64,000 bases of DNA from Chloroflexota bacterium (GTDB lineage Bacteria; Chloroflexota; Dehalococcoidia; UBA2979), in contig QWRD01000004.1 in assembly GCA_003670575.1 (NCBI GenBank), forward strand, positions 1 through 64,000, given 5' to 3'. Position 1 is the stretch's first letter; every line of letters begins with the position of its first letter. The position numbers and the translations under genes are program-made. Of the stretch, positions 1-64,000 are shown one piece after another. The notes under the pieces are model-generated. The model made no database searches, was not told the DNA's origin, and saw only the letters and a program-made list of their open reading frames with translations.

Positions 1-1
1 C

Positions 2-529
2 CCTGCGGAGGAGCCTCGGTCTGCGGACGACCGCGATGCGTTCTCCCGGCTGTACGAGGCGTACGCCGACCGCGTCTACCGCTACCTGCTGGCCCGCACC
101 AGTCGCCCATCGGATGCGGAGGAGCTCACCTCGCGCACCTTCCTGAACGCGCTGTCGCACCTGGACGGGTACCGCGGCGGGGGCTCGAACTTCGGGTCGT
201 GGCTGATGACCATCGCCCACAACCTGCTGGCCAACTGGTATCGGGAGCGTGGTCGCCGCCCACCCACCGCGCCCCTCGAGGACGCCCTGGACGTGGCGAC
301 CTCCACGCCGGGGCCGGAGTCCAGCCTGGAGACGAGCGAGCAGATTCAGCGGGTGCGAGCGGCGGTGCGCGCACTGAGCACGGACCGCCAGCGCATGCTG
401 GCGCTGAAGTACGTCGAGGGGCTGACGAACGCGGAGATCGGTCGGCAGATGGGCCGCACCGAGGGTGCCGTGAAGACGCTGCACCATCGCACGCTGCGGC
501 AACTGCAGGCAGCGCTCGGCGAGCCGTAG
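2..529 (+). CDS. ECF-type RNA polymerase sigma factor (5' end outside window)
   Basis: The reading frame is open from base 2 and ends with TAG, so the N-terminus is missing. The visible part starts inside sigma region 2 (FSRLYEAYADRVYRYLL, then the helix ending FGSWLMTIAHNLLANWYRER, typical of the -10 binding face). After a short linker, region 4 has the helix-turn-helix LTNAEIGRQMGRTEGAVKTL. There is no room for regions 1 or 3, so this is an ECF (group 4) factor that directs RNA polymerase to a small regulon. A cognate anti-sigma factor is not visible in the downstream gene. The family call is confident; target and signal are unknown. Confidence 0.88.
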   Translation, partial: PAEEPRSADDRDAFSRLYEAYADRVYRYLLARTSRPSDAEELTSRTFLNALSHLDGYRGGGSNFGSWLMTIAHNLLANWYRERGRRPPTAPLEDALDVATSTPGPESSLETSEQIQRVRAAVRALSTDRQRMLALKYVEGLTNAEIGRQMGRTEGAVKTLHHRTLRQLQAALGEP

Positions 530-639
530 CTGCGAGCCACCAGCGCGGTAGCGGCTCGCCCCGGCGCCGGATAGGATCGAAGGCCCCGCCGGTGCCCCAA
601 GCACCCCGGCCGCAGTCAGCCCCTCGGGGGTCGACCGGT

Positions 640-1287
640 ATGGAGGTTCCCGTGGAGATCACATGGCTCGGCCACGCTTGCACGCGCGTCCGGACGCGCA
701 CGGCAGCGGTGCTACTGGATCCCTATCAGCGCGATGGCGGCCTGGATATGGGCCGCCCAACCGCCGACATTGTCACCATCAGTCATGACGATCCGCGCCA
801 CAACTACGTCGCCGGCGTGCGATCGCAGGCGTTGGTGATCACCGGCCCCGGCGAGTACGAGGTGCAGGGCGTCCAAATCCTCGGCGTTCGCACCGCGCTG
901 CGTGCGGCTGCTGAGGGCGTACCGGGCGAGCGCGCCACGGCGTATGTGCTGGAGGCCGAGGGGCTGCAGGTGGCACACCTCGGTGCATCCGGGCGACAAC
1001 CGACCGCCGAGGAAGCCGAACTGCTCTCGAACACCGACATCTTGATCCTCGCACTCGGCGAGGATGGCCTGACGCCGGAAGAGGCGGCCCGCACCGTACG
1101 CGCACTGGAACCCGGCATCACGATCCCGGTGGGCTACGCCGCAGAGCCGGGCGCATGGGACGCCATGCTGCTGGCGTTCCGCACCGCCGTCGGCATCGAG
1201 CCGGAGGCGGCGGTGACGAGACTCACCGTGCAGGCTCGCGCCGCATCGGAGAAGCAGCGCATCGTGCTGCTGGAGGCTCGCGGCTAG
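640..1287 (+). CDS. MBL-fold metal-dependent hydrolase-like protein (COG2220 type)
   Basis: The protein is 215 residues. It opens with EITWLGHACTRVRT and then AVLLDPY, the usual start of UlaG/COG2220 metallo-beta-lactamase-fold proteins. The metal motif expected as HxHxDH reads SHDDPRH here, keeping only the first and last histidines, so hydrolase activity is doubtful. The ATG at 640 follows a GC-rich leader; an in-frame GTG at 652 is an alternative start. It sits 110 bases after the sigma factor on the same strand and may be co-transcribed, although no functional link is evident. Substrate unknown. Confidence 0.72.
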   Translation: MEVPVEITWLGHACTRVRTRTAAVLLDPYQRDGGLDMGRPTADIVTISHDDPRHNYVAGVRSQALVITGPGEYEVQGVQILGVRTALRAAAEGVPGERATAYVLEAEGLQVAHLGASGRQPTAEEAELLSNTDILILALGEDGLTPEEAARTVRALEPGITIPVGYAAEPGAWDAMLLAFRTAVGIEPEAAVTRLTVQARAASEKQRIVLLEARG

Positions 1288-1451
1288 CGGGCAGGCGCAC
1301 CCATCGATCCGGTGGGCTGGCAGTCGACAGCACCAGCGTGCCGCGGCATGACGCGCCGTGCACCCCGCGGCGGACTCGCCCACGCGACCAATTGCGATGT
1401 TCTAGGTTCTGTATCCGAACGTGTCGGGCGCCGATCCGCAGTTCGCCGCCA

Positions 1452-2636
1452 CTACGGCATGTAGGACAGCGGGTTCTGGATGACGCCGTTCAGCAGCACC
1501 TCGAAGTGCAGGTGCGGGCCGGTCACGCGACCGGTGGTGCCGCTGACCCCGATGTTCTGTCCCACTTCGACGAATTGGCCCAGCGTCACGGCAATGCGCG
1601 AGAGGTGCGCGTAGCGGGTCTCGAATCCCTGGTCGTGGCGGATCACGATGTTGAGCCCGTAGGAGCAACACGGATCGCCACCGGCGAAGACCACCTGTCC
1701 GGCGCGAGCGGCCGCGACCGGCACATACGGCGCCTCGATGTCGATACCCAGCGGATGCGACGGGCCGTAGTAGGACGTGACGTTGTTCACCACCGGCCAG
1801 ATGAAGCCGGCACGCGATTGCGGACGGTTGGCAACGTTCGGCGCGCTGGCAGCTGCCGGTGTAGTCGGGGGCAGTGCCGTCACCAACTGCGGGCGCAGCG
1901 CCGGCGCCAGGCGCGGGACGACTTTCCCGCCGGGAACGACGATGGTTGAACCTTCCACCAGCAAATTCGGGTTGTTCGCCAGGCTGTTCGCCGGGAACGA
2001 GATCACATCGGACGCCTTCGCGTCGTACTGGGAGGCAATCTCGGAGATCGTCTCGCCCACCTTCACTTGGTGGAGGATGCCCTCCACGCTGGGCACCTGC
2101 AGCTTGCTGCCGACGGCGAGCGCGTGCTGATCCGAGATGATGTCGATGTTGTTCCAGAGGATGTACTTGGAATCGATGCCGAAGCGGACGGCGATGCCGG
2201 AGACGGTGTCGCCGGACTGTACCTCGTAGCGGTAGAACAGCGGCTGCTGCTCCGCGGTGCGTGCGGCGGTGACAGTGCCGCTGCCAGCCACTCCGGCGCC
2301 TGCGCTGGTCGCCGCCTGCCGGGCACCAAGCGCGGTAATCGCCTGCTGCGTGGTGTCGGAGGCGCGCAACACGGCGTCTTGCCGAATGGATGTGGAGACA
2401 ACGGTCAGCGGGATCGCCGCAGCCTCGAGCCTCGTCACTGTCGCCGCGGGCGCGGATGCGGCAAGTCCGGGCAGGGAGAGCGCGGCGACCTGGAGCGGAA
2501 CGGCGCTCGCGCTGCCCGCGCCGGTGCCAGCGACAACGATGCGTGGGAACTGCGCGCCGAGCATGGTGGCGGCGAGGATCACGGCCGCGACGCCGCCGTG
2601 TACAAACGCCCGAAGGTGGAACGGTGACGCCAGCAC
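1452..2636 (-). CDS. LysM-domain M23 peptidoglycan endopeptidase
   Basis: This 394-residue secreted or anchored protein has an N-terminal hydrophobic helix (about 12-28), an Ala/Thr-rich linker, two LysM carbohydrate-binding domains (about 134-182 and 187-236), a Pro/Ala linker and a C-terminal M23 metallopeptidase domain (about 278-394). Zinc ligands are visible as H294 and D299 in GPSHPLGID, and HLHFE near 375-379; H344 in RYAHLS is also conserved. The LysM repeats would bind glycan strands while the peptidase cuts peptide cross-links. The start is GTG with no clear ribosome-binding site. Some M23 proteins are inactive divisome regulators, but the catalytic set here looks complete. Confidence 0.9.
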   Translation of the reverse strand: MLASPFHLRAFVHGGVAAVILAATMLGAQFPRIVVAGTGAGSASAVPLQVAALSLPGLAASAPAATVTRLEAAAIPLTVVSTSIRQDAVLRASDTTQQAITALGARQAATSAGAGVAGSGTVTAARTAEQQPLFYRYEVQSGDTVSGIAVRFGIDSKYILWNNIDIISDQHALAVGSKLQVPSVEGILHQVKVGETISEIASQYDAKASDVISFPANSLANNPNLLVEGSTIVVPGGKVVPRLAPALRPQLVTALPPTTPAAASAPNVANRPQSRAGFIWPVVNNVTSYYGPSHPLGIDIEAPYVPVAAARAGQVVFAGGDPCCSYGLNIVIRHDQGFETRYAHLSRIAVTLGQFVEVGQNIGVSGTTGRVTGPHLHFEVLLNGVIQNPLSYMP

Positions 2637-3034
2637 GTTCGGATAGCGCTGCGCCCGGATCAGTGTCCGGCTGTGACGCCTACGTGCAGGCGGACGGATG
2701 GTTCCGTGCTCTGAAATCAGCGAGCCCCTTTGGAATCCGTCGGCTGCTCAGGCGATCCTCTGGGGACCGGCGGCGCCGTCAATCGCTGCGTGAGCGATGG
2801 TTGTGTCCGAGACCGATCCTACCACGCGCTCCGGGCCAGATGACCTCGGGATGCCCACAACTGTGATTACTGATTCTTTACAAAGATACGCCCAGGCTTG
2901 CGTAGTTATACGAATATTCTTCGCTTGACATCACACGCGCGCGGTCGAACGCGAAACGCACCCCACGCCTAGGCGGCGGACGCCGCGCAACGGGTCGCCG
3001 GGAGGCCGTCCGATATCAAGCCGAAGCCAGCGCC
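2637..3034. other. Intergenic region between rho and the M23 peptidase gene
   Basis: About 400 bases without a convincing gene. The stretch 2861-2930 is distinctly AT-richer than the surroundings. On the minus strand a TGGTAGGAT extended -10 lies at 2816-2824 and could serve the M23 gene, but no good -35 is seen. No clear intrinsic terminator for rho was found. Confidence 0.4.
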
Positions 3035-4567
3035 CTAGATCACCTCGGACTTGAGCGTGTTCAGGAACTCGCCGTTGTTCTTCGTCTTGGTGAGGCGCTC
3101 CACGACACGCTCCGTTGCGTCCGTGCCCTGGTCGCCGACCATCGCCGCCATGCGACGCAGCAGCCAGACCTGACGTAGCGTCTCCTCGTCGAAGAGCAGA
3201 TCCTCGCGGCGGGTGGAGGAAGCGAAGATGTCGATCGCGGGGTAGACCCGCTTCTCCGCGAGCCGCCGGTCGAGCCTGAGCTCCATGTTACCGGTGCCCT
3301 TGAACTCCTCGAAGATCACGTCGTCCATGCGGGAGCCCGTCTCCACGAGGCAGGTGGCGATGATCGTCAGCGATCCGCCTTCCTCCGTGTTTCGGGCGGA
3401 GCCGAAGAAGCGCTTCGGTGGGTAGAGCGCGATCGGATCCATACCGCCGGAGAGCGTGCGACCGCTGGTCGGAATCGCGAGGTTGTACGCGCGCGCCAAC
3501 CGCGTGATGGAGTCCAGCAAGATGACGACGTCCGTGCCACCCTCGACGAGCCGCCGGGCGCGCTCGATGGCGGCCTCGGCGACGCGGGTGTGGTCTTCGA
3601 CCGGCTCGTCGAACGTAGAGGCGATCACCTCGCCGCGCACGGAGCGCTGCATGTCGGTGACTTCCTCGGGGCGCTCGCCGATCAGGAGCACCATCAGGTG
3701 CACCTCCGGGTTGTTCATGCTGATACCGTGCGCGATCGACTTGAGCAGCATCGTCTTGCCGGCCTTCGGCGGGGAGACGATGAGCCCACGTTGCCCGCGA
3801 CCGATCGGCGCGAACAGGTCGACGATGCGCTGGCCGATCTCCACGGCGTCCGTCTCTAGGTGGAGCTGACGATTCGGGAAGATCGGCGTGAGGTTCTCGA
3901 AGTACGGGCGGCGCTTGGCTTCCTCGGGGTCGAGGCCGTTGACCGCCTCGACGCGCAGCAACCCGTAGTACTTCTCGGAGTCCTTCGGCTGACGCACCTG
4001 GCCGGTGACGTAGTCGCCATTGCGCAGCCCGAAGCGGCGCACCTGCGTCTGCGAGACGTATACATCGTTCGGCCCGGGGATCAGGCGCTCGCCGCGCAGG
4101 AACCCGAAGCCGTCATCGACGAGGGAGAGCACGCCACCGGAGAAGATGTTCCCCTGGCGCTCTGCCTGATCCTGCAACACGCGGAAGACAAGCTCCTGCC
4201 GAGGCAGTGCCGCTGCGTTGTCGATGCCGAGCGAGATGGCGTAGTCGATCAACTCTTCGCGCGGTCGGCGCTCAAGTTCTGCGATGTTCACCGTGGGCGG
4301 GGCATTGCCTCGCTCGCCGCGGTCGTGGCGACCATCGGAGCGTCCACCGCGCCCGTCCTGGCGCCCATCTGGTCGCCCATCTGGTCGCCCATCGGCGCGT
4401 GCGTCTTGTTGCCCATCGGCGCGCACGTCCGTACGTGCGTCCGGACGCGTTTCGGCACGTGACGGACGGGCCTGTGGCTCGTCGTCGCGCTCGATCTGCT
4501 CGGATTCGTCGTTTGGAAGTTCAGGAGCCGCGCCCGCAGGGCGACCCCGAGAGGGACCTCGTGCCAT
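3035..4567 (-). CDS. rho: Transcription termination factor Rho
   Basis: At 510 residues it is about 90 longer than E. coli Rho because of a charged N-terminal extension with [14 protein letters not shown]-type repeats (about 20-88). Then come the Rho_N domain (about 92-135), an S1/cold-shock RNA-binding fold (DDGFGFLR) and the RecA-like ATPase with Walker [11 protein letters not shown] (about 265-274), [10 protein letters not shown] and [16 protein letters not shown]. It is the hexameric RNA translocase that ends untranslated transcripts. The ATG start fits the downstream Rho_N alignment. Arg/Asp-rich insertions occur in Rho of other high-GC bacteria and may add RNA contacts. It is transcribed alone from the promoter at 4665-4694. 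Confidence 0.97.
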
Positions 4568-4664
4568 ATGTGTATGTGTTTACGCTACGTGCGCTACACG
4601 CTGCTCGCAATCACGGACAGACCGTGGGGAGTGATTGGGACAGCCGTGCAATGTGGATGTCGCG

Positions 4665-4694
4665 ATTTTAGCAGGTCGTTCGACATTACGACAA
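4665..4694 (-). promoter_or_regulatory. Predicted sigma-70-type promoter of rho
   Basis: On the minus strand TTGTCG and TAAAAT are separated by 18 bases. The predicted start lies near 4658, giving a leader of about 90 bases before the rho ATG. That leader contains a 7-bp inverted repeat (CAATCAC at 4608-4614 with GTGATTG at 4631-4637), which could take part in rho autoregulation. Confidence 0.55.
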
Positions 4695-4733
4695 GTGCCG
4701 CTCCACGCGACGAGGCGTGATCCCGCGCCGGAC

Positions 4734-5198
4734 TTACGAGAACGGCTTGACCACCGCGAAGAACGCCACGAGTGGCATCGTGACCGCGAGAATCGTCCCG
4801 AACACCACCGGGACGTTGTCCGCCAACGCGTCGCGAAGTTCCTCGGTCATCTTGCCTTGCTTCTGCGCCTGCAGCGCCAGGATGCGCACGCGGCGGAGCC
4901 CCACTCCCATCAGCGGCAGGATGATAAAGGTGTCGATGGCGAAGATGATCTCTTTGGCGAGCAGCCACCACGTGACGACGATGTTCAAGTTCGCCGCTGT
5001 AGCCAGCGCGAAGCCAGTGAACCACGTGGCGATCAGGCCAGGCAGCAGCCATGCGGCCTCGTTGCGCTGCGCCTCGCTGAGCAGCAGCGCGCGAGTCTCA
5101 AGGTCCTCCGTGCGCCACGCGCGCCAGATCGGCACCACCACGGCACCGACGCCGGCGAGCATCCAGAACAGCGCCAAGATGTGCAGCAGGCGAAACAT
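4734..5198 (-). CDS. DUF2269-type integral membrane protein
   Basis: Taking the ATG at 5198, the product is 154 residues with about four hydrophobic helices, starting MFRLLHILALFWMLAG and including FTGFALATAANLNIV and a C-terminal helix. The pattern (first helix, short charged loop with a Glu/Arg-rich segment, three more helices) matches DUF2269/CopD-like membrane proteins of unknown function. The start codon overlaps the pyrG stop as TGATG, so translation is probably coupled to pyrG. A longer reading frame extends upstream but lies inside the end of pyrG and was not chosen. Confidence 0.72.
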   Translation of the reverse strand: MFRLLHILALFWMLAGVGAVVVPIWRAWRTEDLETRALLLSEAQRNEAAWLLPGLIATWFTGFALATAANLNIVVTWWLLAKEIIFAIDTFIILPLMGVGLRRVRILALQAQKQGKMTEELRDALADNVPVVFGTILAVTMPLVAFFAVVKPFS

Positions 5199-6835
5199 CA
5201 GGCGGGCGAACTTGTCACTGTGGTGGCGCGCCGCTTCGCGTACTCCAGCGCCGCACCGATGAACCCTCGAAAAAGCGGGTTCGGTCGGCCCGGGCGGGAG
5301 GTGAACTCCGGGTGGAACTGCGCACCCACCATCCACGGGTGATCGCGCAGCTCCATGATCTCCACCAGCCGATGATCCGGCGACCAGCCGGAGGCGATGA
5401 TGCCGTGTTGTTCCAGCTGTGGCAGCAGCGTGTTGTTCACCTCGTACCGATGGCGATGTCGCTCGCGAACTGAGTCAGCGCCGTCGTAGGCAGCGTGCGC
5501 ACGCGTACCGGGAACGAGCGTGCACTCGTAGCCACCGAGGCGCATCGTCCCGCCGAGATCCTCGACGCCGCGCTGTTCCGATAGCAGCGAGATCACCGGG
5601 AACGGGGTCCGCGGATCAGCTTCGGTGGTGTTCGCGCCCGGCATCCCTGCGACGTTGCGCGCAAACTCGGTCACCAGCATCTGCATCCCCAGGCAGTCGC
5701 CGAGGTATGGGATCAGGCGCTCCCGTGCGTACCGCACAGCAGCAATCTTGCCCTCCAGTCCCCGGTCACCGAAGCCAGGGCAGAGCAGGATGCCGTCCAC
5801 TTCGCCGATCACTTCTTCGGCGGTGCGAGTTTCCAGATCCTCGGAGTGCACCCAGACCAGGTCGACGGCCGCGCGGTGATGCACACCGGCGTGGATCAGC
5901 GCCTCCTTGATCGAAAGGTAGGCGTCATGCAGTTCCACGTACTTGCCGACGATGGCGATGCGCACTGCGGCCTCCGGCGATCGCAGGCGCTCCACGAACG
6001 ATCGCCACTCGCTGAGGTCCGACTGTGCGGCCGGCAGCTCCATCTGGCGCTCGATGATGCCCTCGATGCCCGCGGCCTCAAGGTAGAGCGGCACCTCGTA
6101 GATCGAGTCGGCCGTCTCCAGCGCGATCACCGCGCTGAGATCGACGTTACAGAACAACGAGATCTTCTCGCGCAATGAACGCGGCACCGGGAAGTCGGAG
6201 CGGGTCACAATCAGGTCCGGCTGGATACCAAAGGTGCGCAACTCACGCACGGAGTGCTGCGTCGGCTTCGTCTTGAGCTCGCGTGTCGCGCCGAGGTACG
6301 GCAGCAACGTCACGTGGATCGATAGCGTGTCAGCAGCCGGCGCCGCGTAGCGCATCTGGCTGATAGCCTCCAGGAATGGCTGGCCTTCCATGTCACCGAC
6401 GGTACCGCCAACCTCGACAAGCACAATGTCGGCGTCCAGCGCCTGACCGGCGGCACGGATGCGGCGCTTGATCTCATTCGTGATGTGCGGGATCGGCTGG
6501 ATGGTGCCGCCCAAGAAGTCGCCGCGACGCTCCTTGCGAATCACCTCTTCGTACACCTGCCCGGTGGAGGTGGAGTTGGCGCGCGTGACGTTGGCGTCGA
6601 GGAAGCGCTCGTAGTGCCCGAGGTCGAGGTCGGTCTCCGCGCCGTCGTCGGTGACGTACACCTCGCCGTGCTGGTAGGGCGACATCGTGCCGGGGTCGAC
6701 GTTGATATAGGGGTCGAGCTTCAGGATGGAGACACGCAGCCCGCGCGACTTCAGGATGCGCCCCACCGAGGCGGTCACAATGCCTTTGCCGACGGAGCTG
6801 ACCACGCCTCCGGTCACGAAGATGTACTTCGTCAT
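5198..6835 (-). CDS. pyrG: CTP synthase
   Basis: The 545-residue enzyme makes CTP from UTP, ATP and glutamine. The N-terminal amidoligase domain shows FVTGGVVSSVGKGI (P-loop), KLDPYINVDPGTMSPYQHGE and DDGAETDLDLGHYERF. The C-terminal class I glutamine amidotransferase shows the nucleophile in YLGDCLGMQM and the His-Glu pair in FHPEF. Length and motif order match the family. It is followed by the overlapping DUF2269 gene and transcribed away from the M16 protease gene. A 224-base divergent region (6836-7059) separates the two; no clear promoter could be fixed there. Confidence 0.97.
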   Translation of the reverse strand: MTKYIFVTGGVVSSVGKGIVTASVGRILKSRGLRVSILKLDPYINVDPGTMSPYQHGEVYVTDDGAETDLDLGHYERFLDANVTRANSTSTGQVYEEVIRKERRGDFLGGTIQPIPHITNEIKRRIRAAGQALDADIVLVEVGGTVGDMEGQPFLEAISQMRYAAPAADTLSIHVTLLPYLGATRELKTKPTQHSVRELRTFGIQPDLIVTRSDFPVPRSLREKISLFCNVDLSAVIALETADSIYEVPLYLEAAGIEGIIERQMELPAAQSDLSEWRSFVERLRSPEAAVRIAIVGKYVELHDAYLSIKEALIHAGVHHRAAVDLVWVHSEDLETRTAEEVIGEVDGILLCPGFGDRGLEGKIAAVRYARERLIPYLGDCLGMQMLVTEFARNVAGMPGANTTEADPRTPFPVISLLSEQRGVEDLGGTMRLGGYECTLVPGTRAHAAYDGADSVRERHRHRYEVNNTLLPQLEQHGIIASGWSPDHRLVEIMELRDHPWMVGAQFHPEFTSRPGRPNPLFRGFIGAALEYAKRRATTVTSSPA

Positions 6836-7059
6836 GTCAGTTGGCTCATGTCAGTGCCGTCCTGGGTCAGGGAGATGAAGGGGGACACCGCCAATCCTCG
6901 TGCAGCCGTGACACGGCGTCAACGGCTGGCAAGGGCTCCCGCCTCACACCCGCCACCTTGCCGCGCCGAGGGGTGGGCCCGTACCCTCGTGCGGTTAAAG
7001 CGACGGGGTCGTCGCTACCCTCGCACCACCAGACACACCACCCGAGAGGGGGCTTCCCG

Positions 7060-8346
7060 ATGGCGGCCACACCGGCGATCACACCCGAGATCACCACGCT
7101 GCCGAACGGGCTGCGCGTGCTCACTACCTCGCTGCCGACGGCGCAGGCCGCGGCGGTGGCGTTCTTCACCGCGATCGGATCGCGTGGAGAGCAGCCCCGC
7201 ACCAACGGCCTCTCGCACTACCTCGAACACATGATGTTCAAGGGGACCACCGAGCGGCCGACCGCCCAACTGATCAGCCAGGCGATCGAGGGGGCCGGGG
7301 GCAGCCTGAACGCCTACACCTCCCACGAACTCACCTGCTACTGGAACAACGTCCCGTTCGAGGCGGCGCAGACCGGCATCTCAGTCATCGCCGACATGAT
7401 GTTGAACTCGCTGCTGGCCACGGAGGAAATCGACCGCGAGCGCAGCGTGGTGCAGCAGGAGATCCGTCGCAGCCATGACAACCCCGGCCAGTGGGTCGGC
7501 GAACTCAGCAGCCGCGCCACGTTCGGAGACCAGCCCATCGGCTGGCCGGTGGCGGGCTCAATCGAAACCGTCGAGGGGTTGGTACGCGCCGACTTCACGG
7601 ACCACGTCACCGGCTTCTACTCAGCTGCCAACTCCGTCTTCTCCGTTGCGGGGAACGTCGAACACAGCGCAGTCGTGGAGACGGCGGAGCGGCTGTTCCG
7701 CGACATGCCGCGCGGCCAGGACAACACGCTCCCGTCCGCTCGACACGGGCTCCCAGCGGAGCGACTGATCGTGGAGCAGCGGGAGACGGAGCAGACACAG
7801 ATCGCGCTCTCGATGCACGCCCTCGCGCGGCGCGATCCCGATCGATACGCCCTGGAGATCCTGCACACGATCCTCGGTCGAGGCATGTCCTCGCGGCTGT
7901 TCGAGGAGGTGCGTGAGCGCCGAGGTCTCGCGTACTCGGTGGGCTCGCGCGTCGCGCGCTACCAGGACATCGGCGCGTTCGGCATCTCCGCGGGCGTGAC
8001 GCGCGCCCAGCAGGAAGAGGCGCTGACGGTCATCGTGGCGCAACTGCAACGCATCGTCGGCGAGCCGGTGGGCGAGGACGAACTGCGTCGCGCCATCGAC
8101 TACGCCGCGGGCTCGTTCCGACTCTCGCTGGAGACCGCGATGTCCTACAGCCAGCGGTACGGCGAACAACTGCTGCAGGACGGCGTCATCGAAGCCCCGG
8201 AGGAGACGGTCGCAAGCCTGCGCGCCGTGACTGCCGCCGACGTGCAGCGCGTTGCCGCACGCGTGATCGGGCCCGGGCAGTACGCGCTGGCCGTCGTCGG
8301 TCCCTCGGCGTCCGAGGACCAGCTCGCGAACATCCTCGGCGCGTAG
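7060..8346 (+). CDS. M16-family zinc protease (processing-peptidase-like)
   Basis: The ATG at 7060, preceded by GAGAGGGGG, gives 428 residues. The inverted zinc motif HxxEH is at residues 53-57 (HYLEHMMFKGT), followed by the conserved TSHELTCYW segment and ERSVVQQEIRRSHDNP. The inactive-half partner domain follows, with RGLAYSVGSR-type substrate-binding residues. Single-chain bacterial M16B proteases of this length usually act as homodimers or with a non-catalytic partner. Here the adjacent genes, an alpha/beta hydrolase and a CitE-like protein, form a same-strand cluster with short spacing. The substrate is unknown. In many bacteria this gene lies near pnp and dap genes, which are also in this window but not adjacent. 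Confidence 0.92.
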   Translation: MAATPAITPEITTLPNGLRVLTTSLPTAQAAAVAFFTAIGSRGEQPRTNGLSHYLEHMMFKGTTERPTAQLISQAIEGAGGSLNAYTSHELTCYWNNVPFEAAQTGISVIADMMLNSLLATEEIDRERSVVQQEIRRSHDNPGQWVGELSSRATFGDQPIGWPVAGSIETVEGLVRADFTDHVTGFYSAANSVFSVAGNVEHSAVVETAERLFRDMPRGQDNTLPSARHGLPAERLIVEQRETEQTQIALSMHALARRDPDRYALEILHTILGRGMSSRLFEEVRERRGLAYSVGSRVARYQDIGAFGISAGVTRAQQEEALTVIVAQLQRIVGEPVGEDELRRAIDYAAGSFRLSLETAMSYSQRYGEQLLQDGVIEAPEETVASLRAVTAADVQRVAARVIGPGQYALAVVGPSASEDQLANILGA

Positions 8347-8367
8347 CCGATCGAGGGGGCGCTCCTC

Positions 8368-9102
8368 GTGCCTGTTGTCTCCCGCCCCGGCGGCGTCTCG
8401 ATCTCGTACGAGGTGCACGGGGCAGCGCACGAGGGGCCGCCGATCGTGCTCGCGCACGGCTTCGGCGCCTCCACCGATATGTGGTGGCCGCAGATGGAGC
8501 CGCTGTCGCGCACGCGTCGACTGATCCTCTGGGACGCGCGCGGACACGGCCGCTCCAGCCTGCCGCGCGACCCTGAGGCGTACTCGATGGCACTGTTCGC
8601 CGCCGACCTGCGCGCGGTGCTCAAAGATGCGGGCGCGGAGGAGTCGGCGATCATCGGCGGGATGTCGTTCGGTGGGCAGATCGCGTTGCAGTACGCGGTG
8701 GATTACCCGGAGTCGACGCGCGCGCTGATCCTCTCCGACAGCGGCCCCTCTGGCCCACGCAGACCGGTCGACGCTAACGAGCCGCCGCGCATCGTTCCGC
8801 TGGAGTACGACCTCGACGGCCTGGGCCCGGCGTTCCTCGCCATGGCAGCGCGGCCGGACCTGACCCCGGCGCTGCCGTCGCTGCGGATGCCGGCGCTGGT
8901 GATATACGGTGAACTCGACAGACGGCTCGCCGAGCCGGTGCAGCGCCTGGCCGAGGGGCTGCCGCAGCGCCGGGTGGTCTGCCTCGCGGGCTGCACACAC
9001 GGCAGCTCGGCGCAGCGGCCTGACGAGTGGTCAGCAGCAGTAGTGCGCTTCCTCGATGACATCGAGGCGGGGCGAGAGATCAGTGGAGAGGTGACTGTAT
9101 GA
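8368..9102 (+). CDS. Alpha/beta hydrolase
   Basis: GTG start; 244 residues. The oxyanion-hole HGFGAS is near residue 30, WDARGHGRS follows the second strand, and the nucleophile elbow is GMSFGG with Ser100. An acidic residue in YGELD and His in GCTHGSS complete a plausible triad. The cap region is short compared with typical 270-residue members, suggesting an open active site. The stop overlaps the start of the next gene as ATGA, so the two are probably translated together. Substrate unknown; esterase, lactonase or a C-C hydrolase all remain possible. Confidence 0.85.
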   Translation: MPVVSRPGGVSISYEVHGAAHEGPPIVLAHGFGASTDMWWPQMEPLSRTRRLILWDARGHGRSSLPRDPEAYSMALFAADLRAVLKDAGAEESAIIGGMSFGGQIALQYAVDYPESTRALILSDSGPSGPRRPVDANEPPRIVPLEYDLDGLGPAFLAMAARPDLTPALPSLRMPALVIYGELDRRLAEPVQRLAEGLPQRRVVCLAGCTHGSSAQRPDEWSAAVVRFLDDIEAGREISGEVTV

Positions 9103-9992
9103 GCGCACTCGCGATTCGGACCAGCCTGCGCGTGGACGCGCTGGACGCGCCCGGCCTCGACACCGCGTGCGGCAGCAACGCCGACGCGGTACTCATCGAC
9201 CTCGCCAGCGCGGCGGCCTACGCGCAGCGCGCCGACGCTCGCCGAGCAGCCAACCACGCGCTGCTGGCGATCGCGGCCACCGGGCGGCCGGTGCATGCGC
9301 GCGTCTCCGACACGCGCTCCGGCGAGACCGAGGGCGACATCATGTCGATGGTGCGCGCGGGTCTGACGGCGGTGGTGCTGGCCGGCGCCGAGCGCCCGCA
9401 GGACGCACGCGACCTGGACGTGCTGATCCGCAAGCAGGAGATGCGCCGCGAGATCGAGCCTGGCAGCGTGCGCCTAGTCGCCGAACTCGATTCCGCCGAT
9501 GGCATCCGCGCGCTGCCCCGCATCCTGGAGTCGATCGACCGGCACAGCGCCGTGGTGCTCGATGTCTCCGCACTGGCCGCCGAGCTAGGGCTGCCGGGTG
9601 CGGTCGCCTCGCACATGCCACTGCTGGAGCACGCGATGGCCGAGGTAGCACTGACCTGCGCGGCGCACGGGCTGCCGTGGACCGTCGCCGCGCCCACCGC
9701 CGACTCCGGCGCACGCGCACTGGTCGCGAACCGCGCGCACGCGCTGGGCGCGGCGGGCGTGCAAGTCGCGTCGGAGGCGGAGGCGACGGGCTTCACCCGC
9801 CTCTTCACCCCCGGCGCCGGCGAGGTCCACACCGCGCGCATCATCCTCGCCGAGTGGGAGCGCCTGCGCGCCGCCGATCAGCCCTCCGGCGTCATCGGCG
9901 CCCACCTCGTCGATCGCCGCACCATGCGCGCCGCCCGCGCCGTGGTCGAGCTCGGCGAGGCGATTGCGCGGCGGGAGCGGGTGGGGAAGTAG
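9099..9992 (+). CDS. HpcH/HpaI aldolase / CitE-like protein, divergent
   Basis: The 297-residue protein has the length and order of a citrate-lyase-beta-like TIM barrel. VLIDLASAA stands where VxLDLED is usual, HARVSD where xVRVN is usual, VAELDSADG where PKVESA is usual, and there is a C-terminal ERLRAADQPSGVIGAHLVDRRTM tail ending in helices. The carboxylate ligands expected in the DLED and PKVES motifs are altered, so metal binding and lyase activity may be reduced or changed. Start ATG overlaps the hydrolase stop (ATGA). It could be a CoA-ester thioesterase or lyase acting with the neighbouring hydrolase; that is speculation. Confidence 0.65.
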   Translation: MSALAIRTSLRVDALDAPGLDTACGSNADAVLIDLASAAAYAQRADARRAANHALLAIAATGRPVHARVSDTRSGETEGDIMSMVRAGLTAVVLAGAERPQDARDLDVLIRKQEMRREIEPGSVRLVAELDSADGIRALPRILESIDRHSAVVLDVSALAAELGLPGAVASHMPLLEHAMAEVALTCAAHGLPWTVAAPTADSGARALVANRAHALGAAGVQVASEAEATGFTRLFTPGAGEVHTARIILAEWERLRAADQPSGVIGAHLVDRRTMRAARAVVELGEAIARRERVGK

Positions 9993-10030
9993 GGTGGGGG
10001 TGCCGCTAGAACAGGTTGTCAATTGAGGCA

Positions 10031-10819
10031 CTAGACGTTGCGCGTGGCTAGTACTTCCTTCGCGGGCGTGCGATCCCCAGTGCAACTAATCCGCCGCGGC
10101 GCGTCTAGGTAAGTCAGATCGTAACCAAGCGACTCGTACAGCGAGACGATACGGGGAGTTGCTTGATTCGACAGCACGACAGGGCCGGGGTGACGCGCCA
10201 GCAGAGATGCTAAGCGAACCTGGTCGGACCAGTCGAAGCCGCCAGGCGAGTATTGAGTGAATGGCACGTCGTACGGTGGGTCAGCGTAGACAAAGTCGTC
10301 CGGGGTGAGTAGAACGCTCTCGAAGTCGCCGGTCGTGAATTCCCAATTGGCGAATGTAGTCCGGTATTCGCTGAACTCCTCGCGATAGTTGATTTTCGAA
10401 TAACGTCCGAACGGAACATTGAACTCGCCCCTGCGATTGAAGCGGCAAAGGCCGTTATATCCGGTGCGATTGAGGTAGTAGAAGAGCTCGGAGGCCTCTC
10501 GGTTCCGCGCCTTCCCGCTCCTGACCAACTCGTTGAAGCGATCACGGTTCGTGTAGTAGGCCGCCTCGCTGTTCTCCATCGGCAGTGCGACACGCAATCC
10601 GCGCTGAAGCCATCGATAGAAATGCATCGCGTGCTCATTCGCGTCATTGGCGAGGATGCGGGTGGGAGAGAGGCCCATCGCTATTGCGAGACCACCGCAC
10701 AGGGGCTCTACGAGACGTCGATCGCGGTGTTTCCCGTACAGGTTCTTGACGATTGGCACCAGCCAGCGCTTTCCGCCAGCCCACTTAAGTGGCGGTGTTG
10801 GTGCCGTGCTAACGACCAC
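10031..10819 (-). CDS. D12-class (Dam-like) adenine-N6 DNA methyltransferase
   Basis: Starting at the GTG at 10819 it is 262 residues; a GAGGGGAG ribosome-binding site sits 6 bases upstream, better than the longer ATG start at 10870. S-adenosylmethionine motif I is PPLKWAGGKRWL, followed by LVEPLCGG, LNRTGYNGLCRFNRRGEFNVPFG (FNVPFG is a Dam/DpnM hallmark) and the catalytic motif IV ADPPY. It methylates adenine in a short site, GATC in most relatives. Base composition is lower in GC than in the flanks and codon use differs, suggesting transfer. The divergent HNH gene next to it is the likely partner nuclease of a type II system. Confidence 0.9.
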   Translation of the reverse strand: MVVSTAPTPPLKWAGGKRWLVPIVKNLYGKHRDRRLVEPLCGGLAIAMGLSPTRILANDANEHAMHFYRWLQRGLRVALPMENSEAAYYTNRDRFNELVRSGKARNREASELFYYLNRTGYNGLCRFNRRGEFNVPFGRYSKINYREEFSEYRTTFANWEFTTGDFESVLLTPDDFVYADPPYDVPFTQYSPGGFDWSDQVRLASLLARHPGPVVLSNQATPRIVSLYESLGYDLTYLDAPRRISCTGDRTPAKEVLATRNV

Positions 10820-10886
10820 AAGGAACTCCCCTCTGCCGTTGAGGATGACCGTCGGATGACGATAGAACACGTGTTCCTCGACTGCA

Positions 10887-11684
10887 ATGCCGCAAGTCCA
10901 CAGTCCATCGATTCCGTACCATCACGGAACGACCCTTGATGAGAGCGGGGACAACGTGGTTGCTGGGGATGCCGCTTGCCCGGAGTGCATGCAGTCCTTG
11001 AAGGACTCTCAATGGAGAGGTGATCCCGCGCAGTCACCGGGAGCCAAGCTGTTTCGTGCGGAATTCAAGTCATGTGGCTGCTGTTCTGAGAATGCGAACG
11101 AGCATGTCTTCCATCACTGGCACGTTTTCGGATATGCCCCCTCCCGTGAAACGACGGCGTTCGCCGGCATCGAGAACTACTGCGGGCCTTGCCGGCGGAA
11201 CCACGATCATGCTGAGGGTGACTTTGGCGGATCGCTGCATGAGGCAGTCGAAACGTTACCGATGGTGCGCAAGGACCATGACAGCGTGCTGCAGGAGGAA
11301 GTCAGCGCCGCTAACTTTGCCGCGCGACTCAGTGAGATCGAGGCACTGATGGCAACGCAAGGGCGGCCTTATCAGCATGCACTGGTTTTGGCGATGATTC
11401 GCCGAGATCGTCCGATCGTTCGCTTCCTCAAGGAGAGAGCCGGATACGCCTGCCAGTTCGAGGGGTGCACCGCAAGCATCCCAACGCGCGGTGGGACCAC
11501 ATACGTCGAGGTTGCTCATTTGGATCCGGTTTCCAAGGGCGGCGGTGCGGTCGCGTTAAACCTTGTGGTGCTCTGCCCAAACCATCACAAGATGGTCGAC
11601 CTCGGCACTCTTCAAATCGATGTGAGTGATGGTTCCAAAGTGGAAGGGACGTTGAACGAACAGCCCTTCAGAATTTTCCGGTGA
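10887..11684 (+). CDS. HNH nuclease-domain protein, probable restriction endonuclease
   Basis: 265 residues from the ATG; an in-frame GTG at 10956 behind GAGCGGGG is an alternative start. The C-terminus is an HNH domain: CQFEGC, then VEVAHLDPVSKGG, LNLVVLCPNHHKM, with His, Asn and His in the expected spacing. The N-terminal half carries a second zinc-like module, CPEC, CGCC, NEHVFHHWHV and NYCGPCRRNHDH, which itself resembles a degenerate HNH/beta-beta-alpha-metal fold. It starts about 70 bases from the divergent Dam-like methylase gene and shares its lower GC, so a restriction-modification pair is the simplest reading. Recognition site unknown. Confidence 0.75.
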   Translation: MPQVHSPSIPYHHGTTLDESGDNVVAGDAACPECMQSLKDSQWRGDPAQSPGAKLFRAEFKSCGCCSENANEHVFHHWHVFGYAPSRETTAFAGIENYCGPCRRNHDHAEGDFGGSLHEAVETLPMVRKDHDSVLQEEVSAANFAARLSEIEALMATQGRPYQHALVLAMIRRDRPIVRFLKERAGYACQFEGCTASIPTRGGTTYVEVAHLDPVSKGGGAVALNLVVLCPNHHKMVDLGTLQIDVSDGSKVEGTLNEQPFRIFR

Positions 11685-11699
11685 GATCCAACCTTCGGC

Positions 11700-12200
11700 C
11701 TAAGTTGCGCGCCCCAACCTCCAAACCTCCTGCCGCACCTCCGCGATGATGCGCGCGTAGCCAGCCTCGAGGGTGGCGCGGGCACGGGCGATGTGAGCGA
11801 TGTCGGCGGGGGAGAGGCGGCCCGCGTCGATGGCGGCGCGTAGTTCGTCTTCGTCCTCCCAGCGCGGGACGCCAGCCTTCACCCAGAGGTCGAGCAGCAG
11901 GTCGGTGTACGAGACCTCGACGGTGCCGGAGAGGGTCGAGGCGACGCGCGTGTCGCGCAGCACGTCGAAGCGGAACACCGCAGGGCCGCCGCGCTGTGGC
12001 TGCATCGCGTAGCAGAGGTACGGACGTCGAGGCCAGAACAGGCCGTAGGAATCCACCGGCCCTCGTGCATCCTCGAAGCGGTAGAGCGCGACCAGCAGGC
12101 GCGGGGTGCGCGAGACGAGTTCGCACGTGAAGCGCTGCGCGGAGCCGTCGAGGCGGCGCTTCACCTCGGTAACGGTGGTGACCGGAACGTCGGCGGTCAT
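11700..12200 (-). CDS. DUF402-family protein
   Basis: 166 residues, matching DUF402 in length. The N-terminal beta-rich half includes LYRFEDARGPVDSYGLFWP and a middle RFDVLRDTRV segment. The signature C-terminal half reads YTDLLLDLWV, then a short stretch before WEDEDELRAAI and a helix with IARARATLEAGY. Members include nucleoside-phosphatase-like and RNA-binding proteins; the exact role here is not determinable. It converges on the HNH gene and is followed, in reading direction, by nothing on the same strand for over 600 bases. Confidence 0.75.
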   Translation of the reverse strand: MTADVPVTTVTEVKRRLDGSAQRFTCELVSRTPRLLVALYRFEDARGPVDSYGLFWPRRPYLCYAMQPQRGGPAVFRFDVLRDTRVASTLSGTVEVSYTDLLLDLWVKAGVPRWEDEDELRAAIDAGRLSPADIAHIARARATLEAGYARIIAEVRQEVWRLGRAT

Positions 12201-12245
12201 GAGATCACCCTCGACGCCGCATCGCCCCGGTCGAGGGCTGCCAAC

Positions 12246-12938
12246 TCAGTTCGGGTCGGGGATGAGCCAGGCGAGCACCGGGCCGCCGGCGCTGGTGGAG
12301 GCGGGGTCGAATGCGAGGATGACGCGCGCGTCCACCGTGCCGCCGCGCACGGAGGAGCCGGGCACGAGCCGCAACTGCAGCGGCGCGCCGGGCTGACCCG
12401 CCACCCGTACGGTGAGCCGCCGGGCCGCCTGATCGATAGTCTCCACCACGCCCCGCACCGTCGCCTCGCCGGCCCAACGCGCTCGGCTGCCGGTGGCGTC
12501 CGAGTGCACAGCGTGCGTCCCACCGGTCGGGTCGCGCAGCAGCACCTTGAAGCCGGGCGTCACCGCCGAGGCGCAGACCACCCCCGACTGCGTGATTCCC
12601 AGGCAGGCATCCGGCCACGCCACGGCCTCCACAGCCAGCAAGGCGAGGTATCGCTCCGGGATCGCCAGCCACTCGGCGAGCAGCGCCGTGGCGCGTCCGG
12701 CGGCAGCCTCCCGCTCGCCGGCGGCCGGGGCGGCGCTGCCCGGGACCACGGAAGCGCCCGCGGGAGGCGTCGATGGCGGCGGGGTGGCGCCGCCTGGACC
12801 GGTCGAGGCCGCAGCAGTGTCGGCAAGCGGGCTACGAGGCGGTGGAGTACGCTGCTGCGCGCCACACGCAAGCGTCGGCACCAAACAGGCGAAGCAGACC
12901 AGGGCGAGCAAGCGAAGGTACACCGGGCAATCCCCCAC
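12246..12938 (-). CDS. Putative lipoprotein with a WPDACLG-type domain
   Basis: Started at the GTG at 12938 because GGGAGG lies 7 bases upstream; 230 residues. A hydrophobic signal ending LVPTLACGAQQ gives a lipobox-like cleavage site before Cys. After a Pro/Ala/Gly-rich linker, a conserved module reads EAVAWPDACLG, GVVCASAVTPGFKVLLRD and HAVHSDATG. This Cys-Cys module recurs in secreted proteins of Chloroflexota and cyanobacteria. A second beta-rich part (EATVRGVVETIDQ, LTVRVAGQPG, GGTVDARVILAFD) resembles a small OB-like fold. Function unknown. Confidence 0.6.
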   Translation of the reverse strand: MGDCPVYLRLLALVCFACLVPTLACGAQQRTPPPRSPLADTAAASTGPGGATPPPSTPPAGASVVPGSAAPAAGEREAAAGRATALLAEWLAIPERYLALLAVEAVAWPDACLGITQSGVVCASAVTPGFKVLLRDPTGGTHAVHSDATGSRARWAGEATVRGVVETIDQAARRLTVRVAGQPGAPLQLRLVPGSSVRGGTVDARVILAFDPASTSAGGPVLAWLIPDPN

Positions 12939-13091
12939 GCGATGCCTCCCTGTACGGGGGCTACTGGTATCATCGTGCAGGCCGCCAGCAGGGGCCACGT
13001 CAGTTCAGCCAATCATTCGATGCCATCAGCCAACGGGCGAAAGGCGCCAGCCAGTCGGTCAGCACCGGCGGCGACGGGGTAGGGACGCGCG

Positions 13092-14411
13092 ATGCCAGCG
13101 ACCGTAGTGATCGGGGCACAGTGGGGCGACGAAGGCAAGGGCCGGGTCGTCGACTTCTTTGCACGCAACTGCACGGTGATCGCGCGCTACTCGGCGGGTA
13201 GCAACGCCGGCCACACCATCGTGAACGAGCGCGGCCGCTTCGCGCTGCACCTGGTGCCCGCGGGCATCTTCTACGGCAACAAGTCCTGCATCATCGGCAA
13301 CGGTGTGGCGATTCTGCCGACGACGCTGATCGGTGAGATCACGATGCTGGAGGAGCGCGGCGTCGACACCTCCCAACTCATGATCAGCGACCGCGCACAC
13401 GTCGTCATGCCGTGGCACGTCGCGATCGACAAGCTCGACGAGGCGGCACGCGGCGCGAACGCGATCGGCACAACGGGTACAGGCACCGGGCCGGCGTTCA
13501 TCGACAAGACCGCGCGGCTCGGCGTGCGCACCGGCGACCTGTTGGCCGCCGATGAGTTCGACGAGAAGGTGCGCTTCATCCTCGAGTACAAGAACCGCGT
13601 GATCACGAAGATGTACGACGGTGACCCGCTGCGCTTCGAGGATATCCGCGACGAGTACCGCGAGTACGGCGAGCGCTTGCGCCACTACATCACCGACACG
13701 GCGACTGTCGTGCAGGACGCACACGCTCGTGGCGAGCAGATACTGCTGGAGGGCGCGCAGGGCTCGCTGCTCGACCTCGACCACGGAACGTACCCGTACG
13801 TCACCTCGTCCGTGCCGTCATCGGTGGCGGCGGGCGCATGCGTCGGCGTGGGGCTTGGGCCGACAGCGATCCGGCGCGTGGTCGGCGTGTACAAGGCGTA
13901 CCAGACGCGCGTCGGCAACGGCCCGATGCCGACCGAGCTGTTCGACGCCGACGGCAGCGCGTTGCGCGACCACGGCATCGCGCAGGGCACCGGCGAGTAC
14001 GGCACCACCACCGGTCGACCACGCCGCTGCGGCTGGTTCGATGGTGTGCTGGCGCGCCAGACCGCGCGACTGAACGGACTGACCTCCGTCGCGCTCACCC
14101 GCCTCGATGTGCTCGCGCAGTTCGACCGCGTGAAGATCTGCGTCGCGTACGAACTCGACGGCGAGCGCATCCACGCGCTCCCGCCCTCCTTGGCCGCGAG
14201 CGCGCGCGTGCAGCCGGTGTACGAGGAGCTCCCCGGCTGGAAGACCGAGATCACCGACGTCCGCAAGCTCGGCGACCTGCCCACGGAAGCACGACAGTAC
14301 GTGCGCCGCATCGAGGAGATCCTCGGCGTGCCGGTGGACATGATCTCCGTCGGTCCGGAGCGCGACCAGGCAATCGTCACGCGCGACATCTTCGGTAGCG
14401 CGCTGCTGTAA
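13092..14411 (+). CDS. purA: Adenylosuccinate synthetase
   Basis: 439 residues. It joins IMP and aspartate using GTP in the first step from IMP to AMP. Visible motifs are VVIGAQWGDEGKGRVVDFF (P-loop), NAGHT, GTTGTGTGPAFIDK, EGAQGSLLDLDHGTYPYVT, MPTELFD and TTTGRPRRCGWFD, all in family order. A GTAGGGACG ribosome-binding site precedes the ATG. The enzyme complements the purF-purM-purH genes near the right end of the window, though it is transcribed separately. Confidence 0.97.
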   Translation: MPATVVIGAQWGDEGKGRVVDFFARNCTVIARYSAGSNAGHTIVNERGRFALHLVPAGIFYGNKSCIIGNGVAILPTTLIGEITMLEERGVDTSQLMISDRAHVVMPWHVAIDKLDEAARGANAIGTTGTGTGPAFIDKTARLGVRTGDLLAADEFDEKVRFILEYKNRVITKMYDGDPLRFEDIRDEYREYGERLRHYITDTATVVQDAHARGEQILLEGAQGSLLDLDHGTYPYVTSSVPSSVAAGACVGVGLGPTAIRRVVGVYKAYQTRVGNGPMPTELFDADGSALRDHGIAQGTGEYGTTTGRPRRCGWFDGVLARQTARLNGLTSVALTRLDVLAQFDRVKICVAYELDGERIHALPPSLAASARVQPVYEELPGWKTEITDVRKLGDLPTEARQYVRRIEEILGVPVDMISVGPERDQAIVTRDIFGSALL

Positions 14412-14491
14412 TTCGCAGCGCACGCCGGTGCGTGCGCGCGATTGGCAGCGCACGGCGCAACGGCGCGCCGGCACTCGGAAAGGCCGCCCAG

Positions 14492-15007
14492 ATGGACACA
14501 TTCGTCATCGGGATTCACGTACTGCTCGCGGCGATCTTCGTCGGGCCGCAGGTGCTGCTCTTCTACGCAGTGATCCCATCCACCTGGCTGATCACGGACG
14601 AGCGACTGCGGCGCCAGGTGACGGGCGTGGTCACGCAACGGTTCGGGATGCTGGCCGGAGCCTCGATCGTCGGTCTGATCATCACCGGCATGTACCAGCT
14701 CAACTCCGCACGCGTGGGGCCCGAGATCCGCGACAACATGATGTCGTACGGCTTCGGCGCGATCTTTCTGGCGAAGATGGTGGCGCTGCTTTCGCTCATC
14801 GTGCTAATCGGCGTGCACGGCATGGTGTTCGGCCGACGGATCCGCGCGGCCTCCGAGGCGGTGGAGCGCGGCGACCTCGACCCGAGCGAGTTGGAGGCCG
14901 CACGCCGTGCCTCGCTGCTGTTCTCCACGCTCATCCTGCTGCTCTCGGTCGCCATCCTGTTCCTCGGCGTGGCGCTCACGGGCGAGGGCGCGCGCGAGCT
15001 GCGCTGA
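14492..15007 (+). CDS. CopD/DUF2269-like membrane protein
   Basis: 171 residues from the ATG at 14492 (CGGAAAGG upstream). Four transmembrane helices are evident: the first around HVLLAAIFVGPQVLLFYAV, then MLAGASIVGLIITGMYQL, IFLAKMVALLSLIVLIGVHGM and the C-terminal LFSTLILLLSVAILFLGVAL. The helix-embedded histidines and the IHVLLAAIFVG opening resemble CopD-like or cytochrome b561-type heme or copper membrane proteins, but no assigned function is safe. It is followed after one base by the GTG of the glycosylase gene, so they share a transcript. Confidence 0.6.
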   Translation: MDTFVIGIHVLLAAIFVGPQVLLFYAVIPSTWLITDERLRRQVTGVVTQRFGMLAGASIVGLIITGMYQLNSARVGPEIRDNMMSYGFGAIFLAKMVALLSLIVLIGVHGMVFGRRIRAASEAVERGDLDPSELEAARRASLLFSTLILLLSVAILFLGVALTGEGARELR

Positions 15008-15008
15008 C

Positions 15009-15614
15009 GTGAGCGCACCTCACTCTGCCCCCGCACTCCCGACGCTGCCCGACCTGCTTCGCCCCGGCCTCGACGTCGTATTCGTCGGCATCAATCCGGG
15101 AGAGCAGTCCGCCCGCCGAGGTCACTACTACGCGCATCCCGGCAATGCGTTCTGGCGGCTGCTCTCCGCGTCCGGCCTCGCACCGCGCGAGGTACAACCG
15201 GCGGACGACCGCTGGCTCTCCGAGGTGTGCGGGATCGGCTTCACCGATGTGGTGAAGCGCGTGGTCACCGACAGCACGCAGGTGACACGCGCTGAGTTTC
15301 TGGACGCCATCCCGCTGTTTCGCGAGCGCATGGCGGCCGCGTCACCGTCACCTCGCGCGGTCTGCTTCACCGCCGGCCGCGCGTTCGACGAGGTGTTCCC
15401 GGGGATGCGCGCTGCCTCTGCATGGGGACGCCAACCGGTGACGCTCGCGGGCAGCGAGGACAGCGAAGTGTGGGTGATGCCATCGACTTCCGGCCTCGCC
15501 GCGAAGTGGCGCGCCGAGGGTCGGCAGGTGTTCGCTGACCTCGCGGCGCGACTGCACGCCTCGCTCACCCCGCGCGCCCCGCTCGCCCCGGCAGTCGAGG
15601 CGGTGCACGCGTGA
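15009..15614 (+). CDS. mug: Mug/TDG-family G/T(U)-mismatch DNA glycosylase
   Basis: GTG start placed one base after the previous stop; 201 residues. The active-site motif GINPGEQSARRGHYY and the adjacent HPGNAFWRLL match uracil-DNA glycosylase family 2, and the second motif MPSTSGLAA replaces NPSGLSR/MPSSSAR in known members. It removes uracil or thymine opposite guanine in DNA. The last ~15 residues are a Pro/Ala tail beyond the domain. It overlaps the next gene's GTG by 4 bases. Confidence 0.85.
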   Translation: MSAPHSAPALPTLPDLLRPGLDVVFVGINPGEQSARRGHYYAHPGNAFWRLLSASGLAPREVQPADDRWLSEVCGIGFTDVVKRVVTDSTQVTRAEFLDAIPLFRERMAAASPSPRAVCFTAGRAFDEVFPGMRAASAWGRQPVTLAGSEDSEVWVMPSTSGLAAKWRAEGRQVFADLAARLHASLTPRAPLAPAVEAVHA

Positions 15615-16117
15615 GCGAGGAGCAGCGCTACCGCCCGGACGACGATTGCCCGCTCTTCAGCGAGCGGCTGGAGGAGCACATCGTCGCGCTGACGCGTGGT
15701 GACCTGCCAAACCACGGCCGGTTCTGCGGCAACTGCTACACGCCGCTCTCGCACGACTCGGCGCGCTGCCCACATTGCGGCGCGCTCACCGATGGGCCGC
15801 TCGCACCCGTCGACGCGATCCCGGACGAACTCATCGACATGCTGCGCGAGCAACGCAAGACCGAGAGCCGCATCGTCACGACGTTCGCGTACTCGGGGTT
15901 CGTGCTGGCAATCGTGACGGGACTGGCGATCGTGCTCGGCATCCCGTACCTGCGCGCACACCTGCTCCCAGCGACGATTGTGTACGGGCTGTACCTGCTG
16001 ATCGCGGGCCGGACGTTCGCGGGCGTGCTCGGCGGGTACTACGGCGACCACATCGCGTACGACCGCGCACGCACGCGCATGCGCATGCGTTGGGCCGCGT
16101 GGGTCAGCGCGCGGTGA
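15611..16117 (+). CDS. Zinc-ribbon membrane protein of unknown function
   Basis: GTG start overlapping the glycosylase stop; 168 residues. A rubredoxin-like zinc ribbon (CGNC, then CPHCG 16 residues on) is followed by an acidic helix and two transmembrane segments: GFVLAIVTGLAIVLGIPYL and TIVYGLYLLIAGRTFAGVLGG. A basic C-terminal tail (RTRMRMRWAAW) would face the cytoplasm. Not a recognised family; a small membrane regulator or chaperone is possible. Confidence 0.55.
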   Translation: MSEEQRYRPDDDCPLFSERLEEHIVALTRGDLPNHGRFCGNCYTPLSHDSARCPHCGALTDGPLAPVDAIPDELIDMLREQRKTESRIVTTFAYSGFVLAIVTGLAIVLGIPYLRAHLLPATIVYGLYLLIAGRTFAGVLGGYYGDHIAYDRARTRMRMRWAAWVSAR

Positions 16118-16120
16118 CGT

Positions 16121-16741
16121 CTATGCCACACCAAACGTTCTTCTAGCTTCACCAACGAGACGCGCAAGGTATTTAAGGTAAAGGTCGAGCAGTTGCGCCG
16201 CCGAAAGGCCCGTGATGTCCTTCCCCAGATGGATTAGCGGGGCATCCCGGAACGTGTACCAAACCTCACCGACCTCTCGCGGCAACTTCCAGTAGACCTT
16301 CTCAGCTGTACCGTCGCCTCGATCAACGTCCCAACCAATCCCACCAAGGTGGTCACCGATAAAGAGACTCTTCGCACCCTCAGGCGACGGCCCGATCTGA
16401 TCCGTGCTCAGGCTTCTGATGTATAGGTTCGCGCCAGCGTGCGTATCACCCTTCTTGAGGATGTCGTTACGAACATCAACACAATAGCGTAGCAGTGCGT
16501 CTTCTTTTATCTCTTGCTGCCACGGCTCATACCATGCGTCGAAGCCATGAACCCGAGATCGCAACTGCTGAAGCACGAAGGTTACGGAACGACCATGAAC
16601 GATTACGTTCCGGAAGTGCGCGGCATACAGTTCAGGATCGACTGAGAGCAACAACTCACGAAGCTCGACCTGCGCGTGTCGCAATGTCCCCTCTGTCCGT
16701 TGGACGATGTCCCCGGCGGGCGGATCTGAACGACTCGGCAT
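16121..16741 (-). CDS. HEPN-like protein of unknown function
   Basis: 206 residues, helical. Segments RNVIVHGRSVTFVLQQLRSRV and, later, FDAWYEPWQQEI followed by LLRYCVDVRNDILKKG resemble a HEPN-like group in which the second arginine-asparagine (RNxxxH) normally ends in His; here that His is replaced (RNDILKK). An R-x4-H is nevertheless present in RNVIVH. The C-terminal part (WKLPREVGEVWYTFRD, SAAQLLDLYLKYLARLV) is a separate helical and beta region. Codons and GC are less biased than neighbours, suggesting acquisition. RNase activity is not supported by the motif state. Confidence 0.45.
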   Translation of the reverse strand: MPSRSDPPAGDIVQRTEGTLRHAQVELRELLLSVDPELYAAHFRNVIVHGRSVTFVLQQLRSRVHGFDAWYEPWQQEIKEDALLRYCVDVRNDILKKGDTHAGANLYIRSLSTDQIGPSPEGAKSLFIGDHLGGIGWDVDRGDGTAEKVYWKLPREVGEVWYTFRDAPLIHLGKDITGLSAAQLLDLYLKYLARLVGEARRTFGVA

Positions 16742-16754
16742 TACGCGAACCGCC

Positions 16755-17666
16755 CTACACGGCCGCGAGCACGTCCAAACGGTGCTTCGCCATCTCCGCG
16801 TCGATCTGCGCCTGCGCAGCGGGCGAGGCCTCGATCATTGGGAGGCGGAGGCTGCCGACGCGGATGCCGGCGTGGTTCAGCGCGTACTTCACGGGGATCG
16901 GGTTGGTCTCGATGAACATCACGTTGAACAGCGGCATCAGCCGCGCCTCGATCGTGCGCGCACCGGCGAGATCGCCTCGTACGTAGGCCGCGATCATCTC
17001 GCTAATCTGCACGCCTACGAGGTGACTCGCGACGGAGACGATGCCCCACCCACCCTGGTCGAGAATGTCGAGGGTCAGCGCATCGTCGCCGGACCAGAGC
17101 CGGAAGCCGACGGGGGCGGCGTCACAGATCGCCTTCGCCTGCGGCAGGTCGCCGGCGGCCTCTTTGATCCCGACGATGTTCGGGACGTCGTTCGCCAGCC
17201 GGAGCGTGGTCTCGGCGGTCATGTTCAGCGCGGTGCGGCCGGGGATGTTGTAGAGGATGCACGGCAGCGGGGTCGCGGCCGCCAGCGTGGTGAAGTGGCG
17301 GTACAGCCCCTCCTGCGGCGGCTTGTTGTAGTACGGCACCGTGAACATCAGCCCGGACATCCCGGCGCTGACACCCTCGCGCACCATCTCCAGCGACTCG
17401 GACGTGGAGTTGGTGGAGGCGCCGCCGATGATGGTGGCCGCGGGACCGACTGCCTTGCGCACAGCGCGCCAAACCTCGACCTGCTCCTCGATGCTCAGCG
17501 TGGGCGTCTCACCGGTGGTGCCGGTGAGCACGAGGCCGTCCGAGCCGGAGGCGAGCAGCATCCTCGCCAGCACGCCAGCCTGCTCGTAGTCCACGGAGCC
17601 GTCCGCGGCGAACGGAGTCACCATCGCCGTCATCACGCGCCCGAAGTTCACCCTCGTGTCAGCCAT
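16755..17666 (-). CDS. dapA: 4-hydroxy-tetrahydrodipicolinate synthase
   Basis: The ATG at 17666 with AGGAGGTG upstream gives 303 residues. DapA condenses pyruvate with aspartate semialdehyde, the first committed step to lysine and diaminopimelate. Motifs: GTTGETPTLS, PYYNKPPQEGLYRHF (catalytic Tyr), LYNIPGRT and the Schiff-base Lys in GIKEAAGD. It lies downstream of asd, whose product is its substrate, with a 150-base gap holding a C-rich palindrome; both probably share the asd promoter. Confidence 0.96.
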   Translation of the reverse strand: MADTRVNFGRVMTAMVTPFAADGSVDYEQAGVLARMLLASGSDGLVLTGTTGETPTLSIEEQVEVWRAVRKAVGPAATIIGGASTNSTSESLEMVREGVSAGMSGLMFTVPYYNKPPQEGLYRHFTTLAAATPLPCILYNIPGRTALNMTAETTLRLANDVPNIVGIKEAAGDLPQAKAICDAAPVGFRLWSGDDALTLDILDQGGWGIVSVASHLVGVQISEMIAAYVRGDLAGARTIEARLMPLFNVMFIETNPIPVKYALNHAGIRVGSLRLPMIEASPAAQAQIDAEMAKHRLDVLAAV

Positions 17667-17751
17667 CGCACACCTCCTGCGGCCTCGACGCTCCGAGGCT
17701 GGATGCAAATCGTAGCGCGCGGGCGCAAGACCCGACCTCGGAACCCAGGCC

Positions 17752-17792
17752 ACCCTCACCCCCGGCCCCTCTCCCCGAGGGCGAGGGGAGAC
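17752..17792. repeat. C-rich palindromic dispersed repeat, copy 1
   Basis: The dapA-asd gap holds CCCTCACCCCCGGCCCCTC followed by CTCCCC and the inverted GAGGGGAG. The same motif pair recurs at 19004-19114 and 54822-54920, always between genes. It is a REP-like intergenic element and might also act as a transcription attenuator or terminator. Confidence 0.55.
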
Positions 17793-17816
17793 GGAGCACG
17801 GTCGCGGCCCTGCCGC

Positions 17817-18839
17817 CTAGAGCCGACCGCGCTTGATCAGCTCTTCGGCGATCTGGATGGCGTTGGTCGCCGCGCCCTTGCGCAGGTTGTCCGTCGCGAC
17901 CCAGAACGCGAGGCCGAACTCCACCGACGGGTCGAGGCGCAGTCGACCGACGAATGCCCGGTCGTCGCCCTCCGAGTTGAGCGGCGTGGGGTAGATCGAC
18001 TTCGACGGCTCGTCCATGACTACGACACCCGGCTGCTTCGAGAGCGCCTCGCGGATGTCGTTCAACGCAGCCGCCGAGCTGAACTCAACCTGCACCGCCT
18101 CGGCGTGGCCGATCACGGTGGGGACGCGCACGCAGGTCGCGGAGAACGGCAGCTCCGGCAGGTGCAGGATCTTGCGCGTCTCGTTCATCATCTTGGCTTC
18201 CTCGGCGGTGTAGCCGTCCTCACCGAAGACATCGACCTGCGGGATCACGTTCATCGCGATCTGGTGCGGATACACGGACGGCGCCGGAATCGGCTCGCCA
18301 CGCCCGTAGGCGCGCAACTGCGAGCGCAACTCCTCGACGGCGGCAGCGCCGGTGCCAGAGGTCGCTTGGTACGTCGCGACGGTGACGCGCTTCAGCGGCG
18401 CGACCTGCCGCATCGCGTGCAGCGCCATCGCGAGGGGAGTGGTGGTGCAGTTGGGGATCGAGATGATCCCTTCCTCCCAGGCCAGGTCGTCCGCGTTCAC
18501 CTCGGGGATGACCAGCGGGACGTTGGCCTGCATGCGGAACGCGGAACCGTCGTCGATCATAATCGCGCCCTGGGAGGTGATGAACGGCGCCCACTCACGC
18601 GAGGCCGCCGAGGTCGCAGAGCAGAACACGAGGTCCGCGCCGCGCAGATTCTCCTCGTTCGTCTCCTCAACGGTGATCGATTCGCCGCCGTAGTGCAGTT
18701 GCTTGCCGGCAGAGCGCGCAGTGGCGAGCAGCCGCAGCCGCGAGAGCGGGAAGCGGCGCTCCGCGGCGACGCGCAGGAACACGTCTCCCACGGCGCCCGT
18801 GGCACCGATGACGGCTACGTTCGGCTGTGACTTTGGCAT
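17817..18839 (-). CDS. asd: Aspartate-semialdehyde dehydrogenase
   Basis: 340 residues. It reduces aspartyl phosphate to aspartate semialdehyde, the branch point to lysine, threonine and methionine. NADP-binding VIGATGAVGDVFL opens the protein; the catalytic Cys is in SIPNCTTTPL, and the active-site His lies in VIGHAEAV. GGAGAGGGG precedes the ATG. The gene is preceded by its own promoter, a Thr-rich minigene and a strong hairpin (18859-18998), suggesting amino-acid-responsive control. Confidence 0.97.
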   Translation of the reverse strand: MPKSQPNVAVIGATGAVGDVFLRVAAERRFPLSRLRLLATARSAGKQLHYGGESITVEETNEENLRGADLVFCSATSAASREWAPFITSQGAIMIDDGSAFRMQANVPLVIPEVNADDLAWEEGIISIPNCTTTPLAMALHAMRQVAPLKRVTVATYQATSGTGAAAVEELRSQLRAYGRGEPIPAPSVYPHQIAMNVIPQVDVFGEDGYTAEEAKMMNETRKILHLPELPFSATCVRVPTVIGHAEAVQVEFSSAAALNDIREALSKQPGVVVMDEPSKSIYPTPLNSEGDDRAFVGRLRLDPSVEFGLAFWVATDNLRKGAATNAIQIAEELIKRGRL

Positions 18840-18858
18840 GGCATGCCCCTCTCCGATG

Positions 18859-18898
18859 GCCCCTGCTGTTCGAGGGCAGGGACCCTCGTCGCAGGGGC
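18859..18898 (-). promoter_or_regulatory. Candidate attenuator hairpin ahead of asd
   Basis: On the minus strand GCCCCTGC pairs perfectly with GCAGGGGC, and an inner CGAGGG pairs with CCCTCG around a 6-base loop. It begins 5 bases after the minigene stop and ends 3 bases before the asd ribosome-binding site. There is no U-tract, so it may act by blocking translation or with Rho rather than as a classic terminator. Confidence 0.5.
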
Positions 18899-18903
18899 GC
18901 GTG

Positions 18904-18960
18904 TTAGCGCTGCTTCTTGGTGACCTTGCTGGTCGTGGTAGTGACCGGGGTGCATCGCAT
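18904..18960 (-). CDS. Thr-rich leader peptide, putative
   Basis: An 18-codon minigene starts with ATG at 18960, encodes MRCTPVTTTTSKVTKKQR and stops with TAA. Six of 18 residues are Thr, four consecutive; three are Lys. The predicted promoter (-10 at 18971-18976) places transcription start near 18963, so the ATG would be almost at the 5' end of the message, a leaderless arrangement. An in-frame ATG four codons upstream overlaps the -10. Position, composition and the following hairpin resemble thrL-type attenuation. No antiterminator pairing was found by eye, so the mechanism remains open. Confidence 0.45.
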   Translation of the reverse strand: MRCTPVTTTTSKVTKKQR

Positions 18961-18970
18961 CGTGCCGCTC

Positions 18971-18998
18971 ATGATACACGGCGCGGCCGGTGCGCCAA
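18971..18998 (-). promoter_or_regulatory. Predicted promoter of the asd leader and asd
   Basis: On the minus strand TTGGCG and TATCAT (5 of 6 matches to TATAAT) are separated by 16 bases. The start site would lie near 18963, just before the leader ATG at 18960. Confidence 0.6.
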
Positions 18999-19003
18999 GG
19001 GGA

Positions 19004-19114
19004 GCCCTCACCCCTGCCCCTCTCCCAGTTCCTGGGCGAGGGGTTCTGAACCCGACACTGCGCGTCTTACTCCCCTCGCCCCACTTGGCGGGGAGAGGGG
19101 TTGGGGGTGAGGGC
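19004..19114. repeat. C-rich palindromic dispersed repeat, copy 2 (inverted pair)
   Basis: GCCCTCACCCCTGCCCCTC at the left end reappears inverted as GAGAGGGGTTGGGGGTGAG at the right end, around a 60-base centre that itself contains CTGGGCGAGGGG and CCCCTCGCCCC. The element would fold into a long hairpin and lies between the asd promoter and the preceding hypothetical gene. Confidence 0.6.
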
Positions 19115-19124
19115 CTCCCCCCTC

Positions 19125-19757
19125 CTACCCCTCGATGAGCTGCGCCTGCGCGAGCGAGCGATCCCACGGGCTGAACAGCAGCGTGAATGGCGACTCCAGC
19201 ACCAGCGCCGCGATGCTGAGGTCGCGACGCCCGAGTGCGACGTACTCGCCGAGCACGCCGGCCAGCGCGGGCCGCGCCAACACATCTTTCACGGCGTCCA
19301 CGGGCCCACACTCGGTCAGCAGGCGGCGCAGGTGCACCGGGTCGTACGACAGCTCGCGGGCCGCGGTGTCGTAGATCGCGAGCAGCCGCACACGCAGCGC
19401 CGCAGCGATCGCGGCCGGGTCAACCTCGACAGGCTCGATGGGTTCCGGGGGCTTGAGGCCAAGCCGCTGCCGCGCGACCGCCAATTCCTCAGCGTCGAAC
19501 AGCGCGTCGAACGGGGGCTGGAGCACGAGATACTCGACGGTGTACGCCTCGCACTGCGAGTCCACGAGCTCGCGGAACGTCAGCGACTCCACCGGGTTGG
19601 CGAGCGTGTAGTGCGCCAGCGGCAGTCCATCCTCGGGGCCGAGCGCCGGGAGGTGACGCGCCTGCGGCAGGGGGGCGAACTGCCTCGCGTTCGCGAAGGT
19701 CTCGGCGATCCGCCGGTTGAAGCGCGCCGCCAAGTCCGGATCGTCGACGTTCGTCAC
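19125..19757 (-). CDS. Conserved hypothetical protein downstream of dapB
   Basis: GTG start placed 5 bases after the dapB stop; 210 residues. The protein is soluble and mostly helical, with no recognised catalytic motif. Visible features: an opening VTNVDDPDLAARFNRR, a central SLTFRELVDSQCEAYTVEYL and FDALFDAEELAVARQRLGL, a Pro/Glu-rich hinge (KPPEPIEPVEV) and a C-terminal half with LSYDPVHLRRLL and SPFTLLFSPWD. Tight spacing indicates co-transcription with dapB and pnp. Function unknown. Confidence 0.6.
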   Translation of the reverse strand: MTNVDDPDLAARFNRRIAETFANARQFAPLPQARHLPALGPEDGLPLAHYTLANPVESLTFRELVDSQCEAYTVEYLVLQPPFDALFDAEELAVARQRLGLKPPEPIEPVEVDPAAIAAALRVRLLAIYDTAARELSYDPVHLRRLLTECGPVDAVKDVLARPALAGVLGEYVALGRRDLSIAALVLESPFTLLFSPWDRSLAQAQLIEG

Positions 19758-19762
19758 CGGGC

Positions 19763-20551
19763 CTACGTCAGACCGATCAGCGTGTCGAGGCCCTCGACGA
19801 GGCCGGTGCGCTGCATGACCTCGCGCACGGCGAGCACGATACCGGGCTGGTAGCACTCGCGGCCGATGGTGTCGTGGCGCAGCGTCAGCGTCTGGCCAGC
19901 GCCACCGAAGATCACCTCCTGCGCCGCGACGAAGCCCGGCGAGCGCACCGAGTGCAGCCCGACGCCACCCTCGACGGCACCGCGCGCATGCGGCAGGTGT
20001 TCGAGGTCGGAGACGTTGTGGTCGAAGTCGGAGCCACGCGCCGCACGCATCAGCCGCGCGGTCGCAAGCGCCGTGCCGGAGGGCGAGTCCACCTTGCCGG
20101 CGTGGTGCAGCTCGATCACCTCGGCGGTGTCGAAGAAGCGCGCGGCGATCTCGGAGAGCCGCATCAAGATGACAGCGCCCAGCGCGAAGTTCGGTGCAAC
20201 CACCGCGCCGATGCCCTGCGTCGCGCAACCGGAGCGCAACGCCTCGACAGTTGCGGGCGTGACGCCAGAGGTGCCGATCACAGGGCGCACCCCGGCGGCC
20301 AGTGCGGCGTCGACAAGGGTCGCGGTGTACTGCGCGTTGGTGAAATCGACCACCACATCCGGGTGCGTGGCGGCGAACAGCGTCGCGGGATCGGCGTGCA
20401 CGCCGTAGACGGTGCCGCCCGCGGAGCGGAAGTCGGTGCCGGGAAGCAGCGGCTCAATGATGCCGACGACTTCCATGTCGGGTTGCGCCTCGATCGCCTC
20501 GACGACGATGTGGCCCATCGATCCGCTACCACTGACCACGACGCGAATCAT
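19763..20551 (-). CDS. dapB: 4-hydroxy-tetrahydrodipicolinate reductase
   Basis: The ATG at 20551 with GAAGGAGGACAG upstream gives 262 residues. It reduces the DapA product in lysine/diaminopimelate synthesis. The dinucleotide-binding VSGSGSMGH, VVDFT, GTSGVT, PNFALGAVILM and the catalytic ELHHAGKVDSPSGTA follow the family order. It is separated from dapA and asd by the hypothetical gene and the asd promoter, so the lysine genes form two transcription units here. Confidence 0.96.
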   Translation of the reverse strand: MIRVVVSGSGSMGHIVVEAIEAQPDMEVVGIIEPLLPGTDFRSAGGTVYGVHADPATLFAATHPDVVVDFTNAQYTATLVDAALAAGVRPVIGTSGVTPATVEALRSGCATQGIGAVVAPNFALGAVILMRLSEIAARFFDTAEVIELHHAGKVDSPSGTALATARLMRAARGSDFDHNVSDLEHLPHARGAVEGGVGLHSVRSPGFVAAQEVIFGGAGQTLTLRHDTIGRECYQPGIVLAVREVMQRTGLVEGLDTLIGLT

Positions 20552-20613
20552 CGCTGTCCTCCTTCGGCCCACCTGCACGGGCGAGCACGATCAGCACCTA
20601 CCGCCGGATATGA

Positions 20614-20644
20614 ACTGCGCCCCGAGGAATCCTCGGGGCGCAGT
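20614..20644 (-). terminator. Perfect 15-bp inverted repeat after pnp
   Basis: ACTGCGCCCCGAGGA and its exact complement TCCTCGGGGCGCAGT flank a single A (20629). It lies between the pnp stop and the dapB ribosome-binding site. There is no T-run on either side, so termination would be inefficient or Rho-assisted; it could also protect the 3' end of the pnp message. Confidence 0.6.
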
Positions 20645-20687
20645 GTATCGCTGATTGGGTACCGCTCAGCGTGTGCCGTGCTGGCGA

Positions 20688-23351
20688 CTACCAGCGGCGA
20701 CCGCCTGCAGGCGGACGCGGCGCCGGCGGGCCGCTGGGGCGATCGTCGCCACCACCGCCGCGCGACTCTCCTCCGCCACGAGATTCGCCGTCACCCTGCT
20801 GGCCACCCTCGGCGGGACGGGGGCGACCGTAGCCACCACCGCTGCCGAAGCCGCCACCACCGCCGCCGCCGGTGTTGCCACCGCCGCCGGACGGGCGACC
20901 GCCACCACCACCGCCGCCACCGGGGCCGCCGCGGTTGAAGCCACCGCCGCCGCCGCCGCCGGAGGGACGACCACCGCCACCGCCTCCACCACCGGGGCCG
21001 CCGCGGTTGAAGCCGCCGCCACCACCGCCGGAGGGGCGACCACCGCTGCCGAACCCACCGCCGCCGCCGGGCCGCGGTCCACGACCGCCGCCACCCGCAG
21101 GACGGGTACCACTCATCGTGGGCCGAGGCGCAGCCTCACCGGGCGCCGGGCGGCGCGGGATCTCGTCCTCGTCCAGGTCTTCGAATTCCTCGGGCTCATC
21201 GCTGGGCCCATCACCCTGTCCGCCACCGTCGGCCATGCCGACCGGGCCTTCGCCCTCGCCACCCTCGAGCAGCGCGCGGCGCGAGAGGTTGATGCGGCCA
21301 AGGTTGTCCACCTCGACCACCAGTACCTTCACCACGTCGCCGGACTGAACCTCGTCCTCCACCCGGTTCACGCGATAGTTCGCGAGCTCCGAGATGTGAA
21401 CCAGGCCTTCCTTACCGGGCAGAATTTCCACGAACGCGCCGAAGGTCATGATGCGAGTGACGGGGCCCTCGTAGACCTCGCCAACCACGACTTCCTTCGT
21501 CAGGCCGCGGATCATGTCGATGGCGCGGCGCACGCCCTCCGGGTCGGAGCCGCCGACACGCACGGTGCCGTCGTCCTCAACGTCAATGGTCGCGCCGGTC
21601 GCCTCCACCATGCCGCGGATCACACGGCCACCTGGTCCGATCACGGCGCCGATCTTCTCGCGGTCGATCTTGATCACCTCGGTACGCGGCGCGTACGGGG
21701 AGAGCTCGGCACGCGGCGCAGCCAGCGTGGCGACGATCACTTCGAGGATGCGCAGGCGCGCGAGGCGAGCCTGCTCCAGTGCGGCCTCAAGCAGGCCAGC
21801 GGGGAGCCGCTGCAGCTTGATGTCCATCTGCATCGCGGTGATGCCCTTGGCAGTCCCGGCGACCTTGAAGTCCATGTCGCCGAACGCGTCTTCAATGCCC
21901 GCGATGTCGGTGAGCACCTTGTAGTTGCCACTCTCGTCCGTAACCAGGCCCATCGCGATGCCCGCGACCGGTGCCGAGATCGGCACGCCCGCGTCCATCA
22001 GCGCCAACGTGGAGCCACAGACGGATGCCATCGACGTCGAACCGTTCGACATCAGGACGTCGGAGACGCAGCGCAGGGTGTACGGGAAGTCCTCGACGGA
22101 CGGGAGCACGGGCTCCAGGGCGCGCTCTCCCAACATGCCGTGACCGATCTCGCGCCGACCAGCGCCGCGCAGCGGTCGCGCCTCGCCGACTGAGAACGGG
22201 AGGAAGTTGTAGTGGTGCATGTACCGCTTGAACGCCTGCGGCGAGACGTTGTCCAACCGCTGGCGGTCGGCCATGGGGCCAAGCGTGGCAGCCGTGAGCA
22301 CCTGCGTCTGGCCGCGCTGGAACAGGCCGGTGCCGTGTGCACGCGGCAGCAGGCCAACCATGGCGCTCAGCTCGCGAATCTGGTCGTTGGCGCGGTTATC
22401 GGGGCGCTTGTTCTCTTCGATGATGCGCTTGCGCACGAACGGCTTCACCGCCGCGTCGATGGCCGCGCTGACGCTCTTGCTGTCGAGGTCGGCGACACCC
22501 TGCGCGGTCAACGCAGTCATCACGTCGCGGGTCAGCGCGTCGATGCCGCGCGAGCCCTCGGAGGCGACGGCGTCCAGCATCTGCTGGTCGCGGCCCTGCA
22601 GCGCGCCGGCGACCTGCGCCGCCAGCGTGGGGTCGATGCCCTTCAGCGGCTCGTAGGTCATCTTCTCGTCACCAATGGCGGCGACGATCTCCTTCTGGAG
22701 GACGTTGAGCTGCTGGATCACGCCCATCGCGTAGTCCATGGCGGCAATGATCGTGGCCTCATCGACCTCGTTCGCGCCGGCCTCGAGCATCACGACGGAG
22801 TGCTCGGTGCCCGCGACGGTAAGGTCGAGGTCAGAGCCGTCGAGCTCTTCGTACGTCGGGAACGCCTTGAACTGGCCATCCACGCGCGCGATGCGCACCG
22901 AGGAGACCGGCCCGTTGAACGGAATCTTCGAGATGCCGAGGACGATGGAAGCCGCAGTGGTGCCCCAGGCGTCGCCGGGGTTCTGGCGGTCGGAGGACAG
23001 CAGCGTCAGGACGACCTGCGTCTCACGGCGGTAGCTCTTCGGGAAGAGGGGACGAATCGGGCGGTCGGTCATGCGGGCGGCCAGCGTGGCCTCCGTGCCG
23101 GGACGACCCTCGCGGCGGAAGAAGGAGCCGGGTATCTTGCCGATCGCGTACATGCGCTCTTCGTAGTCAACAGTGAGCGGGAAGAAGTCGATGCCGGGCC
23201 GAGGATCGCCATCGCAGACGGTGGCCAACAGCATCATGTCGCCGAAGCGAATGGTGCAGGAGCCATCGGCGGACTGCGCCAGCAGGCCAGTGCCTACCTC
23301 CAGCGTCTGACCTTCGATCGTGCAAGAGAACGTACGGGGTGTTTGACTCAA
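20688..23351 (-). CDS. pnp: Polynucleotide phosphorylase with long Gly-rich tail
   Basis: 887 residues, about 150 longer than usual. The phosphorolytic 3'-5' exoribonuclease has two RNase PH domains with the phosphate/catalytic region [19 protein letters not shown] and [11 protein letters not shown], then KH ([15 protein letters not shown]) and S1 ([20 protein letters not shown]). The last ~138 residues are almost only Gly, Arg, Pro and Ser with repeated [10 protein letters not shown] units, like RNA-binding RGG tails. The start is TTG at 23349-23351 with AGGAAGG about 10 bases upstream. It follows rpsO, as in most bacteria, after a 330-base gap. Confidence 0.96.
20890..21045 (-). repeat. 69-bp tandem repeat coding for the PNPase Gly-rich tail
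   Basis: The segment CGGGGCCGCCGCGGTTGAAG recurs at 20921-20940 and 20990-21009, exactly 69 bases (23 codons) apart, within Gly-codon runs. Each unit encodes roughly [20 protein letters not shown]. Such tracts can expand or contract by slippage. Confidence 0.75.
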
Positions 23352-23681
23352 CTGATTCGTGCCTTCCTCAGGACCACAGTTCCAGGATCACCTGGGTGCG
23401 TTCGCGATCGCGAACGAATATGACCGGACGTGTTGCCCGGCAATGCGAGGGGTATGCAGACGGGGAACAGCCGAACAAGCGGATGCTGTCCTCGGTTCTC
23501 GTCCTCGGCCAATGCGACCCTGCCGGCGAGATGAGTACTGGCTCTCCCAGTACGGCCGGCTGTGGGCGACCGTGGACGTGCATCGCGTCCCGTCCTGCTC
23601 CCCGTGGCTTCTGCCGGTGGGAACGGGCGGGGTGCGAGCGTGCTGCGCCGAACCGGCGCAAGTGGCAAGCGCGAACCGCGC
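23352..23681. other. rpsO-pnp intergenic region with an 18-bp palindrome
   Basis: No gene is convincing in these 330 bases. At 23399-23416 there is a perfect palindrome CGTTCGCGATCGCGAACG about 50 bases upstream of the pnp start; it contains the GCGATCGC octamer. It could be an RNA hairpin in the pnp leader, where PNPase autoregulation normally acts, or a protein-binding site. Confidence 0.45.
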
Positions 23682-23948
23682 CTACCGACGAAGTCCGAGG
23701 CGGGCAAGCAGGCTGTGGTACCGGTCAACGTCCGTGTTGCTCAGGTACCGCAACTGGCGGCGACGCTGGCCAACGAGCATAAGCAGCCCGCGGCGCGTGT
23801 CGAAGTCGTGACGGTGCTGTCGCAGGTGATCGGTGAGCGACTTGATGCGATCCGTGAGGAGCGCAACCTGCACTTCCGGGGACCCGGTGTCTCCGGGAAA
23901 CCGTGCGAAATCGCCGATGATCTGGGTCTTCTGTTCAAGTGTCTGCAT
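23682..23948 (-). CDS. rpsO: Ribosomal protein S15
   Basis: 88 residues, the standard length. The family signature is clear: [34 protein letters not shown] and [13 protein letters not shown]15 binds 16S rRNA at the central domain and often represses its own translation. rpsO-pnp order is conserved in bacteria. Confidence 0.97.
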
Positions 23949-24191
23949 AGTGTTCGCAGAAGGACGACCGGTCAGCCCGTGCGCCCTGAACCTGCTGTTC
24001 CGTCTCTACTCCCACGCCTCTTCGGTGCCGATCCCGGCGATATCTATGGCGTCTATCACACGATATCTGTGCTGGGTCGACGATGCGCCTTCACACGGTC
24101 TTCGCCGCTGTGCTGAAGTGCGCTGCCGAGTACGCTAGCACAGCGATGAGACGCTGGCAATCCGAGGGGATCGCCGCCGGAGGGGTAGGGC

Positions 24192-25010
24192 ATGGCACAA
24201 GCGATAATAGTCCTGGTCGATGGCGACGCGTGTGTCCCGGACCGCATCCGCGAGGATCTGGGCATCCTCACGGCGCCGCTGGCCCCCGCCGCATTTGACC
24301 CGGCGGAGGAGCCTCGGGAACTCCGGCGCTCCGCCGCGCCGGTGGAAGGCGAGGAGGCGACTGCCGCCCTCGCGCGCGCGAGGGAACTGGCCCCAGCAGT
24401 GTTGTACCTCGGCGTCGGGGATGGGTACGGCGGCTCGGAGACCGCGTTGGCCGCGGCCAGCACTACACCCGGCGTCCTAGCCATCGCGACCGGCGAGGCG
24501 CTCATGGGCGGCGGCTGGCAGGCGATCGCGGCGGCTGTGGTCGCCCGCAGCGGTGGCAGCCTCGATGACGCCGAGCGCGCGGCGGCCGCGGTGCGCGGGC
24601 GGACACGCGTATTGATGATGCTGGAGCACCCGCCGTTCGCGGGCGTCTCCGGCGGGGTGCCCGGCGTGCTGTTCGGCTCGCGTGCACTGGTACGACTGTC
24701 CGGGCCGACCGTCGACGTGGTCGCGCGCTTCGGGCGGCGCGATGCTGCGCTGGTCGGACTGCGCGAGCGCTTCGCCCTCGAAGTGCAGGAGGGCGGCTCG
24801 GGCACATCGGGCGGTGGCGCGCTGCGCGTTGCCGTGCACCACGCGGGTGCCGCCGCAGCAGCGGAGGCGATGGCGCTGTGGGTGGAACGCACGCTGCACC
24901 CGGAGGAAGTGGTCGTCGCGCCGCTCACCCGGCACGCCGCCTCTCGGCTCGGGCCGGGGGTCGTCGGCGTCGCCTGGTACCGCGAGGGGACAATAGGCAC
25001 GGGCGGCTGA
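24192..25010 (+). CDS. DegV-like (fatty-acid-binding fold) protein
   Basis: 272 residues, started at the ATG behind GGAGGGGTAGG. The opening IIVLVDGDACVPDRI and the first-domain ILTAPLAP correspond to ITDSTxDLP and VVPL of DegV; the end, RTLHPEEVVVAPLTRHAASRLGPGVVGVAWY, matches the DegV C-terminus (HxGPGxxG-like, with the His shifted). Several fatty-acid-contact residues are changed, so this is a divergent member. Such proteins carry fatty acids to acyl kinases (FakA); no FakA is seen here. Confidence 0.65.
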   Translation: MAQAIIVLVDGDACVPDRIREDLGILTAPLAPAAFDPAEEPRELRRSAAPVEGEEATAALARARELAPAVLYLGVGDGYGGSETALAAASTTPGVLAIATGEALMGGGWQAIAAAVVARSGGSLDDAERAAAAVRGRTRVLMMLEHPPFAGVSGGVPGVLFGSRALVRLSGPTVDVVARFGRRDAALVGLRERFALEVQEGGSGTSGGGALRVAVHHAGAAAAAEAMALWVERTLHPEEVVVAPLTRHAASRLGPGVVGVAWYREGTIGTGG

Positions 25011-25122
25011 CGGCCCAGACTGACGAGGGCGCGCCACCTCGGGACGCGCTCCGCGCTCGCCGCTATGCTCCAGATAACGCCGCATCGCCTGACATCGCGC
25101 TGATACTGAGGGGAAACAACTC

Positions 25123-26625
25123 GTGCAACTCCAGGTCACATCCGGTCCGATCGCCGCTCAGACAACGGACACCGTCGTCATCGAGGTCAGCGAGGGCCAG
25201 CGACGACTCACCGGGGCCGCCGCCCAGGTGGACGCCGCGCTGGACGGCACGATCACCACGCTGCTACGCGAAGGCCTGTTCGCGGGCCGCGCCGGCGAGC
25301 TGACGACGCTACCGAGCCTCGGGCGGGTGCCCGCGAAGCGTGTCGTGGTCCACGGCGTCGGCGGCGAGGCCGCCCGCACCCTCGATGGCTTGCGGGCGCG
25401 GGCCGGGAACCTCGGGCGGGCGCTGCGCGGGCTGGACGCGGGCCACGTCGCGGTCTCGCTGCAGGCGGCGACGGACCACCTCGATCCCGAGGCGGCAGCG
25501 CGCGCGGTCGCCGAGGGCTTCGTGCTCGGGCTCTACCGCTTCGATAAGCACCACACCCGTGCCGAGGACCGGCCGCGCGGCAGCGTCGCCTCGATCACGC
25601 TGGTGGAACCCACCGCGAGCCGACTGCCCGCCGTCCGTCGTGGCGTCGAGGCTGGCCGCATCCTCGCCGAGGCGACCAACCTCGCGCGTGACCTCGGCAA
25701 TGAGCCGGCGAACCTGATGACCCCGACGATCGTCGCCGAGCGCGCGCAGACCCTCGCCGCTGAGTGCGGCCTAGAGTGCGAAGTAATCGAGCGCGCCGAG
25801 GCCGAGCGGCTGGGGATGGGCTCGTACCTCTCGGTCGCCGCCGGCTCCGCCCAGCCCCCGAAGTTCATCGTGCTGCGCTACCACGGCGGCGGCCGCCAGA
25901 AGCCGATCGCGTTGGTGGGCAAGGGCATCACCTTCGACACCGGCGGCATCTCGCTCAAGCCGGGAGCGGGGATGGAGCGCATGAAGGGCGACATGACCGG
26001 CGCGGCCGCCGTGATCGCCTCGATGCAGGCGATCGCGCGGCTGGCCCCCGCGGTGAACGTGATCGCGGTCGCCCCCTGCACCGAGAACATGCCCGGCGGC
26101 AACGCCACGAAGCCCGGCGACGTGGTGTACGCGATGGACGGCCAGTCGATCGAGGTGCTGAACACCGACGCCGAGGGTCGCCTGGTGCTGGCCGACGGCC
26201 TCGCCTACGCCCGCCGCGAAGGCGCGACCACGCTGATCGATATCGCCACGCTGACCGGTGCGATGAACGTCGCGCTGGGGAGCGTGCGCATCGGCACCTT
26301 CGCGAACAACGACCGGCTGTACCAGGAGTTGGAGCGCGCCTCGACGGCCTCGGGCGAGCGACTCTGGCGCATGCCGCTGGACGCCGAGTACTTCGAACTG
26401 ATCAAGTCGGACGTCGCCGACCTCAAGAACACCGGCGGCGCGGCAGCCGGCTCAATCACCGCCGCCAAGTTCCTCGAGCGCTTCGCGCACGACACCCCCT
26501 GGGCACACCTCGACATCGCGGCCGTCATGGACGCCGCCGCGGACCGTGGCGAGCAGGTGAAGGGCAACACCGGCCGCCCGGTGCGCACGCTGGTGCACTT
26601 CGTGCTCGGGCGGGCAAGGGGGTAG
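25123..26625 (+). CDS. pepA: Leucyl aminopeptidase (M17)
   Basis: GTG start with AGGGG upstream; 500 residues, normal for the family. The N-terminal macro-like domain is followed by the M17 catalytic domain: ALVGKGITFDTGGISLKPG (metal-binding Lys and Asp), DMTGAAAVIA, and the signature NTDAEGRLVLADGLAY. The enzyme removes N-terminal residues from peptides and is usually a hexamer. It converges on the broken rhuM gene with a 9-base gap. Confidence 0.96.
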   Translation: MQLQVTSGPIAAQTTDTVVIEVSEGQRRLTGAAAQVDAALDGTITTLLREGLFAGRAGELTTLPSLGRVPAKRVVVHGVGGEAARTLDGLRARAGNLGRALRGLDAGHVAVSLQAATDHLDPEAAARAVAEGFVLGLYRFDKHHTRAEDRPRGSVASITLVEPTASRLPAVRRGVEAGRILAEATNLARDLGNEPANLMTPTIVAERAQTLAAECGLECEVIERAEAERLGMGSYLSVAAGSAQPPKFIVLRYHGGGRQKPIALVGKGITFDTGGISLKPGAGMERMKGDMTGAAAVIASMQAIARLAPAVNVIAVAPCTENMPGGNATKPGDVVYAMDGQSIEVLNTDAEGRLVLADGLAYARREGATTLIDIATLTGAMNVALGSVRIGTFANNDRLYQELERASTASGERLWRMPLDAEYFELIKSDVADLKNTGGAAAGSITAAKFLERFAHDTPWAHLDIAAVMDAAADRGEQVKGNTGRPVRTLVHFVLGRARG

Positions 26626-26634
26626 GGGAGAGGC

Positions 26635-27597
26635 TCAGGTTGTCGGGGTGGATCCGCTGATCTCAGGCCAGCCAGATACCCGACCATTGTACGTCGCAAG
26701 CTCGCCGCGCACCGTTGCTTCCATGTCTGCGTGGGAGACGGTTCCGCGGTCGGTCAATATGGCCTTGTCGTTGAGGACGAGGAACGCGTCTAGTTTCACT
26801 TTCCAGTCGGCCATGTACATCGGCGTCTTCTCGACGCTCCGCAATTCCGCAAACGATAGGAATTGCTCGACCAGCAACTCCAGTCGCTTCAACTCGAGTT
26901 CTTCGAGGTAGTTCTTCGCGACCACGGCGTCATCCTTCGTGACAACCGCACCCTTTCAGGTTGTCAGGCCCATGTTCGGCTTCGAACTGTCGACCCGGGC
27001 CGCGACCAATTCTGCCACGGTGCGACCCCTGATCGCGTAGTGGAACTTGTTCTGCACGGTCGCGAAGAACTGCTTGGCGTTGTCCGTCTTCGAGTCGTAG
27101 TCGATGCTCGTCGCGAAGATGTCGCGAACCTTCTCGTAGAAGTGCTTCTCCGACGTCCGGATGCGACGAACGCGCTCGATCAGTTCGTCGAAGTAGTTCG
27201 TCTGCTCGCCGGCGAGCCGTGCATCGTCGATGGCAAAACCCTTGACGACGTAGTCCGATAGCTTGTCGGTCGCCCACGCTCGGAACTGAGCACCTCGGTG
27301 ACCGCCAACGCGGTAGCCAACGTGGATGATCACCTCAAGGTTGTAGACGACGACCTCGCGGATGACCTCGCGCCCACCCTCAATTTGAACGTGTGCATTT
27401 TTTGCACACGTTCGTTCGGGGTCGAGTTCGCCGGCTTCGAAGATGGCCGCGATGTGGCGCTGGATGACAGACCGATCGCGCTGAAACAGGTCAGCCATCC
27501 TCGCTCTGTCCAGCCAGACGTTGCCGTCACGAAGCACCACCTGAACGGCGGGAGGGCCATCCTCAGGCTGGTAGAGGATCAAATCGGTGTCAGGCAT
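26635..27597 (-). pseudogene. rhuM-family gene interrupted by one in-frame TGA
   Basis: From the ATG at 27597 (GGAG upstream) the frame gives a RhuM N-terminus (LILYQPEDG, VWLDRARMADLFQRDRSVIQRHI, EVVVYNLEVIIHVGYRV, RGAQFRAWATDKLSDYVVKGF) up to KPNMGLTT, where TGA at 26956-26958 stops it. The same frame continues without a shift as KGAVVTKDDAVVAKNYLEEL and runs to the family's normal C-terminus (FAELRSVEKTPMYMADWKVKLDAFL). Relatives have a tryptophan or similar residue at the TGA, so one TGG-to-TGA change explains it. Otherwise the ORF is intact, suggesting a recent mutation, readthrough, or a sequencing error. Confidence 0.8.
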
Positions 27598-27696
27598 GAC
27601 AAAGGCTCCGAACCCTGACGGGATAGCACGCATATTCTAACAGACATGCGTCGAACGTTGACCGTCGGTATGAACGAGCAGCGACCCGCCCGCTAC

Positions 27697-28893
27697 CTAC
27701 CGCAGCAGTGCCGCCACCCGATCCAAAATCCGGCCGGAGACCTCGTACTTCGGGAGGAGTGGGAGGTCCTCGCGGCCGCCCTCGGCGTCGAGGATGGTGA
27801 CGCGGTTGTCGTCGGAGGCGAAGCCGGCATCGGTGGCCGAGACGTCGTTGGCGACGATGAGCTTCGCGCCCTTGGCGACCAGCTTCTTCGTGGCGTTGGT
27901 GATCAGGTCCTGGGTCTCGGCAGCGAACACCACCTTCACGAAGGGGCCATCGACTTCCTTGCTGATGTCGGGGTTCTCCACCAGCGGAACGCTCAACTCG
28001 CTGCCCATGTCGGCGCGCTTGATCTTCTGCTCGGCGGGCTCCGCGGGGCGGTAGTCGGCGACGGCGGCGGCCATGATCAGCACGTCCGCGCCGCGCACCG
28101 CCTCGCGGACGGCGGCCAGCATCTCGGCGGCGGATTCCACGGCGACGACGGTCACCCCACCCGGCGCAGGCAGCGCGGCGGTGCTGACGAGTGTCACCTG
28201 TGCCCCACGGTCGCGGGCGGCCTCGGCGAGCGCGTAGCCCTGCTTCCCGCTCGAACGGTTGCTGAGGTAGCGCACCGGGTCGACGGCTTCGCGGGTGCCG
28301 CCGGCGGTGACGACGATGCGCCGTCCGGCGAGGTCGCCACGCTCGCGACCGAGTCGCGCCTTCACGAAGTCGACGATCGTCTCCGGCTCCACCAGCCGCC
28401 CGGCACCTCGACGTCCCGAGGCGAGCCGACCGGCAGCAGGCCCGACGAACTGCACGCCGCGCTGCTCCAGCAGGGCGCGGTTCGCCTGGGTGGCGGGGTG
28501 CTCCCACATCTGCGAGTCCATCGCCGGGGCCACCAGCAGCGGTGCCTGCGTGGCGAGTGCGGTGAGCGAGACCATGTCGTCCGCCAAGCCGTGCGCGAGC
28601 CGCGCCATGCTGCTGGCAGTCGCCGGTGCGATCAGCATCAGGTCGGCGCGGCGAGCCAGTTCGACGTGCACCTCGCCCTCCGCACCATCGCGGAACATGT
28701 CGAGGTAGGGCGCGCGGCCGGTGAGGGCGCGGAAGGTGAGTGGGGTGATGAACTCAGCAGCGTGCGCGGTCATCGCGACGTCGACGATCGCACCGGCCTG
28801 CACGAGGCGGCTCGTGAGCTCGGCGGCCTTGTACGCGGCGATCGAGCCGGTCACGCCCAGCACGAGGTGGCGACCGTCGAGCGGGCCGCTCAT
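27697..28893 (-). CDS. coaBC: CoaBC: phosphopantothenoylcysteine decarboxylase/synthetase
   Basis: 398 residues catalysing two consecutive steps of CoA synthesis. N-terminal flavoprotein CoaC: VTGSIAAYKA, HVELARRADLMLIAPATA, and PAMDSQMW where E. coli has PAMN; the Asp form is common in other phyla. C-terminal CoaB: VVTAGGTREAVDPVRYLSN, SSGKQGYALAEAA, IMAAAVADYRP and KIKR. It lies 28 bases after coaX on the same strand, so both CoA genes are one unit. Confidence 0.96.
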   Translation of the reverse strand: MSGPLDGRHLVLGVTGSIAAYKAAELTSRLVQAGAIVDVAMTAHAAEFITPLTFRALTGRAPYLDMFRDGAEGEVHVELARRADLMLIAPATASSMARLAHGLADDMVSLTALATQAPLLVAPAMDSQMWEHPATQANRALLEQRGVQFVGPAAGRLASGRRGAGRLVEPETIVDFVKARLGRERGDLAGRRIVVTAGGTREAVDPVRYLSNRSSGKQGYALAEAARDRGAQVTLVSTAALPAPGGVTVVAVESAAEMLAAVREAVRGADVLIMAAAVADYRPAEPAEQKIKRADMGSELSVPLVENPDISKEVDGPFVKVVFAAETQDLITNATKKLVAKGAKLIVANDVSATDAGFASDDNRVTILDAEGGREDLPLLPKYEVSGRILDRVAALLR

Positions 28894-28921
28894 CGATGCG
28901 CCGCCTTCGCGCGGTGGTGCA

Positions 28922-29698
28922 TCACTTGTTCGCCTCGTACACCAGGCGCAACCCGTCGAGGTTCAGGTTGTCCTCGATGACGTCGATGCAGGTCGCCTCG
29001 GCCTGGATGAGGTGGGCGTAGCCGCCGGTGCCAATCACCGTGGCGTCCTCACCAATCTCCTCCTTGAAGCGCCGCACCATGCCGCAGACCATGTCCGCGT
29101 AGCCGTAGAACAGCCCGGACTGGAGCGAGTGGACGGTGTTGCGCCCGATTACCGCCTCGGGCCGCTCGATACTCACGCGGCGCAGCATGGCGGTGCGCGC
29201 GAACAGCGCCTGCGAGGCGATGCCGATGCCCGGCGCAATCGCCCCGCCCAGGTAGTCGCCCTCGCGTGAGATCGCGTCGAAGACGAGCGCCGTGCCGAGA
29301 TCGACGATCACCAGCGGCGGCTTGTACTTCGCGAGTGCGGCGACCGCGTGCAGGATGCGGTCCGCACCCACCTCCCGCGGGTTGTCGTAGCGGACTCGTA
29401 CACCCGTGCGCACCCCGGTGCCGATCACGAGCGGCTCCACGTTGAAGTAGTTCTTGCAGACATCGGTGAACGTGGTGATGAGCGGCGGCACCGTCGAGGA
29501 CAGCGCGGCGGCAGTCACCTCGGCCGGATCGACGCCACGAGTGCGCAGCAGGGCGAGCAGGAGCATCGCGTACTCGTCCGGCAGGTTGTCCTGGTCGGTG
29601 GCGATGCGGAATGTCGCGAGCAACTCCTCCTCGCGGTACACGCCGATCGCGATGCTCGTGTTGCCGATGTCGATGGCGAGCAGGAGAGGAGGGGGCAT
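28922..29698 (-). CDS. coaX: Type III pantothenate kinase
   Basis: 258 residues from the ATG at 29698; a GTG at 29710 is an alternative start. The first step of CoA synthesis from pantothenate. The ASKHA-fold motifs are LLAIDIGNTSIAIGVY, PREVGADRI and IVDLGTALVFDAIS. Upstream on the minus strand a TGTGATAAT extended -10 (29778-29786) could drive coaX-coaBC. It is divergent from dnaA. Confidence 0.93.
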   Translation of the reverse strand: MPPPLLLAIDIGNTSIAIGVYREEELLATFRIATDQDNLPDEYAMLLLALLRTRGVDPAEVTAAALSSTVPPLITTFTDVCKNYFNVEPLVIGTGVRTGVRVRYDNPREVGADRILHAVAALAKYKPPLVIVDLGTALVFDAISREGDYLGGAIAPGIGIASQALFARTAMLRRVSIERPEAVIGRNTVHSLQSGLFYGYADMVCGMVRRFKEEIGEDATVIGTGGYAHLIQAEATCIDVIEDNLNLDGLRLVYEANK

Positions 29699-29853
29699 GG
29701 GTTCCGTCACCGGTCCAAACTGTGCACACCACGGCGCCCGTGAAGGCGCGCGTCAGGAGGCGCTACGCGGGGTGCTCATTATCACATAGGGTGCTCGGGA
29801 ACGCCTTGTTTATTACGATTCCCCCGAATTCATCGACACTCCACATAAGCCCC

Positions 29854-29883
29854 TTGATCGGCCTTTTCGGCCGGTGCTATCGT
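29854..29883 (+). promoter_or_regulatory. Possible dnaA promoter
   Basis: TTGATC and TATCGT are separated by 18 bases, which include a short CGGCC/GGCCG inverted repeat. It lies about 330 bases upstream of the dnaA GTG; the 29711-30210 stretch contains no other gene. Confidence 0.4.
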
Positions 29884-30027
29884 CCGCGCAGGTTCGTTGC
29901 CCGGTCTGCATGCGGCAGGATTCGGGCGGCGGCCGGACAGACGCGAACGAGTCCTCTGGATTCATTCCTTTCCTTGGCGTGCATTCTCATGTTGGCGGTG
30001 ACCACTTACTCACAGCTTGTCTACGGT

Positions 30028-30036
30028 TGTGGATAG
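30028..30036 (-). promoter_or_regulatory. DnaA-box-like site upstream of dnaA
   Basis: TGTGGATAG matches the reverse of the DnaA box (TGTGGATAA) at 8 of 9 bases. Its position between promoter and gene suits autorepression by DnaA. Confidence 0.5.
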
Positions 30037-30210
30037 TGCTTCGTGCGCCTATTTCGAGTCTTGCGCCTGCGGCGCACGGGTTCTCTCTGGAGCGACCGGG
30101 CGGGAATGCACAGTGACACTCAGGGCGCCTGGGCCTCGCAGTCGGATCACAGAATCGAATGAAGCGCTCGGAACATCCGAGCGGCGCATCATGATGGTGG
30201 AGGCTGTTCG

Positions 30211-31590
30211 GTGACGACTCGCTCGACAGACCAACCGCCTACCGACCCACACCGCGACCCGGCGGAGCTCTGGCAACAGGCGCTCCGGCACCTCTCGCAG
30301 AACGTCTCGCAGGCGAACTACAACACCTGGCTGGACGGCACCGAGGGTCTGCGGTTCATCGACCACTCACTGGTGATTGGGACGAAGTCCGAGTTCGTCA
30401 CCGAGTGGATGCAGAAGCGGATGCGCCCGTTGATCGTGCGCACGCTGACAGAGCTGGCCGACGAGCCGCTGGACATCCGCTTTGAACCGCTCCGCCAGGA
30501 GATGCAGACGGTCTCCCCACTGAGTGGAGCGCCGGGCGAGCAGGAAGCCGGCATCCCGCGGCCTCGCCTGCGCGAGCGGTACACGTTCGAGCACTTCGTG
30601 GTCGGCACGAACAACCGTCTGGCCTTCGCGGCCGCAGAAGGCGTTGCCTCGGCGCCGGGTCGGCTCTACAACCCGCTCTTCCTGTACGGCGCCGCCGGAT
30701 TGGGCAAGACCCACCTGCTACAGTCGATCGGCCACCGCACCATGGATGCCGGACTGAAGGTGATCTACATCTCGTCCGAGCAGTTCACGAACCAGATCAT
30801 CACCGCCATCCAGCAGCGGCGGCAGGACGAGTTCCGCGCCCGCTACCGCTCCGCCGATGTCCTGCTCATCGATGACATTCAATTCATCGTGGGCAAAGAG
30901 TCGACGCAGTCTGAGTTCTTCCACACCTTCAATGACCTGTACGAGGCAGGACGACAGGTCGTCATCACCTCGGACAAGAGTCCGGCGCTGATCCCCCATC
31001 TGGAGGAGCGGCTGCGCACACGATTCGAGTGGGGGCTGATCGCCGACATCCAGGCGCCGGACCTCGAGATGCGCGTGGCGATCCTGCGTGAGAAGGCGAT
31101 CGAGCACGGCGCGCGCGTACCGGACGAAGTGATCCACGCCATCGCCGCGCGGTTCACGAACAACATCCGTGAGCTGGAAGGCTCGCTCACGCGCATCCTA
31201 GCCTACGCTCGCCTCACCGGCGAAGCGCTGACCATCGAACTTGTGCAGTCGGCGCTCGCCTCGCTGCGAGCCGACGAGCCGAAGCTGCCACCGTCACCGG
31301 ATCTGATCATGGACGTCGTATGCCGCTACTTCGGCATCGACCGTGAGGCGCTGCTCTCCAAGAGCCGCGAGAAGCGTGTGGCGTACCCGCGCCAGCTGGC
31401 GATGTACCTCATGCGGGAGATGGCTCAACGCTCCCTGGTGGAGATCGGGCAATCGCTCGGCGGGCGGGATCACTCCACGGTCCACCACGGCTGGCGGAAA
31501 ATGGAGCGCTCCCTCATCATCGATCCGGAGACGAAGCGTGACGTCTCCAGCCTGCGCGAGCTCGTGGAGCGCTCTCGGCAGGCCGCCTGA
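30211..31590 (+). CDS. dnaA: Chromosomal replication initiator DnaA
   Basis: GTG start with GGTGGAGG upstream; 459 residues. Domain I (LWQQALRHLSQNVSQANYNTWL), a short linker, then the AAA+ domain with Walker A LYGAAGLGKTHLL and Walker B VLLIDDIQFI, and the C-terminal DNA-binding helix-turn-helix ending GGRDHSTVHHGWRKM. DnaA binds 9-base boxes at oriC and melts the origin. Flanked on both sides by long non-coding AT-richer DNA, as typical of an origin locus. Confidence 0.98.
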   Translation: MTTRSTDQPPTDPHRDPAELWQQALRHLSQNVSQANYNTWLDGTEGLRFIDHSLVIGTKSEFVTEWMQKRMRPLIVRTLTELADEPLDIRFEPLRQEMQTVSPLSGAPGEQEAGIPRPRLRERYTFEHFVVGTNNRLAFAAAEGVASAPGRLYNPLFLYGAAGLGKTHLLQSIGHRTMDAGLKVIYISSEQFTNQIITAIQQRRQDEFRARYRSADVLLIDDIQFIVGKESTQSEFFHTFNDLYEAGRQVVITSDKSPALIPHLEERLRTRFEWGLIADIQAPDLEMRVAILREKAIEHGARVPDEVIHAIAARFTNNIRELEGSLTRILAYARLTGEALTIELVQSALASLRADEPKLPPSPDLIMDVVCRYFGIDREALLSKSREKRVAYPRQLAMYLMREMAQRSLVEIGQSLGGRDHSTVHHGWRKMERSLIIDPETKRDVSSLRELVERSRQAA

Positions 31591-31653
31591 GCGGTTCGCT
31601 GCCTCGGCCATTAGTTCCCACGTACGACATCCAGATCGATGTTCGCGTGCGCC

Positions 31654-31682
31654 GCGCGTCCCCCTCCAGGAGGGGGACGCGC
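31654..31682 (+). terminator. Hairpin terminator after dnaA
   Basis: GCGCGTCCCCCT and its exact complement AGGGGGACGCGC enclose a 5-base loop, 63 bases after the dnaA stop. No T-run follows. Confidence 0.65.
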
Positions 31683-31689
31683 CATCAGC

Positions 31690-32079
31690 GCAATAGCCTT
31701 CGGCGCCTGTGCGATGGCGCCCCAAGCGCGTGCAACGACTGTCTACGCCAATCGCAGACCTACATAATTGCGTAGGCGTACGAGTGATTCCTGTTCGACA
31801 GTTGTGTTCACCGCTCGCCGAGTCGTGGGGATACCAGGGGGTAACCTTCCACGATGGTGGGGGAGCGTCAGTCCGTTATTGTTTAGATACATATACCGGT
31901 GAAACTTATCGGTGGAGTTCAGATGATATCCACCGGCTGTCACACCCTCATACCCGCAGGCAGGAGATACTGATCCACACTGTCCACACCACTACTACGA
32001 CTACTTCCCGTGACACCCTCCTCAGGGCGCATCATGTCTTTGTGCAACAACCTCTTCTTGTGAATGTGCGTAACTCACT
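31690..32079. other. Candidate chromosomal origin (oriC)
   Basis: This region between dnaA and obg has no gene and is much richer in A+T than the rest of the window. Box-like sites are TGATCCACA (31971-31979, 8 of 9) directly followed by CTGTCCACA (31980-31988, 7 of 9), ATATCCACC (31926-31934) and TGGGGATAC (31826-31834, reverse). An AT tract around 31874-31895 (TTATTGTTTAGATACATATA) is a good unwinding element. A CGGTGGA/TCCACCG inverted repeat surrounds 31910-31935. Gene orientation switches from mostly minus to mostly plus around here. Confidence 0.6.
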
Positions 32080-33354
32080 GTGATCGACCAGGTAATCATC
32101 GAAGTCGCAAGTGGCCGTGGTGGGGATGGAGCGGTTTCGTTCCGTCGTGAACGCTTCGTGCCCAACGGTGGACCGGATGGGGGAGACGGCGGTCGAGGCG
32201 GTGACGTCATGGCGACCGCCGATCGCGGACTCTCCACGCTCGGTGCGTTCCGCGAGGGCCATCGTCTCGCAGCGGAACCGGGCGGTGCAGGCGGCGGCAA
32301 CAAGCGCCACGGCGCGCGCGGCGCGGAACTGCTGCTGAAACTGCCCGTTGGCTCCATGGTTTGGCTCGATCCCACGGATGCCGATGGCGAGCCGGAGTTG
32401 CTTGCCGACCTCACAGCGGACGGTGCGCTGGTGCTGATTGCACACGGTGGGCGCGGTGGCTGGGGGAACAAGCGGTTCGCGACGCCAACGCGGCAGACTC
32501 CTCGGTTCGCGCAACACGGCGCGGCTGGGACACAACTCCGACTGCGCATCGAGCTCAAGTTGTTGGCGGACGTCGGACTGGTGGGCCTGCCGAACGCGGG
32601 CAAGTCGACGCTGCTGCGGGCATGGTCCGCGGCTCGGCCAAAGGTTGCGCCCTACCCGTTCACGACGCTGGAGCCCGAGTTGGGCGTTGTGAGTGTCGGC
32701 TTCGAAACCTTCGTTGCTGCTGACATGCCGGGGCTCATCGAGGGCGCCAGCCAGGGCGTGGGCCTTGGGCATGAGTTCCTGCGTCACATCGAGCGGACGC
32801 GCGTGCTCGTGCATGTCCTGGACCTCACCAGTGAGCATCCGCTTGAGGACTACGAGTTGATCAATAACGAGCTTGCGGAGTTCGGACACGGGCTCGCTGA
32901 GAAGCCGCAACTGGTGGCGCTGAACAAGATCGACGTGCCGGATGCCGATGAGCGTGCCGCTGAGCTGGGTGCCGTCCTGGAGGCGCGACGCGTGCGCTGG
33001 CTGGCCATCTCGGCGCAGCAGCGCACCAGCACCGACGCGCTGGCGCAGCGTGCATTCTGGCTGCTGCAGGAGCAGCGGGTATACGAGAAGTACGACGCGC
33101 CGCTGCCGGTGCTGCGACCGGAGGCACGTCGTGCACGGGTCGAGGGGGCTCGCGCGGCGGATGGTGTGGCGGTGGTGCGCGGCGCGACGGCGGAGTGGTT
33201 GGCAAGCACCTTTGATGTCGCCGAGTTTGAGTCGCGGCACGAGTTGATCGACCGACTGCGGCGGTTGGGCACCGGTCGCGTGCTGGATCGCCTTGGCGTG
33301 CAGCCGGGCGAGCGCGTCCGCATCGGTGTCACCGAGATGCAGTGGGATCCGTAG
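32080..33354 (+). CDS. obg: GTPase Obg
   Basis: 424 residues from a GTG without a clear ribosome-binding site; a TAA three codons upstream excludes a longer start. The Gly-rich Obg domain (VASGRGGDGAVSFRRERFVP) is followed by the G domain (GLPNAGKSTLL, PFTTLEPELG, DMPGLIEGAS, NKIDVPD) and a C-terminal OCT domain. Obg associates with the 50S ribosomal subunit and links growth to stress. Confidence 0.96.
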   Translation: MIDQVIIEVASGRGGDGAVSFRRERFVPNGGPDGGDGGRGGDVMATADRGLSTLGAFREGHRLAAEPGGAGGGNKRHGARGAELLLKLPVGSMVWLDPTDADGEPELLADLTADGALVLIAHGGRGGWGNKRFATPTRQTPRFAQHGAAGTQLRLRIELKLLADVGLVGLPNAGKSTLLRAWSAARPKVAPYPFTTLEPELGVVSVGFETFVAADMPGLIEGASQGVGLGHEFLRHIERTRVLVHVLDLTSEHPLEDYELINNELAEFGHGLAEKPQLVALNKIDVPDADERAAELGAVLEARRVRWLAISAQQRTSTDALAQRAFWLLQEQRVYEKYDAPLPVLRPEARRARVEGARAADGVAVVRGATAEWLASTFDVAEFESRHELIDRLRRLGTGRVLDRLGVQPGERVRIGVTEMQWDP

Positions 33355-33381
33355 CGCGTCTGGGATGAGGGCGGTGCTGGC

Positions 33382-33990
33382 GTGAACTGGGACCCGGTTC
33401 GGACCGGCGTGCTGGGTGGCACCTTCGACCCACCGCACTTGGCGCATCTCGTGCTGGCTGCGGCCGCCCGACGGGCGTTGGGCCTCGATCGGGTGCTCTT
33501 CGTCCCCGCCGGCGTGCCGTGGCGGAAGGCGGGACGCGAGGTCTCACCCGCCGCCGCGCGCGTGCGGATGCTGCAGGCAGCCATCGCTCCACTGCCGTGG
33601 GCCGCGCTCCGAACCATCGAGGTGGAGCGAGACGGCCCGTCGTACAGCGCGGAGACGATGGAGACCCTCACCGCCGGAGAGCCTGGCGACTGGTGGTTCA
33701 TCCTCGGCTCCGACGCGCTGGCCGACTTACCGCACTGGCATGAGCCTGCTCGGCTGCTCGCCGCCACGAAGCTTGCGCTCGTGCGCCGTCCGGACGGCAC
33801 TGAGCGCATCCCCCCGGAGGTGTTCGCAGCGCTTCCCGGCCTCGAGGCGCGCATCGACCCGGTGGCCGCGCCCGCGCTCGAAATATCCTCGACGGATCTG
33901 CGTGCGCGTATCCGCGACGGGCGCCCGACGCAGCACCTGCTGCCGGCGCCCGTGCGGGAGGTGATCGATGAGTTGGGCCTCTACCGCTGA
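33382..33990 (+). CDS. nadD: Nicotinate-nucleotide adenylyltransferase
   Basis: GTG start; 202 residues. The nucleotidyltransferase fold is shown by GVLGGTFDPPHLAHLVLA (the HxxH of the alpha/beta phosphodiesterase superfamily) and the terminal ISSTDLRARIRDGR. It forms deamido-NAD from nicotinate mononucleotide and ATP. obg-nadD adjacency is common. It converges on terC with a 4-base gap. Confidence 0.95.
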   Translation: MNWDPVRTGVLGGTFDPPHLAHLVLAAAARRALGLDRVLFVPAGVPWRKAGREVSPAAARVRMLQAAIAPLPWAALRTIEVERDGPSYSAETMETLTAGEPGDWWFILGSDALADLPHWHEPARLLAATKLALVRRPDGTERIPPEVFAALPGLEARIDPVAAPALEISSTDLRARIRDGRPTQHLLPAPVREVIDELGLYR

Positions 33991-33994
33991 CCGC

Positions 33995-34951
33995 TCAGTG
34001 CTGCACGTGGTCGAAGTCCACCTCGCGGGCCGGCGATGGCTTTGGCGTCGACAGCATTGAAGCAATGACCGCGACTGTGAGGATGCCCACGATCACGCCT
34101 AGGCTGATCAGCGCAGGCACGTGGAACAGATCGATGAGCAGCAGTTTCATGCCGACGAACATGAGAATGAACATGAGCGCGAGCCGAAGATACACAAGAC
34201 CGCCGAGATAGCCGCTCAGCACGAAGTACAGCGAACGTAGCCCGAGTAGGGCCGCGATAGTCGCAGTGAAGACGATGAACGGGTCGCTGGTGACCGCGAA
34301 GATCGCCGGGACGGAATCGACCGCAAAGACGACGTCCGCGGCCTCGATGAGCAGCAGCGCCACAAAGAGCGTCGTCATATGCCACACCCCCGCGCGGCGG
34401 ACGAAGAAATTCTGACCCGCCAACTCGTCAGTGATCGGCATAAACCGGCGCACAAACTGAATCAGGCGGCTATCTCCGGTGGACGAGACATGCTGCTCCT
34501 CCCGCCACAACTTGATCGCCGTCACGATCAGCAGCGCGCCGAAGATATACAGGACGGGATAGAAGTTTGCGATGAGCGCGCCGCCCACCGCGATCAGCAC
34601 CGCACGCATCACCAGTGCGCCGATTACGCCCCAGAACAGCAGCCGGTGCTGGTATACGGCTGGGATCTTGAGCGCCTGAAAGGTGAGCAGGAAGACAAAG
34701 AGGTTGTCGATGCTGAGCGAGTATTCAATGAGGTAGCCAGTCGTCCACTGGAGACCGACCTCCGTGCCCATACGCCAGTAGACGCCCGCGTTGAAGACGA
34801 GTGCGAGCGCGACCCAGAATGCGCTCCATGCCAACGCTTCGCGGCGTGACACCTCGTGCGCGCTGCGGTGGAAGACCAAGAGGTCGAGAGCCAGCAGGGC
34901 AAGCACCGCTGCTGTGAAGATCACCCAGGGTAATGCGTCGCCAACGGACAT
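33995..34951 (-). CDS. TerC/Alx-family membrane protein, probable manganese exporter
   Basis: 318 residues from the ATG at 34951; the frame extends upstream but that stretch is the riboswitch. About nine transmembrane helices; family motifs ALDLLVF, LIEYSLSIDNLFVFLLTF (acidic metal site) and IEAADVVFAVDSVPAIFAV with two further membrane Asp residues. TerC/Alx proteins export Mn2+, and the upstream yybP-ykoY element senses Mn2+, which supports that role over tellurium resistance. Seven T's directly precede the ATG, and only a weak CAGG ribosome-binding site is visible. Confidence 0.92.
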   Translation of the reverse strand: MSVGDALPWVIFTAAVLALLALDLLVFHRSAHEVSRREALAWSAFWVALALVFNAGVYWRMGTEVGLQWTTGYLIEYSLSIDNLFVFLLTFQALKIPAVYQHRLLFWGVIGALVMRAVLIAVGGALIANFYPVLYIFGALLIVTAIKLWREEQHVSSTGDSRLIQFVRRFMPITDELAGQNFFVRRAGVWHMTTLFVALLLIEAADVVFAVDSVPAIFAVTSDPFIVFTATIAALLGLRSLYFVLSGYLGGLVYLRLALMFILMFVGMKLLLIDLFHVPALISLGVIVGILTVAVIASMLSTPKPSPAREVDFDHVQH

Positions 34952-35015
34952 AAAAAAACCTGTGTCTCTCCCGGCGTATTGCATGGTATCCCCATGCGCC
35001 GGAGCGATGGCAGGT
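34952..35015 (-). terminator. Terminator arm of the Mn2+ riboswitch expression platform
   Basis: ACCTG from the aptamer's 3' strand (35011-35015) can pair with CAGGT (34958-34962), enclosing a CTCCGGCG / CGCCGGGAG stem; seven U's follow (34952-34958). Because the aptamer needs the same ACCTG, terminator and aptamer exclude each other, so Mn2+ binding should allow terC transcription. Confidence 0.65.
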
Positions 35016-35113
35016 CTGGCCACGGCGTGTCCGCCGCTCACGAGCCGGGGCGCACAGTGGGTGCGCCCGTGATGTCGACTCAGTCACCCACCGATGGTGG
35101 GCAGCTACTCCCC
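35009..35113 (-). promoter_or_regulatory. yybP-ykoY (Mn2+) riboswitch upstream of terC
   Basis: The minus strand reads GGGGAGTAGC at 35104-35113, then GTCGACATCACGGGC, CCCGGCTCGTGAGC, and ends GGCCAGACCTGCC around 35009-35021. These are the conserved 5' and 3' cores of the yybP-ykoY class, which binds Mn2+. The downstream gene is TerC, a classic target. This RNA starts just after the methyltransferase gene. Confidence 0.9.
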
Positions 35114-35124
35114 TGACGTGATCG

Positions 35125-35155
35125 AATGTACCAGATGACCTCGAATGCCGCTCAA
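35125..35155 (-). promoter_or_regulatory. Possible promoter of the terC riboswitch
   Basis: On the minus strand TTGAGC and the extended -10 TGGTACATT are 19 bases apart. Transcription would begin about 5-10 bases before the aptamer. Confidence 0.4.
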
Positions 35156-35853
35156 CTGGGCCGCCAGCCCTCAGGCGCCTTGCCGATGAGCATTGAGGCG
35201 CGCGGGATCGGCGGGAGCAGGAACGGGCGCAGCTGCGCGTTCCGGACGTGCTCGTAGCCGGCGGCGCGGGCGTGCGCGAGTAACGTGCGCACTGGGCGCA
35301 GTTGCGGGTCGCGCACCCCGGGCGAGAGCACGAAGCGGTTCCAGGCATCGAGGGGTGCGCTGCCCGTGGGCGCGAACTCCCAGATCAGCGCGAGCCCTCC
35401 ACCGACGAGCACACGCCGCACCTCGACGAGCATCGCGTCCAGCTCCGTGTCGGTGAGGTGCTTCACCACGTACCCGCAGGTCACGAGGTGGAACGACTCG
35501 TCCTCGAACGGGAGCGCGGTCGCGGAGCCCTGAGCCAGTTCGGGACCGACGCCGTCGCGGGCGTCCTCACGCGCCAGCTGTAGCGCGGCGGCGGAGAAGT
35601 CGAGGCCCACCGGAGCGCGGTCGAACCCAACACGCGAGTCGATGAAGCGCAGCAGCGCGCCGCGCCCGCAGCCGATGTCCAGCCAGCGCTGGTCCGGCTT
35701 CAGGTCGAAGTGCTCCGGGATGCGCATGAGCGGGGTGTTCACCGCCCACTGGCCGAGCGTCCCCATCGCCCAGCGCACCGCGAGGCTGCTCAACCCGGGG
35801 CTCGTGAGCCAGCGGTCGTATTCGGTACGGCGGTCGGCCTCGGGATTGGTCAT
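35152..35853 (-). CDS. Class I SAM-dependent methyltransferase
   Basis: 233 residues. SAM-binding motif I is WLDIGCGRGALL, motif II VGLDFS, motif III LPFEDESFHLVTCGYVVKHL, typical of UbiE/Methyltransf_11 proteins. The N-terminal helix region (YDRWLTSPGLSSLAVRWAMG) and the C-terminal beta cover are short. Substrate unknown. It stands alone, about 70 bases from the next gene on the same strand. Confidence 0.82.
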   Translation of the reverse strand: MTNPEADRRTEYDRWLTSPGLSSLAVRWAMGTLGQWAVNTPLMRIPEHFDLKPDQRWLDIGCGRGALLRFIDSRVGFDRAPVGLDFSAAALQLAREDARDGVGPELAQGSATALPFEDESFHLVTCGYVVKHLTDTELDAMLVEVRRVLVGGGLALIWEFAPTGSAPLDAWNRFVLSPGVRDPQLRPVRTLLAHARAAGYEHVRNAQLRPFLLPPIPRASMLIGKAPEGWRPS

Positions 35854-35920
35854 GCGTCGATGGTGGCACGTGGCGGGCTGAGTCGGAAGGGCTGGGGGCT
35901 ACGGGGTGGAGGTGATGCGC

Positions 35921-36421
35921 CTAATCGAGCAGGAAGGAGAGCCGCACCTGCGCGTCGCGCTCAGTGGCCCAGTCGCACATCGCGGCGAGGTCGAGCAGGC
36001 GCGCGCCGAGCGGCGGGTCGTGACCCTCGACGAGTGCACGCAGCGTCGGGTCGTCCGCGGCGAGTGCCGTGGCGACCTCGCGGCAGGCGGCGGCGAGGGG
36101 GGCGGCGTCCTGCCACGCGTGTTCCAGGGCGTGGCGGTCGTCCTCATCCTCAATGTCGCGGTCGGCGAAAGTGAGCAGAGGGCGGAGGTCGACCTTGTGC
36201 CGGCGCTGCATGTGCAACGCGGCCTGTGCGAGCTCGTGCATTCCGCCGAGGCGGATGCTGTACGCCCAGGAGATGAAGAACAGCACCACGGTGGCGTCGC
36301 CGCCGAACGCGAGCGGGCAGACCTCGGGCACCCCGTCGTCGCCGCCCGTCAGGCCGCCCTGCGCGAACTCGACGAACAGGCCGCGGCCGGACTCCGGCAG
36401 TGCCGACTGCGGCCCCGTCAC
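35921..36421 (-). CDS. Hypothetical protein downstream of gyrB
   Basis: GTG start 3 bases after the gyrB stop; 166 residues. No recognised motif. A short N-terminal beta/loop part is followed by VVLFFISWAYSIRLGGMHELAQAAL and an acidic helical C-terminal half (FADRDIEDEDDRHALEHAWQDAA). Close spacing suggests translation coupled to gyrB. Function unknown. Confidence 0.55.
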   Translation of the reverse strand: MTGPQSALPESGRGLFVEFAQGGLTGGDDGVPEVCPLAFGGDATVVLFFISWAYSIRLGGMHELAQAALHMQRRHKVDLRPLLTFADRDIEDEDDRHALEHAWQDAAPLAAACREVATALAADDPTLRALVEGHDPPLGARLLDLAAMCDWATERDAQVRLSFLLD

Positions 36422-36424
36422 GAC

Positions 36425-38365
<1,941 letters not shown>

Positions 38366-38444
38366 AGAACCTCGCTCGGTATCAGGTGCGATTGGGCCGC
38401 GATCGGCAGAGGCGGCGTGGCCTCGATAGGCGTCTATGGTACCA

Positions 38445-38458
38445 CGAACGGCCGTTCG
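38445..38458. promoter_or_regulatory. SOS-box-like palindrome between gyrB and trmO
   Basis: CGAACGGCCGTTCG is a perfect 14-base palindrome with the GAAC-N4-GTTC layout of Gram-positive LexA boxes. It is within the divergent promoter region. LexA binding is only a guess. Confidence 0.3.
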
Positions 38459-38512
38459 GGCACCCGCGCGACGGCATGCGCGCGCGCCTCCCAGCAGGGT
38501 CTCCGCAGCCCC

Positions 38513-38518
38513 TACAAT
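38513..38518 (+). promoter_or_regulatory. -10 element for leaderless trmO transcript
   Basis: TACAAT ends 7 bases before the ATG at 38526, which has no ribosome-binding site; transcription would start at or next to the ATG. Confidence 0.5.
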
Positions 38519-38525
38519 CGGGTTT

Positions 38526-38987
38526 ATGAGCGATGCGGATACACCCCTCGAAGAGATACACATGCGACCGATCGGGGTGGTCGCGGGGGGTGACAGCGAC
38601 GTCTCGCGCTGGGACTGGTCGCGGGTGCGCAGCGAGCTGCGGCTGCTCCCGGAGCACGCCGACGCGCTGCTCGGCCTCGATGGCTACACCCACGTGATCG
38701 TCGTCGGCTGGCTGGACCGGATTCCCGCAGAGTTGCGTGCGCGACCTCGGGCGTACCCGGCGGGCGACGAGCGGCTGCCGCTGCAGGGTGCGCTGGCACT
38801 GCGTGGCGGCGCGCGGCCGAACCCGATCGCCGTCACCGTCTGCCGCTTGCTGGCCATCGATGGCGCGGTGCTGCGCCTCGAGGGCCTCGACCTCGTGGAC
38901 GGGACGCCGGTGCTGGACGTGAAGCCGTACATCGCGCACTACGACGCGGTGACAGAGGCACGCATCCCGAAGTGGGCAGGGGGTTGA
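38526..38987 (+). CDS. trmO: tRNA (N6-threonylcarbamoyladenosine(37)) methyltransferase TrmO-like
   Basis: 153 residues. The UPF0066/TsaA core is clear: MRPIGVV, LGLDGYTHVIVVGWL, and RPNPIAVTVCRLL followed by LRLEGLDLVDGTPVLDVKPYI. TrmO methylates t6A37 of threonine tRNA using S-adenosylmethionine. The ATG is leaderless by position, with no ribosome-binding site. Some UPF0066 proteins have other substrates, so the assignment is to family first. Confidence 0.85.
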   Translation: MSDADTPLEEIHMRPIGVVAGGDSDVSRWDWSRVRSELRLLPEHADALLGLDGYTHVIVVGWLDRIPAELRARPRAYPAGDERLPLQGALALRGGARPNPIAVTVCRLLAIDGAVLRLEGLDLVDGTPVLDVKPYIAHYDAVTEARIPKWAGG

Positions 38988-39043
38988 AGCCTGCCGGTTG
39001 CCCCGGACTTGCCTCGGCCCGCCGAGGCCCGGACACTGGCGGC

Positions 39044-40135
39044 ATGGATCTAGGAATCGTCGGCATCGCGCGTTCGGGGAAGAGCTCGCTGTTCAACGCG
39101 GTCACGCGAGGACAGGCGCAGGTCGGCGCGTACTCATCGCAGCAGGAGCCGAACGTCGGCATGGCGCGGGTGCCGGATGCGCGCGTCGATGCGCTGGCGC
39201 GCGTGTTCAAGCCGAAGAAGGTCACGTACGCCGAGATCCGCTGGGTGGACTACCCGGTCGCCGGCTTCGGGCAGGAGGGCCCCGGCGCGCGCTTCCTCGC
39301 GGAGATCGCGGGCCTCGACGCGTTGGTGCACGTGGTGCGTGCGTTCGAGGACGAGGCGGTGCCGCACCCGGACGTCACCATCGACCCCCATCGCGACCTC
39401 GAATCGCTCGACCTCGAGCTGACGTTCGCCGACCTCGGGCTGATCGAGCGGCGGCTGGCGCGCATCGAGTCGGAGATGCGCTCGATCAAGGCGGCCGAGC
39501 GCGGGCGGCTGGAGCAGGACCGCGCGCTGCTGCAGCGGTTGCAGGCCGACCTCGAGGCTGGCCACGCGGTTCGCACCGTCGCGCTGACCGAGGTGGAAGA
39601 GCGGCTGCTCACCGCGTACCAGTTCGTGACGCGGCTCCCGGTGCTGGTGATCATCAACATCGGCGAGGACGATCTGCCGCGCGCGGCCGAGATCGAGGCG
39701 GCGTTCGCGGAGCGCCACGGCGGCCCCGGCGTCGCGTTCGCCGCGCTGTGCGCGAAGGTCGAGGCGGAGCTCGCGACGATGGATGAGGCGGAGGCGGTGG
39801 AGTTCCGCCGCGACCTCGGCCTGCCGCCGGAGTCGCCGCTGGATCGCGCGATCCAGGCCGCGTATGCGCTGCTCGGGCTGCAATCGTTCCTGACCGCCGG
39901 CGAGGACGAGTGCCGCGCCTGGACGGTGCGTCGAGGCGCCAGCGCGCCGGAGGCGGCGGGCAAGATCCACTCGGACCTGGAGCGCGGTTTCATTCGCGCC
40001 GAGGTCACCTCCTGGCAGGAGCTCGCCGAGGCCGGCTCCAATGCCGAGTTGAAGCGCCGCGGCAAGCTCCGCACAGAGGGCAAGACCTACCTCGTGCAGG
40101 ACGGCGACGTGATCAATATCCTGTTCAACGTCTGA
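39044..40135 (+). CDS. ychF: Ribosome-binding ATPase YchF
   Basis: 363 residues from the ATG at 39044. The P-loop LGIVGIARSGKSSLFNAVT, RWVDYPV region, and the coiled-coil insertion (ERRLARIESEMRSIKAAERGR) lead to VIINIGEDDLP, which replaces the NKxD base motif, as in the ATP-preferring YchF group. The C-terminal TGS-like domain ends in GKTYLVQDGDVINILFNV. Involved in translation and stress responses. Confidence 0.95.
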   Translation: MDLGIVGIARSGKSSLFNAVTRGQAQVGAYSSQQEPNVGMARVPDARVDALARVFKPKKVTYAEIRWVDYPVAGFGQEGPGARFLAEIAGLDALVHVVRAFEDEAVPHPDVTIDPHRDLESLDLELTFADLGLIERRLARIESEMRSIKAAERGRLEQDRALLQRLQADLEAGHAVRTVALTEVEERLLTAYQFVTRLPVLVIINIGEDDLPRAAEIEAAFAERHGGPGVAFAALCAKVEAELATMDEAEAVEFRRDLGLPPESPLDRAIQAAYALLGLQSFLTAGEDECRAWTVRRGASAPEAAGKIHSDLERGFIRAEVTSWQELAEAGSNAELKRRGKLRTEGKTYLVQDGDVINILFNV

Positions 40136-40144
40136 GTTCGCCCC

Positions 40145-40525
40145 ATGCCTGACTGGCTCTGGCGCTTCATCCTCATCGCGGTGGGCGCGATGGCGTTGCT
40201 CGGCGGCCTCGGCTGGATGGCGTATTGCGATGCGGCGGTGCGAGCGCTGATCGAGCGCGTCGAGGACTTGTCGTGGCGGCGGCGGGCCGGGGTGGCGTTC
40301 GCGGTCGCGCGGGATGCACGGGTGCCGTGGTGGGCGCGAGCCGTTCCGTTGCTGGTGGCGGTCTACCTCGTCATTCCGCTGGACATCATCCCCGACTTCA
40401 TCCCGGTGATTGGGCAGCTTGATGACGTGCTGATCATCGGCATCGCGCTGTGGGTGATGCTGCGCGCGATCCCGCCCGACGTGCTGGAGGAGCATGTCCG
40501 CGCCGCCGAGCGTGCCGAGGGGTAG
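40145..40525 (+). CDS. DUF1232 (YkvA-like) membrane protein
   Basis: 126 residues. An N-terminal membrane helix (FILIAVGAMALLGGLGWMAY) is followed by ARVPWWARAVPLLVAVYLVIP and the family signature PLDIIPDFIPVIGQLDD, then a last membrane helix. Function unknown; 9 bases after ychF, probably co-transcribed. Confidence 0.85.
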   Translation: MPDWLWRFILIAVGAMALLGGLGWMAYCDAAVRALIERVEDLSWRRRAGVAFAVARDARVPWWARAVPLLVAVYLVIPLDIIPDFIPVIGQLDDVLIIGIALWVMLRAIPPDVLEEHVRAAERAEG

Positions 40526-40622
40526 CGGCGCCCGAGCACGGACTGTGCGGTGCCAATCGCTCGCGCACTGCGTATCATTTGCCCGCGCGACCGGTTGGGC
40601 GCGAGAGAAGGCGGATGGCGAG

Positions 40623-41480
40623 ATGACACAGGACAACGGTCGACAGGCGCTGGGCGAGATCATGGCGGCTGTGGAGCATGCGTTGGGCGGGGCCGCGCCC
40701 GTCGCCGTCGCGACGGTGGTTGATGCCGGCGAGTTGGGCATCGAGGTTGGCGCGAAGATGCTGGTGCGGCGGGACGGCACCACCGTCGGCAGCATCGATG
40801 GCGCGGTCGTCGACGCGCAGGTGGTGACCGAGGCGATGGCGGCGTTCGAGCAGTTCCCGCGCGCCGTCCTGCAGTCGATGTACGTCGGACGCGCGCACGA
40901 GGCGGTCGCACGACGCTCGCAGGCGCAACCCGGCGATGCGCGGCTGATGCTGGAGGTGTTCGAGGCGCCCGCACGACTGGTGGTTGTGGGCGGTGGCCAT
41001 GTCGGATTGCAGATCGCGAACTTCGGCGCGCTGCTCGGGTTCCGCATCACGGTGATCGATGACCGCCCCGAATTCGCGAACCCGGAGCGCTTCCCGATGG
41101 CCGACGAGGTGCTCTGCAAGGACATCGACACCGCTATCGACGAGATGCGCATCGACTCGACGTGCTCCGTGGTACTGGTCTCGCGTGGGCACCAGCAGGA
41201 CACGCTGGCGCTGCGGCACGTTGCGGAGCGCGGCGCGGGCTACGTGGGGATGATTGGCAGCCGCCGACGCACCACTGTTGTGATGCAGAACCTCGCGCAG
41301 GAGGGGATCGCCGCCGACGCGCTGGCGCACGTCCACACGCCGATCGGGCTGGACATCGGCGCGGAGACGCCCGAGGAGATTGCGCTCTCGATCCTCGCGG
41401 AGATCGTGCTGGAGCGGCACGGCGGCACCGGCCGCAAGCTGTCGACGCTCACCAGCCGCCGCCAGGCTGACCGCGGCTGA
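40623..41480 (+). CDS. xdhC: XdhC/CoxI-family protein (molybdoenzyme maturation)
   Basis: 285 residues from the ATG at 40623. N-terminal XdhC domain (VAVATVVDAGE, VGAKMLVRRDGTTVGSIDG) and C-terminal NAD-binding fold (RLVVVGGGHVGLQIANFGALLGF, YVGMIGSRRRT, HTPIGLDIGAETPEEIA). XdhC proteins deliver or sulfurate Mo cofactor for xanthine or CO dehydrogenases, whose genes are not in the window. The same domain appears again as a separate gene downstream. Confidence 0.88.
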   Translation: MTQDNGRQALGEIMAAVEHALGGAAPVAVATVVDAGELGIEVGAKMLVRRDGTTVGSIDGAVVDAQVVTEAMAAFEQFPRAVLQSMYVGRAHEAVARRSQAQPGDARLMLEVFEAPARLVVVGGGHVGLQIANFGALLGFRITVIDDRPEFANPERFPMADEVLCKDIDTAIDEMRIDSTCSVVLVSRGHQQDTLALRHVAERGAGYVGMIGSRRRTTVVMQNLAQEGIAADALAHVHTPIGLDIGAETPEEIALSILAEIVLERHGGTGRKLSTLTSRRQADRG

Positions 41481-41614
41481 CGAACCTCGGTCGAGGCGCG
41501 CTGCAGCACGGTTGCGCGAGTGTTATGATGCGGCATGACGGCGTCGACGTGGCGTCGTGCCGATGGGTGATTCGGTTGACGATAAGTCGACGTATGAGAG
41601 CCAGCCCCACCCGG

Positions 41615-41687
41615 GTTACGCGAGTAACTCGGAGGTATCCCTCTGGGGCATAAGGGTCGTCTCGAGCAATCGAGTCGGCCCTTGTGC
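41615..41687 (+). ncRNA. Candidate structured RNA between two xdhC-family genes
   Basis: Two GNRA-capped hairpins are seen: GTTAC-GCGA-GTAAC (41615-41628), and a longer one with GCATAAGGG/CCCTTGTGC (one G-U pair), a 4x4 internal loop and CTCGA-GCAA-TCGAG (41648-41687). The link between them reads TCGGAGGTATCCC. It lies in a 325-base gap that otherwise has no gene. It resembles no riboswitch class I could name; the second hairpin may also terminate xdhC. Confidence 0.5.
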
Positions 41688-41805
41688 TATTTCCCACCCC
41701 CGGGTGCACGCACCCTCGGCGGTAGCCCTCACCGAGCAATACGCGGCCGATCCCGACGCGGATTCACGCTGCTATGATGAATGCAGATTTTTGGGAGGGT
41801 GCAGG

Positions 41806-42120
41806 ATGAGTCAAGAACTGTTCGCCGAGATTCTTACCGCCCAGGCGCAGGGCCAGCCCCGCGTGTTGGCGACCGTGTCGGACGCTCGAGGTTCCACTCC
41901 GCGCAGCCCCGGCGCGCACCTGCTGCTGCGCCCCGATGGGAGCTTCATGGGCACCATTGGTGGCGGCTGCGGCGAGGCCGAGGTCTGGCAGGAGGCGATG
42001 GAGACCATGGCCGATGGTCGGCCGCGGGTGGTAGTCGTTGACCTCACCGAGCCCGTGGACGGCGAGGACAAGATCTGCGGCGGGATCATGGAAGTCTTCA
42101 TCGAGCGCGTCTCCGGCTGA
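41806..42120 (+). CDS. Stand-alone XdhC N-terminal domain protein
   Basis: 104 residues starting at the ATG behind GGGAGGGTGCAGG. RVLATVSDARGSTPRSPGAH, LLLRPDGSFMGTIGGGCGEAEV and DKICGGIMEVFIE are hallmarks of the XdhC/CoxI N-terminal domain, including conserved Cys in GGGCGE and ICGG that are absent from the larger xdhC upstream. The two genes may act as one split protein. Followed by a strong terminator. Confidence 0.85.
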   Translation: MSQELFAEILTAQAQGQPRVLATVSDARGSTPRSPGAHLLLRPDGSFMGTIGGGCGEAEVWQEAMETMADGRPRVVVVDLTEPVDGEDKICGGIMEVFIERVSG

Positions 42121-42203
42121 CCGGCCCAGGCCGGTGTTGCTGGCGGAACCGTCCGCAGTCTGCGGTTGGGTAGTGCTGGGTAGCGATGTGATCTGAGTCA
42201 TAC

Positions 42204-42229
42204 GAACGCGCGGTGAGAGCCGCGCGTTC
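42204..42229 (+). terminator. Intrinsic terminator after the XdhC-domain gene
   Basis: GAACGCGCGG and CCGCGCGTTC form a perfect 10-bp stem around TGAGAG, followed by TTGCTTC. Confidence 0.75.
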
Positions 42230-42264
42230 TTGCTTCGATCAGGATGCGCGATGAAGGAGCGGCG

Positions 42265-43761
42265 ATGACAGCTGGCCCCGGCGTTCGAGAGCGCGGTGCG
42301 GTGCTGCTGGGTCGCGCTGCCGCGGAGGTGGTCCGTCGGCTACAGCGCGGCGGTGGAACGGCGCTCCCCGGACTGCTCGCCGGTCTGCTCGCACCTCGGC
42401 TGATCGAGTCGTTCGCTGGCCAGCTCGGGCACGGCGCCGTGACCGTGACCGGCACCAATGGCAAGACCACCACTGCGCACCTGATCGCCGCCGCCGTGCG
42501 AACGGCAGGCTTGCATCCGTTGGCGAACTCCTCCGGCTCCAACCTCGAACGCGGGATCGCCAGCATGTTCGTCGAGGCGGCAACGGCAGGCGGCGCGTTG
42601 CCCGACGCCGCAGATCGCCTCGGTGTGCTGGAGTTGGACGAGGCCGTGTGGCCCGCGCTGCTGCCTCGCCTCCGACCTGACGTCGCGGTCTTCCTCAACC
42701 TCTTTCGTGATCAGTTGGATCGGTACGGCGAGGTGGACTCCGTCGCCGAGGGTTGGCGGCGCGCGCTGGCGGCCTATCGCTTGCCGCTGACGCTGGCGCT
42801 GAATGTGGACGACCCCTCCGTCGCGCAGATCGCGGATGGGACCGCCGACCGCGTGATCGGCTTTGGTATCGACGATCCCTCGGCCGCGCTGGCCCGCGCG
42901 GAGCATGCCGCGGATGCGCGCGCGTGCCTGTGTGGCGGTGCGTTCCGGTATGACGCCGTGTTTATGGGGCACCTCGGGTTGTGGGCATGCAGCCGTTGCG
43001 ATCGGGTGCGCCCGACACCGCAAGTCACCGCACGCAACGTCCGGCTTGGCGCGGACGAGACGCGTTTCACGCTGTGCGTCAGCCCGAGTGTGGACGCGAC
43101 ATTCGCGCCGAGCGAGGGTGCGGGTGCCACACCTTCCGATGCTCCCAGCGGCGAGCAGTGCATCGAGCTGACGATCCCGCTCGCGGGGTTGTACTCGGTC
43201 TACAACGCGCTGGCGGCGGTGGCGGGCGCTTTGGCGCTCGGCATCCCACTGGACGCGACCGTGCGCGCACTGACGGACGCGGGACCCGCCTTTGGACGAC
43301 AGGAGCAGTTCGACATCGATGGCCGGACGGTGCGACTGCTGCTCGCGAAGAATCCAACCGGGCTGAACGAGGTGTTTCGTGTGCTCACCGCTGCGCCGCG
43401 CCCGCTGGTGCTGCTGGCGCTGCTGAACGACGGCATCCAGGACGGCCAGGACGTCTCCTGGATCTACGATGCCGACATGGAGCAACTCGCGGGCAGTGGA
43501 TGCACATTGATCGTGTCGGGCGACCGTGCGGACGACCTGGCGCTGCGCTTCATGCTGGCAGGCGTCGTTCCCACGCAGGTGGAGCGCTCGGCGGCTCGTG
43601 CGTTGGACGTGGCTCTGGCGGCCACTCCGTCCGGCGGACGGTTGGAAGTGGTGGCCACGTACACCGCGATGCTTGCGGTGCGTGCGGACCTGGCGCGACG
43701 TACCGGCGCGCAGCAGTACTGGGAACAGTCGCAACCCGTCGACGCCACGGTGTCGCGATGA
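42265..43761 (+). CDS. murT: Lipid II isoglutaminyl synthase subunit MurT
   Basis: 498 residues from the ATG at 42265 (AAGGAG 6 bases upstream). Mur-ligase ATP site VTGTNGKTTTAHL, LFRDQLDRYGE, a Cys4 zinc insertion (CLCGG ... CSRC) typical for MurT, and DVSWIYDADM in the C-terminal domain. With GatD it amidates D-Glu of the lipid II stem peptide. The stop overlaps gatD (ATGA). Confidence 0.94.
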   Translation: MTAGPGVRERGAVLLGRAAAEVVRRLQRGGGTALPGLLAGLLAPRLIESFAGQLGHGAVTVTGTNGKTTTAHLIAAAVRTAGLHPLANSSGSNLERGIASMFVEAATAGGALPDAADRLGVLELDEAVWPALLPRLRPDVAVFLNLFRDQLDRYGEVDSVAEGWRRALAAYRLPLTLALNVDDPSVAQIADGTADRVIGFGIDDPSAALARAEHAADARACLCGGAFRYDAVFMGHLGLWACSRCDRVRPTPQVTARNVRLGADETRFTLCVSPSVDATFAPSEGAGATPSDAPSGEQCIELTIPLAGLYSVYNALAAVAGALALGIPLDATVRALTDAGPAFGRQEQFDIDGRTVRLLLAKNPTGLNEVFRVLTAAPRPLVLLALLNDGIQDGQDVSWIYDADMEQLAGSGCTLIVSGDRADDLALRFMLAGVVPTQVERSAARALDVALAATPSGGRLEVVATYTAMLAVRADLARRTGAQQYWEQSQPVDATVSR

Positions 43762-44540
43762 TCGAGGACGCCGCAGTGCCCGAGTCAGCGACGCGCACCA
43801 TCCGTGTGGTGGTGCTCTATCCCGACGTGATGAACGTGTACGCGGACCGCGGCAACGTGATCGCGTTGCAGGCGCGCTGTCGCGCCCTCGCGGTGGGGTG
43901 CGAGGTAATCGAGGTGACGCTCGGCGAGTCGCTGCCGGTCGAGGCCGACCTCGTGCTGATCGGCGGCGGGCAGGATCGCGAGCAGCGACGTGTTGCGGCA
44001 GACCTAGAGGCGAAAGGCGCGACGCTCCGCGCGTGGGCAGAGCAGGATGCGCCGATGCTGGCGGTCTGCGGTGGGTTCCAACTGTTCGGGCGGCTGTACC
44101 GCACCTCGGCGGGCGAGGAGCTACCGGGCGTCGGGCTGTTCGATGTGACCACGGTGGCGCCCGCGCCGGGTGCGCCACGTTGCGTCGGCGATGTGCTGGC
44201 GTTTGCGGAAGGCGTCGGCGAACTCGTGGGCTTCGAGAATCACGGGGGGCGAACCTACCTCGGTCCGCGCGCGCAGCCGTTCGCGCGCGTCGAGCATGGG
44301 TTTGGCAACAACGGCATCGATGGTACCGAGGGTGCCGTGTACCGCCAGGCGATCGGCACGTACCTGCACGGCTCGCTGCTGCCGAAGAACCTGCCTCTGA
44401 CGGACCGGCTGATCCTTGCGGCGTTGCGCCATCGATATGGCTCGGACGTACACATTGAGCCGGTGGATGAGCCGTACGCCGCGCGCGCGCACGCCTCGGC
44501 GGCACAGGTGGCGCGGCAGCGCGGCCGCGTCACGCCGTAG
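43758..44540 (+). CDS. gatD: Lipid II isoglutaminyl synthase subunit GatD
   Basis: 260 residues. A CobB/CobQ-like class I glutamine amidotransferase: YPDVMNVYADRGN, IGGGQDREQR, nucleophile Cys104 in AVCGGFQLFG, GFENHGGRTYLG, and a His in GTYLHGSLLP. Supplies ammonia to MurT; the pair shows the cell makes amidated peptidoglycan. Confidence 0.94.
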   Translation: MIEDAAVPESATRTIRVVVLYPDVMNVYADRGNVIALQARCRALAVGCEVIEVTLGESLPVEADLVLIGGGQDREQRRVAADLEAKGATLRAWAEQDAPMLAVCGGFQLFGRLYRTSAGEELPGVGLFDVTTVAPAPGAPRCVGDVLAFAEGVGELVGFENHGGRTYLGPRAQPFARVEHGFGNNGIDGTEGAVYRQAIGTYLHGSLLPKNLPLTDRLILAALRHRYGSDVHIEPVDEPYAARAHASAAQVARQRGRVTP

Positions 44541-44663
44541 CGAGGTACACCGGGCGAGCCGCTACCGCTGGTGCCGCTGAGGCGCATGGCGATCGTCCAG
44601 CGCCGTCCACCCTGTACCATCGATGGGTCCCGGTGCGTTCCAGCGGGCTGATCGGAGTGATGC

Positions 44664-45548
44664 GTGCCGTTCCTTGTCATCGAGATTCCGTGGAGCCCGG
44701 ACATCCTGAGGCTGGGGGCGTTTATCCTCTCCTGGCACGGGCTGTTCACCGCGATCGGCATCCTTGCCGGCGTACAACTCTCGCTGCGCATCGGTCAGAC
44801 CGTGGGCTACGACCCAGATCAGGCGTACACGCTGGCGCTGGTCGGCATCCCCGGCGGCATTGTGGGTGCACGCGCGCTGTTCGTTGCGGAGCACTGGTCG
44901 TACTACAGCCAGAGCCTGGGCGAGATCCTCGCGCTGAACGAGGGCGGCATCTCCGTGTGGGGCGCGATCCTCGGTGGGCTCGTGAGTGCGGCGCTGTTCG
45001 CGAAGTGGCGAGGCTATCCGATCGCGCGTGGGCTGGACATCACTGCGTTCGGCAGCGCGCTGGGACTCGCGATCGGCCGCCTGGGCGACCTCGTCAACGG
45101 CGAGCACCTCGGACGCGCGACCAACCTGCCGTGGGCGGTGGTGTACACCAACCCTGACTCGCCCGCGTTCGCGCATTCGCTGACCGTGGGGCCGCACCAC
45201 CCGGCGACGACGTACGAGATGTTTGGGCTGCTGGCGGTCCTCGGTGTGCTGTTCTTCGCGTTGCATCGGCTGTTTCGCGATCGCGCGGCGTTGACGTTCC
45301 TGCTCTTCATCGATGCGTACTCGCTGCTGCGGTTCTTCCTCACGGACCTGCGCGTGGACTCCGACGTGATCGCGTACGGACTGCGCACGCCGCAACTGGT
45401 CTCCGTGATTGTGCTGGCGCTCTCCGTGCCCGCGCTGATCTGGGCACTCCGCTTGCCTCGCCAGCCGTTTGTCGAGGCGTTGTCGCCGCCACCGTCTGGG
45501 CCGCGCTCCGGGCCATCGGGCGGTCGCGCCACCGTTCGCCGACCGTAA
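44664..45548 (+). CDS. lgt: Prolipoprotein diacylglyceryl transferase
   Basis: GTG start (GGAG upstream); 294 residues, seven transmembrane helices. Lgt signatures: WHGLFTAIGILAG, GGISVWGAILGG, GRLGDLVNGEHLGRAT (usual GRxxNFxNxExxG, here with Asp-Leu for Asn-Phe), and HPATTYEM. It transfers diacylglycerol to the lipobox Cys, consistent with the lipoprotein at 12246. A basic Pro/Gly tail closes the protein. Confidence 0.93.
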   Translation: MPFLVIEIPWSPDILRLGAFILSWHGLFTAIGILAGVQLSLRIGQTVGYDPDQAYTLALVGIPGGIVGARALFVAEHWSYYSQSLGEILALNEGGISVWGAILGGLVSAALFAKWRGYPIARGLDITAFGSALGLAIGRLGDLVNGEHLGRATNLPWAVVYTNPDSPAFAHSLTVGPHHPATTYEMFGLLAVLGVLFFALHRLFRDRAALTFLLFIDAYSLLRFFLTDLRVDSDVIAYGLRTPQLVSVIVLALSVPALIWALRLPRQPFVEALSPPPSGPRSGPSGGRATVRRP

Positions 45549-45550
45549 CG

Positions 45551-45811
45551 GTGCAGCCAGGATCCGAGGCGATGCCGCACGAGGTGGTGCTGTATGTCGC
45601 GGAGGGCTGTGGGTTGTGTGCCGATGCCTCCCGCGCATTGGCTGCGCTGCGCAGCGCACACCCATTCACGTTGACGGAGGTCGACATTCACACCGACCCG
45701 GAGTTGGAGCGTCGGTACCTGATCGAGATTCCCGTGGTCGTGGTGGACGGTCTCGAGGTTGCGCGCGGCGCGATCGACTTCCTGGCGGTGCGCGCCGCGC
45801 TCGGGGTCTGA
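45551..45811 (+). CDS. Glutaredoxin-like (DUF836) thioredoxin-fold protein
   Basis: 86 residues from GTG 45551, two bases after lgt; ATG at 45572 is an alternative. The redox motif CGLC follows LYVAEG, and the cis-Pro loop is EIPVVVVDG. Small dithiol protein of the DUF836 group; electron partner unknown. Converges on uppP. Confidence 0.8.
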   Translation: MQPGSEAMPHEVVLYVAEGCGLCADASRALAALRSAHPFTLTEVDIHTDPELERRYLIEIPVVVVDGLEVARGAIDFLAVRAALGV

Positions 45812-45821
45812 CCGGCGGCGG

Positions 45822-46649
45822 CTACAGTCGGCCGGTAGCCACCGAGGCGAGTACCAGCACCCCGACGGTCAGGCGGTACCACACGAATGGCCGCAGTGAG
45901 TGCGTGCGCAGGTAGCGCAGCAGCCAGTGAATGACCGCATATCCCGCAAGCCCGGACACCACTGCGCCTACCGCGATCGGTCCCCAGCGCACTGGATCGT
46001 TGCCGGTCAGCGCCTCGGTCAGCTTCAGGGTCGCGGCAGCCGAGACTGCGGGGAGTGAGAGCAGGAACGCGAATCGCGTCGCGGTCTCGCGGTCGAGCTG
46101 TAGCAGTCGGCCGGCCGTGATCGTGATGCCGGACCGGGAGACGCCGGGGACGAGCGCCACCGCCTGCGCAAGGCCGATGAGCAGCGTCTGCACGAGCCCC
46201 ACTCGATGGAGTCCGCGTACGCGCTGCGGTCTGCCGTCGGCCCACAGCAGCACCAGCGCGAAGACGATCAGCAGCGCACCGACGACGGCCGGCTGGCGCA
46301 CGCTCGCCTCGATCGGGCCGTTCAGCGCTATCCCGACGATCACCGCTGGCAGCGTGCCGAGCACGATCCAGAGTCCGAGTTGGGACGACTCGCTCCACGC
46401 GCTGAGGCGCATCCCGTGTGCGGGGATGTCCTGCAGCAGCCCGCGAACGATGCGCATCCAGTCGTGCCAGAAGTAGACCAGCGTCGCCGCCAGTGTCCCT
46501 GCGTGCAGCCCCACATCGAAGGTGAGCGAGGAGACTCCTTCGCCGAGCAGGTGCGGTGCGAGTACCAGGTGCCCGGAGGAGGAGATCGGCAGGAACTCGG
46601 TCAGCGCCTGGACCAGGCCGAGCAGCGCCGCGAGCAAGTAATCGTGCAT
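45822..46649 (-). CDS. uppP: Undecaprenyl-diphosphatase (bacitracin resistance protein)
   Basis: 275 residues, multi-pass. The two BacA/UppP motifs are visible: LTEFLPISSSGHLVL and the PGVSRSGITITAGRLLQLDRETATRFAFLL segment. Recycles the lipid carrier for peptidoglycan. The ATG lacks a ribosome-binding site and is preceded by TAGGCT plus 6 bases, so its transcript may be leaderless. Confidence 0.96.
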   Translation of the reverse strand: MHDYLLAALLGLVQALTEFLPISSSGHLVLAPHLLGEGVSSLTFDVGLHAGTLAATLVYFWHDWMRIVRGLLQDIPAHGMRLSAWSESSQLGLWIVLGTLPAVIVGIALNGPIEASVRQPAVVGALLIVFALVLLWADGRPQRVRGLHRVGLVQTLLIGLAQAVALVPGVSRSGITITAGRLLQLDRETATRFAFLLSLPAVSAAATLKLTEALTGNDPVRWGPIAVGAVVSGLAGYAVIHWLLRYLRTHSLRPFVWYRLTVGVLVLASVATGRL

Positions 46650-46712
46650 CGATCGAGCCTACGCCAGCGCCCTCGTAGGAGCGTGTGGGCATCCTGCGCG
46701 CCGCCGGGCCGA

Positions 46713-46742
46713 TTGACAGAACACGCCGCGCCCTTCTAGCCT
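46713..46742 (+). promoter_or_regulatory. Promoter of the SAM-riboswitch operon
   Basis: A perfect TTGACA -35 (46713-46718), 18-base spacer and TAGCCT -10 (46737-46742). Transcription would begin near 46749, about 20 bases ahead of the aptamer. Confidence 0.75.
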
Positions 46743-46767
46743 CGATGCACGCACGGTCATCCGTGTG

Positions 46768-46906
46768 GTTCATCGAGAGTGGTGGAGGGCGTCGGCCCTG
46801 TGAAACCACGGCAACCGGGTCACCCTCGCCAGGGTGGGTACGGTGCCAAGTCCGCCCCGCTGCAGGAGAGCTCGTGGTACACGGGTCTGCATTGGGAGAG
46901 ATGAAC
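46768..46906 (+). promoter_or_regulatory. SAM-I (S-box) riboswitch
   Basis: P1 is formed by GTTCATC (46768-46774) and GATGAAC (46900-46906). Between them are the class hallmarks CGAGAGTGGTGGAGGGC, GGCCCTGTGAAACC, CGGCAACC, then a CACCCTCGCCAGGGTG hairpin, GGTGCCAAGTCC and GGGAGAGATGA. It senses S-adenosylmethionine and turns off methionine-related genes. The downstream operon is the threonine-synthase-like gene, the NIL protein and a carrier. Confidence 0.95.
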
Positions 46907-47011
46907 GGGAAGGCGACCTCATGACAGACAGTCCTCTCCGGATATCTCCTCGCGGCTGGCTCCAACTCCCTCGCACTGGCTGTGGCGGCATGGGCCGCAT
47001 GGTGATGCGTC

Positions 47012-47041
47012 GGCCCGATACGCGCTATGCGCGATCGGGCC
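47012..47041 (+). terminator. Hairpin in the SAM riboswitch expression platform
   Basis: GGCCCGAT pairs with ATCGGGCC and CGCGC with GCGCG (one bulged A, TAT loop). It sits 60 bases before the gene and is the likely OFF-state terminator, though only TCTCGAATT follows. Confidence 0.5.
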
Positions 47042-47103
47042 TCTCGAATTGTCACCTCGGCTGATGCAGGCCGCCGGTCGCCGGCGGGACGGAGTGCTGA
47101 CCT

Positions 47104-48363
47104 ATGTCGTTTGAACGTGCCCTGCGCTGCAGGGAATGTGGCCGCGAGTACGAGCTCAAGCCGATCTTCTCCTGTGAGTTCTGCTTCGGCCCGCTGGAAG
47201 TCGCGTACGACTACGACGGGATCCGCGAGGCGATCTCGACGGACTCGATCGAGCGCGGGCCTGCCTCGCTGTGGCGGTACGCGCCGCTGCTGCCGGTTGA
47301 TCCGCAGTACAAGGTGGACATCGGCACCGGCTTCACGCCGCTGATCCGTGCCGACCGACTGGCGAAGCGCCTCGGCCTCGACACGCTGTGGTTGAAGAAC
47401 GACACCACGAATCCCACGTGGTCGTTCAAGGACCGCGTGGTGAGCATGGCGATCGCGCGTGCGCGCCAGTTCGGGTTCACCGCGATGGCGTGCGCCAGCA
47501 CCGGCAACCTCGCGAACTCGGTGTCTGCGCACTCGGCGGCGGCGGGCATGGAAGCGTTTGTGTTCATCCCGAACGACCTGGAGATCGGCAAGGTCATCGG
47601 CAGCGCGATCTACGCGCCCACGCTGGTGATGGTCGAAGGCAATTACGACGACGTGAACCGGCTCTGTACGGAGCTGGCGGGCTCCCGTCCCTGGGCGTTC
47701 GTGAACATCAACGTGCGGCCGTTCTACGCGGAGGGCTCCCGCACGCTCTCCTTCGAGGTGGCGGAGCAGCTCGGCTGGCGCACACCGGCACATTGCGTCG
47801 CGCCGATGGCTTCCGGCTCGCTGTTCACCAAGATCTGGAAGGGGTTCCAGGAGCTGCACAAGGTGGGGCTGCTGGCGGACGAGCCGCGGATCCGGATGTC
47901 CGGGGCGCAGGCTGCGGGCTGCTCGCCGATCTCCACGGCGTTTGCACAGGGGACACTGAACTTCGTGCCGCAGAAGCCGAACACCATCGCGCGCTCGCTC
48001 GCGATCGGGAACCCGGCGGACGGGTACTACGCGCTGAAGGTGATGGAAGAGACGGGCGGCGGTGCCGAGATGGCAACCGACGAGGAGATCGTCGAGGGCA
48101 TCAAGCTGCTGGCGGAGACGGAGGGCATCTTCGCCGAGACCGCTGGCGGCGTGACGATCGCCTGTCTGCAGAAGCTGGTCGCGAGCGGCGCGATTCGTCG
48201 CGACGAGGAGACCGTGGCGTTCATCACGGGCGGCGGGCTCAAGACGATCGAGGCTGTGGAAGGCAAACTGATTGAGCCGGTACGCGTCCCCGCCAATGCG
48301 GAGGCGTTCGATGCCGCGCTTGCCGCTCGGCAGGCGCGGCTCGTCGGCGTAGGAGGTGCCTAG
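47104..48363 (+). CDS. Threonine-synthase-like PLP enzyme, candidate carrier-dependent homocysteine synthase
   Basis: 419 residues. An N-terminal zinc ribbon (Cys9, 12, 24, 27: CRECG and CEFCFGPL) precedes a fold-type II PLP domain with the Schiff-base Lys109 in NPTWSFKDRV, ACASTGNLANSVSAHSAAAG (phosphate-binding loop) and ASGSLFTKIWKGF. The sequence family is called threonine synthase, which acts on O-phosphohomoserine. Control by a SAM-I riboswitch and linkage to NIL and MoaD/CysO-type genes argue that here the same substrate is used for homocysteine with carrier-bound sulfur. That reassignment is an inference; threonine synthesis remains possible. Confidence 0.85.
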   Translation: MSFERALRCRECGREYELKPIFSCEFCFGPLEVAYDYDGIREAISTDSIERGPASLWRYAPLLPVDPQYKVDIGTGFTPLIRADRLAKRLGLDTLWLKNDTTNPTWSFKDRVVSMAIARARQFGFTAMACASTGNLANSVSAHSAAAGMEAFVFIPNDLEIGKVIGSAIYAPTLVMVEGNYDDVNRLCTELAGSRPWAFVNINVRPFYAEGSRTLSFEVAEQLGWRTPAHCVAPMASGSLFTKIWKGFQELHKVGLLADEPRIRMSGAQAAGCSPISTAFAQGTLNFVPQKPNTIARSLAIGNPADGYYALKVMEETGGGAEMATDEEIVEGIKLLAETEGIFAETAGGVTIACLQKLVASGAIRRDEETVAFITGGGLKTIEAVEGKLIEPVRVPANAEAFDAALAARQARLVGVGGA

Positions 48364-48364
48364 C

Positions 48365-48607
48365 ATGGCGACACGACGCGTCCGCTTCACGTTCGAGCCG
48401 GACATGATCCGGGAGCCGGTGATCTACCAGTTGGGACACAAGTTCCAGGTGGTCACCGACATTCGCATGGCGGATGTCGACGAAGGTATCGGCTGGGTGG
48501 TGCTTGAGCTCGATGGTGAGCCAGAGGAGATCGAGCGCAGCCTGGCCTGGGCTCGCGAGCTCGGTGTCCGCATCGACTCCACGCTCGGCGACGTCGTCGA
48601 GGGATAG
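48365..48607 (+). CDS. NIL-domain protein
   Basis: 80 residues from the ATG at 48365 (GGAGG upstream, 1 base after the previous stop). It is a lone NIL (ferredoxin-like, ACT-type) domain: RRVRFTFEPDMIREPVIYQL and GWVVLELDGEPEEIERSLAWA. NIL domains accompany methionine transporters and sulfide-dependent homocysteine enzymes, so here it may regulate or assist the PLP enzyme upstream. Confidence 0.85.
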   Translation: MATRRVRFTFEPDMIREPVIYQLGHKFQVVTDIRMADVDEGIGWVVLELDGEPEEIERSLAWARELGVRIDSTLGDVVEG

Positions 48608-48677
48608 GTATAGCGGCTGGCAGGCGGCCGACCGGTAACGATCCACTGGCAAACAGTACGGGCAGTGAGGACAGACG

Positions 48678-48953
48678 ATGGCAGTGCGAGTGAAGATTCC
48701 AACCCCGCTTCGCGGGCTCACCGGCGAGGTGGACACGGTCCAGATTGAGTGCGCGACGCTGGAGGAGATGGTCGGGCAGCTGGAGGGTGCGTATCCCGGG
48801 ATGCGCGAGCGGCTCTGCGACGAGAGCGGAGCGCTGCGGCGATTCGTGAATGTGTACATCAACGGCGAGGACGTTCGCTTCCTCGATGGCCTGGCCAGCG
48901 CGCTCAAGGCTGGCGATGAGGTCTCGATCGTCCCGGCGGTCGCTGGCGGATAG
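48678..48953 (+). CDS. Ubiquitin-like sulfur carrier (CysO/MoaD type), copy 1
   Basis: 91 residues ending VPAVAGG. The beta-grasp pattern is complete: VKIPTPLRGLTG, then RRFVNVYINGEDVRFLDG and AGDEVSIVPAV. The terminal Gly-Gly is the site of thiocarboxylation. Similarity to CysO (FVNIYxNxEDxR) is closer than to MoaD, and no moaE is near. Being in the SAM-controlled operon, it is the likely sulfur donor to the threonine-synthase-like enzyme. A weak hairpin (48954-48973) follows. Confidence 0.9.
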   Translation: MAVRVKIPTPLRGLTGEVDTVQIECATLEEMVGQLEGAYPGMRERLCDESGALRRFVNVYINGEDVRFLDGLASALKAGDEVSIVPAVAGG

Positions 48954-48976
48954 CTCCGCCGCCGGAGGCGGGGCGG

Positions 48977-49004
48977 TTGCGGCGCGCGTGCGATCGTGTA
49001 TTCT
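48977..49004 (+). promoter_or_regulatory. Predicted promoter of the Rrf2 gene
   Basis: TTGCGG and TATTCT are 16 bases apart; the -10 and start site are covered by the operator palindrome at 49000-49024. Confidence 0.5.
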
Positions 49005-49024
49005 TGACTAAGTTAGTCGAGAAT
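49000..49024. promoter_or_regulatory. Rrf2/IscR-type operator palindrome
   Basis: ATTCTTGACTAA and TTAGTCGAGAAT flank a central G, an inverted repeat with one mismatch in 12. The GACTA-N3-TAGTC core matches IscR-type sites. Located 20 bases before the Rrf2 gene and over its promoter. Confidence 0.75.
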
Positions 49025-49043
49025 TGCGGGCGGCGGCGCGACC

Positions 49044-49487
49044 ATGTACATCGGGACCAAGGGCGACTACGGGATTCGGGCGTTGATCGACCTCGCCATG
49101 TACGGCGGGGCCGGTCCGATCCAGCGCGCGGAGATCGCGCGCCGGCAGCACATCCCTGAGGCGTACCTCGATCATCTGCTGGCTCAGTTGCGGCGTGCGG
49201 GCTTCATCCAGAGCACGCGCGGTCCCGGTGGCGGTCACCAGTTGAACCGGCCCGCTGCCGAGATCTGCCTGCTGCATGCGCTGGAGACGCTGGAAGGCTC
49301 GCTGGCGCCGATGCCCTGCCTGGAGGACCACGACGATGGCGAGTCTGACTCCGTCTGTGCGCAGCAGTGGGTCTGGCGCGAAATCTACGATGACATGCGG
49401 GCGCGGTTACAGGCGGTGACGCTGGCTGACCTCGCGGCACGGGAGCAAGAGCGGCTGCGCGCCTTGGCGACAAGCTACTCAATCTGA
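49044..49487 (+). CDS. Rrf2-family transcriptional regulator
   Basis: 147 residues. Winged helix: GTKGDYGIRALIDLAMYGG, AEIARRQHIPEAYLDHLLAQLRRAGFI and STRGPGGGHQL, the Rrf2 wing. The C-terminal half has Cys in ICLLHALE, MPCLEDH and VCAQQWVW, close to the three-Cys pattern of IscR and other Fe-S Rrf2 proteins. It probably represses itself and the cysteine genes downstream through the palindrome at 49000-49024, in response to sulfur, cysteine or Fe-S status. Confidence 0.92.
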   Translation: MYIGTKGDYGIRALIDLAMYGGAGPIQRAEIARRQHIPEAYLDHLLAQLRRAGFIQSTRGPGGGHQLNRPAAEICLLHALETLEGSLAPMPCLEDHDDGESDSVCAQQWVWREIYDDMRARLQAVTLADLAAREQERLRALATSYSI

Positions 49488-49558
49488 GGTGCGCCCCTGG
49501 GGCGAACGTAGGGCTGGATTTTGGCGACCTGAGTTCGCCTGATTCGGGTAGGGGTGGG

Positions 49559-50497
49559 ATGACGACGGAACGCCGGTTTGCCTCGCAGCCGCTGATCGCG
49601 GACTCGGTGCTCGACCTGATCGGGGCGACGCCGCTTGTCCGGCTGCATCGCGTGGTGCCGGAAGGCGCGGCCGAGGTGCTGGGCAAGCTGGAAGCGCGCA
49701 ATCCCGGCGGCTCCGTCAAGGATCGCATTGCCATCGCGATGGTCGAGGCTGCGGAGCGGGATGGGCGGCTGGCACCTGGCGCGACGATTGTGGAGCCGAC
49801 CTCCGGGAACACCGGCATCGGTCTGGCAATGGTCTGCGCGCGCAAGGGCTACTCGCTGGTGCTGACCATGCCGGAGGACATGAGCGTAGAGCGCCGTCGC
49901 TTACTGGAGCGATTCGGCGCGCAGTTGATCCTCACCCCGACGATCGAGGGGATGACCGGTGCGGTGTTTGCCGCGCAGGAGCTCGCCAAGCGGCGCGGCT
50001 ACTTCATGCCCCAGCAGTTCGACAACCCGGTGAACCCGGAGATCCACCGCAGCACCACCGGCCCGGAAATCCTGGAGGCCACCGAGGGCCGTCTAGATGC
50101 CTTCGTGGCTGGAGTGGGCACTGGCGGTACGATTACGGGCGTCGGCGAGGTGCTGCGGGCCGCGGACGCAGCGATCCGCATCGTTGCGGTGGAACCGGCG
50201 CGGGCGCCCGTGCTGCAAGGCGGGCGCGCAGGTATCCACGGTATTCAGGGCATCGGCGCCTCGTTTGTGCCGGGTGTCTTGAACCGCGAGGTCTACAACG
50301 AGATCATGAGCGTCCGCGATGAGGACGCCTTTGCGATGACGAAGCGGCTGGCGCGGGAAGAGGGGCTGCTGGTTGGCATCTCCGCCGGCGCCAACGTCTG
50401 GGCTGCAGTGCAGGTCGCGACGACCCTTGGGCCCGGCAAGCGAGTGGTGACCATGCTGTGTGATACCGGCGAGCGCTACCTAAGCGTGACGCTGTAA
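49559..50497 (+). CDS. cysK: Cysteine synthase (O-acetylserine sulfhydrylase type)
   Basis: 312 residues, PLP fold-type II. Schiff-base Lys54 in NPGGSVKDRIAIAM; TSGNTGIGLA; QFDNPVNPEIHRSTTGPEI; GVGTGGTITG; HGIQGIGASFVPGVL and GISAGAN. The HGIQGIG segment is characteristic of acetylserine enzymes, in contrast to the second paralogue at 52014. First enzyme gene after the Rrf2 regulator. Confidence 0.93.
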   Translation: MTTERRFASQPLIADSVLDLIGATPLVRLHRVVPEGAAEVLGKLEARNPGGSVKDRIAIAMVEAAERDGRLAPGATIVEPTSGNTGIGLAMVCARKGYSLVLTMPEDMSVERRRLLERFGAQLILTPTIEGMTGAVFAAQELAKRRGYFMPQQFDNPVNPEIHRSTTGPEILEATEGRLDAFVAGVGTGGTITGVGEVLRAADAAIRIVAVEPARAPVLQGGRAGIHGIQGIGASFVPGVLNREVYNEIMSVRDEDAFAMTKRLAREEGLLVGISAGANVWAAVQVATTLGPGKRVVTMLCDTGERYLSVTL

Positions 50498-50544
50498 CCA
50501 CCAAGAAGGCGGCGTCGCGTACGGCGGCGTGAGCGAAGGGACGG

Positions 50545-51663
50545 ATGATGACGGTCAGTGTGTACATCCCGTCGCCGTTTCGGCGGCTGACCCAGAACCA
50601 CGAGTATGTGGACGTGGACGGCGTGAACGTCGCGGAGGTGCTGGACGCCGTCAACGCGCGGTACCCCGGCTTCGGCAACTTGGTGTACGACCGGGAACAC
50701 GTGATCCCGCCGCACATCAACATCTACGTGAACAACCACGAGATCCACGAGCTCGCAGGCACCGAGACTGCACTGCACGATGGTGACCAGGTGGCCGTCA
50801 TCCCGGCGGTCGCTGGTGGTGCGGACGAACCCACCCCCTCCACGGCGCTCACCTCCGACGAGGCGATGCGCTACTCGCGGCACATGATCATGGGGCAGGT
50901 CGGCTCCATTGGTCAGCGCAAGATGCGCAACGCGAAGGTCCTGATCGTCGGTGCGGGCGGGCTCGGCTCGCCGGTCGCGATCTACCTCGCGCTTGCGGGT
51001 GTCGGCACGGTCGGCATCGTGGAGTTCGACACCGTCGACCTCTCGAACCTGCAGCGCCAACTGCTGCACCAAACGCCGGACGTCGGCAAGTCGAAGTTGC
51101 AGTCGGCAATCGAGACGTTGAACGCGTACAACCCGCACGTCACGGTGGTGCCGCACAACGCGCCGCTCACCTCCGACAACGCGATGGACATCATCCCGAA
51201 CTACGACATCATCGTGAACGGCGCGGACAACTTCGCGACGCGCTACCTGGTGAACGATGCCGCGTACCTGTCGGGCAAGACGCTGGTCGACGGCTCGATT
51301 CTGCTGTTCGACGGTCAGGCGACCGTGTTCAAGCCGGGGCACGGCTGCTACCGCTGCCTGTACCCCGCGCCGCCGCCGCCGGGCCTGGTGCCATCCTGCG
51401 CCGAAGCCGGCGTGCTGGGTGCGATCACCGGCATCATCGGCTCCATCCAGGCGACCGAGGTGTTCAAGCAGATCCTGGACATCGGCGAGCCGCTGCTCAA
51501 CCGGCTGCTGCTGGTGGACGCGCTCACGATGGAGTTCCGCACCATGAAGTTGCGCCGCGACCCGGGGTGCCCGCTCTGCGGGGAGTACCCTACGGTTACG
51601 GAGCTCATCGACTACGACCAGTTCTGCGGCTCGCCGCCACTGGTCCCGATCGACGCTGACTAG
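50545..51663 (+). CDS. Sulfur carrier fused to E1-like activating enzyme (ThiS/CysO-ThiF/MoeB)
   Basis: 372 residues. Residues 1-92 form a CysO-like beta-grasp domain ending IPAVAGG at 91-92; ADEPTPSTALTSDEA links it to an adenylating E1-like domain: VLIVGAGGLGSP (ATP loop, 135-141), LSNLQRQLLH, NGADNFATRYLVND, catalytic Cys285 in PSCAEAGVLG, and zinc Cys268/271 and 342/345. No C-terminal rhodanese domain, unlike MoeZ; the separate sulfurtransferase at 52999 could replace it. The carrier's Gly-Gly is internal, so thiocarboxylation would need cleavage. ATG 50548 is an alternative start with better ribosome-site spacing. Confidence 0.92.
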   Translation: MMTVSVYIPSPFRRLTQNHEYVDVDGVNVAEVLDAVNARYPGFGNLVYDREHVIPPHINIYVNNHEIHELAGTETALHDGDQVAVIPAVAGGADEPTPSTALTSDEAMRYSRHMIMGQVGSIGQRKMRNAKVLIVGAGGLGSPVAIYLALAGVGTVGIVEFDTVDLSNLQRQLLHQTPDVGKSKLQSAIETLNAYNPHVTVVPHNAPLTSDNAMDIIPNYDIIVNGADNFATRYLVNDAAYLSGKTLVDGSILLFDGQATVFKPGHGCYRCLYPAPPPPGLVPSCAEAGVLGAITGIIGSIQATEVFKQILDIGEPLLNRLLLVDALTMEFRTMKLRRDPGCPLCGEYPTVTELIDYDQFCGSPPLVPIDAD

Positions 51664-51730
51664 CGCGTCACAGCAGGGGGCAAGCGTCGCGTGTCACCAC
51701 CGTGGCACGCGACGGGGAAGGGAACATGCG

Positions 51731-52006
51731 TTGGCCGTACAGGTGCACGTTACCTCGGTGATCCAGAAGGCCGTCGATGGCCAGCGTCAGGTTGCCGCGG
51801 ACGGCAACACCGTGGGCGAGGTGATCGCGAACCTCGAGTCTCGCTACCCCGGGTTCCGCGCGACGGTGATGGACGACAGTGGGCAACTGCATCGCTTCGT
51901 CAACATCTACCTCAACGACGAGGACATTCGCTACCTGCAGGGCTCTGACACTGCGCTGAGTGATGGCGACCAGGTCTCGATTCTCCCCGCGCTGGCGGGG
52001 GGGTAG
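51731..52006 (+). CDS. cysO: Sulfur carrier protein CysO
   Basis: 91 residues from a TTG start (AAGGGAA upstream). It ends LPALAGG; the segment LHRFVNIYLNDEDIRYLQG and the ISNL/VIANLESRYPGF region closely resemble mycobacterial CysO. After activation its thiocarboxylate donates sulfur to CysM, forming a CysO-cysteine adduct. The cysM start follows 7 bases later, the same pairing as in Mycobacterium. Confidence 0.93.
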   Translation: MAVQVHVTSVIQKAVDGQRQVAADGNTVGEVIANLESRYPGFRATVMDDSGQLHRFVNIYLNDEDIRYLQGSDTALSDGDQVSILPALAGG

Positions 52007-52013
52007 GCACGAG

Positions 52014-52949
52014 ATGCTGTTTCGCAGTGTGCTGGAGATGGTGGGGGACACCCCGCTCGTTGAGCTCGTTGGGTTCTCGCCGAATCCTGCGGTGCACATC
52101 TACGCGAAGCTGGAGGGACAAAACCCGACTGGCTCTGTGAAGGATCGCATCGCGAAGTTCATGATCGACGCCGCGGAGCGCGAGGGGCGACTGCACCCGG
52201 GGCAGACGATCCTGGAGCCGACCTCCGGGAACACCGGCATCGCGCTGGCGCTGATCGGAAGCCTGCGAGGCTACCCGGTGAAGGTAGTGATACCGGACGC
52301 AGTCACCGCGGAGCGCGTCGAAATCCTGCGCGCCTTCGGGGCGGAAGTGATCTTCTCGCCCGGACCGCTTGGGACCAATGGCTCTGTGGCAATGGCGCGC
52401 GAGGTAGCTGCGGCGCACCCGGATTGGTTTATGCCGTTCCAGTACGAGAACATTGAGAATCCGCGCGCGCACTACGAAACCACCGCACCGGAAATCATCG
52501 CGGACCTGCCGGAGATCGACGTGTTTGTCGCCGGACTGGGTACCGGGGGGACACTGACCGGCGTGGGGCGTCGGCTCAAGGAGTACAACCCGGCGATCAA
52601 AGTCGTGTCCGCCGCGCCGCATCCCGGGGATCTGGTACAGGGATTGCGCAGCCTGGAAGAGGGCTACATCCCGCCGGTGCTCGATGAGTCCGTGCTCGAC
52701 GGCCGCATTGTCGTCGATTCGCGCACGTCGTTCCGGCTGACGAAGGAGCTCACCACTCGCGCGGGAATCTTCGCGGGCATTTCCAGCGGCGCCGCGGTGC
52801 GCGCGGCGCAGGTCGCCGCAGGGCGCATGGAGTCGGGGCACATCGTCTGCTTGCTGGCGGATGGCGGGTGGAAATACCTGTCGTCCGGGCTGTGGACGCA
52901 GGACTACGATGTGATCGAGGAAGACGTCAACACCAAATTCTGGTGGTAG
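52014..52949 (+). CDS. cysM: O-phosphoserine-type cysteine synthase CysM
   Basis: 311 residues. PLP Lys43 in NPTGSVKDRI, PTSGNTGIALA, GLGTGGTLTG, GISSGAAVRAA and a C-terminal ADGGWKYLSSGLW followed by an acidic tail ending KFWW. The resemblance to M. tuberculosis CysM extends to GLRSLEEG, whose Arg212 corresponds to Arg220 there, the residue that binds the phosphate of O-phosphoserine; cysK lacks it. So this paralogue should use O-phosphoserine and the CysO thiocarboxylate. Confidence 0.93.
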   Translation: MLFRSVLEMVGDTPLVELVGFSPNPAVHIYAKLEGQNPTGSVKDRIAKFMIDAAEREGRLHPGQTILEPTSGNTGIALALIGSLRGYPVKVVIPDAVTAERVEILRAFGAEVIFSPGPLGTNGSVAMAREVAAAHPDWFMPFQYENIENPRAHYETTAPEIIADLPEIDVFVAGLGTGGTLTGVGRRLKEYNPAIKVVSAAPHPGDLVQGLRSLEEGYIPPVLDESVLDGRIVVDSRTSFRLTKELTTRAGIFAGISSGAAVRAAQVAAGRMESGHIVCLLADGGWKYLSSGLWTQDYDVIEEDVNTKFWW

Positions 52950-52998
52950 CACTCGGTGGTAATGCGGCGCGCACGCGCAGCACAAAAGGGGCAGCACG

Positions 52999-53823
52999 AT
53001 GGTTGAGAAGTTGGTCACAGCCGATTGGGTTGCGCAGCACATGCACGATGCGAATGTGCGCCTGATCGAGGTGGACGTGGACACCGAGGCGTACCGCGAG
53101 AGCCACCTGGAGGGTGCAGTCGCGTTCAACTGGACCTCCCAACTGCAGGATCAGATCCGGCGCGACATCATCTCGCGGCCTGCACTTGATCTGCTGTTGA
53201 GCGAGGCGGGTGTCTCGAACGATACCCATGTGGTGTTGTACGGCGACAACAACAACTGGTTCGCGGCCTACGCGCTCTGGCTGCTGGAGTTGTACGGCCA
53301 CGAGAACGTCTCGTTGATGGACGGCGGGCGTGTGAAGTGGCTGGCCGACGGCCGCCCGGTAACGGCCGATGTGCTGGTAGTCGCACACACGCAGTACCGC
53401 GCGAAGGACGCCAACCTGGCGTTGCGCGCGCTGCGTGACGAGGTGCTGGCGGCCGCGAATGGCGGCGGCCCACAACTGGTTGATGTGCGCAGTCCCGCCG
53501 AATACAAGGGCGAGATCATCGCGCCCCCCGGCATGAGCGAGAGCGCGCAGCGCGCCGGGCACATCCCCGGTGCGAAGAGCATCCCGTGGGCACGCGCGGT
53601 GAACGAGGACGGGACGTTCCGCTCCGTGGACGAGTTGCGCACGTTGTACGGGGACGCCGGCGTGCAGGATGGCGAGCCGACCATCGCGTACTGCCGCATC
53701 GGTGAGCGCTCCTCGCACACCTGGTTCGTGCTGCACCACCTGCTCGGGTACGCGAACGTGAAGAACTACGATGGCTCCTGGACCGAGTACGGCTCGCTGA
53801 TCGGCGTGCCGGTCGAGAAGTAG
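52999..53823 (+). CDS. Thiosulfate sulfurtransferase (two rhodanese domains)
   Basis: 274 residues. The inactive N-terminal rhodanese domain (VVLYGDNNNWFAAYALWLL, MDGGRVKWL) is followed by the catalytic one with Cys232 in YCRIGERSSHTW and YDGSWTEYGS. This is the CysA/SseA type found in actinobacteria. It could move sulfur from thiosulfate to the activated carriers, standing in for the rhodanese domain missing from the E1 fusion. Two bases separate its stop from the next gene's start. Confidence 0.95.
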   Translation: MVEKLVTADWVAQHMHDANVRLIEVDVDTEAYRESHLEGAVAFNWTSQLQDQIRRDIISRPALDLLLSEAGVSNDTHVVLYGDNNNWFAAYALWLLELYGHENVSLMDGGRVKWLADGRPVTADVLVVAHTQYRAKDANLALRALRDEVLAAANGGGPQLVDVRSPAEYKGEIIAPPGMSESAQRAGHIPGAKSIPWARAVNEDGTFRSVDELRTLYGDAGVQDGEPTIAYCRIGERSSHTWFVLHHLLGYANVKNYDGSWTEYGSLIGVPVEK

Positions 53824-53824
53824 C

Positions 53825-54250
53825 GTGGCCACCGAGGCCGATCTGCTGGCGCTGGTGCTGCAACAAAGGTTGCTGGCGCGCGCGTTGGCAGCCAACGACT
53901 TCGGCGGGCTGCATTTGCACTTCGACATCACGGTGCTGGATCGCTATCGCGAGCGGGGCGCGACGCTGGTGCGCACGCGCACTGTCGGTCGCGTCTCGCT
54001 GCCGGGGCGCTGGTCGCTCGACCTCGGCATTGCGCCCAGTGAGCGGGCGGTGCATCTCCCGGCGGCCGACCTGCTGGAGCGGCTACCGGCCGAGGAGCAC
54101 GCGCACTGGGTGGCGCACTTCGTCACTGCACCCGCCAGCGAGCGGTTCATCCAGATGCGCATGACAACTGCGGCGTGTATTGATGATGGCGATGCCGTTC
54201 CGTGGGAGGCACCCACAGCACGCGCGTCTCGAACATCTCGCGCCACGTGA
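53825..54250 (+). CDS. Unknown protein between sulfurtransferase and Mec
   Basis: GTG start 1 base after the previous stop; 141 residues. No family recognised. Visible: a helical start (LLALVLQQRLLARALA), FGGLHLHFDITVLDRYRERG, a beta-rich centre and HAHWVAHFVTAP. The C-terminal ~30 residues are disordered, Ala/Arg/Ser-rich. Placement inside the sulfur-carrier operon suggests an accessory role, which is inference only. Confidence 0.55.
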   Translation: MATEADLLALVLQQRLLARALAANDFGGLHLHFDITVLDRYRERGATLVRTRTVGRVSLPGRWSLDLGIAPSERAVHLPAADLLERLPAEEHAHWVAHFVTAPASERFIQMRMTTAACIDDGDAVPWEAPTARASRTSRAT

Positions 54251-54277
54251 GCGTATGCAGCCGACGAAGGGGAACCG

Positions 54278-54799
54278 ATGCCACGCATCCCGCGCGCGAT
54301 CATCGACGAAATGGTGGCGCATGCCCGCGCCGACTTGCCAAACGAGGCGTGCGGCATCGTGCATGCTCGCGAAGGCGTGCCGGTGGCGTCGTATCGCGTG
54401 AAGAACGCGGCGGCCAGCCCGTACCGCTACCTGATGGATCCGATGCAGCAGTATCGACTGGAGACGCAGCGCGACGAGAGCGGCGAGACGCTGTTCGCGA
54501 TCTACCATTCACACGTTGCGTCGGAGGGGCGGCCGTCGCAGACGGATCGTCGGCAGGCGTTCTTTCCGCCCGCGCAGGACGACAACGACTTTGACCGCGA
54601 CCCGGCATATCCCGGCACCTGGTACATCCTCGTCTCGCTCGCGGAAGAGCCGCCCACGGTGCGCGCGTTCCAGGTGAGCCGTGGTGGGATCGTCGACGAG
54701 GAACCGATCGAGACGGCCACGCTGCTGTCGGTGCTGGCGGCAGCGGCATCGCTGGTGTACCGCTGGGTGCGAGCGCGCTGGCCGTGGCTGTTCTGGTGA
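54278..54799 (+). CDS. mec: Mec-type JAMM metalloprotease with hydrophobic C-terminal tail
   Basis: 173 residues. The JAMM zinc set is complete: Glu23 in NEACGIV, His77 and His79 in YHSHVASEG, Ser87 and Asp90 in RPSQTD. In Mycobacterium, Mec hydrolyses CysO-cysteine to free cysteine and regenerate CysO. The last 26 residues (from about 148) are strongly hydrophobic with Trp/Arg (RWVRARWPWLFW), unlike mycobacterial Mec, and could anchor it to the membrane. It is the last gene of the cluster. Confidence 0.94.
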   Translation: MPRIPRAIIDEMVAHARADLPNEACGIVHAREGVPVASYRVKNAAASPYRYLMDPMQQYRLETQRDESGETLFAIYHSHVASEGRPSQTDRRQAFFPPAQDDNDFDRDPAYPGTWYILVSLAEEPPTVRAFQVSRGGIVDEEPIETATLLSVLAAAASLVYRWVRARWPWLFW

Positions 54800-54821
54800 G
54801 CGACACTCGGACAATCCACAC

Positions 54822-54920
54822 CCCAACCCTCCCCCGTGAAGGGGGAGGGAGCAGGAACGATGATCCGATCCTCGCTCCCCTCGCCACGTCTGCGGGGAGA
54901 GGGGCCGGGGGTGAGGGCTC
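54822..54920. repeat. C-rich palindromic dispersed repeat, copy 3
   Basis: CACCCCAACCCTCCCCC is inverted as GGGGGAGGGAGC, then CTCCCCTCGCC and GGGGAGAGGGGCCGGG with GGGTGAGGGC follow. Same family as 17752-17792 and 19004-19114; it separates mec from the folate gene. Confidence 0.6.
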
Positions 54921-54926
54921 CGGCCG

Positions 54927-56303
54927 ATGATGCCGCTGCGCATCGGTGGTCGGATGTTCATGTGGGGCGCGAGCACCTACGTGATGGGCATCGTGAACGC
55001 GACGCCGGACTCCTTCTCCGGCGACGGCGTGCTCGATCTCGCAGCCGCTCCCGACGCTGTGGCGGAACGAGCGGCCGAGCAGGCGCGGCGCATGGTGGCG
55101 GACGGCGCGGACCTCATCGACATCGGCGCGGAGTCGACACGGCCCGGCGGCGCGGAAGTGGCCGCGGACGCCGAGTGGGCGAGGCTGGAGCCGGTGCTAC
55201 GCGCGATTCGTGCGGCGGTCGCCGTTCCCATCACCGTGGACACCTCGAAGGCAGCGGTGGCCGAGCGCGCGTTCGAAGCTGGCGCAGACGCGCTGAATGA
55301 CGTGCACGGACTGCGGAGCGATCCGCAGATGGCCGCGCTGCTCGCGCGCAGCGGTCGGCCTGCCGTGCTCATGCACAACCAGCGAGGCCGCCCGCGCTCC
55401 GCCGACGTGATCGCCGATGTGCGCGCCGGCCTGACGGAGAGCATCCGCGTTGCGAGTCTGGTCGGCGTCGACGTGTCGCGGCTGATCCTCGACCCAGGGT
55501 TCGGCTTCGGGTGGGAGGTCGCGGAAAACCTCGAGTTGTTGCGCGGGCTCGGGGAGCTACGTGCGCTTGGGCACCCGCTGCTGCTGGGCACGTCCCGCAA
55601 GTCGACGATCGGTGCGGTGCTCGGCGGGCCGGAGGGCGCGCGCCCAGAGGACGACCGGCTCTGGGGCACCGCCGCGACCATGGCGTATGCCGTCGGCGCG
55701 GGCGTCGACCTTGTGCGCGTGCACGATGTGCGGGCGATGGCCGAGGTGGTGCGGGTGGCGGACGCCGCTGCGCGCGGCTGGCCGCCTCGGGAGCGGCGGG
55801 TCTGGCTCGCACTCGGCGGGAACCTCGGCGACCGCGTGGCGCGGCTGCGGGAGGCGCTAGACGGACTGCTGGCGGGCGGCGTGGGGATCGACCTCGTCTC
55901 GTCCATCTACGAAACGCCGCCGTGGGGCGTCGAGGATCAGCCGCGCTTCGCGAACATCGCGGTCGCGGGCCACTCGATGCTCGGTGCGCGCGAGCTACTG
56001 GTGCTCGCGAAGCGTATCGAGGCTTCGGCGGGTCGCGATTTCACCGCTGCCCGCAACAGCGCGCGCCCGATCGATGTCGACATCCTCGCGATCGAGGGTG
56101 AAGTCCTCGACGAACCGGACCTGCAGGTGCCGCACGCCGCGTTGCATGAGCGCGCGTTCGTGCTCGTCCCGCTCGTCGAGGTCGCGCCGGACTGGCGCCA
56201 CCCGCGCCTGCGTCGCACCGCGCGCGAACTGCTGGCCGACGTCGATGCGGGCGGCATCGAGGTGATCGCGGCGCCGGGGTGGTGGTCGCCGCCGGTCGGT
56301 TAG
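54927..56303 (+). CDS. folPK: Bifunctional dihydropteroate synthase - HPPK (FolP-FolK fusion)
   Basis: 458 residues. N-terminal FolP (about 1-285): YVMGIVNATPDSFSGDGV, DIGAESTRPGG, DTSKAAVAERAFEAGADALND, LDPGFGFGW, GTSRKSTIG. C-terminal FolK (about 290-450): VWLALGGNLGDRVARLREAL, YETPPWGVEDQPRFAN, ARNSARPIDVDILAI and ALHERAFVLVPLVEV. Both are folate-pathway enzymes; FolB, usually between or near them, is absent and the order is the reverse of plant and yeast HPPK-DHPS fusions. Confidence 0.93.
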   Translation: MMPLRIGGRMFMWGASTYVMGIVNATPDSFSGDGVLDLAAAPDAVAERAAEQARRMVADGADLIDIGAESTRPGGAEVAADAEWARLEPVLRAIRAAVAVPITVDTSKAAVAERAFEAGADALNDVHGLRSDPQMAALLARSGRPAVLMHNQRGRPRSADVIADVRAGLTESIRVASLVGVDVSRLILDPGFGFGWEVAENLELLRGLGELRALGHPLLLGTSRKSTIGAVLGGPEGARPEDDRLWGTAATMAYAVGAGVDLVRVHDVRAMAEVVRVADAAARGWPPRERRVWLALGGNLGDRVARLREALDGLLAGGVGIDLVSSIYETPPWGVEDQPRFANIAVAGHSMLGARELLVLAKRIEASAGRDFTAARNSARPIDVDILAIEGEVLDEPDLQVPHAALHERAFVLVPLVEVAPDWRHPRLRRTARELLADVDAGGIEVIAAPGWWSPPVG

Positions 56304-56319
56304 GCCAGTGCGCGGGACG

Positions 56320-56526
56320 CTACGACTCGTCCTCGTCCCACTTCGTGGCGGAGAGCGTCCACCCGACCCAGAATGCGACGCCCGAGAGCGCGACGAGCCC
56401 TCCGAGGATCGGGAGCGCGAGCGCGGCGTACGAGCGCTTCGAGATGCCGATGAGGAATAGCAGCAGTTGGATGACGGAGAACGCCATCAGTGCCTGGCCG
56501 GCCTGACGGGATTGCTCCGGGTTCAC
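56320..56526 (-). CDS. Small two-helix membrane protein
   Basis: 68 residues from a GTG overlapping the stop of the next gene upstream (GTGA). Two transmembrane helices, FSVIQLLLFLIGIS and ALPILGGLVALSGVAFWVGW, and an acidic tail (KWDEDES). Function unknown; translation probably coupled to the Trm112-like gene. Confidence 0.55.
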   Translation of the reverse strand: MNPEQSRQAGQALMAFSVIQLLLFLIGISKRSYAALALPILGGLVALSGVAFWVGWTLSATKWDEDES

Positions 56527-56750
56527 CCGTGTCCGCCGACGCCGCCGCTGTTGCCATCAGCGGCCATCGCCTCGCGTAATGCGGGCGGGAGCAGGTTCGG
56601 GATGCCGTCTTCGATCGGGTACCGCTCGTTGCACGCCTCGCAGCGGAGCTCGCCGGTGAGCACCTCGTCCGCCTCGACGGCGGCGATGGTGAGCACGAGC
56701 GGGCCCTTGCAGAGCGGGCAGGCGAGGATGTCCATCAGGTCCTGGCGCAT
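56523..56750 (-). CDS. Trm112/UPF0434-family zinc-ribbon protein
   Basis: 75 residues from the ATG at 56750. MDILACPLCKGPLVL, then LRCEACNERYPIEDGIPNLLPP, is the four-Cys signature of UPF0434/Trm112-like small proteins, which in other organisms activate methyltransferases. The C-terminal Gly-rich tail is not part of the family. Divergent from the gene at 56822. Confidence 0.85.
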   Translation of the reverse strand: MRQDLMDILACPLCKGPLVLTIAAVEADEVLTGELRCEACNERYPIEDGIPNLLPPALREAMAADGNSGGVGGHG

Positions 56751-56821
56751 GGGTGCCTCCGATCGGCGATGATAGAGAGGCGGGAATCGCCCGCGCAAAC
56801 CACGCCCGCGAAAGGCCCGCC

Positions 56822-57511
56822 ATGCCCACCGACCAAGTGGTCGATCGCATCCCGCTGCATCGGTCCGTCGCCGTGGTCACGGAAGACACGATCACGGTTG
56901 GCCCGGGGCGCGCGCAACTCGTCGGGGCGGTCATCGAACTGGCCATCGCCGCTCTGGCGGTGGCGGCGATCGTCTTCCTGTTCGACTGGCTGCCGCTGGC
57001 GGTGTTGATGGTGCTGCTGCTAGTGGCGCTCTTCCTGGGGCCGGTGGGCATCCTGGGGCTGGTGTACGGGGCGATGGGCGCGAGCTTTGTCATGGAGCGA
57101 GCCAAGGGCAGCGCCAGGTGGCAGCAAGGCTTCCTCGGGCTCGGCATCGGCACCGTGGACGGCGTCGGGTTTGGCGATGTCGCGCGGCTCGAGGTGACTG
57201 GCGACTTTGAGCGCGAACTGACCGACGGCGACCGCCAGGACGTGGTGCATTGGGAGATCCGGCTGGTAAAGGCCAATGGGCGCGTACTGAACATCGGTGT
57301 CGTGGTGGCGGCGCGACCGCTGGCCGCGATCGGTCTGGAGCGCGCCAACCGGCTGTGCGAGGCGGTCGCCGCCATGGCGGGTGTGGAGGCGCGCGCCGCG
57401 GTGCTTCCGCTCGACGCGCCGGAGGCCACCGCCGAGTCTGCCGTGGCGCCGGCACCCGCTCGGTCGCGGCGGCGGTACCGCCGGGTACCCGGGTCGAGCG
57501 AGGCGGAGTGA
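56822..57511 (+). CDS. Two-helix membrane protein with cytoplasmic domain
   Basis: 229 residues from the ATG at 56822 (AAAGG upstream). Two adjacent transmembrane helices (ELAIAALAVAAIVFLFDWL and AVLMVLLLVALFLGPVGILGL) are followed by a soluble domain (ERELTDGDRQDVVHWEIRLVKANGRVLNIGVVV) resembling a small beta-rich PH-like fold, and a basic Arg tail. Not recognised. Confidence 0.5.
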   Translation: MPTDQVVDRIPLHRSVAVVTEDTITVGPGRAQLVGAVIELAIAALAVAAIVFLFDWLPLAVLMVLLLVALFLGPVGILGLVYGAMGASFVMERAKGSARWQQGFLGLGIGTVDGVGFGDVARLEVTGDFERELTDGDRQDVVHWEIRLVKANGRVLNIGVVVAARPLAAIGLERANRLCEAVAAMAGVEARAAVLPLDAPEATAESAVAPAPARSRRRYRRVPGSSEAE

Positions 57512-57584
57512 GTCCCATTCGGGGTCGCGAGCATGGTTGGTGGCCATCGGTCGCGGCGGTGGTACACTGCCGATTGCACACTAG

Positions 57585-59108
57585 ATGTTGGGCTATCTCT
57601 GTTTGGGGGGCGATCGAGTGATCCCCAGCCTGCGCGAAAAGTGCGGGGTCTTCGGCGTTTTCGCGCCAGGCGAAGACGTAGCTCGGCTTACCTTCTTTGG
57701 TCTTCATGCACTGCAGCATCGCGGACAGGAATCGGCGGGGATCGCCGCCACTGACGGCGAGCGGATTTCCGTATTCGCACGCATGGGCCTGGTGGCGCAG
57801 GCGTTCGATGAGGAGTCGCTGGAGGGCCTGACCGGCATCGCCGCGATCGGCCACACGCGCTACTCGACCACCGGCTCCAGCGTCGAGTGCAATATCCAGC
57901 CACTGCTGGTCACTGACGGCGCCGACCACCTCCCTATGATCGATGGCCATCCGCGGCAGTTGGCGCTGGCGCACAACGGCAACATCGTCAACGCGGACAC
58001 GCTGCGCGCCGACCTCGAGTCGCAGGGCATCGTCTTTGAAACCACCACCGACTCCGAGGTGATCGCACAGTTGATCGCGACCGCGCCGGGCCTGGACTGG
58101 GATCAGCGGTTCGCCGCGATGATGCGCCGCGCGAACGGCGCATACTCGCTCACCGTGCTCACTCGTGACGCGTTGTTCGGTGTGCGTGACCCGAACGGGG
58201 TGCGCCCGCTCTGCATCGGGCAACTCGATGGCGGGTACGTCATCGCTTCCGAGACCTGTGCGTTGGACCACCTGGGCGCCACGTTCCTGCGCGAGGTGGA
58301 GCCGGGCGAGGTAGTGCGCGTTGATGCCAGCGGCATCACCTCTTGGTTCCCGATCGGCCAGGAGCAGCAACGGCGGGCACTCTGCCTGCTGGAGTACATC
58401 TACTTCGCGCGGCCGGACTCCCGGATGCGCGGTGAGTTGCTGTACGAGGCGCGCATGCGCATGGGTGCAGCACTCTCCCGGGAGCATCCCGTGGACGCGG
58501 ATATCGTCATCGGCATCCCGGACTCGGCCACCGCCGCCGCCATCGGGTACGCGCAGGCCTCCGGCATCCCGTATGTCGAGGCACTGGTCAAGAATCGTTA
58601 CGTGGGGCGCACCTTCATCCAGCCCGATCAGCGGCTGCGCGACCGTGGCGTACAGCTGAAGTTCAATCCGCTGCCGGAGATGCTCCGCGGTCGCCGCGTG
58701 GTGGTCGTGGACGACACGATCGTGCGCGGCACCACGACGCCACGGGTGGTGGCGATGCTGCGCAAGGCCGGGGCGCGCGAGATCCACATGCGCATCACCT
58801 CGCCGCCGATCCAGCACCCATGCTTCTACGGGGTGGACATGGCGACGCGAGGCGAGCTGATCGCTGCCCAGCGGGAGATCGAGGCGATCCGGCTACACAT
58901 CGGCGCGGACAGCCTCGGCTACCTCTCGCTGGCCGCCACTGCCGCGGCCACCTCCCAGCCGGAGGAGCATCTGTGCACGGCGTGCTTCAGCGGCAACTAC
59001 CCGCGCGAGGTGCCGCTGCAGCTGGACAAGTTCGCGCTGGAGATTCCGGCGCTCCCAGTGGCAGTGCGCGATGGCGGCCAGGTGGAGCCGCTACCGCTCG
59101 CGCGCTAG
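57585..59108 (+). CDS. purF: Amidophosphoribosyltransferase
   Basis: 507 residues from the ATG at 57585; an alternative GTG at 57618, with GGGGGG 9 bases upstream, would give an 8-residue propeptide before Cys. The glutaminase N-terminus (KCGVFGVF, HALQHRGQESAGIA, GHTRYSTTGSS) precedes the PRPP domain with VVVVDDTIVRGTTTPRVV. CTACFSGNYP near the end matches Fe-S-type PurF. First committed step of purine synthesis; purM and purH follow. Confidence 0.95.
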   Translation: MLGYLCLGGDRVIPSLREKCGVFGVFAPGEDVARLTFFGLHALQHRGQESAGIAATDGERISVFARMGLVAQAFDEESLEGLTGIAAIGHTRYSTTGSSVECNIQPLLVTDGADHLPMIDGHPRQLALAHNGNIVNADTLRADLESQGIVFETTTDSEVIAQLIATAPGLDWDQRFAAMMRRANGAYSLTVLTRDALFGVRDPNGVRPLCIGQLDGGYVIASETCALDHLGATFLREVEPGEVVRVDASGITSWFPIGQEQQRRALCLLEYIYFARPDSRMRGELLYEARMRMGAALSREHPVDADIVIGIPDSATAAAIGYAQASGIPYVEALVKNRYVGRTFIQPDQRLRDRGVQLKFNPLPEMLRGRRVVVVDDTIVRGTTTPRVVAMLRKAGAREIHMRITSPPIQHPCFYGVDMATRGELIAAQREIEAIRLHIGADSLGYLSLAATAAATSQPEEHLCTACFSGNYPREVPLQLDKFALEIPALPVAVRDGGQVEPLPLAR

Positions 59109-59217
59109 GGCCGGTACGCTGCTGGCTGCGGCGCGCGGCAGCCTCCCCACTTCGCCTCGCCCCCGGGACAGACCTGATGAGAACGTCCATGACCACGCGC
59201 ATGAGGACGGTCGCGCT

Positions 59218-60291
59218 ATGACCGCGACCTCCGATCGCCCAGAGGACCGTCCGCTTCGCTACTCGGACGCCGGTGTCGACATCGACGCCGCCGAGGCGAC
59301 CGTGCTGCGCTACCGCGAGATCGGGCGCCGCACGAATCGTCCGGAGGTGATGGGCGGTGTCGGGCCGTTCGCGGGGCTGTTCCGGCTAGGCGCGTTTCGC
59401 GACCCGGTGATCGTCAGCAGCACGGACGGCGTGGGCACCAAGCTGCGCATCGCGATCGCGTGTGGGCGTTACGACACCATTGGCCAGGACCTGGTCAACC
59501 ACTGCGTGAACGACATCCTCACCACCGGCGCCGAGCCGCTGTTCTTCCTCGACTACCTCGCGTCCACAGACCTGACCCAGGAGCGGCGCGTTGAGGTGGT
59601 GGGAGGCATGGGGCAGGCCTGTGTGGAGAACCACACGGCGCTGATCGGCGGGGAGACCGCTGACATGCCCGACATGTACGAGTCGGGCGACTTCGATATC
59701 GCGGGCTTCATCGTTGGTGTGGTGGAGCGCGATGCCGTGATCGATGGCTCGCGCATCGCGCCCGGCGACGTGCTGCTGGCTCTGCCGTCGAGCGGCCTGC
59801 ACACCAACGGCTACTCGCTCGTGCGCGAAGCGTTTGGTGTCGGCAAGGGCAACGACGAGCTCGATCGCGAAGTGCTCGAGCGTAGGTACGAAGAGCTGGG
59901 CGGAACGCTCGGCGATGCGCTGCTCGCGGTGCACCGCTCCTACCTCGACGTGCTGCGCCCGGTGCTGCCACAGCTGCACGGCTGGGCACACATCACCGGT
60001 GGCGGCATCCCCGGCAACCTCCCGCGCATCTTCCGCGATGAGATCGCCGCGACCATCGATGCCGATTCATGGCAGGTGCCCGCGCTGTTCCGGCTGATTC
60101 AGCGCGCGGGCAACGTGGAGGATGCGGAGATGTTCCGCACATTCAACATGGGCGTCGGCGCGATCCTTGCGGTGGCGAGCGACGAGGCGGATGCGGTGCT
60201 GGCGGCGATTCCGGACGCGTGGCGCATCGGCGAGATCGTCGCGCGCGGCGCAGGCGAGTCGGCCGTGCGCGGCCTGCCCGGCAGCGAGTAG
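59218..60291 (+). CDS. purM: Phosphoribosylformylglycinamidine cyclo-ligase
   Basis: 357 residues from the ATG at 59218. ATP-grasp-like AIR synthase family: YSDAGVDIDAAEA, STDGVGTKL, NHCVNDILTTGAEPLFFLDYLA, ALIGGETADMP, SSGLHTNGYSLVR and HITGGGIPGNLPR. Catalyses ring closure to AIR. Sits between purF and purH. Confidence 0.96.
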   Translation: MTATSDRPEDRPLRYSDAGVDIDAAEATVLRYREIGRRTNRPEVMGGVGPFAGLFRLGAFRDPVIVSSTDGVGTKLRIAIACGRYDTIGQDLVNHCVNDILTTGAEPLFFLDYLASTDLTQERRVEVVGGMGQACVENHTALIGGETADMPDMYESGDFDIAGFIVGVVERDAVIDGSRIAPGDVLLALPSSGLHTNGYSLVREAFGVGKGNDELDREVLERRYEELGGTLGDALLAVHRSYLDVLRPVLPQLHGWAHITGGGIPGNLPRIFRDEIAATIDADSWQVPALFRLIQRAGNVEDAEMFRTFNMGVGAILAVASDEADAVLAAIPDAWRIGEIVARGAGESAVRGLPGSE

Positions 60292-60307
60292 GACGAGGGA
60301 GACCACG

Positions 60308-61885
60308 ATGCGCGCAATCCTGAGCGTGTACGACAAGACCGGGCTGGTGGAGTTCGCGCGCGGACTGCATGACCTCGGCTGGGAGTTGTTCTCCACCGGT
60401 GGGACGCACGCCGCGATCCACGGCGCCGGCCTCCCGGTCGGCACTGTCGCCGAACTCACCGGGCACCCGGAGATCCTCGGCGGGCGAGTGAAGACGCTGC
60501 ACCCGAAGGTGCACGGCGGGCTGCTGTTTCGTCGTGGCCACGCGGAGGACGCTGCCGAGATCGCGCAGCACGGCATCGAGCCGCTGGACATGGTGGTGGG
60601 CAACCTCTACCCGTTCGTGCAGGCCGTGACGCGCGGGGAGCCGACGCTGCCCGAGGCGTTGGAGGAGATCGACATCGGCGGGCCGACGATGATCCGCGCG
60701 GCCGCCAAGAACCACCCCTGGGTGATCCCCGTCGTCGACCCGGCGGACTACCCCGCGGTACTTGAGGGGTTGCGCGCTGGTGGCCTGGACGCTGCACAGC
60801 GTCGGGCGCTGGCGGCGAAGGCTTTCCAGCACGTCGCGCACTACGACACGGCGATCGCCGAGTACTTGCGCACCGAGGATGAGTTGTTCCCGGAGCAGTT
60901 GAGCGTCGGCCTGACTCGCATTGGCGATGAGTTGCGTTACGGCGAGAACCCGCATCAGCGCGCCGCGTTCTACTCGCTCGATTCCGTGCGCACGCCGGTG
61001 GAGGGCATCGGCGGGTACACGCAGCACCACGGCAAGTCGATGTCCCTGACGAACTTCCTGGACACCGATGCCGCGTACAACCTGGTCGCGGACTGCGAGC
61101 AGCCGGCGGTCGCGATCATCAAGCACACCAACCCGTGCTGCTTCGCGACCGGCGGTGCGTCGAATGGCGGGGACTCGCTCGCGGTGCTTTACGAGCGCGC
61201 GCTGACGCAGGGCGACGCGATCTCGGCGTACGGCGGCATCGTCGCGTGCAACCGACCGCTGGACATGGCGCTGGCGACGGCGCTGCGCGACCTCCTGAGC
61301 CCGGTCGCTGGGGTGCGCATGTTCTTCGAGATTGTCATCGTGCCCGGGTTCGAGCCTGGTGCGCTGGAGCACCTACAGCGGAAGTCCGCGGACCTGCGCA
61401 TCCTCAGCGCACCGCTCGGCGATCCGCGGCGGACGCGCCTCGACGTGCGAGGAGTACGCGGTGGTGTGCTCGTACAGACGGCTGACAGCACGGTAGAGAC
61501 GGCCTTCGAGGCCACATCTGCCCGTCAGCCCACCCCGCAGGAACTGGCGGACCTGCGCGTCGCCTGGGCGGTGTGCCGCCATGTGAAGTCCAACGCGATC
61601 ACCCTCGTGAAGGATGGCGTGCTGGTCGGGATGGGGGCGGGCCAGCCCAACCGCGTGGAGAGCGCGCGGCTCGCCGTCGCGGCGGCTGGAGCGGCCGCGC
61701 GAGGCGCCGTGCTGGCCTCCGATGCCTTCTTCCCGTTCCCGGACTCACTGGAGGTCGCAGCGGCCGCCGGCGTGACGGCAGCCGTGCATCCCGGTGGGTC
61801 GATGCGCGACGGCGATTCGGTGGCGGTCGCGGACGCGAATGGCATGGCACTGGTGACCAGCGGGGTGCGGCACTTCCGGCACTAG
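60308..61885 (+). CDS. purH: Bifunctional AICAR transformylase / IMP cyclohydrolase
   Basis: 525 residues from the ATG at 60308 (GAGGGAG upstream). N-terminal IMP cyclohydrolase (ILSVYDKTGLVEFARGL, STGGTHAAIH, GGRVKTLHPKVHGGLLF) and C-terminal formyltransferase (RYGENPHQRAAFYS, IIKHTNPCCFATG, SDAFFPFPDS, GGSMRDGDSV). Completes purine synthesis to IMP, used by PurA earlier in the window. Confidence 0.97.
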   Translation: MRAILSVYDKTGLVEFARGLHDLGWELFSTGGTHAAIHGAGLPVGTVAELTGHPEILGGRVKTLHPKVHGGLLFRRGHAEDAAEIAQHGIEPLDMVVGNLYPFVQAVTRGEPTLPEALEEIDIGGPTMIRAAAKNHPWVIPVVDPADYPAVLEGLRAGGLDAAQRRALAAKAFQHVAHYDTAIAEYLRTEDELFPEQLSVGLTRIGDELRYGENPHQRAAFYSLDSVRTPVEGIGGYTQHHGKSMSLTNFLDTDAAYNLVADCEQPAVAIIKHTNPCCFATGGASNGGDSLAVLYERALTQGDAISAYGGIVACNRPLDMALATALRDLLSPVAGVRMFFEIVIVPGFEPGALEHLQRKSADLRILSAPLGDPRRTRLDVRGVRGGVLVQTADSTVETAFEATSARQPTPQELADLRVAWAVCRHVKSNAITLVKDGVLVGMGAGQPNRVESARLAVAAAGAAARGAVLASDAFFPFPDSLEVAAAAGVTAAVHPGGSMRDGDSVAVADANGMALVTSGVRHFRH

Positions 61886-61949
61886 TCCGCCGCCGCGACG
61901 TTGGCGTGGCGGCTACGAGCCTCGTGCATTCCGATGGTGGCGAGGCGTG

Positions 61950-61978
61950 CGGACACCGAGCGTGAAGCGCGGTACTAT
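61950..61978 (+). promoter_or_regulatory. Promoter giving a leaderless glycosyltransferase mRNA
   Basis: CGGACA and TACTAT are 17 bases apart; the GTG at 61985 is 6 bases after the -10, so transcription would start at or next to it. No ribosome-binding site is present. Confidence 0.5.
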
Positions 61979-61984
61979 GCGCCC

Positions 61985-62737
61985 GTGGCAACCGTCGACC
62001 TCGTCATCCCGGTGTACAACGAAGAGCACGTGCTGGCCGACTCGGTCGCCAAGGTGCTCGCGTGGGCTGACCGTCATCCGGAGCACCAGTGGCGCGTGGT
62101 GTTGGCGAACAACGCCTCCACCGATCGCACCCTTGAGGTCGCTCAACGCCTGGAGGCGGAGCATCCCGGCCGTGTAGCCGTGCTCCACCTCCCTGTGAAG
62201 GGCCGCGGCATCGCGCTGCGAACGGCCTGGCTGACTTCGGCGGCGGACGTCTCCGCGTACATGGACGTTGACCTCTCGACTGACATCGAGCACATCCCAG
62301 AGCTCGTCAACCCGTTGGCCGCCAACGAGGCTGATCTGGCGTACGGCAGCCGACTCAGCGGCAAATCGCAGACGAAGCGCTCGTTCAAGCGAGAGTTCAT
62401 CTCGCGCTCGTACGTGCTGATCCTGCGCCTGCTGGCCGGGCTGCGAGTCAGCGACGCGCAGTGCGGGTTCAAGGCGATCCGGCGCGATGCTGCTCTGGCG
62501 CTCGTGCCGTTGGTGGAGGACCCCCGCTGGTTCTGGGACTCGGAGCTGCTGCTCATCGCACAGCAGAACGGTTACCGCCTGCGGGAGGTGCCGGTGCGCT
62601 GGTTGGAGGATACGGACACGCGTGTGCATATCTTCAGCACCGCGATGGAAGATTTGAAGGGTATCTGGCGCCTTCGACGTCACGGTATCCCGAAAGTACA
62701 ACGAGGCGGATCCGGCGGGCCCAGCCCGATTTCTTGA
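61985..62737 (+). CDS. Family 2 glycosyltransferase (polyprenol-phosphate sugar type)
   Basis: 250 residues. The GT2 fold is shown by LVIPVYNEEHVLADSV, NNASTDRTLEVAQ, the DxD-like MDVDLSTD, and CGFKAIRRDAA with WFWDSELLLIAQQNGY. Such proteins transfer a sugar from nucleotide sugar to a lipid phosphate carrier (dolichyl-phosphate-mannose-synthase-like). No C-terminal membrane helices are seen. A leaderless GTG start is proposed. Confidence 0.88.
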   Translation: MATVDLVIPVYNEEHVLADSVAKVLAWADRHPEHQWRVVLANNASTDRTLEVAQRLEAEHPGRVAVLHLPVKGRGIALRTAWLTSAADVSAYMDVDLSTDIEHIPELVNPLAANEADLAYGSRLSGKSQTKRSFKREFISRSYVLILRLLAGLRVSDAQCGFKAIRRDAALALVPLVEDPRWFWDSELLLIAQQNGYRLREVPVRWLEDTDTRVHIFSTAMEDLKGIWRLRRHGIPKVQRGGSGGPSPIS

Positions 62738-62762
62738 CGCTACATAGCCCGCTGGCTAGTAT
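62734..62762 (+). promoter_or_regulatory. Promoter of the cytochrome b6 cluster
   Basis: TTGACG, 17-base spacer, TAGTAT: 5 of 6 and near-consensus matches. It overlaps the glycosyltransferase stop and should start the message near 62769. Confidence 0.75.
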
Positions 62763-62818
62763 CCGTCGGGTTTGTGAAACAGTGCACGGCTCGTAAAGCC
62801 GCGCCGAGGGAGAGCGCC

Positions 62819-62926
62819 ATGATCTTTGGCGAAGTTGGCGAAACGCTCGAGTTGGTTGGCGTCGTTGTGACGATTTTTTCGTCATTGGCGCTGCTCGTGG
62901 TGCTCGGGAAGTTCTGGGAGGCCTAG
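62819..62926 (+). CDS. 35-residue single-helix membrane peptide
   Basis: The ATG with GAGGGAGAG upstream starts a short acidic segment (MIFGEVGETLELVG), then a hydrophobic helix VVVTIFSSLALLVVLG, ending KFWEA. It is the first gene after the promoter and directly precedes cytochrome b6. Single-helix small subunits (PetG, PetL, PetN, PetM types) belong to b6f complexes, so it may be an equivalent. Too short for a sequence-based family call. Confidence 0.6.
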   Translation: MIFGEVGETLELVGVVVTIFSSLALLVVLGKFWEA

Positions 62927-62979
62927 TCAAATGGCGAGCCAGGCAGAGACCGGCACGACTGTGAGCGAGGGGAACACCC

Positions 62980-63735
62980 ATGGCGTCGACTGAGCGCCCG
63001 GAAGGGCGGGGCATGGGCGATCGTATATACGACGCCATCTTCCACAGCTACTTCTGGCAATCGATCTTCCGCAGCGGGTACCCCAACACGCCCCGGAACC
63101 AGATGCTGGCCGTCGCCACCAACGTCTTCCTGCACCTCCACCCGACGCGTATTCACCGTACGCACGTGAAGATCACGCACACCTACTGCCTGGGTGGGCT
63201 TTCGTTCTTCCTGTTCCTAGGACTGACCATTACCGGCGTGCTGCTGATGTTCTATTACGTCCCGTCGGTTGAACGGGCGTACGAGGACATCATGCGCCTG
63301 GAGACCGATGTCCGATTCGGCATCCTGATGCGGAACCTGCATCGCTGGATGGCCCACGGCATGGTGATCATGGTGCTCATGCACATGATGCGAGTCTTCT
63401 ACACCGGCGCGTACAAGCCGCCGCGGGAATTCAACTGGGTGGTCGGCGTTGTCCTGCTGGTACTGACGCTGCTGCTCTCGTTCACCGGGTACCTGCTGCC
63501 GTGGGACCAGCTCGCGTTCTGGGCGATCACGGTCGGCACGAACATGGTGGGCTCGGCGCCACTGCTGGGTGAGCCGAACCGCTTCGCACTCATCGGTGGG
63601 TTCGAGGTTGGTCCCAACGCGCTGATTCGCTTCTACACGCTGCACGTGATCGCGCTGCCGCTGCTGGCGTCGGTGTTCATGGCCGTGCATTTCTGGCGCA
63701 TCCGCCGCGACGGCGGCCTGGCCAGGCCGCTGTAG
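62980..63735 (+). CDS. petB: Cytochrome b6-type subunit of a bc complex
   Basis: 251 residues, four membrane helices, N-terminal part of cytochrome b. Heme ligands: His121 and His135 in helix B ([17 protein letters not shown]) and His222 and His237 in helix D (spaced by 14, as in cytochrome b6). Cys70 in [11 protein letters not shown] corresponds to the Cys that binds heme c-i in plant and cyanobacterial b6. GTNMVGSAP is a quinol-site segment. The C-terminal half is encoded separately, next. Electron transfer from quinol. Confidence 0.93.
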
Positions 63736-63750
63736 GCCGGGGGAGACGCG

Positions 63751-64000
63751 ATGGTAGCCGCAGCTCAAGAGAACGCGACGTCCACTGCCGTCCGCGCCAA
63801 GGCGCGTCGGCAGCGCGATGAGGAATTGCTGGTCTGGCCGGACCTGGTCTTCGTCGAGTTCATCGCGGCGATGGTGTTTCTACTGTCGCTGACGGCACTC
63901 TCGATCGCGATCAATGCGCCGTTGCTGGACCGCGCGAACCCGGGTGTGACCCCGAACCCGTCGAAGGCGCCGTGGTACTTCCTCAATCTGCAGGAACTGC
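63751..64000 (+). CDS. petD: Subunit-IV-like (PetD) C-terminal cytochrome b subunit, cut by window end
   Basis: The frame is open to the end; 83 residues visible. A basic N-terminus precedes DLVFVEFIAAMVFLLSLTAL, a first membrane helix, then ANPGVTPNPSKAPWYFLNLQEL, the subunit IV/PetD signature including the PEWY-adjacent region. GGGGGAGA upstream of the ATG. With petB it forms a split cytochrome b. Confidence 0.9.
   Translation, partial: MVAAAQENATSTAVRAKARRQRDEELLVWPDLVFVEFIAAMVFLLSLTALSIAINAPLLDRANPGVTPNPSKAPWYFLNLQEL

Follow-up and report, generated by a model that had tools for sequence, protein, structure and literature searches.

Enteric bacteria provide the best-known cases of amino-acid attenuation, which works there through transcription termination. 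In the E. coli thr operon, the thrL leader is rich in Thr codons, and the position of the ribosome chooses between two exclusive RNA folds, resulting in transcription attenuation. In the LEU element, found before leuA in Actinobacteria, the run of Leu codons is itself the pairing partner of the Shine-Dalgarno box; a pseudoknot has also been proposed (PMC1262725). The upstream regions of mycobacterial cys genes have no conserved terminator hairpins (PMC1262725), and leaderless polycysteine short ORFs without an intrinsic terminator precede mycobacterial biosynthetic genes (Canestrari et al. 2020, doi 10.1111/mmi.14498, as cited in PMC9031893). A Streptomyces lividans study describes leaderless leaders with a hairpin, some of which lack a U-tract; these include thrL before thrS, with two Thr codons, as well as leuL1 and trpL2 (PMC8079986).

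The window considered here, a 64-kb (64,000-nucleotide) stretch of a Chloroflexota genome, contains an element ahead of asd that is closer to the actinobacterial LEU element and to the leaderless leaders than to thrL. Its candidate target, asd, is needed for the synthesis of threonine, lysine, and methionine. The element shares with thrL a Thr-rich leader peptide ahead of an aspartate-family gene and two exclusive predicted folds. In contrast to thrL, it has no terminator or U-tract, pairs Thr with Lys rather than Ile as the second amino acid, lies on a probably near-leaderless message that targets asd, has an OFF fold predicted to hide the ribosome-binding site, and is predicted to be ON when the leader is not translated. 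Unlike the LEU element, it has no Leu run, its pairing segment lies past the leader stop, and two duplicated segments (A and C) compete for a third (A'). Runs of the codons presumably sensed and the lack of an intrinsic terminator are shared with the mycobacterial Cys ORFs, as is, by prediction, a (near-)leaderless start, whereas the Thr/Lys composition and the predicted conserved two-state RNA set the asd leader apart. Its predicted near-leaderless short ORF and its hairpin likewise connect it to the Streptomyces lividans leaders, one of which is a Thr leader and some of which also lack a U-tract; for these, the accessible part of the study describes no alternative fold that hides a ribosome-binding site (PMC8079986). 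Sinorhizobium trpL, another leaderless leader, is also comparable (PMC7298713). Among the papers searched, there was no account linking asd with leader-peptide attenuation and no description of Thr/Lys pairing on asd or of the A/C/A' competition. The asd element probably acts as a feedback switch; the general type is known, but this version is unusual in having no terminator.

Table 1. Features of the asd leader and its flanking genes, in window coordinates.
Feature	Coordinates	Strand	Remarks
Promoter-like site TTGGCG-16-TATCAT	18971..18998	minus	single site in 18700-19200; -35-like TTGGCG at 18998-18993, TATCAT at 18976-18971, 16-nt spacer
Leader ORF MRCTPVTTTTSKVTKKQR plus stop	18904..18960	minus	ATG at 18960, TAA at 18906-18904; 6 Thr and 3 Lys codons of 18
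Two-part hairpin	18898-18859	minus	between leader stop and asd ribosome-binding site
Segment A GCCCCTGC	18891..18898	minus	starts 5 nt past leader stop; predicted partner A' or asd ribosome-binding region
Segment B CGAGGG	18883..18888	minus	inner stem of predicted ON hairpin
Segment C GGTCCCTGC	18876..18884	minus	predicted alternative partner for A'
Segment B' CCCTCG	18871..18876	minus	inner stem of predicted ON hairpin
Segment A' GCAGGGGCC	18858..18866	minus	predicted partner A (ON) or C (OFF)
asd ribosome-binding region GGAGAGGGGC	18845..18854	minus	AGGGGC pairs with A in predicted OFF fold; GGAGAGGGG of the site at 18854-18846
asd (aspartate-semialdehyde dehydrogenase)	17817..18839	minus	candidate regulated gene; ATG at 18839; TIGR01296 386.6 bits (cut-off 324.2), NF011456
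dapA	16755..17759	minus	downstream of asd; own -10-like site and ribosome-binding site

The sequence-only reading had described a promoter, an 18-codon Thr-rich peptide with four Thr codons in a row followed by Thr, Lys, and a stop, and a two-part hairpin ahead of the asd ribosome-binding site, and all three are found on the minus strand (Table 1). The promoter-like site is unique within 500 bases, with 0.0 expected in shuffles. The leader ATG lies 10 nt past the -10 box and opens the codon series ATG CGA TGC ACC CCG GTC ACT ACC ACG ACC AGC AAG GTC ACC AAG AAG CAG CGC TAA. The window has 375 short ATG frames (14-40 aa), of which MRCTPVTTTTSKVTKKQR alone reaches 50% Thr plus Lys. An in-frame upstream ATG at 18972 (MSGTMRC...) was rejected as the leader start because it overlaps the -10 box. 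The distance from the -10-like box (TATCAT/TATCCT/TATCCT/TATGAT across four genomes) to the leader ATG is 9-10 nt in every copy of the element, predicting a 5' UTR of about 0-4 nt and making a leaderless message plausible but unproven.

Among 44 family genomes searched, asd is present in 40, and the upstream regions of all 40 were inspected. Besides the window genome, the element precedes asd in three of the 43 other family genomes, two from the window's genus (G007 and G008) and one from another genus (G004). The four copies share the order of promoter, Thr/Lys peptide, stop, hairpin, and ribosome-binding site, and their last 95 nt are 72-84% identical, compared with 57-63% upstream of the promoter. 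The peptides are MRCTPVTTTTSKVTKKQR in the window genome, MTDFLTTTTKTTKKQR in G007, MTNQALTTKTSKVTKKQR in G008, and MQQTTGHELIANAALRAPQGGTPALVTTTTKKQS in G004; that of one relative reads MQQ...LVTTTTKKQS, the other two being MTNQALTTKTSKVTKKQR and MTDFLTTTTKTTKKQR. Conservation of codons rather than nucleotides, suggested as a check by the sequence-only reading, is what the comparison reveals: the Thr and Lys residues are kept across the four genomes, and the codons of the Thr runs vary synonymously (ACT ACC ACG ACC; ACG ACC ACC ACC; ACC ACG .. ACC; ACG ACT ACT ACG). That reading had also held that relatives without the Thr run and hairpin would count against it; the nearest relatives keep both, but most of the family lacks them.

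No Thr/Lys leader peptide is seen ahead of asd in the other family genomes with the gene, on inspection of the 40 upstream regions, and the same family genomes have no convincing similar leaders before hom, lysC, trpE, thrC, or hisG. A covariance model (R1) of the stop-hairpin region, run against 393 class genomes as well as the 44 of the family, scores strongly only on the four known copies. The best weak match, in G034 (E = 6e-4), was the one weak match inspected; it lies inside a coding gene and was dismissed as chance. Since the 393 class genomes hold no further strong copy, the element appears local to two genera and is probably recent in origin.

The peptide could also be a functional small protein, with the RNA fold acting separately as a riboswitch or protein-binding element. 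The conserved C-terminal KKQR/KKQS would suit such a role, and leader peptides can act in trans, as does peTrpL (PMC7298713). Both peptide length (16-34 aa) and the sequence outside Thr and Lys vary, however, and a search for Rfam families (T-box, lysine riboswitch, Thr leader, and others) found none at threshold in the leader stretch, the best chance match having E = 0.58, making this explanation highly improbable. The reading of the sequence as a leader-peptide attenuator for Thr (and Lys) with a probably near-leaderless message is well supported, because peptide composition, stop position, and RNA fold are kept in four genomes of two genera, with synonymous Thr codons, and because ilvB in the same family has an analogous Leu/Val leader.

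Downstream of the leader, the TAA is followed by CACGCGCCCCTGC..., then GGAGAGGGG, then the asd ATG. The post-stop RNA is arranged as A-B-C-B'-A', followed by the ribosome-binding site. In the predicted ON fold, A pairs with A' around a B:B' stem, leaving the ribosome-binding site free. In the predicted OFF fold, A' is taken by C, and the partner of A is the ribosome-binding site (A:SD), which is hidden. The two folds are mutually exclusive because A and A' are common to both. The hairpin originally proposed stands as a structure, but that proposal missed the two alternative partners of its 5' arm, namely the 3' arm and the ribosome-binding site.

Both folds are possible in all four genomes and lie within about 4 kcal/mol of each other, with fold-pair energies of -37.4/-37.4, -35.5/-32.9, -37.6/-38.5, and -31.2/-35.0 kcal/mol; G004 disfavors the OFF fold by 2.6 kcal/mol relative to the ON fold. 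The 151-nt leader has a folding z score of -2.31, with 3 of 200 shuffles equally stable. Modeling of the growing transcript predicts that the ON fold forms first and the OFF fold once the ribosome-binding site is transcribed; in L010, adding the asd start returns the ON fold to the lowest energy. When 12 nt counted from the stop codon are masked, three of the four sequences form C:A', G004 being the exception. Models with a ribosome at the stop leave the asd ribosome-binding site only partly open, or closed, suggesting that the timing of ribosome release matters.

Covariation was assessed in the four genomes, three of which come from one genus. The ON fold (A:A' plus B:B') has 100% of cells paired, with compensatory pairs in both helices. 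The OFF fold (A:SD plus C:A') has 92% of cells paired and five pairs with changes on both sides, in an alignment that was hand-padded to match this fold, which biases the pair counts in its favor. Its covariation score is matched by none of 500 shuffles, slid controls are 41-56% paired, and RNAalifold chooses the OFF fold unaided on the same hand-padded alignment. The A:SD helix alone includes one C-G/U-A/A-U pair and one G-C/C-G pair. L012 carries a C-to-U change in A with matching changes in both A' and the ribosome-binding region, and the L010 A:SD helix reads ACACCC:GGGUGU, in place of GCCCC:GGGGC or similar in the other sequences. Drawn from four sequences and a padded alignment, this evidence for a two-state RNA is good but not overwhelming.

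GC-rich sequence readily forms single helices, and A:SD-type pairing alone arises in 17-46% of shuffles, as might be expected if the element were only a GC-rich intergenic stretch with an incidental short ORF and hairpin. The full three-way wiring, on the other hand, is present in 4/4 leaders and arises in just 0.3-2.3% of the shuffles of each sequence, in 3.2% of stretches drawn at random from the window, and in one of 36 other asd upstream regions. Together with conservation across four genomes, including synonymous codon changes and compensatory base changes, the comparative data strongly disfavor a chance origin, which is exceedingly improbable.

As the sequence-only reading noted, no U-tract follows the hairpin; there is no intrinsic terminator (hairpin plus U-tract) between leader and asd, nor any terminator-like site on the minus strand. 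This absence disfavors plain transcription attenuation, although Rho could act secondarily. A mechanism in which alternative hairpins decide premature termination, either without a U-tract or through Rho on untranslated RNA, and in which the ribosome-binding site is not directly hidden, would be in keeping with the strong, GC-rich C:A' hairpin. It also has parallels in the near-leaderless Streptomyces lividans leaders with hairpins and no U-tract, annotated as attenuators (PMC8079986), and in the terminator-free mycobacterial cys leaders (PMC1262725). Nevertheless, the asd ribosome-binding site is a second partner of A in each of the four genomes, with compensatory changes that termination alone does not need, and such a mechanism is unlikely. 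Sequestration of the asd ribosome-binding site in the predicted OFF fold makes control of translation initiation likelier than transcription termination, and the asd leader is rather likely to be a ribosome-mediated attenuator acting mainly at this step. The thrL-like attenuation first suggested for this locus is well supported as far as a leader-peptide attenuator goes, given the conserved peptide and fold, while the analogy with thrL itself is corrected, as the terminator is absent and the hairpin forms half of a switch.

The asd leader has two features of the attenuator class, namely a leader ORF rich in end-product codons and, by prediction and covariation, mutually exclusive folds between which ribosome position could select. 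Prediction and covariation also assign to it the hallmark of translational attenuators, an OFF fold that hides and an ON fold that frees the ribosome-binding site, with G004 favoring ON. The ribosome footprint usually extends 12-14 nt ahead of the A site, and in every copy of the element the leader stop lies a few nucleotides upstream of segment A. On this geometry, a ribosome at the stop would cover A and one at any Thr or Lys codon would not. Starvation would thus favor A:A' (ON), and plenty would favor C:A' and then A:SD (OFF). Transcription would start 0-4 nt before the leader ATG, with ribosomes loading at the 5' end. When charged Thr- or Lys-tRNA is scarce, a ribosome would stall upstream of the leader stop, and even when it pauses on the final Lys codon, its leading edge should fall short of segment A. 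The emerging RNA could then form B:B' followed by A:A', leaving the ribosome-binding site open and asd ON. With ample supplies of both amino acids, the ribosome would reach the stop, its footprint lying over A as C and A' emerge; C would pair with A', and the freed A would then pair with the asd ribosome-binding site, turning asd OFF, possibly with later Rho-dependent loss of the untranslated message. We infer Thr and Lys as the sensed amino acids, and likewise the direction of the response.

Alternatively, the short ORF could boost asd translation by coupling or reinitiation, with a hairpin that merely bridges or protects and with no amino-acid sensing. The hairpin would draw the stop codon near the asd start, and leader genes may raise downstream translation, the topic of PMC4833913. 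This account is improbable, as it leaves the conserved Thr/Lys residues with varied codons and the conserved competing folds unexplained. If the default without leader translation is ON, mutation of the leader start codon would be expected to cause over-expression of asd, opposite to superattenuation in trp and thr. The element would also illustrate attenuation without an intrinsic terminator in high-GC lineages, with two branch end products read at a common step, and the wiring of A, C, A', and the ribosome-binding site would provide a compact, testable model with specific mutational predictions.

Leaders upstream of ilvB occur in six family genomes of at least four genera (leaders L098, L095, L094, L096, L097, and L093; genomes G000, G008, G007, G004, G009, and G005). 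They have a conserved TTGACG promoter, with an ATG about 9-10 nt past an (A/G)ATA(C/A)T box. The near-leaderless Leu/Val/Ile peptides end in LVLVLT, LLVLS, or LLVLI before the stop, at which a hairpin begins, and several have a second hairpin followed by GTTT. These leaders are candidate branched-chain amino-acid attenuators. It is quite possible, though tentative, that all parts of the proposal hold jointly: a dual Thr/Lys sensor in which duplicated A and C compete for A', A sequesters the ribosome-binding site, asd is ON by default when the leader goes untranslated, and the ilvB leaders belong to the same general family strategy. If so, terminator-poor, near-leaderless attenuation would be a general strategy of this bacterial family.

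The asd gene is flanked by an unknown ORF/dapB on one side and dapA on the other. In all four genomes, dapA has a -10-like box (TACGAT/TACCAT/TATTCT) and a ribosome-binding site of its own (17665-17816 in the window; L010-L012), and asd and dapA may be separately controlled, each with its own signals. The apparent dapA promoter in each genome points to asd as the main target, with leader control perhaps confined to asd and dapA only partly under it. The ORFs at 19125-19757 (minus strand, beside dapB/asd) and 16121-16741 (minus strand, beside dapA) have no Pfam or NCBIfam match; for the former, G007 and G008 have a conserved counterpart ahead of asd that is 43-45% identical. At 18999-19119, an inverted repeat of the CCCTCACCCCTGCCCCTCTCCC type separates the upstream ORF from the asd promoter; the genome holds more than 20 similar sites, and similar sequence occurs between asd and dapA.

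Elsewhere in the window, a SAM riboswitch (RF00162, 63.1 bits) is found at 46767-46907 on the plus strand. A threonine-synthase-like gene (47104-48363), which is a second thrC of the genome, follows it after about 200 bases, and a cysteine-synthase-like ORF lies at 49559. The arrangement suggests SAM control of the threonine-synthase paralogue downstream of the riboswitch.
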